This document shows, one piece after another, positions 1-46,855 of a stretch of DNA of 46,855 nucleotides (positions within the stretch are counted from its first letter, which is position 1; every line of letters begins with the position of its first letter). The stretch is taken from NCBI GenBank assembly GCA_015063485.1, contig SVUA01000012.1:1-46855 (forward strand). The letters run 5' to 3'. The translations under genes were made by a program, and so were the position numbers. The notes beneath the pieces were generated by a model that did not search any database, was not told the origin of the DNA, and worked only from the letters and a program-made list of their open reading frames with translations. The DNA is from Oscillospiraceae bacterium (GTDB lineage: Bacteria; Bacillota; Clostridia; Oscillospirales; CAG-272).

Positions 1-261
1 ATTATGCATAGGCTAAACGGCGATCTCCTCATCCGTCACTCGTAAACTCGTGACACCTTCTCCGCTGGAGAAGGCTTTTGGTGAAAATCGTTTCGTTTGC
101 AATTTGCCGTTTCGTCAAATCAAACTCCCCGATAAATCAAAATTTGAAATAGACAATAATACAAAGGTCGGCTCTGTGTGATACCACACACAAACCGTCC
201 TCTGTGTTTTTGTTTAAACTAAATGGGTTTATAAATACCACCTTGTTTAGTTTTCTTTTTG
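1..261. repeat. Gene-free left edge with several small repeats
   Basis: No gene is visible here. The stretch holds a perfect 8-bp-arm hairpin at 56-74 (CCTTCTCC, loop GCT, GGAGAAGG), preceded by a weaker GTCAC/GTGAC pairing. The 20-base string at 131-150 recurs identically at 36206-36225. Positions 171-211 contain a TGTGTG/CACACA hairpin and a 3' part that resembles the reverse complement of the large hairpin at 6731-6780. From about 229 the sequence merges into the left flank of a dispersed hairpin repeat whose core is at 262-293. This reads as a patchwork of interspersed repeats downstream of cinA. Confidence 0.6.
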
Positions 262-293
262 CATACTTTTTCTTTTTTAAAAGAAAAAGTATG
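262..293. repeat. Dispersed hairpin repeat, copy 1
   Basis: A perfect palindrome with 15-base arms (CATACTTTTTCTTTT and its complement) and a TT loop. The left flank resembles CCTTGTTTAGTTTTC and the right flank is TCGCATCC, matching five other copies in this window. It starts within 10 bases of the cinA stop codon on the minus strand. It may act as a transcript 3' end or stability element, or be a non-autonomous mobile repeat; the sequence does not decide. Confidence 0.75.
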
Positions 294-301
294 TCGCATC
301 C

Positions 302-1561
302 TTATAGACTCTTCAAAGCCATATCAAAGGCGTTGGTCGCGCTGACGATACGGATATACTCGCGGCTTCGCATGGGGGAGAGGGAGAGCTTGCGGAAGAT
401 TTCTCCGTCCTTTGTGCTTATGCCGACAAAGACCGTGCCAACGGGCTTTTCGGGTGTTCCGCCGCTTGGACCTGCGATACCAGTCGTCGAGACACCGATA
501 TCCGCGCCAAGTCTCTCACGCACACCGCGAGCCATCTCAACGGCGGTCTCTGCGCTTACCGCGCCGTGTGCCTTGATGGTTTCTTCCTTTACTCCGAGAA
601 GAGCGACCTTCGCTTCGTTTGCGTAGGTCACGCAACCGCCAACGAATACGTCCGAGCAGCCCGAAATATCGGTCATTCTCTTTGCGATAAGTCCTCCCGT
701 GCAGGATTCCGCGCAGGCAAACGTCATTTTCTTTTCGCGCAAAGCCGAGACAAGAGCGTTTTCGATAGAGTCTATATCAAGTCCGTAAATGAATTTGCCA
801 ACCTCGGTATCACTTATGCGTTCGATCATTTCATCGCACATTTCTTTTGCGCACTCTTCTGTGTCCGCACTTGCCGTTACGCGAAGGCGTACTTCTCCCT
901 CTTTGCAGTAGGGAGCAACGGTTGGATTAGTAGCTGTTTGCATAAGGTCGCCAAGCGCCGTTTCGACTGCCGACTCACCCATGCCGAAAATGTGGATATT
1001 GCGGCTTACGAGAACGCTGTCGCGCCGAGCTTTCAGATAGGGAAGTATCTCTTCGTTGAATATCGGACAAAGCTCACCGGGAGGACCGGGGAGCATGATC
1101 ACCGTTTTCGAATCGTTTTCACCGCCTGTGATAGCCAAGGAAGGAGCAGTGCCGTAGTGATTCGGAAAAACTGTCGCACCCTCGGGCATCATGGCTTGTT
1201 TTTCATTGTTTTTAGTCATTACTCTGCCCGTTTTGGCAAAATATGCGCGGATAGTTTCAAGCGATTCTTCATGCATAGAAAGCTTTTTGCCAAAGTATTC
1301 GGCAACCGTTTCTTTCGTGAGGTCGTCGTACGTCGGTCCAAGACCGCCGCTCGTTATAACGAGGTCGGCGTGTTCCAAAGCCTCTGCGAGAGCGCTTTTA
1401 AGGCGCTTCGGATTATCTCCCACAGCCGTGTGCTTATAGACCGAAATGCCAAGCTCGGCAAGCTTGCGCGACAGAAACGCGGCATTTGTGTTGACTATAT
1501 CGCCAAGTAATAGCTCCGTGCCGACACAAAGTATCTCCGCGCTGTGAATAGTAGCTGACAT
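302..1561 (-). CDS. cinA: CinA: nicotinamide-nucleotide amidohydrolase with N-terminal MoCF-type domain
   Basis: A 419-residue protein of the full-length CinA family. The N-terminal half is the molybdopterin-binding (MoCF/COG1058) domain, starting with EILCVGTELLLGDIVNTN and containing TSGGLGPTYDD. The C-terminal part, from about residue 255, is the CinA domain (ACAESCTGGLIAKRMTDISG, then TTGIAGPSGGT), which in characterised relatives deamidates NMN for pyridine nucleotide recycling. The frame is open 19 codons further upstream, but the start at 1561 is chosen because GAGGAG lies just 5' of it and the protein there begins at the conserved domain. A terminator-like hairpin separates it from mscS upstream, so it is probably expressed by readthrough or from a weak promoter of its own. 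Confidence 0.93.
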   Translation of the reverse strand: MSATIHSAEILCVGTELLLGDIVNTNAAFLSRKLAELGISVYKHTAVGDNPKRLKSALAEALEHADLVITSGGLGPTYDDLTKETVAEYFGKKLSMHEESLETIRAYFAKTGRVMTKNNEKQAMMPEGATVFPNHYGTAPSLAITGGENDSKTVIMLPGPPGELCPIFNEEILPYLKARRDSVLVSRNIHIFGMGESAVETALGDLMQTATNPTVAPYCKEGEVRLRVTASADTEECAKEMCDEMIERISDTEVGKFIYGLDIDSIENALVSALREKKMTFACAESCTGGLIAKRMTDISGCSDVFVGGCVTYANEAKVALLGVKEETIKAHGAVSAETAVEMARGVRERLGADIGVSTTGIAGPSGGTPEKPVGTVFVGISTKDGEIFRKLSLSPMRSREYIRIVSATNAFDMALKSL

Positions 1562-1576
1562 GTTTTTCTCCTCATT

Positions 1577-1629
1577 AAAAAAATAAAAATTTCCGCCGTA
1601 TATTCGGCGCATCGGCATACGACGGAAAT
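1577..1629 (-). terminator. Rho-independent terminator between mscS and cinA
   Basis: On the minus strand a stem of about 12 bp (ATTTCCGTCGTAT paired with ATACGGCGGAAAT, one G-T or mismatch position) is followed by a U-rich run at 1588-1577. It lies 23 bases past the mscS stop codon and about 15 bases before the cinA ribosome binding site. It probably ends or attenuates the mscS transcript. Confidence 0.75.
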
Positions 1630-1651
1630 AAATTTGATAAAGCGTTAAAAA

Positions 1652-2470
1652 TTACTTTTGGTTAGTAACGTGAACGTCCATCTGGGGAAAGGGTATCTCG
1701 ATGTTTGCCTTGCGGAAAGCAGCGTCGATCTCTTCGTAAAAATCGCTCTTGAATAAAGCGAGGTCGGAAGCCTTGCACCATACGCGGACGGTGAACTGAA
1801 GAGCAGAATCGTTTATGGCGGTCACGCGAATAAATGGCTCAGCGGGCTCTTTGAGAGCCTTTTTGTTTGCATCTATGACATTGAGTATAGTATCCTTAAC
1901 GAGCGCGATATCCGAGCCGTAAGCCACGTCTACCGTCATATCCGCACGGCGAAGCTCCTCTCTTGAATAGTTTGTGATAACAGAGCTTGTCATAGTTCCG
2001 TTAGGGATACTGATGTTTACGTTGTCGAACGTTTTTATGCGAGTATAGAATATACCGACCTCCTGAACGACACCCGAGTTATCCGATACATCGATAAATT
2101 CGCCTACAGAGATAGGACGGAATATAAGGAGCATGATACCGCCCATGAGGTTCGAAAGAGAACCCTGAACAGCCAAAGCGATAGCTGCGCCTGCGGTAGC
2201 AAATACCGTGATGACCGACGCCATGGGAACTCCCATGATGGAAACGATGATGACTATGAGTACAATATACAGAGCAATCTTTATAAAATTAGAGATAAAG
2301 GACATTGCTGTGCGGTCGACCTTTTCGAATCTCTTGCCCGTAAGTATTTTTTTGACCAATTTAATGAAGATCATACCGATCACAAAAATGATTGCTGAGA
2401 TAATGAGTCTGCCTGCGATGCTGACACAAGCATTAACGAAAGCGGTAAAAATACTTTCAAACCATTCCAT
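1652..2470 (-). CDS. mscS: MscS-family small-conductance mechanosensitive channel
   Basis: A 272-residue inner-membrane channel that releases solutes during hypo-osmotic shock. Hydrophobic segments at about residues 16-38, 60-80 and 84-118 match TM1-TM3. The pore helix carries the glycine/alanine-rich pattern ending AVQGSLSNLMGG, followed by FRPISVGEFIDV at the start of the beta domain. The cytoplasmic beta and alpha/beta domains follow, with NVNISIPNG and TNYSREELRR, and the C terminus is PFPQMDVHV. The length is close to E. coli MscS (286 residues). AAAGAAAGG precedes the start. A good promoter lies about 80 bases upstream and a terminator follows. Confidence 0.93.
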   Translation of the reverse strand: MEWFESIFTAFVNACVSIAGRLIISAIIFVIGMIFIKLVKKILTGKRFEKVDRTAMSFISNFIKIALYIVLIVIIVSIMGVPMASVITVFATAGAAIALAVQGSLSNLMGGIMLLIFRPISVGEFIDVSDNSGVVQEVGIFYTRIKTFDNVNISIPNGTMTSSVITNYSREELRRADMTVDVAYGSDIALVKDTILNVIDANKKALKEPAEPFIRVTAINDSALQFTVRVWCKASDLALFKSDFYEEIDAAFRKANIEIPFPQMDVHVTNQK

Positions 2471-2547
2471 GTTAAAAAACCTTTCTTTTTTTAATAAAGT
2501 TTTATCTTTTTTTTAGAAAATTGCGCTTCTCAAAACTTACAACGTAA

Positions 2548-2576
2548 ATTATATCACATTTATTATTTGTTTTCAA
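2548..2576 (-). promoter_or_regulatory. SigA-type promoter for mscS
   Basis: On the minus strand: -35 TTGAAA at 2576-2571, a 17-base spacer, and a perfect -10 TATAAT at 2553-2548. The predicted start is near 2541, giving a leader of about 70 bases before mscS. Confidence 0.75.
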
Positions 2577-2590
2577 TATTTTTTTGATTT

Positions 2591-3283
2591 TTATGATTTA
2601 CCTTCAAGTAATTTTTTTATTATAGCTGTCGACTGCGCGGCGGCTTTGCGTACCATTTCGGGATATTCAATATCCGCCTCGCCTGACGCATTGTCTGAAA
2701 TGGCGCGTATTATCGCGAAGTCCACGCCGTTTACATAGCAGACGTGACCGATAGCCGCGCCCTCCATTTCACAAGCGATAGCGTCAAAGCTTGATTTAAT
2801 AAAATTCTTTCTTTTCTTGTTGTTGATAAATTGGTCGCCCGACGCGATAACGCCCTTAACACATTTTGCTCCTATTGACTCCGCTGCCGCCGCAATTTCG
2901 TCAGAAAGCGAGGGGCTTGCGGGTATCTTTACGATATTTATTCCCGATATAAGTCCTACGGGGTCTCCAAGCGGAGAGGTGTCCATATCGTGCTGAACGA
3001 CCTCTGTTGCAACGGCGATATCAAGTATTCCGAGCTTGTCGGAAAGCGTTCCCGCAACTCCCGTATTTATTATTTTGTCCACTCCGAAACGAATTATCAT
3101 AGTTTGCGCGCAAATTGCGGCAAAGACCTTGCCTATTCCGCACTGCGCTACGACAACATCCTTGCCGTAAAGCTTACCGCTTACGAATTCTATTCCGCTC
3201 ACTGTTTCGCTGACCGCATCCTTTACCTGCTCTTTAAGCGCATCGGTCTCAACGCTCATAGCTCCGATTATTCCTATCTTCAT
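2591..3283 (-). CDS. mtnN: 5'-methylthioadenosine/S-adenosylhomocysteine nucleosidase
   Basis: A 230-residue MTAN (Pfs) enzyme. It hydrolyses MTA and SAH to adenine plus the thioribose product, clearing by-products of SAM use. It starts with MKIGIIGAMSVETDALKEQ, the nucleoside-phosphorylase-family N terminus. It contains the family motif EMEGAAIGHVCY and the catalytic aspartate region RAISDNA. Length and motif order match E. coli MtnN (232 residues). The start has AGAGG at good distance. It lies 17 bases downstream of the ABC-F gene in the same direction, so it is very likely co-transcribed with it and with the S24 repressor gene. Confidence 0.95.
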   Translation of the reverse strand: MKIGIIGAMSVETDALKEQVKDAVSETVSGIEFVSGKLYGKDVVVAQCGIGKVFAAICAQTMIIRFGVDKIINTGVAGTLSDKLGILDIAVATEVVQHDMDTSPLGDPVGLISGINIVKIPASPSLSDEIAAAAESIGAKCVKGVIASGDQFINNKKRKNFIKSSFDAIACEMEGAAIGHVCYVNGVDFAIIRAISDNASGEADIEYPEMVRKAAAQSTAIIKKLLEGKS

Positions 3284-3300
3284 TTTTACCTCTTTATTTT

Positions 3301-5247
3301 TTATATATCTATTTCTTCATATATTTCAAGCAGACGTTCTTCAAGCTCATTTTTGCGGTTATCGAGCTCGGCTAAAAGAACGTAATCGGTCGCCGCCTCT
3401 CCGTTCATGCGAACGTCAAGCTCCTCAAGCTCGGCTTCTATTTTTTTGCTCTCGGCTTCGAGTTTTTCAAGTCGCTTTTGCGCTTTTCGCGCGTCTGCCG
3501 CCTTTTGCTTGTTTTGCAGATATTGCTCCTTTTGAGAACTTTCTTTGGTTACCGACTTTTCTTCTTCACCGACATTTGCGGAGAGATTTTCACGGCGTTT
3601 TCTGTCTCTCGTAAGCTCGTCGTATCCGCTTCCTACGTTTTGAACGTGGAAGTCCGATGCGCCTCCGCCGACGTGAAGGTCGATAATGCGTGTTGCGAGC
3701 TTATCGATAAAATATCTGTCGTGAGATACGGTGATTATCGTGCCGTCAAAATCCTCAAGAGCTGTTTCGAGTGCTTCTCGCGAGTCGATATCGAGGTGGT
3801 TCGTCGGCTCGTCGAGTATAAGCAGATTCATCTCCGAAAGTATAAGCTTTGAGAGCGTAAGACGCGCCCTCTCTCCGCCCGAAAGGTCAGAGACGGTCTT
3901 GTAAACGTCCTCGCCGACAAATCTGAATTGCGCGAGAGTATTTCTTATCGTTAACTCTGTAAGGCTCGGATAAGCATTCCAAAGCTCGTCAAGAACAGTG
4001 TTTTCAGGAGAGAGATTTTGGTTTTCCTGATCGTAATATCCGATGTTTACGTTGTACCCGCCCTCGATATAGCCCTCTGTCGCTTGAAGCTTTCCAAGCA
4101 TCAATTTTATAAGCGTTGACTTTCCGCAGCCGTTAGGTCCGACGATAAAAAGTCTGTCGTTTCTCTTTACCAAAAAGGAGAGTCCGCCAAGAAGCTTTTT
4201 GCCGTTTGGATAAGAGAAAGATAGATTTTTTACGGTAAGCACGTCGTTTCCGCTTGCGATAGACGACGAGAAACGAATACGTACCGATTTAGGAGCTTCC
4301 TTTGGACGCTCCAGCTTTTCCATTTTTTCAAGCATTTTGAGACGGCTTTCGGCGGCGATTATGTTCCGCTCGCGATTCCATGCGCGCTGTTGCGCGATGT
4401 ACGCCTCTTGTCTTGCTATCTCTTTTTGCTGGTTCTTGTAATGCTTTTCCTCTATTTCTCGGTCTATCTTGCGTTGAGCCGAGCTTTTCGTGTATCCGCC
4501 GTTGTATAATTTGGCGCGTGTGTTTTCAATGAAAAGAGTTTTATTCGTAACTCTGTCGAGGAAATAACGGTCGTGCGATATCACCAAAATACATTTTTTG
4601 TAGCTTGCGAGGAAGCTCTCAAGCCAAACGAGCGTTTCCATGTCGAGATGGTTCGTAGGCTCGTCGAGCATCAGTATATCGGGCTCTCGGCAAAGCTCCT
4701 TCGAAAGAGCAAGGCGCGTGCGCTGACCGCCGCTTAAAGATGAGAACGGGCGTTCCATCATTTTTTCGTCGAAGCCCATACGCATAAGAGTTGAAGCGCA
4801 ACGGTTTCGAAATTCAAGTCCGCCCTCGCGGATAAATCTGTCGTTGAGCGCTGAATACTCCTGCGCTACCGACTCGGTGCTTCGCTCCGTGTTTGCGTTT
4901 TCATGGAGCATAGCTTCAAGCTCGGAAAGATTTTTTTCCATTCTGAGCAATTCGGGGAAGGAGCGGTACATGACCTCAAGGCAAGTCGCTTCGCCGTCTG
5001 CTCCCTCGAATTCGCAGAAGGCGTCGTCCTGACGGAGTATGCCGACCGTCTTGTCCTTCGATAGATATATGCTTCCCGTGTCGGCTTCGTATTCTCCGAG
5101 TATCAGGCGGAACAAGGTGGACTTTCCGCAGCCGTTTACACCGACGATGCCGATGCGGTCGGTCTCGTCCGCGGAAAAGGTCACGCCCTCAAGTATTTTT
5201 TTCGTTCCGAATGACAGGGAAAGGTTATCGGTACTTATTGCTATCAT
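3301..5247 (-). CDS. ABC-F family ATPase (YdiF/Uup-like ribosome-associated protein)
   Basis: A 648-residue soluble protein with two ABC domains and no membrane segments, the ABC-F layout. The first domain has Walker A GVNGCGKST, signature LSGGQRTRLALSK and Walker B LMLDEPTNHLD. The second has GPNGCGKST, LSGGERARLTLSK and LILDEPTNHLD. Between them is a charged linker (about residues 240-330), and the C-terminal 90 residues are a coiled coil rich in K and E. Known ABC-F proteins bind the ribosomal E site, where they adjust translation or protect from antibiotics; which role applies here cannot be read from the sequence. It sits 11 bases after the S24 repressor stop and 17 before mtnN, suggesting one operon. 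Confidence 0.92.
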   Translation of the reverse strand: MIAISTDNLSLSFGTKKILEGVTFSADETDRIGIVGVNGCGKSTLFRLILGEYEADTGSIYLSKDKTVGILRQDDAFCEFEGADGEATCLEVMYRSFPELLRMEKNLSELEAMLHENANTERSTESVAQEYSALNDRFIREGGLEFRNRCASTLMRMGFDEKMMERPFSSLSGGQRTRLALSKELCREPDILMLDEPTNHLDMETLVWLESFLASYKKCILVISHDRYFLDRVTNKTLFIENTRAKLYNGGYTKSSAQRKIDREIEEKHYKNQQKEIARQEAYIAQQRAWNRERNIIAAESRLKMLEKMEKLERPKEAPKSVRIRFSSSIASGNDVLTVKNLSFSYPNGKKLLGGLSFLVKRNDRLFIVGPNGCGKSTLIKLMLGKLQATEGYIEGGYNVNIGYYDQENQNLSPENTVLDELWNAYPSLTELTIRNTLAQFRFVGEDVYKTVSDLSGGERARLTLSKLILSEMNLLILDEPTNHLDIDSREALETALEDFDGTIITVSHDRYFIDKLATRIIDLHVGGGASDFHVQNVGSGYDELTRDRKRRENLSANVGEEEKSVTKESSQKEQYLQNKQKAADARKAQKRLEKLEAESKKIEAELEELDVRMNGEAATDYVLLAELDNRKNELEERLLEIYEEIDI

Positions 5248-5258
5248 TTTTTATTCCT

Positions 5259-5861
5259 TTATAACTTAATTTTTACCTCGCGCGCGACTCCAAGTATGCG
5301 CGCTTCTCCCGACTCAAAATCGTCTGTCGACAGGCGAATGGGAGAGTAGTCCTCGTTTTCGGGGATAAGATAGATATTCTTTTTTGAACGGCGGAAGCGT
5401 TTCACCGTCGCACTGTCTCCGCCGACAAGACAAGCGACAATGTCGCCGTCCTCGGCATACTGTTGCTTGTGGAAAAGCACGAGCGAGCCGTCTACCATTC
5501 CGATGTTTTTCATGCTGTCGCCACATACTTTTAAATAGAAGTATTCCTCTGTGTCGCTCACGTCCGCAGTCTCGTAGCCGAGAAGCGTCTGGTCGGTGAT
5601 TATCGGTGACCCCGCGCGTATCTCGCCGATTATCGCGACACGAGTGCCGCTTGTTTGCGAGGGGGCTTCCTTTGCACCCATCATATATTCAAGCGATACG
5701 CCGAAATAGTCGGCTATGCGCTTTAGCTTATCGATCTTTGGCGTAGATCTGCCGTTTTTCCAATCGGTAAAGGTCGTGGCGGAGATGCCCGTCTCCTTTG
5801 ATACCCTATAAACTGTCGTGCGGTGCATAGAGAGAAGATTTTCAAATATATCGTAGCTCAT
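5259..5861 (-). CDS. Cro/C1-type repressor with LexA-like S24 autoprotease domain
   Basis: A 200-residue regulator. Residues 1-65 form a Cro/C1-type helix-turn-helix (VYRVSKETGISATTFTDWKN). Residues 75-200 are a LexA/S24 peptidase fold. Ala83-Gly84 in EIRAGSP fits the self-cleavage site, Ser116 in CGDSMKN the nucleophile and Lys154 in SATVKRF the general base; spacing closely matches E. coli LexA. In such proteins RecA filaments or another signal trigger self-cleavage and derepression. The frame extends 40 codons upstream, but 5861 is chosen because GGGGGC precedes it and the HTH begins there. It is probably not the main SOS LexA, whose DNA-binding domain is winged-helix. It heads an operon with the ABC-F ATPase and mtnN. 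Confidence 0.88.
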   Translation of the reverse strand: MSYDIFENLLSMHRTTVYRVSKETGISATTFTDWKNGRSTPKIDKLKRIADYFGVSLEYMMGAKEAPSQTSGTRVAIIGEIRAGSPIITDQTLLGYETADVSDTEEYFYLKVCGDSMKNIGMVDGSLVLFHKQQYAEDGDIVACLVGGDSATVKRFRRSKKNIYLIPENEDYSPIRLSTDDFESGEARILGVAREVKIKL

Positions 5862-5907
5862 ACTGCCCCCATTTATAAAAAAATATTTAGGAAATGCGAA
5901 ATATATC

Positions 5908-5936
5908 TTGACAATAATTCGGATTTCCGATATAAT
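5908..5936 (+). promoter_or_regulatory. Perfect SigA promoter, rightward, with dyad in its spacer
   Basis: TTGACA at 5908-5913, a 17-base spacer, TATAAT at 5931-5936; both hexamers match consensus exactly. The spacer contains the dyad TCGGA-TT-TCCGA at 5919-5930, a possible operator for the adjacent repressor. The predicted start is near 5943 and the transcript would run into the zinc-ribbon and ArpU-like genes. Confidence 0.82.
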
Positions 5937-5952
5937 ATTATCATACAGATAA

Positions 5953-5981
5953 ATTATAGCGTATTTTTCTCGATTTGTCAA
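5953..5981 (-). promoter_or_regulatory. Perfect SigA promoter, leftward, for the S24 repressor operon
   Basis: On the minus strand: TTGACA at 5981-5976, a 17-base spacer, TATAAT at 5958-5953; both hexamers are exact. The predicted start is near 5946, giving a leader of about 85 bases that crosses the rightward promoter and its dyad. The two promoters face each other with start sites only a few bases apart. Confidence 0.82.
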
Positions 5982-6079
5982 GAATTTTATGTCTTGTATG
6001 CGGAAATATCTGTGAAAAGCTTTGTATGTGCGGACGGAGCTTAAAAAATATCGAAAGGAGTGAAAAAAATAATTAAAGA

Positions 6080-6274
6080 ATGTGCAGTATCTGCTTGAGC
6101 TATAAGTGCTTGCCGTTTTGCCCTAATTTTGAGGGCGAGAGCGAAGAGCTTGGGAGACCTATCGGTGAGTGCAGTATCTGCGGGCGATACGTTTATTGGA
6201 ATGAAGAAATAAAAAGGGTCGGAGACCTTGGCTTTTGCGAGGATTGTTACTCCGAACTCGAAATAAAAGATTAA
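6080..6274 (+). CDS. Small zinc-ribbon protein
   Basis: A 64-residue protein with seven to eight cysteines arranged as metal-binding knuckles: CSICLSYKCLPFC near the N terminus, then CSIC and CEDC separated by 22 residues. Small proteins of this pattern are common beside phage-type genes in Clostridia (recollection, not a search). The start codon is the first ATG after an in-frame stop at 6074. The only good ribosome binding site (AAAGGAG, 6054-6060) lies about 20 bases upstream, which is further than usual. It is the first gene after the rightward consensus promoter and probably shares a transcript with the ArpU-like gene. Function unknown; DNA, RNA or protein binding are all possible. Confidence 0.7.
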   Translation: MCSICLSYKCLPFCPNFEGESEELGRPIGECSICGRYVYWNEEIKRVGDLGFCEDCYSELEIKD

Positions 6275-6320
6275 AAACATATGGAAATACGAAGTATATT
6301 AAAAGAAACGGAGGGAATCG

Positions 6321-6686
6321 ATGACCGAAAAAAAGGTTTTATCGGAGGATATCAAAAAAGTCGAAGAATATCTTAAAGGATATTCGTTAAATCGAAAGCT
6401 TGTGGAGCTTGAAAAATATGAGAAAGAATATTTCGGCGGAGACGAAGCCGAATGGGAACAAGAGCTTCCCGCGGAGCTTCCTTTGGCAAGAGTGAGAATG
6501 TTCGAAATACGCCATTTCGTTATGGGGCTTGAGAATTGCGAGGAAAAGCTTTTGTTGTATTACCACTATATAAAGGGCGAGTCTATGGAAAACTGTGCCG
6601 AGCTGCTCGGTGTTTCGAGAAGTACTGCCTATCGGATAAAGGATAGAGCCTTGAGTCTCGCTGCGAGGAGCTATGCGGTATCCTGA
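6321..6686 (+). CDS. ArpU/DUF1492-like protein with sigma-region-4-type HTH
   Basis: A 121-residue protein. Residues 1-65 are charged and helical. The C-terminal part (EEKLLLYYHYIKGESMENCAELLGVSRSTAYRIKDRAL, quoted in two halves: EEKLLLYYHYIKGESMEN and CAELLGVSRSTAYRIKDRAL) is a helix-turn-helix like sigma region 4. This layout fits the phage ArpU/DUF1492 group, which often regulates late genes. GGAGGG lies 8 bases before the start. It follows the zinc-ribbon gene by 46 bases. With the S24 repressor it could be the regulatory remnant of a prophage or a domesticated switch; no structural phage genes are nearby. Confidence 0.75.
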   Translation: MTEKKVLSEDIKKVEEYLKGYSLNRKLVELEKYEKEYFGGDEAEWEQELPAELPLARVRMFEIRHFVMGLENCEEKLLLYYHYIKGESMENCAELLGVSRSTAYRIKDRALSLAARSYAVS

Positions 6687-6730
6687 CGATGCATTTCTCT
6701 CGGGAGAAGTGGTATAATAAAAGGATATAA

Positions 6731-6780
6731 AACACAGAGGACCGTTTGTGTGTTACAACATACAAACAGTCCTCTGTGTT
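6731..6780. terminator. Long hairpin between convergent genes
   Basis: An inverted repeat of roughly 22-bp arms (AACACAGAGGAC and GTCCTCTGTGTT at the base, about two mismatches) with a tight loop, followed by AT-rich sequence on both sides. It lies between the ends of the ArpU-like gene and the BspA-like gene, so a bidirectional terminator is likely. Its sequence family recurs at about 171-211. Confidence 0.65.
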
Positions 6781-6799
6781 ATTCTATTTTATAATATGT

Positions 6800-7717
6800 T
6801 TAATTGCGTACCCATCTCCAAGTAGAATTCTTAAGATACAAGGCATTCCTTTCCGGATCGGTTACATCTTCAGACCATCCCTCTGTGGTTTCAAAAATCA
6901 CTCTGTCAACATAACACATTGAAAATGCCTCTGCGTCAATGATCTTAACGCTGCTTGGAATCACTATTTCTGAGCCCTGCATATCCAACCCGCCACGAAA
7001 AGCTTTCTTTCCAATATATTCAACGTTTTTGCCTATAACAAGACTTTGAAGAATAGTATCTGCAAAAGCTTCGTCTCTGATGATAGTAACGCTATCGGGG
7101 ATAACAAGATTTTTTAGTTCACAACACCCATAAAAAGCTTTTGCTCCGATATCTTGTACGCTTTTTCCAAACGTCAGATTTTTCAATTCAGAGCAATTTT
7201 CAAAAGCAGACTTTCCAATATGCGTTACGTTATCTCCAATTATCACGGTTTCAAGATCGTAACCTTCAAAAGCAGACTCTCCAATATGCGTTATGTTATT
7301 TCCGATAGTTACACTTTTTAAATTATTTATGGCAAACCACCCCATAGCATATTCGCCTATCTCCTTAACGGGCAGACCTTCATACGTGTCGGGAATAACG
7401 AGTTCGGCATAAGGGTATTGCTTATAATCTCTATAATCACCGTAAGAAGAGGAAATTTTTTCTGCCTTGTGTTTAACTATATAATACGATTCGTCGCTGC
7501 TAAGTGTAAATTCCAAATACTCTAATGCGGGATTTATTTCTTCTTTATTTTCTTCTTTATTGTTGTCTTTATTGTCTTCACTATTTGTCGTTGAGCTGCT
7601 CGTATCGGCTGACATTTTTGAATCGTCTTGAGTATTGCCCGAATCTTTATCGCATGAGCATAATACCACCATCAAGCAAAGCAAAATAGAAACAAGAACG
7701 AGAAAGTTTTTTTTCAT
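6800..7717 (-). CDS. BspA-like leucine-rich-repeat lipoprotein
   Basis: A 305-residue predicted surface lipoprotein. Residues 1-22 are a signal peptide ending in the lipobox-like LCSC (lipidated Cys22). Residues 28-65 are a low-complexity D/S/N/E/K linker. From about residue 100 there are five to six LRR_5 (BspA) repeats of about 23 residues with the pattern IG..AF.....L..V.IG..V, for example THIGKSAFENCSELKNLTFG. Such repeats mediate binding or adhesion in gut anaerobes; the ligand here is unknown. The gene is preceded by a perfect promoter whose -10 and spacer coincide with a dyad shared with the divergent regulator at 7874, so repression by that regulator is likely. Confidence 0.88.
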   Translation of the reverse strand: MKKNFLVLVSILLCLMVVLCSCDKDSGNTQDDSKMSADTSSSTTNSEDNKDNNKEENKEEINPALEYLEFTLSSDESYYIVKHKAEKISSSYGDYRDYKQYPYAELVIPDTYEGLPVKEIGEYAMGWFAINNLKSVTIGNNITHIGESAFEGYDLETVIIGDNVTHIGKSAFENCSELKNLTFGKSVQDIGAKAFYGCCELKNLVIPDSVTIIRDEAFADTILQSLVIGKNVEYIGKKAFRGGLDMQGSEIVIPSSVKIIDAEAFSMCYVDRVIFETTEGWSEDVTDPERNALYLKNSTWRWVRN

Positions 7718-7816
7718 GATTTTTCCTCCTTAATGAAAAATGTTCGATTTTTGTGTACCGTAAATTTAGTATAGCATATTTTTCCATTCTGCGATATACC
7801 AATACGGGATATTTAT

Positions 7817-7845
7817 ATTATACCAAAATGGTATAATAATGTCAA
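7817..7845 (-). promoter_or_regulatory. Perfect SigA promoter of the BspA-like gene overlapped by operator dyad
   Basis: On the minus strand: TTGACA at 7845-7840, a 17-base spacer, TATAAT at 7822-7817. The dyad ATTATACCA-N3-TGGTATAAT at 7817-7837 covers the -10 and most of the spacer. In the other direction the right arm reads TGGTATAAT, an extended -10 for the 7874 gene. One repressor dimer here could close both promoters. A related half-site ATATACCA lies just to the left (about 7793-7800). Confidence 0.8.
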
Positions 7846-7873
7846 GAGCTTTAAAAAATTTAAAGGAGAAAAT

Positions 7874-8074
7874 ATGGAATTTAGACTTAAAGAGTTAAGA
7901 AAAGAAAGAAATATATCTCAATTAAAGCTTGCACTTGATTTAAATATGAATCAAAATACTATTTCTCGGTATGAAAATATGGAGCGAGAAGCAGATTATA
8001 AAACTCTTATAAAATTTGCAGATTACTTTGATGTTTCTGTCGATTATCTGCTTGGAAGAACTGAAAATAAATAA
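7874..8074 (+). CDS. Small Cro/C1-type (XRE) transcriptional regulator
   Basis: A 66-residue protein consisting of one Cro/C1-type HTH (LKELRKERNISQLKLALDLN, then MNQNTISRYENMEREADYKT), ending in VDYLLGRTENK, typical of single-domain XRE regulators such as SinR-like or phage C2-like proteins. AAGGAG lies 7 bases before the ATG. It is divergent from the BspA-like lipoprotein gene across a 156-base intergenic region with a strong dyad. The simplest reading is a repressor of itself and of the lipoprotein. A hairpin terminator follows directly. Confidence 0.9.
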   Translation: MEFRLKELRKERNISQLKLALDLNMNQNTISRYENMEREADYKTLIKFADYFDVSVDYLLGRTENK

Positions 8075-8111
8075 AGACCTTATTGTTTTAATTTAAACAT
8101 ATAAGGTCTTT
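8073..8111. terminator. Bidirectional terminator
   Basis: Perfect 11-bp arms (AAAGACCTTAT and ATAAGGTCTTT) around a 17-base loop, overlapping the stop codon region of the XRE gene. With flanking T and A runs it can serve both that gene and the converging glycerate kinase operon. Confidence 0.8.
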
Positions 8112-8126
8112 TTGCTTTAAAAAATT

Positions 8127-9275
8127 TTATAAATTTTCAATATTTTCAGCGAAATTTTTACCGAGCTTTTCAAGCAGTTCGTCTGCGTGTGTCATTGAAT
8201 GTTCAGGCGACGGTGCAATATCCGAAAGCGCGTATATATCGGATATACCGAGCGTTAGCAGTTCCTTCTTGTCTCCGCCTATACAACCGACGAAGCAATA
8301 GACGGGTACGCCGTATTTTTTTGCCGCGCCGGTCACTCCGCTAATGGCTTTTCCGTACAGGCTCTGCGCGTCTATCTTGCCCTCGCCCGTGATTATTGCG
8401 TCGGCATCGGATATAAGCTTATCAAAGCCAATAGTATCAAGTACCGCACCTATTCCCGACTGTATTCTTGCATTGAGAAACGCGAGCAGAGGCGAAGCAA
8501 GACCGCCGCCCGCTCCACAGCCCTCTATGCTTGCAATATCTTTGCCGCATTTTTCTTTTAGAAGGGAAGCGTAGTGGATCATTCCTTTTTCCATTTTGTC
8601 AAGCAGTTCGTTATCCGCGCCTTTTTGTCTGCCGTAGACGTATGTCGCGCCCGTACTTCCGCAAAGAACATTTTTTACGTCGGTCGCAATAATAAATTCA
8701 CATCCGTAAAGCCTTTTGTCAAGGTGAGAGATGTCTATATCGCAGATACGGTCAAGCGTAGCACCCGTGGGAACAAAGCTTTTTTTGTCTTCGTCCGAAA
8801 ATAGCGCGCCCAAACAAGAGAACATACCGCAACCACCGTCGTTAGTTCCGCTTCCTCCGACCGTTAGCATAATGCTTCTATATCCGCGGTCAAGAGCGTC
8901 GAGTATCAGCTCGCCAACACCGAAAGTTGTAGCTAAGGACGCGTCCCTTTCGTTTTCAGGGGTGAGCGTAAGCCCTGCGGCTCGCGCCATTTCGATTATT
9001 GCTGTGTTTCCGACCGCTCCGTACTGTGCAAGTACCGTCTTGCCGTTAGTCGAGGTGACTTCAACAGATATGCGTTGATCCTCGCTCGTAAGAGCGTCAA
9101 GCGTACCCTCGCCGCCGTCGGCAATAGGAGAAATTACAGTGATAAGCTCGATGCCCTTTTTGACAGAGCTTCTCAAGCCCTTTTCGATTGCCAACGCCGC
9201 GTCCTGCGCCGAAATACTGCCTTTAAAGGAATCGGGTGCTATGACTATCTTGATTTTTTTGTTTGCTTTGCTCAT
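8127..9275 (-). CDS. Glycerate kinase (GlxK/GarK family)
   Basis: A 382-residue glycerate kinase of the GarK type, phosphorylating D-glycerate (2- or 3-phosphoglycerate depending on the subgroup) to feed glycolysis. The N terminus IKIVIAPDSFKGSISAQDAA and the internal GGSGTNDGGCGM and GEGKIDAQSLYGKA are family hallmarks; length matches the usual 375-385. It starts 7 bases after the stop of the GH2 gene and lacks a clear ribosome binding site (only GAAG about 15 bases back), so translational coupling is likely. Pairing with a glycosidase suggests a sugar-conjugate or sugar-acid route that yields glycerate, but this is inference. Confidence 0.92.
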   Translation of the reverse strand: MSKANKKIKIVIAPDSFKGSISAQDAALAIEKGLRSSVKKGIELITVISPIADGGEGTLDALTSEDQRISVEVTSTNGKTVLAQYGAVGNTAIIEMARAAGLTLTPENERDASLATTFGVGELILDALDRGYRSIMLTVGGSGTNDGGCGMFSCLGALFSDEDKKSFVPTGATLDRICDIDISHLDKRLYGCEFIIATDVKNVLCGSTGATYVYGRQKGADNELLDKMEKGMIHYASLLKEKCGKDIASIEGCGAGGGLASPLLAFLNARIQSGIGAVLDTIGFDKLISDADAIITGEGKIDAQSLYGKAISGVTGAAKKYGVPVYCFVGCIGGDKKELLTLGISDIYALSDIAPSPEHSMTHADELLEKLGKNFAENIENL

Positions 9276-9282
9276 GTCTGTT

Positions 9283-11031
9283 TCAATCTTCTATAACAGC
9301 TTTTTTTGCGAATATACGCGCAAATTTTTCTGGTTCGAATTTGAAACGTCTGTCGTAGGTCAAAAGTCCGTTCTGCTCCTGCTCAACGTCGGTGAGCTGA
9401 GTGTAGCAATACGCGAATATATGAGGATTTTCGAGAAGCGCGTCGGTAAGTCCTTCAAGTCTTTCGAAAAATTCGTCCTCGGTCGTTACCGATTTTCCGT
9501 AGCCCCAAGCGGTGTCATCTGCTTCCATTATCCACTTTATTCCGCCGTATTCGCTGACGAATATCGGAAGATGGACTTTAGATATCTGACGTTTGGGGTC
9601 TTTTCTTAAGAGCTGGTCGTTAACGATGCCCTCCGCTATCTTTGAATAATTTGAACGGAATATCTCGGGATCTTGCTCGTAGTCATGCACGTCGTGAACG
9701 TCTGTGCGTGTCGTAGGATACGAGCCGCTGTTTGCTATTACAGGGCGGGTATTGTCGAGCATTTTTGTAACGTCATAGACCATATCGATGAGCGCGACAC
9801 TATGCTGTCTGCCGTTCTTATCCCACGTTTCGTTAAAGGGACACCAACCAATTACAGAGGGGTGAGAAAAATCACGTTCTACCTCTTCCATCCACTCGGG
9901 GAGAAAATGCTCTATATTTGCAAATTCGGTGTGATCGAAGCCCCAGTTACCCGTTTCTGACCATACCATATAGCCGTGCGTGTCGGCGTGATATAGGAAG
10001 CGGGGCTCAAAGACCTTTTGATGAAGTCTCGCGCCGTTAAAGCCGCAAGCCATAGAAGCTTCAATGTCAAATATGAGTGCTTCATCGGAGGGAGCGGTGA
10101 TTATACCGTCGGGGTAGAAGCCTTGGTCGAGAACGAATCTGCCGAATACGGTCTTGCCGTTTATCTGCAAACCGTTTTCCTTTGTAAGTCTTACCTCGCG
10201 CAGACCAAAATAGCCTTTCATTACGTCTGTTTTACCGTTTGAGATAAGCTCAAAATTAAGGTCGTAAAGTCTGCCCTTACCGCATTCCCAAAGGTGCTTT
10301 TCCGCAAGGTCGATCTTCATAAATTCCGATTGAGAGTTGATCTTCGTTTCGGAACTTCCCATGACCTTGCCACCGTAGGTCGCGGTCACGCGAAGAGTGT
10401 CACCTATATTCGCGCCTGCCGTTTTCACTTCAAGCGTTACGGAAGTGTCTGAAATGTTGGGATAAGCCTTGTAGGAAACAACGTGAGCCTGTTCTACCGC
10501 TTCAAGCCATACCGTCTGCCATATACCCGTTGTGCGAGTGTAGTGACAACCGTACGATTCAAGGCGTTGAGACTGCTTTCCTACAGTCTGCTTGCCCGAA
10601 CGAACGTCATCCTCTGCGTAAATGGTTATATAATTGCCGTCCTTAGAAAGAAATCTCGTAATATCAAAAGAGAATGAAATATATCCGCCCTTGTGAGTGC
10701 CGACCTTTTTACCGTTTACGAATACTGTCGTCGTGTGGTCGCAGGCGTCAATGTGAAGGATAATTCGCTTTTCTGCCCATTCTAAAGGGATATCGATATT
10801 TTTTCTGTACCATACGGCGTTCATAAAATCGGTATGTCCAATACCTGACAAAACACTTTCGGGTGAAAAGGGAACGGTTATTTTGCCGTTAAGAGATTCT
10901 CGTTTGTGGAATTCTTTTTCAAGTCCGATTTTCGCATTGTCTATCTCGAAATCCCACTCGCCGTTAAGATTTATCCATTCGTCTCTGTGTCTGTCAGGAC
11001 GCGGATGTTCACATCTTGGAATGTTGTTCAT
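9283..11031 (-). CDS. Glycoside hydrolase family 2 (beta-galactosidase/glucuronidase-like)
   Basis: A 582-residue GH2 enzyme. Residues 15-175 are the sugar-binding jelly roll (WINLNGEWDFEID, then YRKNIDIP). About 180-285 is the immunoglobulin-like domain, and 285-582 the TIM barrel. Glu401 in CPFNETWD fits the acid/base and Glu494 in VSEYGG the nucleophile. It has no signal peptide, so it should act in the cytoplasm on imported oligosaccharides or glycosides; the exact linkage (galactoside, mannoside, glucuronide) is not readable. The frame extends 35 codons upstream, but AAAGGAG and the domain start support 11031. A good promoter lies upstream. Together with glycerate kinase it forms a two-gene operon. 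Confidence 0.9.
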   Translation of the reverse strand: MNNIPRCEHPRPDRHRDEWINLNGEWDFEIDNAKIGLEKEFHKRESLNGKITVPFSPESVLSGIGHTDFMNAVWYRKNIDIPLEWAEKRIILHIDACDHTTTVFVNGKKVGTHKGGYISFSFDITRFLSKDGNYITIYAEDDVRSGKQTVGKQSQRLESYGCHYTRTTGIWQTVWLEAVEQAHVVSYKAYPNISDTSVTLEVKTAGANIGDTLRVTATYGGKVMGSSETKINSQSEFMKIDLAEKHLWECGKGRLYDLNFELISNGKTDVMKGYFGLREVRLTKENGLQINGKTVFGRFVLDQGFYPDGIITAPSDEALIFDIEASMACGFNGARLHQKVFEPRFLYHADTHGYMVWSETGNWGFDHTEFANIEHFLPEWMEEVERDFSHPSVIGWCPFNETWDKNGRQHSVALIDMVYDVTKMLDNTRPVIANSGSYPTTRTDVHDVHDYEQDPEIFRSNYSKIAEGIVNDQLLRKDPKRQISKVHLPIFVSEYGGIKWIMEADDTAWGYGKSVTTEDEFFERLEGLTDALLENPHIFAYCYTQLTDVEQEQNGLLTYDRRFKFEPEKFARIFAKKAVIED

Positions 11032-11065
11032 TTCAATATACTCCTTTATTTGTTTTATTGTTTTG

Positions 11066-11094
11066 ATTTTAGCAACTGAAAATTTGATTGTCAA
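11066..11094 (-). promoter_or_regulatory. SigA-type promoter for the GH2/glycerate kinase operon
   Basis: On the minus strand: TTGACA at 11094-11089, a 17-base spacer, TAAAAT at 11071-11066. The rest of 11095-11297 has no gene. A GGCTTCG/CGAAGCC hairpin lies around 11153-11187, and then comes the flank of a dispersed hairpin repeat. Confidence 0.75.
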
Positions 11095-11297
11095 GCGTTT
11101 TGGCAAAAAAGATAATTTTTGGCTATACTGTAACAAACCGTTGTTAAAAATGTGGCTTCGTGTACCTGTGAAAGATACCCGAAGCCGTGTTGAGGATTAT
11201 TTGTTTTATATATAACTTTTTCCGCTTTTTATTTGGGCTAATATTTTTAGTTCAACTAAAAATATTATAGATATACCCCTTTTTAGCATTTTCTTTT

Positions 11298-11329
11298 GGT
11301 TACTTTTCTTTTTTAAAAGAAAAGTAACC
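11298..11329. repeat. Dispersed hairpin repeat, copy 2
   Basis: A perfect palindrome with arms GGTTACTTTTCTTTT and AAAAGAAAAGTAACC, loop TT, right flank GCATCCTC. Compared with copy 1 the outer bases differ on both arms in step (GGTTAC/GTAACC for CATAC/GTATG). It begins 7 bases past the ridA stop codon. Confidence 0.75.
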
Positions 11330-11335
11330 GCATCC

Positions 11336-11707
11336 TCATACTTCTGCTATTACTTCTACCTCAACGAGAGCACCCTTGGGGAGATCTTTGACCGCAACAC
11401 AGCTGCGCGCGGGTTTTGAGGTAAAGTATTTTCCGTATATTTCGTTGAATGCGGCGAAATCCGAGATATTTGCGAGGAAGCAGGTGGTCTTTACCGCTTT
11501 TTCGAATGAAGAGCCTGCGGCGGTGAGAACAGCGTCGAGATTCTTCATTACCTGCTCGGTCTGTGTTACGATATCATCACCTGCGAGAGCGGCGGTAGCG
11601 GGGTCGAGAGCTATCTGACCCGAGGTATATACAAGACCTCCGCAGACAACTGCCTGAGAGTAAGGGCCTATTGCCGCGGGAGCGTTAGTAGTAGCTATTT
11701 TTTTCAT
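11336..11707 (-). CDS. ridA: RidA-family enamine/imine deaminase
   Basis: A 123-residue RidA (YjgF/YER057c/UK114) protein. It hydrolyses reactive 2-aminoacrylate and 2-aminocrotonate released by PLP enzymes such as threonine dehydratase. The motifs AIGPYSQAVVCGGLVYTSGQI, seen as AIGPYSQAV and YTSGQIALDP, and the C-terminal RSCVAVKDLPKGALVEVEVIA pattern (arginine and glutamate of the active site) are present. AAAGGAG precedes the ATG. It is the last gene of the amino-acid operon, 12 bases after ilvA, which makes the enzyme, substrate and detoxifier pairing direct. Confidence 0.95.
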   Translation of the reverse strand: MKKIATTNAPAAIGPYSQAVVCGGLVYTSGQIALDPATAALAGDDIVTQTEQVMKNLDAVLTAAGSSFEKAVKTTCFLANISDFAAFNEIYGKYFTSKPARSCVAVKDLPKGALVEVEVIAEV

Positions 11708-11719
11708 AATTTAACTCCT

Positions 11720-12913
11720 TTACATAAGCTTAAATCCAAAATCGGTAAGAGCTTTTTTGATGCTTTCGATATGCTCGAAATTACGTGTCTCAAGTGCTAT
11801 ACGCAAATAACAGCCGTTGACGTCCGAGCCCTCATTAGCGCGCTCGTGGTGAACAGAGATAACGTTTCCGCCCATATCGGCAATAATGCGTGAAACATTT
11901 TTGAGCTGACCGGGCTTGTCAACAAGCTCGATAAGAAGCTGACAGGTTCTGCCTGACATAAGAAGTCCGCGGTTGATAACGCGCGAAAGGATCGTAACGT
12001 CTATGTTACCGCCCGAAAGCAGACATACCGTCTTTTTGCCCTTGATATCTACCTTGCCGAACATAGCTGCGGCAACAGCAATTGCTCCCGCGCCCTCGGT
12101 AACGAGCTTATGCTGTTCCATAAGAGCAAGTATTGCTGCGGATATCTCGTCGTCGGTAACGGTCACGATATCGTCAACGTACTGACGGCAAAGCTCGTAC
12201 GTAAGGCTTCCGGGGCATTTTACCGCGATACCGTCGGCGATGGTAGAGACTTTGGAGAGCGTTTCTATCTTTCCGTCGTGTATAGAGTTCACCATAGACG
12301 GCGCGCCGCTTGCCTGAACTCCGTAGACCTTTACGTTGGGATTGAGCGTTTTTATTGTGTAAGCGATACCCGAAATAAGTCCGCCGCCACCAACGGGAAC
12401 GATAACGGCTTCAAGATCGGGGATCTGCTCCGCAAGCTCAAGAGCGATAGTGCCCTGACCTGCGATAACGTCCTCGTCGTCAAAGGGGTGGATAAAGGTG
12501 TATCCTTTTTCGTCGCGGAGAGAAAGAGCCTTTTTGTAAGCATCGTCGTAAACGCCTTCGACAAGACAGACCTCCGCGCCGTAGCTCTTGGTCGCCTCGA
12601 CCTTTGAGATAGGAGCGCCGTCGGGCAGACAGATAACTGCCTTTATACCGTTTTTTTGCGCCGAAAGAGCAACTCCTTGCGCGTGATTTCCCGCGGAGCA
12701 GGCAATAACGCCGCGAGCCTTTTCCTCTGCGGAAAGGCGGGACATTTTGTAGTAAGAGCCGCGAACCTTGAACGATCCCGTGATCTGAAGATTCTCGGTT
12801 TTCAGATATATCTCGGCGTCGCTCCTGAGCTTTGGAGCATAGATGACGTCGGTGGTTCTGATTATGTTTTTCAACGCGTAATTCGCGCGGTAAACGTTAT
12901 CAAGTGTGAGCAT
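11720..12913 (-). CDS. ilvA: Threonine ammonia-lyase with ACT domain
   Basis: A 397-residue PLP enzyme converting threonine to 2-oxobutanoate, the first step to isoleucine. The PLP lysine lies in ITGSFKVRGSYYKM, the substrate loop is SAGNHAQGVA and the phosphate-binding glycine loop VPVGGGGLISG. The last 80 residues form an ACT-type domain (LLIELVDKPGQLKNVSRIIA), so feedback control is possible. The length (about 400) matches the short IlvA/TdcB class rather than the 510-residue E. coli IlvA. Its place next to ridA in a leu/ilv operon supports the biosynthetic role. Confidence 0.93.
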   Translation of the reverse strand: MLTLDNVYRANYALKNIIRTTDVIYAPKLRSDAEIYLKTENLQITGSFKVRGSYYKMSRLSAEEKARGVIACSAGNHAQGVALSAQKNGIKAVICLPDGAPISKVEATKSYGAEVCLVEGVYDDAYKKALSLRDEKGYTFIHPFDDEDVIAGQGTIALELAEQIPDLEAVIVPVGGGGLISGIAYTIKTLNPNVKVYGVQASGAPSMVNSIHDGKIETLSKVSTIADGIAVKCPGSLTYELCRQYVDDIVTVTDDEISAAILALMEQHKLVTEGAGAIAVAAAMFGKVDIKGKKTVCLLSGGNIDVTILSRVINRGLLMSGRTCQLLIELVDKPGQLKNVSRIIADMGGNVISVHHERANEGSDVNGCYLRIALETRNFEHIESIKKALTDFGFKLM

Positions 12914-12944
12914 ATGTAAGAATGCCTTTCTTTATTTTTAGAAT

Positions 12945-14123
12945 TTACAAAAGACTGTCGATGAACTGTTCTGCCGCTCTTGCCGAACGGTGTCCGCGCT
13001 TGAGTGCAAACGCCTCTGCATCACGGTCAAGCTCGTCCATAGGAATATCAATGCCGTTGCGTTCCGCAAGTTCGTGAACGATATCAAGATAAAGCTTCTT
13101 TTCGGGCTTCGCGAAGAGAATAGACAGACCGAAACGCGCGGAAAGCGAAAGATTTTCCTGAATCGTATCGTTTCTGTGCAATTCGTCGCCTTCTCTATCG
13201 GAGAAAGTCTCGCGTACTATGTGGCGGCGGTTGCTCGTCGCATAAATGACCGCGTTTTTCGCGCGTGCGGACGCAGAGCCTTCGAGAGTAGCCTTGAGCA
13301 TACTGAAGCTGTCATCGTTTTTGTTAAATGACAGGTCGTCGATAAAGATTATAAAGTGGAGAGGGTTGTTGCTTATCTCGCCCATTATCTTTGGGAGAAG
13401 AAGGAGCTGATTTTTTCTTATCTCGATGAGGCGCAGACCCATATCGAAGAAGTGGTTCGCGACTGCCTTGACGGTCGAGGATTTACCCGTTCCCGCATCT
13501 CCGTAAAGGAGGATATTAGCCGCGGGCTTGTCGGAGAGAAACATTTCGGTGTTGTGAATTACCTTTTGTCTTTCTTCCTCGTATCCGACGAAATTGTCAA
13601 GCGTCGTTCTGTCAGCGCTTGCGATAGGAATTATAGTTCCGTCATCGCCGACAGAGAACATACCGTGAGCGGCAAATATTCCGTAGCCGTACTTTTCAAT
13701 ATTAGATATTCGAGACATATACTCGGCACAAAGGTCAGCCTTTTCGGAGTCAAAGGAGTGTACGTAATTTTTGTGCCCCATATCGGTGGCAAAATCGTCG
13801 GGAGTGAGCGCGGCAAATTCGGAAAGAGCATTAAGTTCGTATTCAACGGCTCTTGCTACGTGAGGATTGACCTCCTCTTTTTTTCCTATCGCGCGAACGT
13901 AGACGTTTTCGTCCTCAAAGGCTATTCGGCGAACGCAGTCGGTAAGGTTCGCGCCGCCGCCGTATATCTCGTTTATAAGCTCTCCGTATGCAAGTTCCTT
14001 TTTAGCAGAGCCTGATTCTTGCTCACAATAATTAAGGAACAGAGAGAACAAAGGCGTTTTTCTTACTCCGCTAAAAACGGCGAGAGAAGAAAGCCTTTTG
14101 TATATCGTAAAGATATCAGCCAT
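12945..14123 (-). CDS. DUF815 AAA-type ATPase
   Basis: A 392-residue P-loop protein of the DUF815 family. Residues 1-190 are a variable helical part. Walker A is GDAGTGKSS (208-216), Walker B HFIIFIDDL (256-264) and the C terminus ends RGHRSARAAEQFIDSLL. Family members have no firmly known role. It sits 8 bases after leuB and 31 before ilvA in the same direction, so it is co-transcribed with the branched-chain pathway, although nothing in it suggests amino acid chemistry. It could be a remodelling or chaperone ATPase or simply a passenger. ATP binding is well supported; the job is unknown. Confidence 0.85.
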   Translation of the reverse strand: MADIFTIYKRLSSLAVFSGVRKTPLFSLFLNYCEQESGSAKKELAYGELINEIYGGGANLTDCVRRIAFEDENVYVRAIGKKEEVNPHVARAVEYELNALSEFAALTPDDFATDMGHKNYVHSFDSEKADLCAEYMSRISNIEKYGYGIFAAHGMFSVGDDGTIIPIASADRTTLDNFVGYEEERQKVIHNTEMFLSDKPAANILLYGDAGTGKSSTVKAVANHFFDMGLRLIEIRKNQLLLLPKIMGEISNNPLHFIIFIDDLSFNKNDDSFSMLKATLEGSASARAKNAVIYATSNRRHIVRETFSDREGDELHRNDTIQENLSLSARFGLSILFAKPEKKLYLDIVHELAERNGIDIPMDELDRDAEAFALKRGHRSARAAEQFIDSLL

Positions 14124-14131
14124 TTTTTACC

Positions 14132-15199
14132 TCAAAGATTTTCGATAATTTTATCTGTGATCTCTGTCGTGGAGAGACTGTCGCCGCCGTGAGCGATATC
14201 AGCCGTGCGGAAGCCAGCGTTAAGGACCTTGTCAACGGCGTTTACGATGCACTCGGATTCCTCTGCGAGATCAAAGGAGTAGAGAAGCATCATAGCGGCG
14301 GAAAGGATAGTAGCTATCGGGTTAGCCTTGCCCTGACCTGCGATGTCGGGAGCAGAGCCGTGGATAGGCTCGTAAAGACCTCTCTTAGTGTTACCGAGAG
14401 AAGCGGAGGGAAGCATACCGATAGAGCCCGTGATCTGAGAAGCCTCGTCAGAAAGGATATCTCCGAACATATTTGAGGTAACGATAACATCAAACTGAGC
14501 GGGATTGCGGACGAGCTGCATAGCAGCGTTGTCAACGAGCATATCTACGCACTCAACGTCGGGGTACTGCTCCGCCATCTCGTGAACGACTTTTCTCCAG
14601 AGTCTCGAGGACTCAAGAACATTTGCCTTGTCGATACTCGTGAGCTTCTTGTTTCTCTTGCGAGCCGTCTCGAAAGCGACCTTTGCGATACGCTCGATCT
14701 CCATACGGCTGTAACATTCGGTGTCATAAGCCTCTTCACCGTATTTTCCCTCGCGCATTCCGCGTTCGCCAAAGTAGATACCGCCCGTAAGCTCACGGAC
14801 TATCATGATGTCAAAGCCGTTCTCAACGATATCCGAGCGGAGAGGGCAGTCGCCCTTGAGCGCACCATAAAGCTTTGCGGGACGGAGATTGGTGAAAAGC
14901 TCCATAGCGGCGCGAATGCCGAGAAGCGCCTTTTCGGGACGGATGTTTCCTGGGAGCGTATCCCACTTCGGTCCGCCGACAGCTCCAAGAAGAACGCTGT
15001 CAGATGCAAGACAGCCTCTGACCGTCTCTTCGGGAAGCGGTATGCCACACGCATCAAGTGCCGCTCCGCCTATGAGGTAAGGCGTGAACACGAATTCGTG
15101 ACCGTATTTCTTGCCGACTTCTTCCAATACGCGAACGGCACTGTCAACTATTTCAGGTCCTATACCGTCGCCTCTTAATAATGCTATATTGTAGTTCAT
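14132..15199 (-). CDS. leuB: 3-isopropylmalate dehydrogenase
   Basis: A 355-residue enzyme that oxidises and decarboxylates 3-isopropylmalate with NAD to 2-oxoisocaproate in leucine synthesis. It begins with [20 protein letters not shown]. The family loop [11 protein letters not shown], the substrate arginines in [10 protein letters not shown] and [10 protein letters not shown], and the metal site [14 protein letters not shown] are all present. Length is normal. AAGGAG precedes the start. It is separated from leuD by 187 bases that hold a strong hairpin and one dispersed repeat, but no promoter or U-tract terminator is obvious. Confidence 0.96.
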
Positions 15200-15220
15200 T
15201 ATAATATCTCCTTATTTTTT

Positions 15221-15252
15221 CTCAGAAACTTTCTTGAAAGAAAGTTTCCGAG
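15221..15252. repeat. Perfectly paired hairpin in the leuD-leuB gap
   Basis: Arms CTCAGAAACTTTCTT and AAGAAAGTTTCCGAG (one mismatch) around a GA loop. It lies just upstream of the leuB ribosome binding site in the operon transcript. The stretch up to about 15285 resembles 17180-17235 in the ilvD-leuC gap (both contain a CTTCAAA-AACTTC-like string). Confidence 0.6.
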
Positions 15253-15347
15253 ACCTTCAAAGAACTTCTAAAAGGGTATTTGTTTTTAGCCATTTAGACT
15301 ATGCGATATTGGTTTTATATAAATCCCTTGTATTGTTTTCTTTTTGA

Positions 15348-15377
15348 CTACTTTTTCTTTTTTAAAAGAAAAAGTAG
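15348..15377. repeat. Dispersed hairpin repeat, copy 3
   Basis: A palindrome with arms CTACTTTTTCTTTT and AAAAGAAAAAGTAG, right flank GTCGCGTCC, left flank ATAAATCCCTTGTATTG. It begins 9 bases past the leuD stop codon, inside the operon transcript. The left flank is shared with copy 4. Confidence 0.75.
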
Positions 15378-15386
15378 GTCGCGTCC

Positions 15387-15881
15387 TTATTTTATATCGC
15401 CTTTTTTGATAGACTCTACAAGTCCGCCGTTTTCGATGATCTTCTGAATGAAAGCGGGGAAGGGTTGAGTCTTAAATGATTTACCTGTTGTGCGGTCGTA
15501 GATGATACCTGCATCAAGGTCAGCTTCAACGGTATTGCCGTTTTCAATAGCCTCTGCCGCTTCGGGACACTCGACGATCGCAAGACCTATATTGATAGAA
15601 TTGCGGTAGAAGATACGCGCAAAGCTCTTTGCGATAACGAGCGAGATCCCGCTTGCTTTGATAGCGATAGGCGCGTGTTCACGGGAAGAGCCGCAACCGA
15701 AGTTGTAGCCCGCGACCATGATGTCGCCAGCCTGAACTTTGTTGACAAACTCTTTGTCAAGGTCTTCCATGCAGTGAGAAGCAAGCTCCTTGTGGTCGCT
15801 TGTGTTAAGATATCTTGCGGGAATGATAACGTCGGTGTCTACGTTATCTCCGTATTTGATTACTTTACCTGTAAAATTCAT
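15387..15881 (-). CDS. leuD: 3-isopropylmalate dehydratase small subunit
   Basis: A 164-residue small subunit (swivel domain) of isopropylmalate isomerase. It starts [20 protein letters not shown], contains [14 protein letters not shown] and is of the short LeuD2/archaeal-like class, about 160 residues rather than about 200. The ribosome binding site AAAGGAG overlaps the end of leuC, and the gene starts 4 bases after the leuC stop, so translation is probably coupled and subunits made in equal amounts. Confidence 0.96.
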
Positions 15882-15885
15882 ATGC

Positions 15886-17154
15886 TTACTCCTTTACGAT
15901 ATCCATAGGATCGGCGATCTTACCCGCGATCGCACTTGCCGCCGCTACTGCGGGACTTGCAAGGTAGACTTCACTAGTAACGTCGCCCATGCGTCCTATA
16001 AAGTTACGGTTTGTGGTCGCAACTGCGCGCTCACCCGCCGCAAGTATGCCCATATAACCGCCAAGACAAGGACCGCAGGTGGGAGTGGAAACTACACAGC
16101 CCGCTTCAACGAATATTTTGAGAAGTCCGTTTTCCATAGCCTTTAAGTAGATATCCTGTGTTGCGGGAATAATTATAGCGCGAACGTTTTTCGCTACCTT
16201 TCTGCCCTTGATTATCTCTGCCGCTTCGGCAAGATCCTTGTAGTGACCGTTTGTGCAAGAGCCGATAACGACCTGATCTATCTTAACGTCACCGATCTCG
16301 TCAAAGGTCTTTGTGTTTTCGGGAAGGTGGGGAAATGCGACGGTAGACTTGATAGTAGAAAGATCTATTTCAATTACCTCGTCGTAAACTGCGTCCTCGT
16401 CTGCCTTGTAGGAAACGATCTCGCGGTCGGAACGCTCCTTAACGTATGCGATCGTCTCGTCGTCAACCTCGAATATACCGTTCTTTGCGCCTGCCTCTAT
16501 TGCCATGTTGCATATGGTCAGACGGTCAAAGATAGAGAGGGAAGCAACGCCCTCGCCAACGAATTCCATCGAGCGATAAAGCGCGCCGTCAACGCCTATC
16601 TTGCCTATGATGTGCAAGATAACGTCCTTACCCGAAACGTACTTGTTGAGTTTGCCCTTGAGTACGAATTTTATAGCAGAGGGAACTTTGAACCAAGCCT
16701 TGCCCGTAGCCATTCCGCAAGCCATGTCGGTAGAGCCGACACCCGTCGAAAATGCGCCGAGAGCACCGTATGTGCAGGTGTGAGAGTCAGCTCCGATAAC
16801 TACGTCACCGGGGACAACGAGTCCTTTTTCGGGAAGAAGGGCGTGTTCGATTCCCATTCTGCCTACGTCGTAAAAGTGGGTGATCTCCTTGTCGTTGCAG
16901 AAATCACGGCACATTTTGCACTGAACTGCCGCTTTGATGTCCTTGTTTGGAGCAAAGTGGTCCATTACCATTGTGACCTTCTCCTTGTCGTAGACTCCCT
17001 CAACGCCGATCTTTTCAAATTCCTTTATTGCAACGGGTGAGGTGATGTCATTTCCAAGAACTCTGTCGAGGTCTACAAGGATAAGCTGTCCCGCCTCGAC
17101 GCGATCAAGTCCTGCGTGCGCGGCGAGTATCTTTTGTGTCATTGTCATTGACAT
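15886..17154 (-). CDS. leuC: 3-isopropylmalate dehydratase large subunit
   Basis: A 422-residue aconitase-family large subunit that carries the [4Fe-4S] cluster and isomerises 2- to 3-isopropylmalate with LeuD. The motifs [34 protein letters not shown] and [11 protein letters not shown], and the cluster cysteines in [13 protein letters not shown], are present. It is the HacA/LeuC2-type short form, matching the short LeuD. AAGGAG lies 8 bases before the first of three closely spaced in-frame ATGs. Confidence 0.96.
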
Positions 17155-17330
17155 AATTAAATCTCCTTTTTTGTTTTTGAAAACTTTTTTGTAAAAAAGC
17201 TTTCAAGCTTTCAAAAAACTTCAAACAAATTGGGTATGTTAATTTGTTTAGCGGGAGGGTCAAGACCCTCCCCTACGGCGTGGGATAAACAATATGCGGG
17301 TTGTATAAATCCCTTGTATGTTTTATTTTG
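17155..17330. other. Repeat-rich gap between ilvD and leuC
   Basis: No gene. Near leuC is a T/A-rich partially paired stretch (17175-17225). At 17253-17272 is a perfect 9-bp-arm hairpin (GGGAGGGTC, AA, GACCCTCCC). From about 17297 is the ATAAATCCCTTGTATG left flank of a dispersed hairpin repeat. The order and several strings match the leuD-leuB gap. Confidence 0.55.
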
Positions 17331-17360
17331 CTTACTTTTCTTTTTCAAAAGAAAAGTAAG
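17331..17360. repeat. Dispersed hairpin repeat, copy 4
   Basis: Arms CTTACTTTTCTTTT and AAAAGAAAAGTAAG with a TC loop, right flank CGCGTTCTCG. It begins 11 bases past the ilvD stop codon within the operon transcript. Confidence 0.75.
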
Positions 17361-17371
17361 CGCGTTCTCGT

Positions 17372-19033
17372 TTACTTATTGATAATAGCACCCTTGTCGG
17401 CGGAGCTTACCATAGAAGCGTAACGCTTTAAGTAACCGGTAATTTCGGTCTTGCGCTTGATAGGCATTTCCTCACGACGACGCGCGAGCTCTTCATCGGA
17501 GACTTTGAGCTCAATTTTGTACTCGGGGATATTGATAGAGATGATATCTCCGTCCTTAACGTAGGCGATAGGACCGCCGCTGACAGCCTCGGGAGAGACG
17601 TGACCGATAGACGCGCCTCTCGTTGCGCCCGAGAAACGACCGTCGGTGATAAGAGCAACGTCCTTGTCAAGTCCCATACCCGCGATAGCGGAGGTGGGGG
17701 AGAGCATCTCTCTCATACCGGGTCCGCCGCTCGGACCTTCGTAACGGATAACGACAACGTCACCCTTTTGGATCTTGCCTGCCCAGATAGCTTCGATAGT
17801 CTCTTCTTCGCTTTCGAATACCTTTGCAGGACCTTCGTGAACGAGCATTTCGGGAGCGACCGCGCTTCTCTTAACGACACAGCCGTCGGGAGCGAGGTTG
17901 CCCTTAAGTACGGCGATACCGCCCGTTTTGCTGAACGCGTTGTCAACGGTGCGGATAACGTTCTCGTCGCGGTTCTTTGCGTTTGCGATATTTTCAGCCA
18001 TGGTCTTGCCCGTGCAGGTCATGACAGACGTGTCAAGCAGACCGAGCTTATCTATCTCGCGGAGAACTGCGTAAACACCGCCCGCTTCGTTGAGATCTTC
18101 CATATAGGTAGGACCTGCGGGAGCGAGGTGGCAGAGGTTAGGAGTTCTCTCGCTTATGCGGTTAACTTCCTCAAGGTCGAATTCAACTCCGCACTCGTTA
18201 GCGATAGCGGGGAGGTGGAGCATACTGTTCGTCGAGCAACCGAGAGCCATATCTGCGGTGATAGCGTTTTTGATAGCCGCCGCCGTCATAATATCGCGGG
18301 GACGGATATTCTTGCGAACGAGCTCCATTACCTGCATGCCCGCGTGCTTTGCGAGCTGGATACGAGCCGAGTGAACGGCGGGGATAGTGCCGTTGCCCTG
18401 AAGTCCCATACCGAGAACCTCGGTAAGACAGTTCATCGAGTTTGCGGTATACATACCCGAGCAAGAGCCACAGGTGGGGCAGGTCTTGCACTCGAATTCG
18501 TTTAGCTTTTCATCGTCGATATTACCCGCATGGTAAGCGCCGACAGCCTCGAACATACTCGAAAGGCTCGTTTTTTTGCCGCCTACGCGTCCTGCAAGCA
18601 TAGGACCACCGCTTACGAAAACGGTGGGAATATTCAATCTTGCAGATGCCATGAGAAGACCGGGCACGTTTTTGTCGCAGTTGGGGATCATTACCATGCC
18701 GTCAAAGCCGTGAGCCATTACCATAGCCTCAGTGGAGTCGGCGATAAGGTCGCGGGTAACGAGAGAATATTTCATTCCCACGTGACCCATAGCAATGCCG
18801 TCGCATACGGCAATAGCGGGGAACATGATGGGCGTACCGCCCGCCATAGCGATACCGAGCTTAACAGCTTCGGTGATCTTGTCGAGATTCATATGTCCCG
18901 GAACTATTTCATTATAAGAGCTTACGACTGCGATAAGAGGCTTCTGAAGCTCCTCTTCGGTAAGACCGAGCGCATTGTAAAGCGAACGATGGGGCGCGTT
19001 GTCGCAGCCGTTTACAACAGTATCTTTAATCAT
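17372..19033 (-). CDS. ilvD: Dihydroxy-acid dehydratase
   Basis: A 553-residue Fe-S dehydratase converting dihydroxy acids to 2-oxo acids in valine and isoleucine synthesis. Cluster cysteines are in NCDKNVPGL and in [18 protein letters not shown]. The C-terminal [20 protein letters not shown] motif is intact. Length is standard. AAGGAG precedes the ATG. It follows ilvC by 98 bases that contain a strong stem-loop without a U run. Confidence 0.96.
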
Positions 19034-19060
19034 TTTTTACTCCTTTTTAGTATGGCACAT

Positions 19061-19088
19061 GGGGTTGTTGCATAAATGCCACAACCCC
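19061..19088 (-). other. Stem-loop between ilvC and ilvD
   Basis: On the minus strand GGGGTTGT-G-GCA pairs with TGC-A-ACAACCCC around a TTTA loop. No U tract follows, so it is more likely an mRNA processing or stability element than a terminator; it could set different levels of ilvC and ilvD. Confidence 0.6.
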
Positions 19089-19131
19089 AATACGTGCGTC
19101 TGTGTAATAGAATCAGCAACAGGCGCAGAGA

Positions 19132-20692
<1,561 letters not shown>

Positions 20693-20704
20693 GTCTCTCC
20701 CTCC

Positions 20705-22387
20705 TTATTTTTGTACTTTGACGATGATATCGTCTATTGAGCCGCCGGGCGGGAGCATGGGAAGGACGAATTCGTCCTTGTCTATTCTCGTGTCTATGAG
20801 GACGGGACCGCCCAAGGTAATAGCTTTGGTAAAGCATTCGGCGAACTCCTCGGGAGTAGTTGCTACGAATCCGTTTGCACCGAACGCTTCAGCAAGCTTT
20901 ACGAAATCGGTCTTTCGCTCAAGAACGGTATTCGAGTAGCGTTTGCCGAAGAAGAGAGTCTGCCATTGTCTTACCATTCCGAGAACGCCGTTGTTCATAA
21001 GAACGATAACGATAGGCAGGTTATAGGTAACTGCCGTTGCAAGCTCGTTTAAGTTCATACCGAAGCTTCCGTCACCCGTGATAAGAACGGTGGGGTCTTT
21101 CGTCGCGACGTATGCACCCATAGCCGCGCCAAGACCGAATCCCATAGTTCCAAGACCGCCGCTTGAAACGAAGCGTCTTGTAGTATCGAACGACGCGTAT
21201 TGAGCCGTCCACATCTGGTGCTGACCTACGTCGGTAGCTATAATGGTACGCTCCTGCTTGTTTGCGTTTATGATCTCAAAGACCTTGCGGGGAGTAAGCT
21301 TATCTCCCGCCGCCTTTGCCGCTTCTTCGTCAAATCTCTTTTCGTCTGCCTTGTATGCGCTTACGATCGCGTTCCATTCGAGATTTTTCTTTGCTTGTAC
21401 GCCTGCAACTATTCGAGAGAATGCATCGCGTACGTCACCGATCACTCCGAGATCGACCTTGATGTTTTTGTTTATCTCCGCAAAATCGGGGTCGAGCTGA
21501 ATTATCTTGGAGTTCTTTGCGTATTTTGCAACGTTGCCCGTAGCTCTGTCGCTAAAGCGTACTCCGATACCGATAATGAGGTCGGCATCCTTTTGCGACA
21601 TTGAAGACGCGTAATGACCGTGCATACCCTGCATACCGAGGAATCGTTCCTGTCCGTCGGGAATTGCCGAAAGCCCCATAAAGGTACAGCCGATGTAAGC
21701 GTCGATCTTTTCCGCAAACGCGAGTATCTCCTCGCCCATGCCAAGACCCGCAGCTCCGCCGCCGATATATATGTAGGGACGTTTCGATTCGTTTACAAGC
21801 TTGATAGCCTCCTCAATGGACTTATCTTTTGCGCAGGGAAGCGGTATTTTTTCCACAACAGGCTTTGGCTCGTAGTCGTAAAGCGCTATCTGAACGTCCT
21901 TCGGAACGTCGATGAGCACAGGACCCGGTCTGCCCGATTTAGCTATCTGGAATGCTTCGCGGATAGAGTCCGCAAGATCCTCGATCTTATTTACGAAATA
22001 GTTGTGTTTTGTAATAGGAAGCGTGATCCCCGTAATGTCTATCTCCTGAAAGCTATCCTTACCGATAAGGGAGCAGGGAACGTTTCCCGTGATAGCTACC
22101 ATTGGGATAGAGTCGAGCATTGCCGTAGCGATTCCCGTAACGAGATTCGTAGCACCGGGACCCGAGGTCGCGATACAAACTCCGACCTTTCCCGTAGCTC
22201 TCGAATAGCCGTCCGCGGCGTGCGAAGCGCCTTGCTCGTGCGCAGTCAGAACGTGGTTTATTTTGTCGCTGTATTTATAAAGGGCATCGTAGACGTTTAA
22301 TATCTGTCCGCCCGGATAACCGAAGACGTCGGTAACGCCCTGTTCAATGAGGGTGTTAACGATTATCTCCGCTCCTGTCATTTTCAT
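20705..22387 (-). CDS. ilvB: Acetolactate synthase large (catalytic) subunit
   Basis: A 560-residue ThDP enzyme, the first common step of valine, leucine and isoleucine synthesis. The catalytic glutamate lies in TAHEQGASHAADGYSRATG, the FAD-associated region follows, and the ThDP/Mg motif is GDGSFGMNLNELATAVTYNL (GDG to N spacing intact). It is biosynthetic-type, since it pairs with ilvN, rather than catabolic AlsS. It starts 17 bases after leuA with AAGGAG. Confidence 0.96.
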   Translation of the reverse strand: MKMTGAEIIVNTLIEQGVTDVFGYPGGQILNVYDALYKYSDKINHVLTAHEQGASHAADGYSRATGKVGVCIATSGPGATNLVTGIATAMLDSIPMVAITGNVPCSLIGKDSFQEIDITGITLPITKHNYFVNKIEDLADSIREAFQIAKSGRPGPVLIDVPKDVQIALYDYEPKPVVEKIPLPCAKDKSIEEAIKLVNESKRPYIYIGGGAAGLGMGEEILAFAEKIDAYIGCTFMGLSAIPDGQERFLGMQGMHGHYASSMSQKDADLIIGIGVRFSDRATGNVAKYAKNSKIIQLDPDFAEINKNIKVDLGVIGDVRDAFSRIVAGVQAKKNLEWNAIVSAYKADEKRFDEEAAKAAGDKLTPRKVFEIINANKQERTIIATDVGQHQMWTAQYASFDTTRRFVSSGGLGTMGFGLGAAMGAYVATKDPTVLITGDGSFGMNLNELATAVTYNLPIVIVLMNNGVLGMVRQWQTLFFGKRYSNTVLERKTDFVKLAEAFGANGFVATTPEEFAECFTKAITLGGPVLIDTRIDKDEFVLPMLPPGGSIDDIIVKVQK

Positions 22388-22404
22388 ATGAATATCTCCT
22401 TAAA

Positions 22405-24081
22405 TTATTTTGTCGTTATGCTCGTTTTGTCTATCATGATGTTTACGGCGCTGACGAGAGCCTTTACGGAGGATACGATAATATCGCTGTCGATTCCCGT
22501 ACCCCAATAGATGTTTCCATCGTATTCAATGCTTACGTAAGATGCCGCCTTGGAGGTGGACTTGCCTTCAAGCGCGTGCTGGGTGTAGCTTTCAAGAGTG
22601 TAATCTACGCCGAGAAGATCCTTGAGTGCGTTTGCTACCGAGTCAAGACGACCGTTACCGAAGGAGGTAAGGGTCTTATCCTCGCCGTGATAGCGTATAA
22701 CGCTGTATGCGCGGATACCGTCGTTTTCATCGGTGTAGACCGCGCGTACGACGTCAACATATTTGTTTATGTTCACGAAATCGCGCTTGAATATGTCATA
22801 TATCTCAACGGGCTGAAGCTCACGGTGCTCGTGGTCGGAAATGTTCTTGATATGATATCCGAACACCTCGCGCATCTTGGGCGGAAGATTGTGATTGAAC
22901 TGTGTTTCAAGTATGTATCCGATACCGCCCTTACCAGACTGCGAGTTGATGCGGATAACGTCCGCCTCGTATTCGCGTCCGATGTCGGTGGGGTCGATAG
23001 GAAGATAAGGAACGTTCCAGATGCCGCCCTTTGCCTCTCTCCACTTCATGCCCTTTGCGATTGCGTCCTGATGAGAGCCGCTGAATGCCGCAAAGACGAG
23101 CTGACCGCTATACGGCTGACGCTGGTAAACGCGCATACGCGTTACCTTTTCGTATACCTCGGTGATTGCGGGAAGATCTGAAAAATCAAGCTTCGGGTCT
23201 ATACCCTGAGAGTACATGTTAAGAGCGAGAGTGATTATATCGACGTTACCCGTGCGTTCTCCGTTTCCGAAGAGAGTTCCCTCGATCCTGTCGCCGCCAG
23301 CAAGAAGTCCCATCTCGCTGTCTGCGATAGCACAACCTCTGTCGTTGTGGGGGTGGAGAGAAATGATAAGATTTTCACGGTCGATAAGATTCTTGCACAT
23401 AAACTCGACCTGCGCCGCGTAAACGTGGGGCATCGAGTGCGACACCGTTGCGGGAAGGTTTATAATGACCTTATCATCGGGAGTAGGCTGCCAGATAGAG
23501 ATGACCTCGTTGCAGACCTCGGCGGCGTATTCGGGTTCTGTTCCCGTAAAGCTTTCGGGAGAGTATTCAAAGGTTATCTGACCCTCTGCCTCCGCCTTGT
23601 ATTTTTTGCAAAGCTTTGCACCGAAGATAGCGATATCCTTTATCTCCTGCTTATCCTTTTTGAACACCTGCTCACGCTGAGCGACCGAGGTGGAGTTGTA
23701 AAGGTGAACGATAGCGTGCTTTGCGCCCTTTATCGCCTCAAATGTTTTTGCGATTATATGTTCTCTCGACTGCGTAAGGACCTGAATGGTCACGTCGTCT
23801 GGGATAAGGTCTTGCTCTATAATAGCTCGGCAAAATTCATATTCTGTTTCGGAAGCGGCAGGGAAGCCGACCTCGATCTCCTTAAAGCCTATCTTGCAAA
23901 GAAGCTTGAAGAACTCAAGCTTTTCCTCAAGGCTCATAGGCACGATAAGCGCCTGATTTCCGTCGCGAAGGTCAACGCTGCACCATGCGGGAGGCGTGTC
24001 GATATAGTCCTTGCGCATCCATTCCATAGTAATGCCTCTGGGGGCAAAAAATTGTTTTGAATACTTTTCACAGTTTTTCAT
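22405..24081 (-). CDS. leuA: 2-isopropylmalate synthase, type 2 (long form)
   Basis: A 558-residue enzyme condensing acetyl-CoA and 2-oxoisovalerate, the committed step to leucine. The N terminus with KDYIDTPPAWCSVDLRDGNQ is that of the IPMS2 class seen in actinobacteria and some Clostridia. Metal-binding residues in SLHPHNDRGCAIAD and the GNGERTGNVDIITLALN motif follow. The last 120 residues form the LeuA dimer/regulatory domain, which commonly binds leucine. It is the first gene after the T-box leader. Confidence 0.95.
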   Translation of the reverse strand: MKNCEKYSKQFFAPRGITMEWMRKDYIDTPPAWCSVDLRDGNQALIVPMSLEEKLEFFKLLCKIGFKEIEVGFPAASETEYEFCRAIIEQDLIPDDVTIQVLTQSREHIIAKTFEAIKGAKHAIVHLYNSTSVAQREQVFKKDKQEIKDIAIFGAKLCKKYKAEAEGQITFEYSPESFTGTEPEYAAEVCNEVISIWQPTPDDKVIINLPATVSHSMPHVYAAQVEFMCKNLIDRENLIISLHPHNDRGCAIADSEMGLLAGGDRIEGTLFGNGERTGNVDIITLALNMYSQGIDPKLDFSDLPAITEVYEKVTRMRVYQRQPYSGQLVFAAFSGSHQDAIAKGMKWREAKGGIWNVPYLPIDPTDIGREYEADVIRINSQSGKGGIGYILETQFNHNLPPKMREVFGYHIKNISDHEHRELQPVEIYDIFKRDFVNINKYVDVVRAVYTDENDGIRAYSVIRYHGEDKTLTSFGNGRLDSVANALKDLLGVDYTLESYTQHALEGKSTSKAASYVSIEYDGNIYWGTGIDSDIIVSSVKALVSAVNIMIDKTSITTK

Positions 24082-24147
24082 TATAAGAAAATCCCTTTCC
24101 TTTTTTCATTCGCTGTGTTGCGCAGAAGTGCGCTTTGGGATTTGTAT

Positions 24148-24436
24148 AAAAAAAGCTCCTTTACGCAACAGCAATAACTTTTGCATAAAAGAGACGAAGA
24201 CAGTTATTCCCCGCGGTACCACTCTGCATTGATGATATTTATCACCCACTCATGTCCTGTCAAACAACAAGACTTCTCTTTAACGGGAGATGCCGTCCGA
24301 GTCTAATCACGGTCATTTTTAACCGCTTTCGGTCGGAAACTCGGGGAGGAGACATATTTTGCTTTGCATATCGTCTTACACCAACCGACGATTCTCTGCG
24401 ATGCTCCCGCAAAAATGATTTCCCTTCACAGTCGAT
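24148..24436 (-). promoter_or_regulatory. T-box riboswitch leader (probably leucine-specific)
   Basis: On the minus strand the leader contains, in order: a stem I region with the AGAGA bulge and GGTGTAAG-type distal loop (24401-24375 region); the T-box proper AGAGTGGTACCGCGG at 24225-24211; and a terminator whose 13-base arms are 24193-24181 and 24168-24156, followed by seven U at 24154-24148. This is the classic tRNA-sensing antitermination layout: uncharged tRNA lets transcription proceed into leuA. CUC (Leu) triplets at 24351-24346 lie on the expected side of stem I, but I could not fold the specifier loop with certainty. Confidence 0.9.
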
Positions 24437-24442
24437 ATGAGT

Positions 24443-24471
24443 ATTTTATATTATTTTTCTTTATTTGTCAA
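24443..24471 (-). promoter_or_regulatory. SigA-type promoter of the leu/ilv operon
   Basis: On the minus strand: TTGACA at 24471-24466, a 17-base spacer, TAAAAT at 24448-24443; start predicted near 24436, just before T-box stem I. Confidence 0.8.
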
Positions 24472-24530
24472 GAGAAAATGATATTTTTTCACAATTTTTT
24501 TTAAAAATTTTCATTTAATATAAATAATAC

Positions 24531-24584
24531 AAAATATGCGGCTTTCTATATGTGCGTATTGCACAATAAAAAACCGCATATTTT
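24531..24584 (-). terminator. Terminator of ilvE
   Basis: An 11-bp stem (AAAATATGCGG and CCGCATATTTT) with an inner GTGC/GCAC hairpin, beginning 18 bases after the ilvE stop codon. Its minus-strand 3' side is AT-rich. It separates ilvE from the T-box operon promoter. Confidence 0.7.
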
Positions 24585-24601
24585 CATTAGATCATTATAT
24601 A

Positions 24602-25663
24602 TCAGAGCTTGAGTATCCAGTTATACGTATCTTCTATCTTACCCCACTGTATACCCGTGAGCGTATCGTAAAGCTTTTGCGTTACTTCTCCGATCTTTCC
24701 GCTGTTTACATCGTACTCGACGTCCTGATAGCAAAGTCTGCCGATAGGAGAAACGACAGCCGCCGTTCCGCAACCCCAAGCCTCTTCAAGCTTGCCGTTT
24801 TTCATAGCTTCTACAAGCTCGTCGACAGAAAGAAGTCTCTCGCTTACGGTGTAGCCCATGTTCTTGAGGACCTCGATGCAGGACATACGGGTGATACCGG
24901 GGAGGATAGAGCCTGTGAGCGCGGGGGTGACTATCTCACCGTCTATCTTGAACATGACGTTCATAGCGCCGACTTCCTCAACGTATTTTCTCTCAACGCC
25001 GTCAAGCCAAAGGACCTGTGAGTATCCCTTTCTTGCCGCTCTTTCGCCTGCTCTTGTTGATGCCGCATAGTTACCGCCGCACTTTGCAAAGCCCGTGCCG
25101 CCTCGTACCGCGCGGACGTCTTCGGACTCTATCATTATCTTAACGGGGTTGATGCCCTCTGCGTAGTAGCTTCCGCTGGGAGAAGCGATCATCATAAATG
25201 TCGCGTTGTGTACCGCGTGAACTCCGAGAGCCTCGTCGTTTCCGAACATAAAGGGACGGAGATAGAGCGACGTACCGAAGGAGTGGGGGACCCACTTTTC
25301 CTCAAGCTTTACGAAGGTCGTAAGTATCTCGAGAGCGTCATTCTCATCTATCTCGGGCAGACACATACGCTCTGCCGAGCGATTCATACGGCGTATATTT
25401 TCCATAGGTCTGAAAAGCTGTACTCCGCCGTCCGCGCGTCTGTATGCCTTAAGTCCCTCAAAGATCTCCGCGCCGTAGTGAAGGACGGTAGAGGCGGGGT
25501 GAATGGGGAAATAGCCAAAAGGAACGATGCGGGCATTGTGCCAACCTTTAGATGCTTCGTAGTCCATTATGAACATATGGTCGGAAAAGATCTTGCCAAA
25601 GCCCAAGGATTCCTCGGGGGGCATTGTTTTAGGATCTTGTGTTAACGATATTTTGATATCCAT
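24602..25663 (-). CDS. ilvE: Branched-chain-amino-acid aminotransferase
   Basis: A 353-residue class IV PLP aminotransferase making valine, leucine and isoleucine from their 2-oxo acids. The PLP lysine is in GGTGFAKCGGNYAAS; family motifs LKAYRRADGGVQLFRP, LYLRPFMFG and GSILPGITRMSCIEV are intact. The length fits the large BCAT type (about 340-360). AAGGAAGG precedes the ATG. It lies just upstream of the T-box operon but has its own promoter and terminator, so it is regulated separately. Confidence 0.95.
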   Translation of the reverse strand: MDIKISLTQDPKTMPPEESLGFGKIFSDHMFIMDYEASKGWHNARIVPFGYFPIHPASTVLHYGAEIFEGLKAYRRADGGVQLFRPMENIRRMNRSAERMCLPEIDENDALEILTTFVKLEEKWVPHSFGTSLYLRPFMFGNDEALGVHAVHNATFMMIASPSGSYYAEGINPVKIMIESEDVRAVRGGTGFAKCGGNYAASTRAGERAARKGYSQVLWLDGVERKYVEEVGAMNVMFKIDGEIVTPALTGSILPGITRMSCIEVLKNMGYTVSERLLSVDELVEAMKNGKLEEAWGCGTAAVVSPIGRLCYQDVEYDVNSGKIGEVTQKLYDTLTGIQWGKIEDTYNWILKL

Positions 25664-25722
25664 GATATAGAACCTTCCTTTTGTGCGTATGCACGAATTT
25701 ATAAATTAAAAAATATAAAATA

Positions 25723-25751
25723 ATTTTACTACACGCAAAGCGTTAAGTCAA
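25723..25751 (-). promoter_or_regulatory. SigA-type promoter of ilvE
   Basis: On the minus strand: TTGACT at 25751-25746, a 17-base spacer, TAAAAT at 25728-25723. The roughly 50-base leader contains a small GTGC-GTAT-GCAC hairpin near its 3' end. Confidence 0.7.
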
Positions 25752-25818
25752 TAGATTTTTTTCGATTTTTTTGTAAACTTATTGAAAAGAGCGAATTTTA
25801 TTCATTTAAGAATGTATT

Positions 25819-27306
25819 TTATTCACCTTGCGATATGGTAGCCTTCAGGAGCGAATGGTTGATGACTACCGTTTGCTCATGCACCGATGCCGTGCCTATC
25901 GGAGCGAAAGCTATCGTATATATCGAACGCTCTCCGTCTGTCTTTTCAAGCTCTAAAATAATGTCATTTCGTTCAAATGACGGAGTTGATCGAACACTTG
26001 ATATCGCAAATAAAACGGTAGCGACGTCGTCAGATATCATCGGTAAAGCCGAATTCGTTATTTCATTATTATTGCTCTGTTTACGAGTATCTGCGGCGAT
26101 AACACGGTAATCAAAGCCTTCTCCAATGCGTATATCAGCAACTGAAACGAAACCATCTGTTTTTGTTGAAACTATCTCGTTTTTCTCGGACAAAACGAAA
26201 AGACCGTTGCCGATATAGGTGTATTCGTTAAGATTCTTTTTGTACTGCTCAAGCTCTGTGCCGCTTGGGAGATCAAAGCATACGAGCATAGGAAGAGTTT
26301 GCTTTATCTTTTTGCAGACGTTTACGATATCCGCAAGGTCGTTTTCTGTCTCTGCTTTGTCTGCCAATACCGACAAGAGATCTATCACGGGTGTTTGGGA
26401 CTCAATTACAGTGCTTTCCCGAAGCGTAATACTTTGAGAGCTTTCACACGTTTTAATAAGAGTCTGTACGGCTTGAGCCAAAATGTTTGCGGAATCGGCA
26501 AAAAGCTTCACGCTGTTGCCCTCATAAGCTATCTGCGGTTCGGCGCGAGTTTGCTCGAAGCAGTTGCCCACGCATATAAGCCTGTCCGCTTCGTCGGCAT
26601 CCTTGTCCGATAGTACGTTTGGGTATGCGCCGCACGTATCGGCGAGCTTTTCACGCAAGAGGTAGACAAGCTCCATCTCTCTCATTGAATTTTCGGACGG
26701 ATAAACGAAGGTATAGTCGGAAAGCGAATAGCCGTTTATCGTTAGGTCTTTATTCGGATATTCCGCAAAAAACTCAAAAGTGCTTGCCGCCGAAATGCCG
26801 CTCTCTCCGTCAAAATAGGGAAGTATCTCCTTTGTGAAACGCTCTATTGCGAGAATTGACGCGGAGCAGCTCTTGCCTCCTATAACAACGTCTTTTTCAA
26901 TGGATAGGCATATGTAATCGTCTCTTTTCAGATGAGAAATAGCCTTTTGCGACGAGAAATGCGACGTGTTTCCGATGAGAATGAAACGAGGAGCTTTGTA
27001 TGTCGGCAACAGCTCGTTGTCAAAATAGACCTGCGCCTTTACGTCATTTTTAACGCGGAACTTTTCGCAAAGCGCCTTTGCGCTTTCTATAAGCTCGGCA
27101 GAAGCGTCCTTGGGTATTATAAAAAAGAAAAAATCGGTCTTTTCGGAAGAGCTTTCGTCAGTAGCATATGGCAGATAGAGCGAATGCTCGTTTATGCCGC
27201 TTGAGGAATTGGCGCATGAGGAAAGCAACAGAGAAAAGCAAAGAAGCAGCATTGGTAATATTCCGAAACCGCTTCTTTTGTGTGTTTTTGTTTTATTAAG
27301 GGTCAT
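25819..27306 (-). CDS. Lipoprotein of unknown function with two GH67-N/GH20b-like domains
   Basis: A 495-residue predicted lipoprotein: a basic start, a hydrophobic run at residues 15-28, and lipobox LSSC (Cys31). I do not recognise a named family. Residues about 60-170 (FILIGNTSHFSS, then CLSIEKDVVIGG) and again about 190-290 (INGYSLSDYTFVYPSENS, then RLICVGNCFEQ) resemble the non-catalytic domains found before barrel domains in alpha-glucuronidases and hexosaminidases. No catalytic barrel follows; the last 200 residues are a different domain. It might bind polysaccharide at the cell surface (inference). AAAGGAGG lies in a 5-bp hairpin (AGGAG/CTCCT, 27307-27322) directly before the start. 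Confidence 0.75.
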   Translation of the reverse strand: MTLNKTKTHKRSGFGILPMLLLCFSLLLSSCANSSSGINEHSLYLPYATDESSSEKTDFFFFIIPKDASAELIESAKALCEKFRVKNDVKAQVYFDNELLPTYKAPRFILIGNTSHFSSQKAISHLKRDDYICLSIEKDVVIGGKSCSASILAIERFTKEILPYFDGESGISAASTFEFFAEYPNKDLTINGYSLSDYTFVYPSENSMREMELVYLLREKLADTCGAYPNVLSDKDADEADRLICVGNCFEQTRAEPQIAYEGNSVKLFADSANILAQAVQTLIKTCESSQSITLRESTVIESQTPVIDLLSVLADKAETENDLADIVNVCKKIKQTLPMLVCFDLPSGTELEQYKKNLNEYTYIGNGLFVLSEKNEIVSTKTDGFVSVADIRIGEGFDYRVIAADTRKQSNNNEITNSALPMISDDVATVLFAISSVRSTPSFERNDIILELEKTDGERSIYTIAFAPIGTASVHEQTVVINHSLLKATISQGE

Positions 27307-27363
27307 AGGAGTATAGCCTCCTTTTGTTGTATTTTTATTCAGCGTTCGTAATTACATAAATTT

Positions 27364-27393
27364 ATTATATAATCAATAACGTACGCTTGTCAA
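27364..27393 (-). promoter_or_regulatory. SigA-type promoter of the lipoprotein gene
   Basis: On the minus strand: TTGACA at 27393-27388, an 18-base spacer, TATAAT at 27369-27364. Confidence 0.7.
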
Positions 27394-27494
27394 GAGCTTT
27401 AGCGCATTTTTTGACAAAATTCGATAAAAATACAACCAATTTTAATTATAACAAACGATTAGTTATAATTAACCCCTGTTTAGTTTTCTTTTTG

Positions 27495-27526
27495 CCTACT
27501 TTTTCTTCTTTAAAAGAAAAAGTAGG
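27495..27526. repeat. Dispersed hairpin repeat, copy 5
   Basis: Arms CCTACTTTTTCTTCTT and its near complement AAAAGAAAAAGTAGG (one internal C unpaired), right flank ACGCGTTCCCGCGTCC, left flank CCCCTGTTTAGTTTTC. It begins 16 bases past the stop of the toprim gene. Confidence 0.75.
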
Positions 27527-27541
27527 ACGCGTTCCCGCGTC

Positions 27542-28129
27542 CTATCTGCCGACGAGTCGGCAATATTCGTCATAGGAAACGAGGATTTTAAGAGCCGCCA
27601 AAAGAGCGTTTGCGGTCATAGCGGGCGGCAGACCGAGCTTCTTTGCAAGGTCGTCACGGCGAGACGCGCTGTCGGGTCTGCCCGAAAGACCGTCTGCGTA
27701 GAGGTCGGCTTTGGAGAGGGGATTTTGTGCGGCGGCACATACGCGTTCGGAGTCTTCAAACGGAGACAGGAGATCGAAAAGAAGCTCACGCTCCATTCCT
27801 TCAACGCCGAGCGTACCCTCTGCCGAGGGCGTGTCCTTGCGTTTTTCCGTGCCCTTTATCCGAGGGATATAGAGTTGTATCAACCTGTCCTTTGGTATTG
27901 CCGATGTGAGATGCGAACGGATCACCTTTCCCGCGCCGTCGCTGTCTGTAAGAACTATTATCGACGTGCGGGCGGAGAGTTGACGGATAAGCGAGAGCTT
28001 TTCGCTTTTCTTAAATATTCCAAAGCCGTCGGTCGTTAAGATATTCGCGTTACACACTGACAAAAGCCGCAGACGGTCGTATTTACCCTCGACTATTATC
28101 GGATAAGGTATATTGAGCTTTTCTTGCAT
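27542..28129 (-). CDS. rnmV: Toprim-domain protein, RNase M5-like
   Basis: A 195-residue protein. Residues 8-100 are a small toprim domain with the metal glutamate in IIVEGKYDRLRL and the DxD motif in VLTDSDGAGKVI. The C-terminal half carries a helical DUF4093-type region (LAKKLGLPPAMTANALLAAL). This is the architecture of RNase M5, which trims 5S rRNA precursors. In many Firmicutes rnmV sits beside rsmA; here rsmA is 17 kb away. The symbol is by homology; a related toprim nuclease of other function is possible. AAAGGAG precedes the start; last gene of the trhP-uppP-rnmV operon. Confidence 0.78.
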   Translation of the reverse strand: MQEKLNIPYPIIVEGKYDRLRLLSVCNANILTTDGFGIFKKSEKLSLIRQLSARTSIIVLTDSDGAGKVIRSHLTSAIPKDRLIQLYIPRIKGTEKRKDTPSAEGTLGVEGMERELLFDLLSPFEDSERVCAAAQNPLSKADLYADGLSGRPDSASRRDDLAKKLGLPPAMTANALLAALKILVSYDEYCRLVGR

Positions 28130-28151
28130 ATATAGCTCCTTTATATTGAAT

Positions 28152-29042
28152 TTATCTTATCAAGAACCAGCCTATAACGAGCGCGCCGAGAATGATGCGG
28201 TAAACTCCAAAAGGCGCAAAGCTGTGTTTTTTCACAAATTCCATAAGGAATTTTATAGCTATCATAGAAACTATAAAAGCAACCAATGCCGCGCAAAGCA
28301 ATATCGCGTACGCCGAAAAGGGAACGGAGACGTTTGCTTCGCTCACGTAATCGAGGAATCCGTAGGTCTTGAGAAGACTTGCTCCTGCCATTGCGGGTAT
28401 TCCCATAAAGAAGGAAAATTCAGCGGCGGCGGGGCGGGAGATACCGATAAGGCGAGAGCCGAGTATCGTCGAGCCCGAGCGCGACGTTCCGGGGATTATT
28501 GCAAGAGCCTGAAAGCAACCGATGAGGGCTGCCTGTGAGAAGGATATATCGTCGACCGAAACGACAGAGCTTTTCTTGTGTTTGTACGCGCGTTCGATAA
28601 TTATAAAGAGTACGCCGTAAACGATAAGCGCGATAGAAACGACCTGCCAATTATAGAGCCAACCGTCGATATCCTTGCCGCTTGCCTTTTCTATTATCTT
28701 GTCAAGGACGATACCGATAATAGCCGCGGGAATACTTCCTACGCAGACCTTTGCCCAAAGAGTCCAAGTGCCTTTTTTCTCGGAGCTACTCTTTTTTGGT
28801 GAGAAAGGATTTAGTTTGCCGAAAAACATAACGACAACGGCAAGTATCGCGCCAAGCTGAATGACGACCTCGAACATATCCCAATATTCTTTTGCAAACT
28901 CTGCGCCCAGATGAGACGCCACGTTGAGCGAGAGAAATTCGTCAAGAAGTATAAGATGTCCCGTAGAGCTTACGGGAAGCCACTCGGTTATACCCTCAAC
29001 TATTCCGAAAAGTATAGCTTTTAAAAATTCTATTATCATCAT
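28152..29042 (-). CDS. uppP: Undecaprenyl-diphosphatase (BacA/UppP)
   Basis: A 296-residue membrane enzyme with about eight hydrophobic segments that recycles undecaprenyl pyrophosphate for cell-wall synthesis and can give bacitracin resistance. Both active-site motifs are present: EGITEWLPVSSTGHLIL near residue 15 and PGTSRSGSTI in the middle. The C terminus is hydrophobic (IILGALVIGWFLI). A charged cytoplasmic loop lies at about 75-95. It starts 10 bases after the U32 gene and ends 22 before the toprim gene. Confidence 0.95.
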   Translation of the reverse strand: MMIIEFLKAILFGIVEGITEWLPVSSTGHLILLDEFLSLNVASHLGAEFAKEYWDMFEVVIQLGAILAVVVMFFGKLNPFSPKKSSSEKKGTWTLWAKVCVGSIPAAIIGIVLDKIIEKASGKDIDGWLYNWQVVSIALIVYGVLFIIIERAYKHKKSSVVSVDDISFSQAALIGCFQALAIIPGTSRSGSTILGSRLIGISRPAAAEFSFFMGIPAMAGASLLKTYGFLDYVSEANVSVPFSAYAILLCAALVAFIVSMIAIKFLMEFVKKHSFAPFGVYRIILGALVIGWFLIR

Positions 29043-29052
29043 AATACCTCTG

Positions 29053-30309
29053 TTATATGTCGTCGTTACCCGAACGCATTATGTCGCCCTCGTGTACTTT
29101 AAAGGGAACTTTTACGAAGAAGCGTTGCGCTGGATGGGGCGCGGACTCAAGCGGCTCGCCCTTTTCGGAGAAGATCTCGGTTACCTCAAAAGCGCGTCCG
29201 AATTTATTCGGAGATATAAGCTCGGCTTTGTCGCCAAGACTTACCTTGTTTCGCTGGATAAAGGGAAACAGGTCTTGTCTGTCGGCAAGCTCCTCGGGCA
29301 GAGGAAGCTCGTCTTTTGACAGAGCAGTCGCAAAGTAGGCTTTTTCTCTGATATAGCCGTTTATGGTGGAAAGCTGTGGATTTTCCATTGGGTCGTCAAG
29401 ATAAAAGCCCGTGCAGTATTCACGGTGGGAAACGCTTTCAAGCTCACGCATAAGACGCGGGTCGTAAGTATAACCCGCAGGGTCGCGCAGATACGAGTCG
29501 ATAGCCATGCGATATGCGTTCGTAACAACGGCGGTGTAGTACGCGCTCTTCATTCGGCCTTCTATTTTGAATGAGGATATCCCCGCCTCGATAAGCTTCG
29601 GGATTATCTCGATAGTGCACATATCCTTTGAGGACATAATGAAAGTGCCAAGCTCGTTTTGTTCGACGGGATATGGCATTTCGGGGCGTTTTTCCTCGGT
29701 CACGGTGTAGGTCCAACGGCAAGGCTGGGTACACGCGCCGCGGTTCGCGTCTCTGCCCGTCAGATTGTGAGAGAGCATACATCTTCCGCTGTAAGACACG
29801 CACATAGAGCCGTGAATAAAGGCTTCAAGCTCAACACTCTCGGGTAGGGAGTCGCGTATTGCCTTTATCTCATCAAGCGTAAGCTCACGCGCGAGAACGA
29901 GACGTGTAGCACCGAGAGCCGCATAGGCGTTTGCCGCCTCGGGACTGACGATACTTGCCTGTGTTGAGATATGTATGTCGGTATCGGGCAAAAGCTCCTT
30001 ACAGAGAGCCATAACGCCGAAATCAGCGACTATAAGAGCATCTATACCAGCGCCCTTTATGCTCGTCAGAAATTCACGGAGAGCGGGATATTCGTTTCCG
30101 TGAGGCATTGTATTCAGTGTAAGATATATTTTCTTTCCGTGTGAATGTACGTACTCTGTGGCGGCGAAAAGCTCCTCATCGGTAAAGTTGTCGGCGGCGG
30201 AGCGCATACCGAAGCGTTTGCCCGCAAGGTATACCGCATCTGCGCCGTAAAGCACGGCGGCTTTAAGCTTTTCAAAATTTCCCGCAGGGGAGAGAAGTTC
30301 GGGTCTCAT
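29053..30309 (-). CDS. trhP: U32 peptidase-family protein, TrhP/YegQ-like
   Basis: A 418-residue protein starting PELLSPAGNFEKLKAAVLYG, the U32 barrel. A cysteine cluster in HGSMCVSYSGRCMLSH and RGACTQPCRW probably binds an Fe-S cluster. The C-terminal small beta domain (KVSLGDKAELISP) matches the YegQ/YrrO branch. In E. coli and B. subtilis this branch (TrhP) makes 5-hydroxyuridine in tRNA wobble position 34; the paralogue RlhA modifies 23S rRNA, and the sequence alone does not fully separate them. First gene of an operon with uppP and rnmV, behind a perfect promoter. Confidence 0.83.
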   Translation of the reverse strand: MRPELLSPAGNFEKLKAAVLYGADAVYLAGKRFGMRSAADNFTDEELFAATEYVHSHGKKIYLTLNTMPHGNEYPALREFLTSIKGAGIDALIVADFGVMALCKELLPDTDIHISTQASIVSPEAANAYAALGATRLVLARELTLDEIKAIRDSLPESVELEAFIHGSMCVSYSGRCMLSHNLTGRDANRGACTQPCRWTYTVTEEKRPEMPYPVEQNELGTFIMSSKDMCTIEIIPKLIEAGISSFKIEGRMKSAYYTAVVTNAYRMAIDSYLRDPAGYTYDPRLMRELESVSHREYCTGFYLDDPMENPQLSTINGYIREKAYFATALSKDELPLPEELADRQDLFPFIQRNKVSLGDKAELISPNKFGRAFEVTEIFSEKGEPLESAPHPAQRFFVKVPFKVHEGDIMRSGNDDI

Positions 30310-30348
30310 ATTTATCTTCCTTAATTTTTATATGATTTTATTACTATA

Positions 30349-30377
30349 ATTATACGATATTTTAAATGTTCTGTCAA
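30349..30377 (-). promoter_or_regulatory. Perfect SigA promoter of the trhP-uppP-rnmV operon
   Basis: On the minus strand: TTGACA at 30377-30372, a 17-base spacer, TATAAT at 30354-30349. It begins only 5 bases past the araC stop codon, so araC readthrough may also reach trhP. Confidence 0.8.
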
Positions 30378-30381
30378 GAGC

Positions 30382-31272
30382 TTATACGTTTTGTAGCTTA
30401 TCGTTTATATGCTTGCGTCTGAATTCCGATGGCGATGCTCCCGTGCTACGCTTAAATAGCTCCGAGAAAAATTTAACGTCGCGGTATCCTACTGCTTCGG
30501 CTATTTCCAAGACCGAACGGCGTGACGATATTAAGAGTCGGCAACTCTGCATTATTCGGTAATTTTGCAAATAGCGCACGAAGGATAAGCCCACGTCCTC
30601 TTTGAATTTTTTGCTGATATAGGGTAAACTGTAATTCAGGTGCGCGGCAAGGCTTTGCAACGTCAGTTCTTCCATATAATGCTCGGCAACGTAAGCTATC
30701 AAAAAGTCACTTATCTTTTGGTTTGCGGCCGCTTTGGCATCGTCAAGACGGCGCATTGTAAATATCAATATTTCTATAAGATAACATCGTACCATTTCGG
30801 CATATCCCGCTTCGCACTTTTCAATTTCGTACTGTATCTGTTCCAGAAGCTTGCGGATCTTTCCGTTATCGTCGTGAAATATCATATGCGCGGGATTTTG
30901 ATGCAAAACTTGCATATTGAAATGCAACAAATAATGTTCCAACAAAACACGCAAACTTTCTGTTCCCTTCAAAACAGGGTCAAGAAGCTCGGGTAAAAAC
31001 AGACAGTCGAGATTGTTAAAGCCCTTATCGTCAATAGCACGGTAACAATGTCTGCTTCCGTAGTCAACTATAAAATAATCTCCCTTACGTAAAACAGTTT
31101 TCTGACCGTCCAAAATATGCTCAACTGTTCCTTGCTGTATGTAGGTAAGTTCCAAGAAAGCATGGTTATGCATTGGAACGCTTTTTTGATCAATGTGTGA
31201 TTCCAACAGTATCTTATCACGCTTCAAAGCCGGTAAAAGAGAGTTCCATGTATAAAAAATATCTTTGCCCAT
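30382..31272 (-). CDS. AraC-family regulator, divergent from the rhamnosidase
   Basis: A 296-residue regulator. Residues 20-100 are a cupin-type sensor (MHNHAFLELTYIQQGTVEHI, then GDYFIVDYGSRHCY). Residues about 195-290 are the double HTH of AraC/XylS (LTLQSLAAHLNYSLPYISKK, then ILEIAEAVGYRDVKFFSELF). The start has GGGGGC rather than AAAGGAG, as do the divergent rhamnosidase and the S24 repressor. It is transcribed away from the GH78 gene across a symmetric dyad at 31315-31336, so it probably controls that gene in response to a sugar. Confidence 0.92.
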   Translation of the reverse strand: MGKDIFYTWNSLLPALKRDKILLESHIDQKSVPMHNHAFLELTYIQQGTVEHILDGQKTVLRKGDYFIVDYGSRHCYRAIDDKGFNNLDCLFLPELLDPVLKGTESLRVLLEHYLLHFNMQVLHQNPAHMIFHDDNGKIRKLLEQIQYEIEKCEAGYAEMVRCYLIEILIFTMRRLDDAKAAANQKISDFLIAYVAEHYMEELTLQSLAAHLNYSLPYISKKFKEDVGLSFVRYLQNYRIMQSCRLLISSRRSVLEIAEAVGYRDVKFFSELFKRSTGASPSEFRRKHINDKLQNV

Positions 31273-31307
31273 ATTAAAAACGCCCCCTTATTTCGCAAAA
31301 ATGTCGG

Positions 31308-31344
31308 TTGATTTATTATAGCATATTTGCTATAATATTTTCAA
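31308..31344. promoter_or_regulatory. Divergent promoters sharing a perfect dyad
   Basis: Rightward: TTGATT at 31308-31313, 17-base spacer, TATAAT at 31331-31336. Leftward: TTGAAA at 31344-31339, 18-base spacer, TATAAT at 31320-31315. The dyad ATTATAGCA-N4-TGCTATAAT at 31315-31336 spans both -10 boxes. It could be a regulator site or arise from the two symmetric -10 boxes; the paired GCA/TGC beyond the boxes favours a site. Confidence 0.75.
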
Positions 31345-31370
31345 TAGATTTTTTAAATTGGGGGCAAATT

Positions 31371-33635
31371 ATGATAAATCAAGCAAAATGGATAACTTCT
31401 CCGATTGACTCGGAGCAGGCAGTCTATACCTTTGAAAAAAGTTTTTTTACCGATAAAAAGATTGTTTGCGCGACTTTATACGCATCGGCGATGGGCGTGT
31501 ATGTTCCGTACATAAATGGCAAGCGCATCGGAAATAACGTGCTTACTCCCGGATATACAAGTTATAGTTCTCGTATCCAATATCAGACCTACGATGTGAC
31601 CGATATGCTCGAAAAAGAAAATCGTATTTCTATCGGTCTGGGGTTAGGCTGGGCAGTAGGAGAGTTCGGCTTTTGGCGCATAAAGAACTTTTTTGCAGAC
31701 CATACCTCACTTGTTGCCATGCTATCGGTAAAATACGAGGACGGAAGCGAAGAAACGGTAGTCACCGATGAAACGTGGCAGGTATATACCTCGCGCGTTA
31801 CGTTTGCCGAGATATACCACGGCGAGACCGTCGATATGACAGCTTCCATTGAGCTTGTAGGAAATGCCGTTTTATCCAATGGAATAAAGGGCAAGCTTGT
31901 AGAGCAGGACGGAGAATGGATAACAGAACACGAGCGTTTAGCTCCAATAGAAGTCATTCGTACTCCCAACGGAGAGCTTGTACTTGATTTCGGACAGAAT
32001 ATGGCGGGGTACGTTGAGATCAGAATAAAGGCGAAACGCGGAAGCAAAATAGTTCTGCATCATGCTGAGGTGTTGGACAAGGAAGGAAATTTTTATACCG
32101 AAAATTACCGTTCCGCGCGTAACGAATGTACATACGTATGCAGCGGCGGGAACGACGTGTTCAAACCCGAATATTCGTTCCAAGGTTTCAGATACGTTCA
32201 GCTTGTAGAATATCCTTTTGATGAGGTAGATTTGAATGGCTTCCGAGCTATTGCCGTACATTCGAATATGAAAAGAACGGGATATTTCCGTTGCGGAAAT
32301 GAAAAGATAAATCAGCTCTACCACAATATTATCTGGGGACAAAAGAGCAATTACCTTGACCTTCCTACCGACTGTCCTCAACGCAACGAGCGTCTTGGCT
32401 GGACGGGAGATACACAGGTCTTTTGCCGTACGGGAGCTATCAATTACGACACCGAAAAATTCTTGCGCAAATGGATGAGAGACGTTGCGGCAGAGCAAAC
32501 GCCCGAGGGTGCGGTCAAGGGTATCGTTCCTAATGCGGTAAGGAAGAATCACCCCAAAAATCCGGGAGATACGAGAATATCTGCGGCTTGGGGCGACGTA
32601 GCTTGTGTAGTTCCGTGGGAGCTGTATCTTGCTTACGGAAACAAAGAGATGCTTGAAGAGCAGTTTCCGGTTATGCAAAAATGGGTAGATTATATGCACG
32701 GAGTAGGTCCTGAGGAATTTTTGTGGCTTGCAGGTATGCACTACGGAGATTGGCTTGCGATGGACGCGGGCGAGGACTCTTACGTTGGCGCAACGTCAAA
32801 CGACCTTATAGCAAGCGCGTTCTTTGCTTACTCCACGTCCTTGCTTATAAAAGCAGGCGAGGTTTTAGGCAAGGATATGAGCGAGTATAAAAAGCTCTAT
32901 GCGAACGTCAGAAAGGCGTTCAGAGAATATTTCATGGAAAACGGAATGCCCAAGGAGGAATTTCCTTATACTGAGGTGCTTTATCTTGACGAGCCCCCGA
33001 TAGATACGACCCGTAAGGGAGTGACCCAGACGGCACTTACCCTGATACTTCACTTTGACCTTTGCGACGATAACGAGCGCCCCGCTCTTGCAGATAAATT
33101 GGTCGAGCTGATACGAGAGAACGATATGCGTATGACTACGGGATTTGTCGGCACGCCCTATCTGCTTCACGCGCTTTCGGAGAACGGCTACACCGACATT
33201 GCGTACGAATTGCTCTATCAAGAGAGAAATCCGTCGTGGCTGTATTCGGTAACGCACGGCGGAACTACTATGTGGGAGCATTGGGACAGTCTTAAGGAGG
33301 ACGGTTCATTCTGGGATAAGAGTATGAATTCGTTTAATCACTATGCCTACGGTGCAGTGTATGATTGGATATTCGGTGTGGCTTGCGGTATCAAGACGGT
33401 TGCGGAAGCTCCCGCGTATAAAGTCGTCGATATTGCGCCTCATCCCGACAAGCGTTTGGGATATGCGCAGGCAAGTATAGACAGTCGAAACGGAAAGATA
33501 GAGATATATTGGTATTACAAAGAAGATAAGGTATATTACGAGATAACCATTCCCGAAAACGTGACGGCAAGACTTACACTTCCGTCAGGCTACAACGAGA
33601 CACTTAGCGGCGGAGTTTATCATTTTGCGGAATAA
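31371..33635 (+). CDS. Alpha-L-rhamnosidase, GH78
   Basis: A 754-residue intracellular (no signal peptide) GH78 enzyme removing terminal alpha-L-rhamnose from glycosides or glycans. The N-terminal beta domains (about 1-300) contain YVPYINGKRIGNNVLTPGYT and LVLDFGQNMAGYVEIR. The (alpha/alpha)6 barrel has the catalytic-region signature DCPQRNERLGWTGDTQVF near residues 332-350 and later THGGTTMWEHWDSL. The C-terminal beta domain ends TLPSGYNETLSGGVYHF. The frame opens 21 codons earlier, but GGGGGC and the promoter position fix the start at 31371. A perfect terminator follows. Confidence 0.93.
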   Translation: MINQAKWITSPIDSEQAVYTFEKSFFTDKKIVCATLYASAMGVYVPYINGKRIGNNVLTPGYTSYSSRIQYQTYDVTDMLEKENRISIGLGLGWAVGEFGFWRIKNFFADHTSLVAMLSVKYEDGSEETVVTDETWQVYTSRVTFAEIYHGETVDMTASIELVGNAVLSNGIKGKLVEQDGEWITEHERLAPIEVIRTPNGELVLDFGQNMAGYVEIRIKAKRGSKIVLHHAEVLDKEGNFYTENYRSARNECTYVCSGGNDVFKPEYSFQGFRYVQLVEYPFDEVDLNGFRAIAVHSNMKRTGYFRCGNEKINQLYHNIIWGQKSNYLDLPTDCPQRNERLGWTGDTQVFCRTGAINYDTEKFLRKWMRDVAAEQTPEGAVKGIVPNAVRKNHPKNPGDTRISAAWGDVACVVPWELYLAYGNKEMLEEQFPVMQKWVDYMHGVGPEEFLWLAGMHYGDWLAMDAGEDSYVGATSNDLIASAFFAYSTSLLIKAGEVLGKDMSEYKKLYANVRKAFREYFMENGMPKEEFPYTEVLYLDEPPIDTTRKGVTQTALTLILHFDLCDDNERPALADKLVELIRENDMRMTTGFVGTPYLLHALSENGYTDIAYELLYQERNPSWLYSVTHGGTTMWEHWDSLKEDGSFWDKSMNSFNHYAYGAVYDWIFGVACGIKTVAEAPAYKVVDIAPHPDKRLGYAQASIDSRNGKIEIYWYYKEDKVYYEITIPENVTARLTLPSGYNETLSGGVYHFAE

Positions 33636-33642
33636 ATTCAAT

Positions 33643-33679
33643 AATAATAACCCAATCGAGAATCGATTGGGTTATTATT
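33643..33679. terminator. Bidirectional terminator
   Basis: Perfect 16-bp arms (AATAATAACCCAATCG and complement) with a 5-base loop between the rhamnosidase and the converging araC gene, touching the latter's stop codon. Confidence 0.88.
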
Positions 33680-34497
33680 TATATTTGTTTAAAACAACTC
33701 TTTTTATATTCTGTTGGGGTCATACCCACAATTGCCTTGAACTTTCTGCTGAAATAATTTATATCTCCAAATCCGACGAGCAGAGCTATGCTTCCGATAG
33801 ACGTATCATCTTTTTCAAGAAAGGACTTCGCGTGTGTGATACGAACCTCGTTTATGTATTCTATCACGCTCTTTCCCGATTTTTTCTTGAACAGATGCGC
33901 GAAATACGACGGGCTTATGAAAAAACGATTCGCAAGAGCCGTCACGTTAAGATCCTCGCTGTAATGATCGTTTATATACTCAACTATCGAGTTAAATGTA
34001 TCAAGCCTTTTGAATTGGTTTTTGTAATCCTCTTCGTTCAGAACAGAGCTGACGTGGCGTTCGGTTATCAAAGAGAAAAACTCGTAAAGCTCTTTTTTCA
34101 GCAAAACGGTGTCTTTGAAGCTTTCGCCTGAACGGTTGTTTATGATGCGCTCAAGCAGAGCGGAGCATTCTTCGTCACGGATAAGATTTTTGAAGATGAC
34201 GTATTCGTTTCCGATATGATTGTGAAAGAAATTAGTTTTTACATGGATACAGTAATACGATGAGCCATAGCCTCGTATAGTCCCCGAATGTAGTTCTTTT
34301 CCATTTGCTAAAAAGATGTCTCCTTTTCTGACCTTCAATTCCTTAAGATCGCAGAAAACAGAGGATTCTCCTCTTGTAAAATACAGTATTTCTATTTCCT
34401 CGTGCCAATTAACGTGATCGCGCGAGATGTGATCGTCAAAGCGTCTTATTAGGATCGGCGAATCTGACATCGGGAGGGATTCATAGATGCTTTTCAT
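33679..34497 (-). CDS. AraC-family regulator, divergent from the Gfo/Idh oxidoreductase
   Basis: A 272-residue AraC protein. The N-terminal cupin (HVNWHEEIEILYFTRGESSV, then GDIFLANGKELHSG) is followed by the C-terminal double HTH (LNVTALANRFFISPSYFAHL, then IGSIALLVGFGDINYFSRKF). The frame is open 80 codons further up, across the divergent gene start, but GAGGTAA and the domain boundary put the start at 34497. It likely controls the oxidoreductase at 34607 and possibly the neighbouring rhamnosidase. Confidence 0.9.
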   Translation of the reverse strand: MKSIYESLPMSDSPILIRRFDDHISRDHVNWHEEIEILYFTRGESSVFCDLKELKVRKGDIFLANGKELHSGTIRGYGSSYYCIHVKTNFFHNHIGNEYVIFKNLIRDEECSALLERIINNRSGESFKDTVLLKKELYEFFSLITERHVSSVLNEEDYKNQFKRLDTFNSIVEYINDHYSEDLNVTALANRFFISPSYFAHLFKKKSGKSVIEYINEVRITHAKSFLEKDDTSIGSIALLVGFGDINYFSRKFKAIVGMTPTEYKKSCFKQI

Positions 34498-34558
34498 ATA
34501 TATTACCTCAAAATTTGATAAATAAGAGCAGTTTTGTGCTATAAATCGTTCTGTATAT

Positions 34559-34587
34559 ATGATATAATAAAACCACTCAAATGTCAA
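34559..34587 (-). promoter_or_regulatory. Promoter of the second araC gene
   Basis: On the minus strand: TTGACA at 34587-34582, a 17-base spacer, TATCAT at 34564-34559. In the other direction a TATAAT at 34563-34568 lacks a recognisable -35, as expected for an activator-dependent promoter of the oxidoreductase gene. Confidence 0.65.
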
Positions 34588-34606
34588 TAAATAAAGGAGA
34601 AATAAT

Positions 34607-35896
34607 ATGGAAAAACAAATCACAGTCGTTCTTTTGGGCGCAGGCAACAGAGCAGATAAATACGCATCTCTCTGCTTTGAGTTTCCCGAAAAGTTAAAAG
34701 TAGTGGGAATCGTTGATCCCGATCCCGTCAGAACCAAGCTTATGAGAGAAAAGTACGAAGTACCGCTTGAGAATTGCTTTGCCGACGTTTCCGAGTTCGT
34801 AAAGAGAGAAAAATTTGCGGACGCGGTTATAAATGGAACGATGGATCAGCTCCACGTTGAGACTTCTATTCCCGTTCTTGAAATGGGCTACGATCTTTTA
34901 CTTGAAAAGCCCTTTGCGGTAAACGAGGAGGAAATGAACGAGCTTTGCGAGGTCGCTAAAAAGTACGGAAGCCGAGTCGTTATCGGTCACGTTCTCAGAT
35001 ACACCGACTTCTACCGCGCTGTAAAGGATCACGTTTTGTCGGGTGAGATAGGAAAGATAATTTCCATCGAGATGTGTGAGCACGTAAGCTATCACCATAT
35101 GGCAGTATCTTACGTTCGCGGAAAATGGCGTTCCGAGAAGCTTTGCTTTGCGCCGATGCTTCTCGCAAAATCCTGTCACGATATGGATATCATGCTTTGG
35201 ATGATGAACGATACACAGCCCGTATCCGTTGCAAGCTTCGGTGACGACTTCCAGTTCGGTCTTGAGAGAAAACCCGAGGGCGCAGGCTCTCGCTGTATGG
35301 CAGACTGTCCGTACGTTGACGAGTGCATATTCTCTGCAAAGTCGAATTATCTTGATGCGACAAGATGGGTACATTACGTATGGAGAAGCCTTGAGGGTGA
35401 GGGCGAGCTGAGTGCCGAGAGAAAGGCAGAATCGCTCAGTACCGATAATAACTACGGCAGATGCGTATGGGATTTCGAGCGCGACGGAAACGTCGATCAC
35501 CAGACGGTCATCGTCAACTTCGCAAACGGAGCTACCGGTAGCTTCAGCATGGTAGGCGGAAGCGCGAAGCCCGAGAGAAATATACATATCGTCGGAACGA
35601 GAGGCGAGATAAAGGGAACGTTTGAGGATTCCAAGTTTGTCGTTCGAAAAATGACTCCGAGCGTTAAGATCGGATATGAAGAAAAACTCTACGACCTTAA
35701 AGAAGGCGGAGACAAGATAGGTATGTCGGGCGGACACGGAGGCGGAGACAGAGGTCTTACGATCGATTTCGTTGATTATCTCAACACAGGTAATATTTCG
35801 GTATCCTGCGCAACTCTTGAGGATTCAAGAATAAGCCACCACGCAGTATTCTGCGCTGAAAAAGCAAGAAAGAGCGGAAGTATCGTTAAGCTTTAA
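34607..35896 (+). CDS. Gfo/Idh/MocA-family oxidoreductase
   Basis: A 429-residue NAD(P)-dependent sugar or cyclitol dehydrogenase-like protein. Residues 5-120 are the Rossmann domain (VVLLGAGNRADKYASL; EKP motif in LLLEKPFAV). The C-terminal alpha/beta substrate domain has the catalytic-type KSCHDMDIMLWM histidine. A cysteine group RCMADCPYVDEC near residue 232 is seen in some family members and may bind metal. Substrate unknown; context (rhamnosidase, AraC) suggests sugars released from glycans. AAAGGAG precedes the start; a strong terminator follows. Confidence 0.88.
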   Translation: MEKQITVVLLGAGNRADKYASLCFEFPEKLKVVGIVDPDPVRTKLMREKYEVPLENCFADVSEFVKREKFADAVINGTMDQLHVETSIPVLEMGYDLLLEKPFAVNEEEMNELCEVAKKYGSRVVIGHVLRYTDFYRAVKDHVLSGEIGKIISIEMCEHVSYHHMAVSYVRGKWRSEKLCFAPMLLAKSCHDMDIMLWMMNDTQPVSVASFGDDFQFGLERKPEGAGSRCMADCPYVDECIFSAKSNYLDATRWVHYVWRSLEGEGELSAERKAESLSTDNNYGRCVWDFERDGNVDHQTVIVNFANGATGSFSMVGGSAKPERNIHIVGTRGEIKGTFEDSKFVVRKMTPSVKIGYEEKLYDLKEGGDKIGMSGGHGGGDRGLTIDFVDYLNTGNISVSCATLEDSRISHHAVFCAEKARKSGSIVKL

Positions 35897-35903
35897 AATA
35901 TCA

Positions 35904-35945
35904 AGAGGTTAAGCTATCAAAATTAGCTTAACCTCTGTTTTTTGT
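35904..35945 (+). terminator. Rho-independent terminator of the Gfo/Idh gene
   Basis: A 13-bp perfect stem (AGAGGTTAAGCTA and complement), 7-base loop, then GTTTTTTG. Confidence 0.9.
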
Positions 35946-36154
35946 GTAGTTAAAGCCGATGTTCAAACAAATTGCGGTTAGTCGGGGACGCGGGGGACGC
36001 GATGAGGGAACTTTTTTGAAAAACTCCTTCGCTTCGCTACGGGGCATGAACAAAGTTCATGCTCGCTCCCTCAAACTCCCTCAAAAAACTTTCAAAAATA
36101 AGGTTTTGCATAGCCATAATGGCTACATAATAATTTTTTGTATTGCTTTTTCTT
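35946..36154. repeat. Repeat-rich gene-free stretch before degV
   Basis: No gene is visible. It contains GGGGACGCG-like direct repeats at 35985-36002, a perfect GGGCATGAAC/GTTCATGCTC-type hairpin around 36043-36065, and CTCAAAAAACTTTCAAAAA near 36080-36098, similar to strings in the ilvD-leuC and leuD-leuB gaps. It leads into hairpin repeat copy 6. Confidence 0.5.
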
Positions 36155-36188
36155 TGATTACTTTCTTTTTCGCGAAAAAGAAAGTAAT
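36155..36188. repeat. Dispersed hairpin repeat, copy 6
   Basis: A perfect palindrome with arms GATTACTTTCTTTTTCG and its complement, right flank CGCGTCCTCCGCG. Here the loop bases and both arm ends differ from the other copies but pairing is kept. This is the only copy not directly after a minus-strand stop codon. It is followed at 36206-36225 by a 20-base string identical to 131-150. Confidence 0.75.
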
Positions 36189-36271
36189 CGCGTCCTCCGC
36201 GTTCTCGATAAATCAAAATTTGAAATTCTGAAATGTATTTTTCTTTCAGCGATTTTTTATAAATTTTACTC

Positions 36272-36300
36272 TTGTAAATTTCAAAAAAGTATGTTAAAAT
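36272..36300 (+). promoter_or_regulatory. Promoter of the degV operon
   Basis: TTGTAA at 36272-36277, a 17-base spacer, TAAAAT at 36295-36300, about 50 bases before the degV start. Confidence 0.65.
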
Positions 36301-36353
36301 ATATAATGTATAATTATATTTTAATTTTAAAGATATTTATAAAGGAGTATATA

Positions 36354-37199
36354 ATGAGCAAGATCAAAATCACTTGTGATTCGACCTGTGACCTTACCTC
36401 TGAGCTTTATGAGAAATACAACGTTGATGTTATTCCGCTCGGAATAACGCTTGGCGAAACGCTCTACCACGACGGTGTTGATATAACGTCGGCTGACGTT
36501 TTCAAATACGTCAGCGAAACGGGAGCGTTGCCGATGACCTCTGCTATTTCGGTAGGAGAATACGAGGATATTTTCAAAAAATACGTCGACGACGGATATT
36601 CGGTAATACATATTAACATTTCGGGAGAATTTTCGTCCTGCTATCGTAACGCGTGTATCGCGGCAGAGGATATAGGCGGAGTTTATCCGATCGATAGCCG
36701 AAACCTCTCAAGCGGTTCGGGTCACCTCGTTATAGAGGCGGCAAAGATGGCAGAAGCGGGAATGGAAGTCAAGGAGATAGTTTCAAGGCTTCATGAGCTT
36801 ATAGAAAAGCTTGACGTAAGCTTTGTTCTTCAGACGCTTGATTATTTGAAAAAAGGCGGAAGATGCTCGGGAATAGTCGCTCTCGGCGCAAATCTTCTTC
36901 AGCTAAAGCCCGAAATAGAGGTAGGAGAGGGCAAGATGCACGTCGGCAGAAAGTACCGCGGAAAGATCGACAGATCGGTTTCCGATTACATTCGCGGCAG
37001 ACTTGAGGGCAGAGACGATATCGTTTGCGACCGTATCTTCGTGACACACTCGCACGCGCCAAGAGAAATAGTAGACGAGGCAATAAAGCTCGTGGGTGAG
37101 CTTCACCCGTTTACAGAGATAATAGAAACGGTCGCGGGCTGTACCATATCAAGCCATTGCGGACCCGCTTGTCTGGGAGTTCTGTTCTTTAAGAAATAA
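36354..37199 (+). CDS. DegV-family fatty-acid-binding protein
   Basis: A 281-residue DegV protein (FakB type), which binds a fatty acid for phosphorylation by FakA. The N terminus IKITCDSTCDLTSELYEKYN and the lipid-contact motif TSAISVGEYEDIF are typical; the C-terminal part has THSHAPREIVDEA and CTISSHCGPACLGVLFF. Start chosen at AAAGGAG; the frame is open 72 codons upstream through AT-rich repeat DNA with no family similarity. First gene of the degV-ybaK-topoB-sigI-rsgI group. Confidence 0.92.
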   Translation: MSKIKITCDSTCDLTSELYEKYNVDVIPLGITLGETLYHDGVDITSADVFKYVSETGALPMTSAISVGEYEDIFKKYVDDGYSVIHINISGEFSSCYRNACIAAEDIGGVYPIDSRNLSSGSGHLVIEAAKMAEAGMEVKEIVSRLHELIEKLDVSFVLQTLDYLKKGGRCSGIVALGANLLQLKPEIEVGEGKMHVGRKYRGKIDRSVSDYIRGRLEGRDDIVCDRIFVTHSHAPREIVDEAIKLVGELHPFTEIIETVAGCTISSHCGPACLGVLFFKK

Positions 37200-37213
37200 A
37201 AAAGAGGAATATC

Positions 37214-37687
37214 ATGTCGGTAGAAAAAGTAAGAGAATATTTATCCGAATACGGACTTGCGGAGCGTATCCGCGAATTTGACGTATCAAGCGCTACGGTA
37301 GAGCTTGCCGCCGAGGCTCTCGGAACGGAGGGCGCAAGGATAGCGAAAAGTATTACCTTGCACGATGGCGCGGACGGCTGTATAATGATAATCTGCGCGG
37401 GTGACTATAAAATAGATAATTCGCTTTTTAAAGGGAAATTCGGATTCAAGGCGCGTATGCTCTCGCCCGATGAGGCATTGGCTCTCACGGGACACGCCGT
37501 CGGCGGTATCTGTCCGTTTGCGCTTCCCGACGGAGTTTCTGTTTATCTTGACGAATCTCTCCGCCGCTTCGATAAAATATATCCCGCGGCAGGTTCTTCG
37601 GCAAGTGCCGTCGAGCTTAACTGCGACGAGCTTTTTGCGGCTTCGCAAGCTCTTTCGTGGGAAACACTTTGCAAGCCAAGAGATTGA
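37214..37687 (+). CDS. YbaK/EbsC-family aminoacyl-tRNA deacylase-like protein
   Basis: A 157-residue protein of the YbaK/ProRS-INS editing superfamily, which removes wrong amino acids from tRNA (for example Cys or Ala from tRNA-Pro). It shows the family ARIAKSITLHDG, KARMLSPDEALALTGHAVGG and ICPFALPDGVSVYLDESLRR motifs. It lies 14 bases after degV with GAGG at the start and 28 before the topoisomerase gene. Confidence 0.9.
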   Translation: MSVEKVREYLSEYGLAERIREFDVSSATVELAAEALGTEGARIAKSITLHDGADGCIMIICAGDYKIDNSLFKGKFGFKARMLSPDEALALTGHAVGGICPFALPDGVSVYLDESLRRFDKIYPAAGSSASAVELNCDELFAASQALSWETLCKPRD

Positions 37688-37715
37688 CATAAAATAAAAT
37701 TTTCAGAGGTAATTA

Positions 37716-39716
37716 ATGGCAACGAATAAAGAAACGCCAAAGCAATATAACGATCAAAGTATAAAGGCGCTCAAGGGCGCGGACAGAGTGCGTAAGCGCC
37801 CGGGAGTTATTTTCGGCTCGGACGGTCTTGAGGGCTGCGAACACTCGTTTTTCGAGATACTTTCAAACTCTGTTGACGAGGCAAGAGAGGGACACGGGCG
37901 AGAGATAAAGGTCACGGCGTATAACGACTGCTCCATACGTGTCGACGACCACGGACGCGGAGTTCCGCTCGGATATAATGAAGCCGAGGGTCGCTGGAAC
38001 TGGGATCTTATATACTGTGAGCTTTACGCGGGCGGTAAATACGACAATAACGACGGAGACTCGGCGTATGAGTTCTCGCTCGGTCTTAACGGACTTGGTG
38101 CGTGCGCTACGCAGTACAGCTCCGAGTTTATGGACGTTTATTCCTATGACGGAACGAACGAATATAAGATAAGCTTTAAGAAGGGAGAGCCTGTTACCGA
38201 GCTTTTGACGCGTCCTCTCGAGAAGAACGAGAGACGTACGGGCACGGTCATTTATTGGCGACCCGACCTTGAGGTGTTTACCGACATACGTATTCCGTAT
38301 ACTTTCTTTGAGGAGACCATGCGCCGTCAGTCAGTGGTTAACGCAGGTATCTCTTTTAAGCTTTCCTTGCAGGATATGTCGGGAAAATTCACCGAGCAGG
38401 AATTTCTCTACGCTAACGGAATTTCGGACTATATAGCCGAGCTTGCCGCGCCGTCTCCAATGACTCAGCCTGTGCTTTGGCACATGGAGGCGCAGGGTCG
38501 TGACCGCGAGGACAAGGATATGTATAAGCTTAAGGCTGATTTTTCCTTCTGTGTCTCAAACACCTACAACAAGCTTGAGTATTATCATAACTCAAGCTAT
38601 CTTGAGTACGGCGGAGCGCCCGACAAAGCCGTTAAGGCGGCGTTCGTTTACGCGCTTGATAAGTATATAAGAAACGTGGGAAAATACACGAAGAACGAAA
38701 GCAAGATAACCTTTGTGGACGTTTCGGACTGCCTTATTTTCGTGTCTAACAGCTTTTCGACTCTGACCTCATACGAAAACCAGACCAAGAAATCTATCAC
38801 CAATAGCTTTATCCAAGAGGCTATGACCGATTTTCTCAAGCAGAATCTTGAGATATACTTTATCGAGAATCCCACCGCGGCAGAGCTTTTTGCGAATCAG
38901 GTACTTATCAACAAGAGAAGCCGTGAGCGCGCCGAGGGCGAGAGACTTAACATCAAGAAGAAGCTGACACAGACCATCGACATGGCGAACAGCGTTGAAA
39001 AGTTCGTCAACTGCCGTTCAAAAGACCCCGACAAGCGCGAGCTTTATATCGTTGAGGGAGACTCCGCTCTGACTTCGTGTAAGCTTGGACGCGACGCCGA
39101 ATTTCAGGCGATAATCCCCGTTCGAGGAAAAACGCTCAACTGTATGAAGAGCACCTACGAAAAGATATTCAAGAGCGACATTATCACCGACCTTCTCCGA
39201 GTTATCGGCTGCGGAGTAGAGATAACGGGCAAGGTCAAGACCGACCTTGCGGCGTTCAATATCAATTCGTTGCGTTGGTCGAAGATAATAATTTGCACCG
39301 ATGCCGACGAGGACGGATTCCAGATACGTACGCTTTTGCTCACGCTCTTTTACCGTCTGCTTCCCACATTGCTAAAGGAGGGAAAGGTCTTTATCGCGGA
39401 ATCTCCTCTGTTTGAGATAAGTGTAAAGGACGACACGTATTTTGCATATAACGAATTTGAAAAGGCAGATATTTTAAAGAAGCTTGAGGGACAGAAATAC
39501 AGTATTCAGCGTTCAAAGGGACTTGGTGAGAACCAGCCCGATATGATGTGGCAGACGACGATGAATCCCGCAACGCGCCGTCTTATTTCGGTAACTCCCA
39601 CAGATGCGCAAAAGACCGAGGAGATGTTTGACACTCTGCTTGGAGACAATCTGCCCGCGCGTAAGGAATTTATCGCGCTTCACGGAAGCGAATATATGAA
39701 GGACGCGGATATTTAA
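37716..39716 (+). CDS. GyrB/ParE-like type IIA topoisomerase B subunit (paralogue, no A partner here)
   Basis: A 666-residue ATPase/toprim subunit. The GHKL domain has Glu47 and Asn51 in FFEILSNSVDEA, DDHGRGVP (77-84) and GLNGLGA (123-129). The transducer has QTK (356-358). The toprim domain has VEGDS (446-450) with Glu447, PVRGKTLN, and TDADEDG (528-534); the KGLGENQP and MWQTTMNP motifs follow. All catalytic residues are kept, so it should be active. It diverges from housekeeping GyrB in several loops (DSALTSCK for DSAGGSAK). Related Clostridial paralogues are usually followed by a GyrA-like gene; here a sigma factor follows instead. The partner, if any, is elsewhere. Confidence 0.9.
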   Translation: MATNKETPKQYNDQSIKALKGADRVRKRPGVIFGSDGLEGCEHSFFEILSNSVDEAREGHGREIKVTAYNDCSIRVDDHGRGVPLGYNEAEGRWNWDLIYCELYAGGKYDNNDGDSAYEFSLGLNGLGACATQYSSEFMDVYSYDGTNEYKISFKKGEPVTELLTRPLEKNERRTGTVIYWRPDLEVFTDIRIPYTFFEETMRRQSVVNAGISFKLSLQDMSGKFTEQEFLYANGISDYIAELAAPSPMTQPVLWHMEAQGRDREDKDMYKLKADFSFCVSNTYNKLEYYHNSSYLEYGGAPDKAVKAAFVYALDKYIRNVGKYTKNESKITFVDVSDCLIFVSNSFSTLTSYENQTKKSITNSFIQEAMTDFLKQNLEIYFIENPTAAELFANQVLINKRSRERAEGERLNIKKKLTQTIDMANSVEKFVNCRSKDPDKRELYIVEGDSALTSCKLGRDAEFQAIIPVRGKTLNCMKSTYEKIFKSDIITDLLRVIGCGVEITGKVKTDLAAFNINSLRWSKIIICTDADEDGFQIRTLLLTLFYRLLPTLLKEGKVFIAESPLFEISVKDDTYFAYNEFEKADILKKLEGQKYSIQRSKGLGENQPDMMWQTTMNPATRRLISVTPTDAQKTEEMFDTLLGDNLPARKEFIALHGSEYMKDADI

Positions 39717-39756
39717 CGGCAAAAGTTTTTTACGTCCGTGAAAGGAGGATCTTCTC

Positions 39757-40482
39757 ATGTTTAATAAAAATGAAAAGATAAGAGAAAGACTCGAAAAAAT
39801 AGAAGAAGCGGTAAACGACGATACCGCTATGCATGAGCTTACCGAACATTACCGTCCGCTTATTTTGAGAACGGCTTGTTCTGTGTGCGGACGCTTTATA
39901 ACCGTGCATGACGACGAATACGCCATAGCGCTTGAAGCCTTTTGCGATGCTATTAGACGTTATAACGGTCAAGCATCTCCCGAGACTTACGCAAAGGTCG
40001 TTATACGCAATCGCTTGATAGACCATATGAGAGCAAGCAAGCCGTCTGCCATATCGCTTGATGCCGAGATGGAGACAGGCTTTGAGCCGTCGGACGAGAT
40101 CGACTCGGAGCGACAGGCTCTCGCGGAGGCTACGCGTGCCGAGATAGCGGAGCTATCGGCTATTTTACAGGAATACGGGATATCCTTTACAGAGCTTCCG
40201 TCTGTGTCGCCAAAGCACGAAAAGACGAGACACGAATGTGGAAGAGTCGTTCGTTTCCTTTGCGATTCGCCAAAGCTCTGCACGGAAATGAGAAGAAAAA
40301 AGGCTCTTCCGATCAAAGAAATATGCCAAAATTGCATCATACCCCGAAAAACAGTTGAGAGACATCGTAAATATATTGTGACGGCTACGGAAGTGTGTAT
40401 TGGTTGCTTCCCGATAATTTCGGAGTATTTAAAAAAATACCTTCCGCCAAGATCGGCGTTGTGCGCCGATGTGCCCGTGTAA
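39757..40482 (+). CDS. SigI-like sigma factor, cysteine-rich
   Basis: A 241-residue protein matching the sigma-I group. Residues 27-95 are a sigma region 2 (LTEHYRPLILRTACSVCGRF, then YAIALEAFCDAIRRYN and VVIRNRLIDHMR). Residues 130-230 are the SigI-specific C domain: AILQEYGISFTELPSVSPKH, KALPIKEI, then RKTVERHRKYIVTAT. SigI responds to heat or extracellular polysaccharides through RsgI in Bacillus and Clostridium. Unusually it has 11 cysteines, with CxxC pairs at 41/44, 190/193 and 214/217. AAAGGAGG lies 7-8 bases before the ATG. The RsgI-like gene follows by 21 bases, a typical sigI-rsgI order. Confidence 0.82.
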   Translation: MFNKNEKIRERLEKIEEAVNDDTAMHELTEHYRPLILRTACSVCGRFITVHDDEYAIALEAFCDAIRRYNGQASPETYAKVVIRNRLIDHMRASKPSAISLDAEMETGFEPSDEIDSERQALAEATRAEIAELSAILQEYGISFTELPSVSPKHEKTRHECGRVVRFLCDSPKLCTEMRRKKALPIKEICQNCIIPRKTVERHRKYIVTATEVCIGCFPIISEYLKKYLPPRSALCADVPV

Positions 40483-40503
40483 AAACGAAAGGAGAGATTT
40501 AAC

Positions 40504-40749
40504 ATGATGAATGCAGTTGTTCTGGAGCTTCGCGACGATAAGCGCGCCGTTGCTCTCGATGCAAACGGCAGATTTCGGCTTATCGCTAACGATAATTATC
40601 GAATCGGTCAGACCGTTCAAGTCAGAAAGATATCTCGTTTCGTGCGCCCGAGCGATTATAAAAAAATGAATGCCACTCTTGTCGGCGTTGGCGTGGTCAC
40701 TATCGCATTGAGTATCGTCGCTATTATCCATTCTTCTAATAAGCATTAA
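40504..40749 (+). CDS. Minimal RsgI-like anti-sigma protein (N domain plus one TM only)
   Basis: An 81-residue protein. Residues 1-50 (AVVLELRDDKRAVALDANGR, then RLIANDNYRIGQTVQV) resemble the RsgI N-terminal cytoplasmic anti-sigma domain. Residues about 55-75 are one membrane segment (ATLVGVGVVTIALSIVAII), and only HSSNKH remains on the far side. Known RsgI proteins continue with a large extracytoplasmic part that holds the sensing and cleavage region; it is absent and no continuation exists in any frame downstream. AAAGGAG precedes the start. The next 230 bases hold hairpins and an inverted-repeat element, so truncation by rearrangement is possible. Confidence 0.75.
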   Translation: MMNAVVLELRDDKRAVALDANGRFRLIANDNYRIGQTVQVRKISRFVRPSDYKKMNATLVGVGVVTIALSIVAIIHSSNKH

Positions 40750-40759
40750 GGGGACGCGT

Positions 40760-40788
40760 TCGACCCTTTCCCCGCAAGAAAGGGTCGA
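40760..40788. repeat. Hairpin after the RsgI-like gene
   Basis: Perfect 11-bp arms (TCGACCCTTTC and GAAAGGGTCGA) around CCCGCAA. No U run follows on the plus strand. It may be a weak terminator or a dispersed repeat. Confidence 0.6.
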
Positions 40789-40852
40789 GCCCCAAAGAAC
40801 CTCAATAAAAGGATTTTATATGTAGCCAATTTGTTTTGATTTGATTGAATGA

Positions 40853-40983
40853 AACGGACAGTCGAGGACGCCTGTCCCTACAAGGTATGGATAGAATCGT
40901 TGGGATATCCCTCGCCGTAAGGCGACGTAAAACGATTCATTTTCGTTTAACTCTGTAGGGACAGGCGTCCTCGACTGTCCGTT
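40853..40983. mobile_element. 131-bp element with perfect 30-bp terminal inverted repeats (MITE-like)
   Basis: The 30 bases at 40853-40882 are the exact reverse complement of 40954-40983 (outer ends AACGGACAGTCGAGGACGCC). Inside, GAATCGTT (40894-40901) pairs with AACGATTC (40931-40938) and TCGCC (40912-40916) with GGCGA (40921-40925), so the whole element folds into nested stems. It encodes nothing. No clear target-site duplication is seen. It fits a MITE or a structured interspersed repeat. 40984-41079 is plain intergenic DNA in which I see nothing. Confidence 0.7.
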
Positions 40984-41079
40984 CTTTATCAACATGTAAC
41001 TATAAAAAAGCAATATCTTTTTATATAAAACCTTTTAGTGAGATTCTTTGAGAGTTCTCGAACGCATCCTATCGTCCCC

Positions 41080-41487
41080 TTATCTTCCAACATTAAAGCG
41101 GTTTTTACAGCGAGGGCATATAACGGTATGTTTGCCTTTTGCTTTAGGGAGGCGGAGGACCGCTTTACAGTGGGGGCATTTTTTATAGACGTGTGTTTTT
41201 CTGTCGCGGAACTTATTACGGCGGAGCTTAAAGAATCCGCAGAACTTATCGTTTTCGCGTCTGCGCTTCTGTATATTTCGCGAGAACATACGGAAGAATA
41301 TAACGTAGATAAGCGTAATTGAAATTGCGAAATAGGCAAAGCTGAACCATACGGAATCAATAAACAGAGAAAGTACGGTAGAAACGACAACAACTACTGT
41401 GTAAATTATAATGAGTACTTTATTCAGTGTATCAGAGCCATATCTGCCGTACATAAAACGATACAATTTATTTTTAAATTTACCCAT
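41080..41487 (-). CDS. Two-TM membrane protein with C-terminal zinc ribbon
   Basis: A 135-residue protein with hydrophobic segments at about 23-42 (VLIIIYTVVVVVSTVLSLF) and 47-66, a basic stretch, and a C-terminal zinc ribbon with CPHC and CPRC knuckles separated by 17 residues. Proteins of this kind are frequent in Clostridia; none known to me has an assigned role. It lies 58 bases downstream of the ABC transporter in the same direction, beyond a stem-loop, so it may share that transcript. Confidence 0.8.
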   Translation of the reverse strand: MGKFKNKLYRFMYGRYGSDTLNKVLIIIYTVVVVVSTVLSLFIDSVWFSFAYFAISITLIYVIFFRMFSRNIQKRRRENDKFCGFFKLRRNKFRDRKTHVYKKCPHCKAVLRLPKAKGKHTVICPRCKNRFNVGR

Positions 41488-41501
41488 TTAAACCTTTTTC
41501 T

Positions 41502-41536
41502 ATCGGGACTGTCGCATTTTGAACGACAGTCCCGAT
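41502..41536. terminator. Stem-loop between the ABC transporter and the zinc-ribbon gene
   Basis: Perfect 13-bp arms (ATCGGGACTGTCG and complement) around a 9-base loop. The T run lies on the plus-strand 3' side, so for the minus-strand transcript it is only a partial terminator; it may reduce expression of the downstream gene. Confidence 0.6.
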
Positions 41537-41545
41537 TTTTAATAA

Positions 41546-44500
41546 TTATTCTGTTCTGAGCGCTTCAACGGGGTCTTTTCTTGATGCCTTCTTCGCGGGG
41601 ATAAGACCTGCGATAATGGTAAGACCCATGCTTATTGCAACGAGGATCAAAGCCGCTACGGGAGGAAGAACCGCGTTGATGTTCTCAAATCCCGTAAGCG
41701 CTTGGATTATAGCATTAACGGGGAAGCAGAGAAGTACTGTGGTGAGTATACCCAAGATACCCGCGGCAAGACCGATAATGAATGTCTCTGCGTTGAACAC
41801 GCGCGAGATATCCTTCTTCGATGCTCCGATAGCTCGGAGTATTCCTATCTCCTTTATTCTTTCGAGAACCGAGATATTGGTAATGATTCCTATCATTATA
41901 GAGGAAACGACGAGCGAGATGGATACGAACGCTATAAGAACGTACGAGATAACATCGATAATTATAGAAACCGAGGACATCATGATACCGATAAGGTCGG
42001 TGTATTCTATCTCATCTTCGTCTTCGACCGTGCCGTTGTAGTCCGAGATAAATTGCTCTATCTGCTCCTTGGAGGCAAAGTCCTTGGCATAGAAGTTTAT
42101 AGACATGGGGGAAGCCTGCTCAGCATCGCCAAGTTTTTTGAGAGTGGATTTAAGCGTTGCATCGGTTTCGGGAGCCATCATGGTCAAAAGATTAATTATA
42201 TCTTCTGTGGTCATGTCGATTTCGGAAGCCTTATCGCTGGCTTCTTCTTGACTTGCCAATGATTGTATCCACATTACACAGAATTCTTTGGAAAGAGAGA
42301 TGTTTCCAAGCATAGCTTCAAGCGTGGGATAAAATTCTGATACGTTTGGCGAATACTGCGCGAGAATGCCTATCAGCATACCGTATTGCTGCTGATCCTG
42401 TGCTATGCTAGGTAGACAGAATTCAAAATCCTCTCTTGAATCTATTGCGAGAATTCCGCTCTGCGAAAGTGTCTGGTGTACGATCATTTTTGCTGTCATG
42501 GGAATCGGAACACCTGGAATTGTGATGGGGGAATCACTCAATTTGTCGTACATGGCAAGCGCAAGAGTTTTTTTGTCCGCGTCGTTGAGCAGAGTAGAGT
42601 ATGTGAAAAACTTTTCGAGCTTTTGGCTCATCTGCTTGCCTTCTTCAAGTTCGTTGCTTGCCGTCTTGAAATCTTCTATAAGCATACCGCCCATCATAGA
42701 TGATATTTGGCTCATGGTATTTGCGTCAAATGCCGCAAACAACTCATGTACGTTATCAACGGTGTATTTTTTGTTTTCAAGCTCGTGGGGAAGACCTGTT
42801 GTAATGTTTATGGTGGGGTTTGCCTTTTGTTGCTTGAGTACCTCGCTATTGGCGTTCATTTCGAGTATAGTGTTAGTAAGCTTTTTGGTATATGCAATAG
42901 GACTCGATATAGAGGTTGCCGTAGCGTCAACGCGAGGACGGATAATTCCCGATATCTTAAGCTTCATTCCGTGTTCGGTCACAAAGCTTTCTTCATCGTA
43001 ATTGGTTTTATCTTCGCGAACGTCCTTCCAAGGATAATAGCTGTTTCCATCGTCTCCTATATACTGTTCTGCGTTAGTATCTTTTACAAAGAAATCCGAG
43101 GTATTTACAAGATAAAACTCGGAATTAAGGAAATAATCAAAATCGAACGGCTCGATAGGTTCGTCCTTGTATTCCTTGTCGGTCATAAGGGTCTTCATTA
43201 TATCTTCAAGATTGCCTTGGTCGAGTATACCGAGCATATAAAGCGTCATACGGCTTATCTGATTGTTCTTGTTTACGACAAGCACGACTTCATTTGCTTC
43301 CTTGGGCCATGCACCCGCAACGACGTCGTATTGTTGGTCAAGAAGCGCCTGATTGTCTATCATTTCGGTCATGACGTCCATCGATCCCGACGCGCCCGCA
43401 AGCTCGCTCAGACCCGCGAAGCTGTCGCCCATATTGTCGAGCATCGAACCGATACCGAGCTTTGTTACTCTGTTGTAATCCTTGCCGTCCTTGTCCTTGT
43501 CGGGAACGATATTATAAACCTGAAGATTTAAGTCGTAGGTGTACTGGATATCGTTCACGTAAGGCTTGAGCTTGTCAAAATTCGTGTCGATATGAGTCTT
43601 GAACTTTTCAAGATTGTTGGTCGTTGTGGACATCATGGCGTTTACCATCTTGCCCATTGAATCGTCAACGTAGATCTTGTTAGGGTCTCTTTCTGTGTTT
43701 GCGTCTTCTTCGACCTCTGTCATAGCGGTCATCATGGCGTTAAGATCGCTCGTTTCCTTCATAATAGAGAGGGGATATGTCGAAAGCGTATCCTCCTGAA
43801 CCTGATCGATAAAGAGCTGTATGCCGTTTGAAAGAGCGAGTATGAGAGCAATACCGATAATACCTATACTTCCCGCAAAGGAGGTCATTATTGTTCTTCC
43901 TTTTTTGGTAAGCAGGTTTTTAAAGGAGAGCGATACAGCCGTTCCAAAGGACATCGATGCCTTTTTTTCTTCTGCTTTTTTTGCTTTCTTGTCCTTTTTG
44001 CTTTGAATTATCGCTTGTGTATCCTTTTCTACGAGTTGCGCATATTCCTCATCGAGAACAGGATTTGAGTCGCCTATTACCAAGCCGTCCTGAAGCTTTA
44101 CTATTCTCGTGGAATACTGCTCGGCAAGCTCGGGGTTATGAGTTACCATGATAACGAGACGATCCTCTGCGACCTCTTTGAGAAGGTCCATTATCTGAAC
44201 GCTCGTATGTGTATCAAGCGCGCCCGTAGGCTCGTCGGCAAGAAGAATATCGGGGTCGTTAACGAGAGCTCTCGCGATAGCGACTCTCTGCATCTGTCCG
44301 CCCGACATCTGATTGGGCTTTTTGTGAAGCTGGTCGCCAAGACCGACGTTTTGGAGAGCCTTTACAGCCTTTGCGCGTCTCTCCGCTTTTGAAACGCCCG
44401 AGAGAGTGAGCGCAAGCTCGACGTTTGCGAGAACGGTCTGGTGAGGTATCAAGTTATAGCTTTGGAAAACGAAGCCTATCGAGTGGTTTCTATACGTATC

Positions 44501-44731
44501 CCAATCCTTATCCTTGAAGAGCTTGGTCGATCTTCCGTTGATGACAAGGTCACCGTCGGAATATCTGTCAAGTCCGCCTATGATGTTAAGCATCGTGGTC
44601 TTTCCGCAACCCGACGCTCCGAGGATAGATACAAATTCATTTTCTCTGAAGCGCAGATCTACGCCGCCGAGAGCATTGACTTTCGTATCACCCGTGACAT
44701 AGGTCTTTACTATGTTTTTTAATTCGAGCAT
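41546..44731 (-). CDS. MacB-like ABC transporter fusion (ATPase plus FtsX-type permease)
   Basis: A 1061-residue fusion. Residues 1-240 are the ABC ATPase: Walker A GASGCGKTTML, signature MSGGQMQRVAIARAL, Walker B ILLADEPTGALD. A K/E-rich linker is followed by TM1 at about 285-310 (FAGSIGIIGIALILALSNGI), then about 600 extracytoplasmic residues. Three TMs end the protein (about 920-1050), with the FtsX pattern ERIKEIGILRAIGASKKDIS and a C-terminal RKDPVEALRTE. MacB-type systems work by mechanotransmission, for example exporting or extracting peptides or lipoproteins. AAAGGG precedes the 44731 start; the frame opens 9 codons earlier. The substrate is unknown. Confidence 0.92.
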   Translation of the reverse strand: MLELKNIVKTYVTGDTKVNALGGVDLRFRENEFVSILGASGCGKTTMLNIIGGLDRYSDGDLVINGRSTKLFKDKDWDTYRNHSIGFVFQSYNLIPHQTVLANVELALTLSGVSKAERRAKAVKALQNVGLGDQLHKKPNQMSGGQMQRVAIARALVNDPDILLADEPTGALDTHTSVQIMDLLKEVAEDRLVIMVTHNPELAEQYSTRIVKLQDGLVIGDSNPVLDEEYAQLVEKDTQAIIQSKKDKKAKKAEEKKASMSFGTAVSLSFKNLLTKKGRTIMTSFAGSIGIIGIALILALSNGIQLFIDQVQEDTLSTYPLSIMKETSDLNAMMTAMTEVEEDANTERDPNKIYVDDSMGKMVNAMMSTTTNNLEKFKTHIDTNFDKLKPYVNDIQYTYDLNLQVYNIVPDKDKDGKDYNRVTKLGIGSMLDNMGDSFAGLSELAGASGSMDVMTEMIDNQALLDQQYDVVAGAWPKEANEVVLVVNKNNQISRMTLYMLGILDQGNLEDIMKTLMTDKEYKDEPIEPFDFDYFLNSEFYLVNTSDFFVKDTNAEQYIGDDGNSYYPWKDVREDKTNYDEESFVTEHGMKLKISGIIRPRVDATATSISSPIAYTKKLTNTILEMNANSEVLKQQKANPTINITTGLPHELENKKYTVDNVHELFAAFDANTMSQISSMMGGMLIEDFKTASNELEEGKQMSQKLEKFFTYSTLLNDADKKTLALAMYDKLSDSPITIPGVPIPMTAKMIVHQTLSQSGILAIDSREDFEFCLPSIAQDQQQYGMLIGILAQYSPNVSEFYPTLEAMLGNISLSKEFCVMWIQSLASQEEASDKASEIDMTTEDIINLLTMMAPETDATLKSTLKKLGDAEQASPMSINFYAKDFASKEQIEQFISDYNGTVEDEDEIEYTDLIGIMMSSVSIIIDVISYVLIAFVSISLVVSSIMIGIITNISVLERIKEIGILRAIGASKKDISRVFNAETFIIGLAAGILGILTTVLLCFPVNAIIQALTGFENINAVLPPVAALILVAISMGLTIIAGLIPAKKASRKDPVEALRTE

Positions 44732-44951
44732 ATTAAACCCTTTCAAATAAAAAATCAAAATTTACACATTATATATTATGGATTATAACACTATTTTTTT
44801 AACATAAAATATATATAAACGCAAAATTGTGTGAATTTTTGTGATAGCTTTATGAAAATATTTGTTTTTGGAAGAAAATACACGTAATAAAAAATGTTAT
44901 CGTGTAAAAAATAATCTTGAACGGTATAAACGTTCAAGGAGGAAAGACACA
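44732..44951. promoter_or_regulatory. Divergent AT-rich control region
   Basis: Between the ABC fusion and DUF378. On the minus strand a TATAAT lies near 44788 without a clear -35. On the plus strand TACACG/CGTGTA arms (about 44879-44906) and the hairpin CTTGAACG-N7-CGTTCAAG (44916-44938) directly abut the GGAGG of the DUF378 gene, so the second hairpin could limit ribosome access. Confidence 0.45.
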
Positions 44952-45167
44952 ATGATCATGGATAGGATAGCCCTTATAATCACCATTATCGGCGCATTGA
45001 ACTGGGGAAGCATAGGTCTTTTCAAGTTTGATATCGTCGCATGGCTGTGCGGTGGGCAGACGGCTCTTGTAAGCCGTATCATATACACGGTGGTCGCTTT
45101 GGCGGGCATTTGGTGCGTCTCTCTTCTTTTCCGTGCCCGTGAGCGTTTTGAGGCGCTTGACGAGTAA
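44952..45167 (+). CDS. DUF378 small membrane protein
   Basis: A 71-residue DUF378 protein: ALIITIIGALNWGSIGLFKF followed by DIVAWLCG and a second hydrophobic helix (IIYTVVALAGIWCVSLLF). The NWG-x-GLF pattern is the family hallmark. Two membrane segments; function unknown. The start at 44952 has AAGGAGGAAA 9 bases upstream; an ATG two codons later is an alternative. The frame is open 30 codons upstream, but that part is non-conserved and lies across the hairpin. Confidence 0.9.
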   Translation: MIMDRIALIITIIGALNWGSIGLFKFDIVAWLCGGQTALVSRIIYTVVALAGIWCVSLLFRARERFEALDE

Positions 45168-45185
45168 GAAAAAGAGAAGATGCGC

Positions 45186-45222
45186 GGAGTAGCGCCTCGG
45201 CAACCCGAAGGCGTAGGACTCC
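45186..45222. other. Compact structured element after DUF378
   Basis: GGAGT pairs with ACTCC around an inner stem CGCCTCGG-CAAC-CCGAAGGCG (one bulged A) with AG/TAGG internal loop bases. It is GC-rich in an AT-rich gap. No known riboswitch fits. It may be a 3'-UTR stem or small RNA. Confidence 0.4.
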
Positions 45223-45256
45223 TGACGGTTATTAAAAAAGAAACAGACAAAAAAAG

Positions 45257-45314
45257 AAAGAACTGCCGCGTTAAAAATGCTATGCATTAGAATGTGACAG
45301 TTCTTTGTTTTTTG
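45257..45314. terminator. Bidirectional terminator between DUF378 and rsmA
   Basis: AAAGAACTG (45257-45265) pairs with CAGTTCTTT (45298-45306) across a 32-base loop; a T run follows on the plus strand and an A-rich run precedes (U run for the rsmA transcript). Confidence 0.7.
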
Positions 45315-45317
45315 TTT

Positions 45318-46193
45318 TTAAATGTTTTGTATCTTTTCGTATAAAACGTCGGAGATGGCGGCGAATTCTTCTACGGAGAGCTTTTCACCGCGGATATTTG
45401 GGTCATGTCCGCAATCTGTGATAGCCGTGGTTATCTCGTCCTTTGAAAGCTCGGAGAAAACTGCAGACAGAGCGTTCGGAAGAGTTTTTCTTCTTTGTTC
45501 AAAGGCGGCGCGTACCGTTCTGAAAAATGTCTTTTCGTCGGCAGGTTTGCAAGGCTTTTCTTTAAAGAGCTTTATGCGTACGACCGAGGAATCTACCTTG
45601 GGCGCGGGGATAAAGTTACCCGCCGATACCTTGAAGAGCTTTTCGGGAGAGCCGTAATAATTGAGCACCGCCGTTATAGCTCCGCAATCCTTTCCGCCCG
45701 GGGCAGAACAGAGACGGTCGGCGACCTCAGACTGTATCATTATCGTGATATAATCAAAGGGAAGACCCGATTCAAGAAGCATCATAAGGATAGGCGTGGT
45801 GATGTAATAGGGGAGATTTGCGCATACCGAGACCTTGCCCTTTTCAAAATAGGGCGCGAGGAGAGCCTTGAGGTCGGCTTTCATAACGTCCTCGTTGATA
45901 ACGGTGACGTTTCCGTATTCGCCAAGCGTGTATTTAAGCACGGGAATAAGACCGCGGTCTATCTCGACGGCAACGACGTGGCGGTATCGCTGCGCAAGCT
46001 CGCTCGTCAGAGAGCCGATACCCGGACCTATCTCAAGGATAGTGCTTTGTGCATCGTCACAGCAATTATCGGCTATATCCTCCACGACCATGTTGTTCGT
46101 CAGAAAATTTTGTCCGAATTCCTTGCGGAAATTTATGCCGAACATAGCCATCGTTTGTTTTATGTTGCGAATATCGCAAAGATTCATAGGCAT
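45318..46193 (-). CDS. rsmA: 16S rRNA (adenine1518/1519-N6)-dimethyltransferase
   Basis: A 291-residue KsgA/RsmA enzyme dimethylating two adenines in helix 45 of 16S rRNA. The N terminus has FRKEFGQNFLTNN; SAM motif I is ILEIGPGIGSLTSELAQ; the catalytic NLPYYITTPILMMLLES and the C-terminal AFEQRRKTLPNAL are present. AAGGAAT lies before the ATG at 46193. A later in-frame ATG (MFGINFRKEFG) is possible but lacks a better binding site. Confidence 0.96.
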   Translation of the reverse strand: MPMNLCDIRNIKQTMAMFGINFRKEFGQNFLTNNMVVEDIADNCCDDAQSTILEIGPGIGSLTSELAQRYRHVVAVEIDRGLIPVLKYTLGEYGNVTVINEDVMKADLKALLAPYFEKGKVSVCANLPYYITTPILMMLLESGLPFDYITIMIQSEVADRLCSAPGGKDCGAITAVLNYYGSPEKLFKVSAGNFIPAPKVDSSVVRIKLFKEKPCKPADEKTFFRTVRAAFEQRRKTLPNALSAVFSELSKDEITTAITDCGHDPNIRGEKLSVEEFAAISDVLYEKIQNI

Positions 46194-46302
46194 GGTTATA
46201 ATTCCTTTTTATACAGAGTTATATCAATACGATTAATTGTAACACAAAAAGCGTTTAAAATCAATAGATAAAGAGGATTTTTGTGTTTTTTCAGAAAAAG
46301 TA

Positions 46303-46331
46303 TTGACAAAACGCAAATTTTAGATTATAAT
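46303..46331 (+). promoter_or_regulatory. Perfect SigA promoter of tRNA-Thr
   Basis: TTGACA at 46303-46308, a 17-base spacer, TATAAT at 46326-46331; transcript start about 5 bases before the tRNA. Confidence 0.88.
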
Positions 46332-46342
46332 ATCAATGTTGC

Positions 46343-46418
46343 GCTGGTGTAGCACAGTCGGTAGTGCAGCTGATTCGTAATCAGCAGGTCGTGTGTTCGA
46401 GTCACATCACCAGCTCCA
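46343..46418 (+). tRNA. tRNA-Thr (anticodon CGU), CCA encoded
   Basis: 76 bases including CCA. Acceptor arms GCTGGTG/CACCAGC, D stem GCAC/GTGC, anticodon stem GCTGA/TCAGC with loop TTCGTAA (anticodon CGT, reading ACG), and T arm GTGTG-TTCGAGT-CACAT. All stems close. The promoter is perfect and a terminator directly follows. Confidence 0.96.
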
Positions 46419-46466
46419 GAAAAGTCCCGCAAATCCTTGATATTACAGGATTTGCGGGACTTTTCT
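46418..46466 (+). terminator. Terminator of tRNA-Thr
   Basis: A perfect 20-bp stem (AGAAAAGTCCCGCAAATCCT and complement) with a 9-base loop, ending ACTTTTCTCC. Its first base overlaps the final A of CCA. Confidence 0.9.
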
Positions 46467-46468
46467 CC

Positions 46469-46855
46469 TATAACTGCCGACATACCATGCAGGCGTATGA
46501 GAGAGGAATGCAGTTCGAATATATCCCCGCCGACGTTATAGAGAAGACACGCAAGCTTGAGATGATCCAGCGTAAAATGGAGCGAGATATCCGCATGGAG
46601 AAGGAAAAGACCGCTCTCTACATGATAACGTATAAACAGAGCGGAAACGAGTCTGTGCATAAACAGGAGATAGCATTCCGTAAAAACGCTACTGCCATGC
46701 GAAAGCAGCTCGAATCTTTCTGCCGAGGCAACGGTCTTGTATATTATCCCGACCGCATCAAGATCATGGAGGGCGAGGATATCTATTTGAGGACGAAGGG
46801 GAAGAATGATAAGATTGCGTTGAGTGCGAAAGCTGGTAATTTACCCTTGACAAGA
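46469..46855 (+). pseudogene. 5'-truncated phage minor capsid/head protein fragment, runs off the window
   Basis: An uninterrupted frame to the window end. Its translation contains YNCRHTMQAYERGMQFEYIP, then KLEMIQRKMERDIRMEKEK and later FRKNATAMRKQLESFCRGNG. The NCRH...G segment and the QR-ER-IR helix resemble the C-terminal part of phage minor capsid (Phage_min_cap2) or Mu gpF-like head proteins. The N-terminal part is missing: upstream is only the tRNA terminator. The frame happens to stay open through the terminator and tRNA, but that part is not protein-like. It could be a prophage edge, a deletion scar or an assembly join. The true stop lies outside. Confidence 0.6.

Follow-up and report, generated by a model that had tools for sequence, protein, structure and literature searches.

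An 81-residue RsgI-type anti-sigma protein, encoded directly behind the gene of a SigI-type sigma factor, comprises a cytoplasmic domain and one membrane helix and ends six residues beyond the membrane. The pair lies at 39757..40749 of the window—by which we mean the whole 46,855-nucleotide stretch analyzed here, contig SVUA01000012.1 of an Oscillospiraceae bacterium—and the coordinates, lengths, and layout given in the original prediction are borne out, as is its description of the short protein as cytoplasmic anti-sigma domain, one membrane segment, and six further residues. That prediction had also proposed a minimal, differently triggered class of SigI systems. This part is so far not supported: the genes of the four closest relatives run on into an ordinary RsgI ectodomain, and a survey for short RsgIs next to sigI gave no second case in 122 sigI loci. 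The ectodomain was very probably lost in this lineage. Our best explanation as a whole—ectodomain lost, remaining stump removed without any signal, SigI active by default—falls just short of what we would call an even chance.

The SigI–RsgI pair and its parts

The locus contains the following features, given with the evidence for each.

37716..39716, + strand: gyrB/parE-like type II topoisomerase B subunit gene, ending 40 nt ahead of sigI (context)
39757..40482, + strand: sigI-type sigma factor gene, 241 aa, frame unbroken (family models, profile, tree)
40504..40749, + strand: rsgI-type anti-sigma gene without ectodomain, 81 aa (sequence, Pfam, RsgI profile, alignment)
40504..40644, + strand: cytoplasmic RsgI N-terminal, predicted SigI-binding domain, residues ~1–47 (profile match)
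40672..40728, + strand: single membrane helix, residues ~57–75, without AA dipeptide (hydropathy only)
40729..40749, + strand: six residues outside the membrane (HSSNKH), then TAA stop (sequence)
40750..40983, + strand: dispersed repeat copy, directly adjoining the stop codon

Alignment and tree place the 241-residue protein among SigIs. Ten SigI models of NCBIfam match it at E 5e-53 to 1.5e-20, all ten under their curated cut-offs—the top match covers residues 6–227 with 180 bits against a cut-off of 260—and it scores above the cut-offs of the general sigma70-ECF model of NCBIfam (54.1 versus 42.9 bits) and of Pfam Sigma70_r2 (36.2 versus 24 bits). A SigI profile containing the window protein matches the solved structures of SigI6 (8i24) and SigI1 (8i23) at E 2.1e-40 and 1.6e-39. 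A Shine-Dalgarno-like GGAGG precedes sigI and AAGGAG the rsgI-type gene, which follows directly after a gap of 21 nt.

Pfam RsgI_N matches the 81-residue protein over residues 1–40 at E 0.0053; its 17 bits fall short of the gathering score, 25, and none of the NCBIfam RsgI models matches the protein. Despite this sub-cut-off score it can be assigned to the RsgI type, because an independent RsgI profile—built from 111 N-termini of RsgIs adjoining sigI elsewhere, with the window protein left out—finds it at E 1.3e-14 for N-terminus plus helix and at 6.7e-15 for the cytoplasmic part. It ranks first among the 504 stop-to-stop ORFs of the window, the runner-up reaching E 0.074 and 0.055, respectively. 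In an alignment of 38 sequences that includes the window protein (A3), both invariant residues, G22 and G35, are retained, and with the profile made from it, RsgI1 of PDB 6ivs/6ivu comes up at E 5.3e-5. The membership in the RsgI_N family on which the original prediction rested is hence upheld, by the independent profile.

The cytoplasmic domain retains six of the seven positions conserved in 80% of relatives (fewer are kept in 15 of 111), and its mean identity to 107 outgroup RsgIs is 0.315, versus 0.252–0.301 in the four closest relatives. Compared with one of these (L010), the identity, 0.267, is unusually low given how far apart the SigIs are, with 2.7% of comparable pairs lower; compared with the other three (L011, L055, and L056) it is ordinary, with 26–41% lower. 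By the outgroup comparison the domain shows no sign of extra decay. Codon usage gives weak backing to the rsgI frame, which scores 0.379 bits per codon against −0.328 and −0.677 for the other plus-strand frames, one antisense frame reaching 0.398. Judged from their sequences, both proteins look like a working or only recently broken pair.

Nearest relatives, rarity, and the repeat behind the stop codon

In a tree of 48 SigI sequences, the window protein groups with those of L010, L011, L055, and L056 at 100/99 support; SigI identity to these four is 49–51%. They come from metagenome-assembled genomes labelled Clostridia or Oscillospiraceae (L010 and L011 are the same loci as L053 and L054; by title, L053 stems from deer colon and L055 from caecum). 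All four share with the window the gene order, a gap of tens of nucleotides, and the closest SigI, whereas they differ by a full-length RsgI and by a promoter-like box of their own ahead of sigI. Their RsgIs of 376–428 aa carry an NP-containing periplasmic domain with the motif NPSIEYR, and this domain, with its motif VSVDVNPSIEYR, starts where the 81-residue protein ends. The NP motif is not universal, as several surveyed RsgIs lack it near that position. Since the window SigI groups with four sisters that all have full RsgIs, the short RsgI is the derived form.

The predicted absence of a sensor also stands: six residues lie outside the membrane, and tblastn with the RsgIs of three relatives against 40401–42200 found no ectodomain remnant, recovering the N-terminal domain at E 1.5e-4 to 0.002 and all else at E 0.056 or weaker.

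Within the same family as the window, the RsgI of L017 (2145–2624, minus-strand numbering) continues from its helix into a stretch without NP domain, which resembles the C-terminal part of the L019 and L020 RsgIs and runs off the contig.

How rare such helix-only RsgIs are was surveyed in three ways. The 122 sigI loci comprise 13 from the family, 80 from named contigs, and 29 from the order, at least four of them being the same place or sequence twice. By script, the downstream frame is closed in 103 loci and runs off the contig in 19, with a median of 342 aa for the 103 closed frames. A profile recheck of four of these 103 gave a closed long RsgI in L064, a long RsgI running off the contig in L068, and none in L151 and L153. 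This leaves an RsgI domain in 120 of the 122 loci, in 100 closed and 20 open frames, and two loci without; the shortest closed RsgI among the 100 has 193 aa (L114).

Further observations concern individual loci. In L151 and L153, no RsgI domain was detected within ~3.7 kb of sequence each. In the RsgI-type proteins beside sigI in L061 (4709–5281) and L092 (4621–5217), the N-terminal domain is not followed by a clear membrane helix within the ~170–190 residues visible; both run off the contig. L251 encodes a SigI-like protein of 170 aa (2005–2517; SigI profile E 3.4e-9), followed by an RsgI-type protein of 193 aa (2504–3085).

The other two were profile searches of genomes, first of the order and then of class and phylum; these are taxon samples with at most 14–15 candidates per genome scored, such that rare cases may be missed. 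Across 394 order genomes, the A3 profile gave at least 61 matches, of which at least 54 span the domain from its first positions onward; among the 54 full-domain matches listed, the window RsgI has an open frame of 88 codons and the next one of 229. At least 84 matches were obtained in 391 genomes of the class and at least 71 in 398 of the phylum, sets which overlap with that of the order. Besides the window, the matches listed contain frames below 200 codons in three rows for the class and four for the phylum. Six of these seven rows were inspected; the remaining one, G898, is at the edge of its contig. Broken genes account for two of the six: G926 breaks after the NP motif, with no sigI found by profile in the stretch, and in G1359 the sigI frame is incomplete as well. 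Two others (G1048 and G1166) belong to a different protein family, which we take to be RseC/SoxR-reducer-like, and G1139 is a 193-aa RsgI. The last, L246 of the single-contig genome G936 (1853–2125, minus-strand numbering), is a 90-aa RsgI-type protein that resembles the window RsgI in its N-terminal domain, helix, and ~8 subsequent residues. It differs in having no sigI in the 5 kb read, and G936 bears a further RsgI-domain match with a frame of 526 codons.

Hence, neither the 122 sigI loci nor the RsgI-domain matches listed for order, class, and phylum contain a second short RsgI beside an intact sigI. Thirty genomes of the genus gave no second convincing match to the 81-residue protein (seven others at E 3.3e-4 to 0.46), and a scan of genome contigs with this single protein gave no relatives. 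Titles and abstract openings among the literature matches listed for RsgI and truncated anti-sigma factors name no natural RsgI without ectodomain. In the genomes surveyed, few RsgIs end after the helix, and only that of the window was seen to do so beside an intact sigI.

A dispersed repeat begins immediately behind the stop codon, at 40750. Its left part might form a G+C-rich hairpin (by eye), and its right part is palindromic with perfect inverted arms of 30 nt (40853–40882 and 40954–40983). The genome holds 76 matches, counting the copy itself and both orientations of the palindromic half; the repeat spans ~230 nt at full length, the other matches are 71–91% identical, and several copies carry extra GGACGCG-like units ahead of the part that aligns with the window. 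At 13 sites outside the window, an ORF ends at most 30 nt before the motif in nine cases and 22–23 nt into it in three, with no ORF end in one. At 9 of 11 sites inspected by eye (10 of these 13 plus L037; repeat copies span L024–L052), a TAA or TGA stop is immediately followed by G-rich, repeat-like sequence. For seven of ten proteins encoded upstream, the match to a family model stops no more than 11 positions short of the C-terminus—HisIE, CysK, RhaA, FtsZ, and SHMT above the model cut-off, SpoIIE and a glycosyltransferase below it—while one match ends inside its model and two proteins are unmatched. Because copies tend to follow the stops of full-length genes, the repeat seems to mark where genes naturally end; by itself it does not explain the lost ectodomain, and its insertion as the simple cause of the truncation was rejected. 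The locus could have arisen by an internal deletion, with the original stop and the repeat retained.

Rfam gave no matches on 39600–41200. Farther downstream, a 135-aa ORF on the minus strand (41080–41487) has two hydrophobic stretches and the motifs CPHC and CPRC near its end; scanned without its first codon, it has no Pfam match at E 0.001.

Possible readings of the shortened RsgI

The original prediction argued that without a sensor the signal must enter differently. This does not follow, as the site-2 protease is reported to act constitutively on RsiP that lacks its outside part (PMC6686233); if an ectodomain-less anti-sigma protein can behave in this way, the signal may be absent altogether. 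For RsgI6 of C. thermocellum, activation is described as periplasmic autocleavage, followed by an RseP cut in the helix and by ClpXP degradation from the XAA end (PMC12203970). In the window, the stump would still bind SigI at the membrane, and the first activation step—the sensor-answering autocleavage of the periplasmic domain—would be gone. The stump resembles the product of this autocleavage, and a site-2 protease could cut its helix signal-free. In that case SigI would be on by default, and how active it is would depend on how fast the two proteins are made and turned over. We propose this reading because truncations of RsiP behave in the same way: with the extracellular part removed and the helix kept, RsiP undergoes constitutive RasP-dependent degradation, and with RsiP 1–80 the sigma factor is constitutively active, again dependent on RasP (PMC6686233). 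Resting on analogy, such a default-on mechanism is tentatively the likeliest of several. Counting against it are the absence of an RseP above its cut-off and the helix without AA, both taken up below, together with two sequence changes in SigI and the low identity of the RsgI domain to that of L010.

Early decay is an unlikely but serious alternative. It would mean that the sensor was lost recently and that the pair is on its way out, neither protein mattering to the cell. The patchy distribution of sigI is consistent with it: 14 of 295 family genomes match, among them a single genome of the window's genus, the window's own. The gyrB-like gene is matched in 26 of 30 genus genomes, and at none of the 26 other loci does a sigI follow it (88–1497 nt downstream, the three longest ORFs by eye); the pair may have been either acquired or kept in this lineage. 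Expression points the same way. The four sisters carry a TTGACT box 17 nt ahead of a TATAAT-like box upstream of sigI (by eye). The window sigI, 40 nt behind the gyrB-like gene, has no such sigma-70-like site on the plus strand before it in a scan of 39300–41100, which gave two sites in all with 2.5 expected. The SigI-type promoter pattern, which we take to be CCCC-N12-19-CGA/T, has no match within 300 nt ahead of sigI, either in the window or in any of the four sisters. Transcription from upstream probably reads through into the pair.

SigI itself retains 26 of the 29 positions conserved in 90% of relatives, a smaller share being kept in just 5 of 111, and 41 of the 46 positions at 80% conservation, with a smaller share in 28 of 111. 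Residue 75 is a proline, in place of the phenylalanine found in 95% of relatives and in each of the four sisters. Slightly beyond it lies a two-residue gap, which is likewise peculiar to the window in comparison with the sisters; these changes could reduce the activity of SigI. Its codon score of 0.206 is under those of all 17 window genes compared (0.311–0.849). Against decay, both frames are unbroken, the RsgI domain with its six of seven conserved positions is no further from outgroups than that of the sisters, and SigI has nearly the same identity to outgroups as theirs (0.330 versus 0.336–0.340). An acceleration of SigI is not claimed: its end branch is the longest in the tree (1.34, median 0.56), yet the outgroup identities differ by only ~0.01.

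A permanent lock, in which SigI would be held at the membrane by a stump that is never cleared for want of an autocleavage domain, XAA motif, or site-2 protease, such that SigI works only when outnumbering it, appears rather improbable. It draws on the helix, which lacks the AA dipeptide that 103 of 111 relatives have; the AA/XAA motif, which is read by ClpXP, is not strictly defining, as the remaining 8 of 111 lack AA as well. Once cut, a stump without it might escape degradation. The N-terminal domain of RsgI6 with the whole helix is reported to withstand, in vitro, those ClpP proteases that were tried on it (PMC12203970), behavior that a lock requires. The lock reading would also gain from a missing RseP. 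No protein of the genome exceeds the TIGR00054 cut-off (best 35.5 versus 147.55 bits), a model which matches in 14 of 14 control genomes and lies over the cut-off in nine. M50 matches at E <1e-50 are present in 21 of 30 genus genomes, with a piece in one more, whereas the window's genome has none at this threshold and just two other M50 genes. However, these two M50 proteases are present, and the assembly is 87% complete. dxr, which adjoins rseP in three genus loci read (named by eye), gave no match in the window's genome in a search run without positive control. Since this neighbor is unmatched too, the rseP–dxr block may sit in the missing 13%, and an assembly gap is a plausible reason for the absent RseP.

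A new sensing route, the idea of the original prediction, now seems quite improbable; the signal would act inside the membrane, within the cytoplasm, or by way of a partner protein, whose gene would then lie elsewhere. The 90-aa protein L246 provides a second example of domain, helix, and stump, albeit without sigI in 5 kb, and RsgI8 of C. thermocellum, reported not to cleave itself, points to variety within the family and makes other triggers possible in it (PMC12203970). On the other hand, there is no obvious operon partner—the repeat and then a convergent long ORF come next—and a form found once beside sigI does not make a class. Least probable is an assembly artefact at the repeat, for which the many-copy sequence after the stop (up to 52 nt identical to another copy), the 65 contigs, and an estimated contamination of 5.6% might speak; but the eight longest shared exact stretches listed begin at 40749, the last stop base, or later, so that misjoining within the repeat would affect neither the frame nor its stop, and the contig has the genus-typical gyrB-like gene and the genome's own repeat.

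Comparison with known anti-sigma systems

The locus might be a functional two-gene SigI switch uncoupled from outside signals, with the stump as a fixed-rate inhibitor that is self-removing or titrating. We consider this doubtful; were it true, SigI output would follow only expression and membrane proteolysis. As a single case, and probably one of loss, the locus is of modest general importance. Still, an RsgI pared down to the predicted SigI-binding domain and helix represents a natural test of the later activation steps without the first.

Close parallels are RsiP 1–80 and GFP-RsiP 1–72 of B. thuringiensis, which are likewise anti-sigma proteins cut down to cytoplasmic domain and helix. These, however, are laboratory mutants of an ECF anti-sigma factor from another family, and the behavior measured there would have to carry over to the window protein (PMC6686233). 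By family, the counterparts are SigI1–8 and RsgI1–9 of C. thermocellum and the SigI–RsgI pair of B. subtilis, in which SigI is likewise followed by an RsgI with N-terminal domain and one helix. In contrast to these RsgIs, the window protein lacks the periplasmic domain, trans-wall part, and sensor, and its helix is without AA. Self-cleavage is reported to be missing from C. thermocellum RsgI8 as well, but its periplasmic part and C-terminal domain are present as in the others (PMC12203970).
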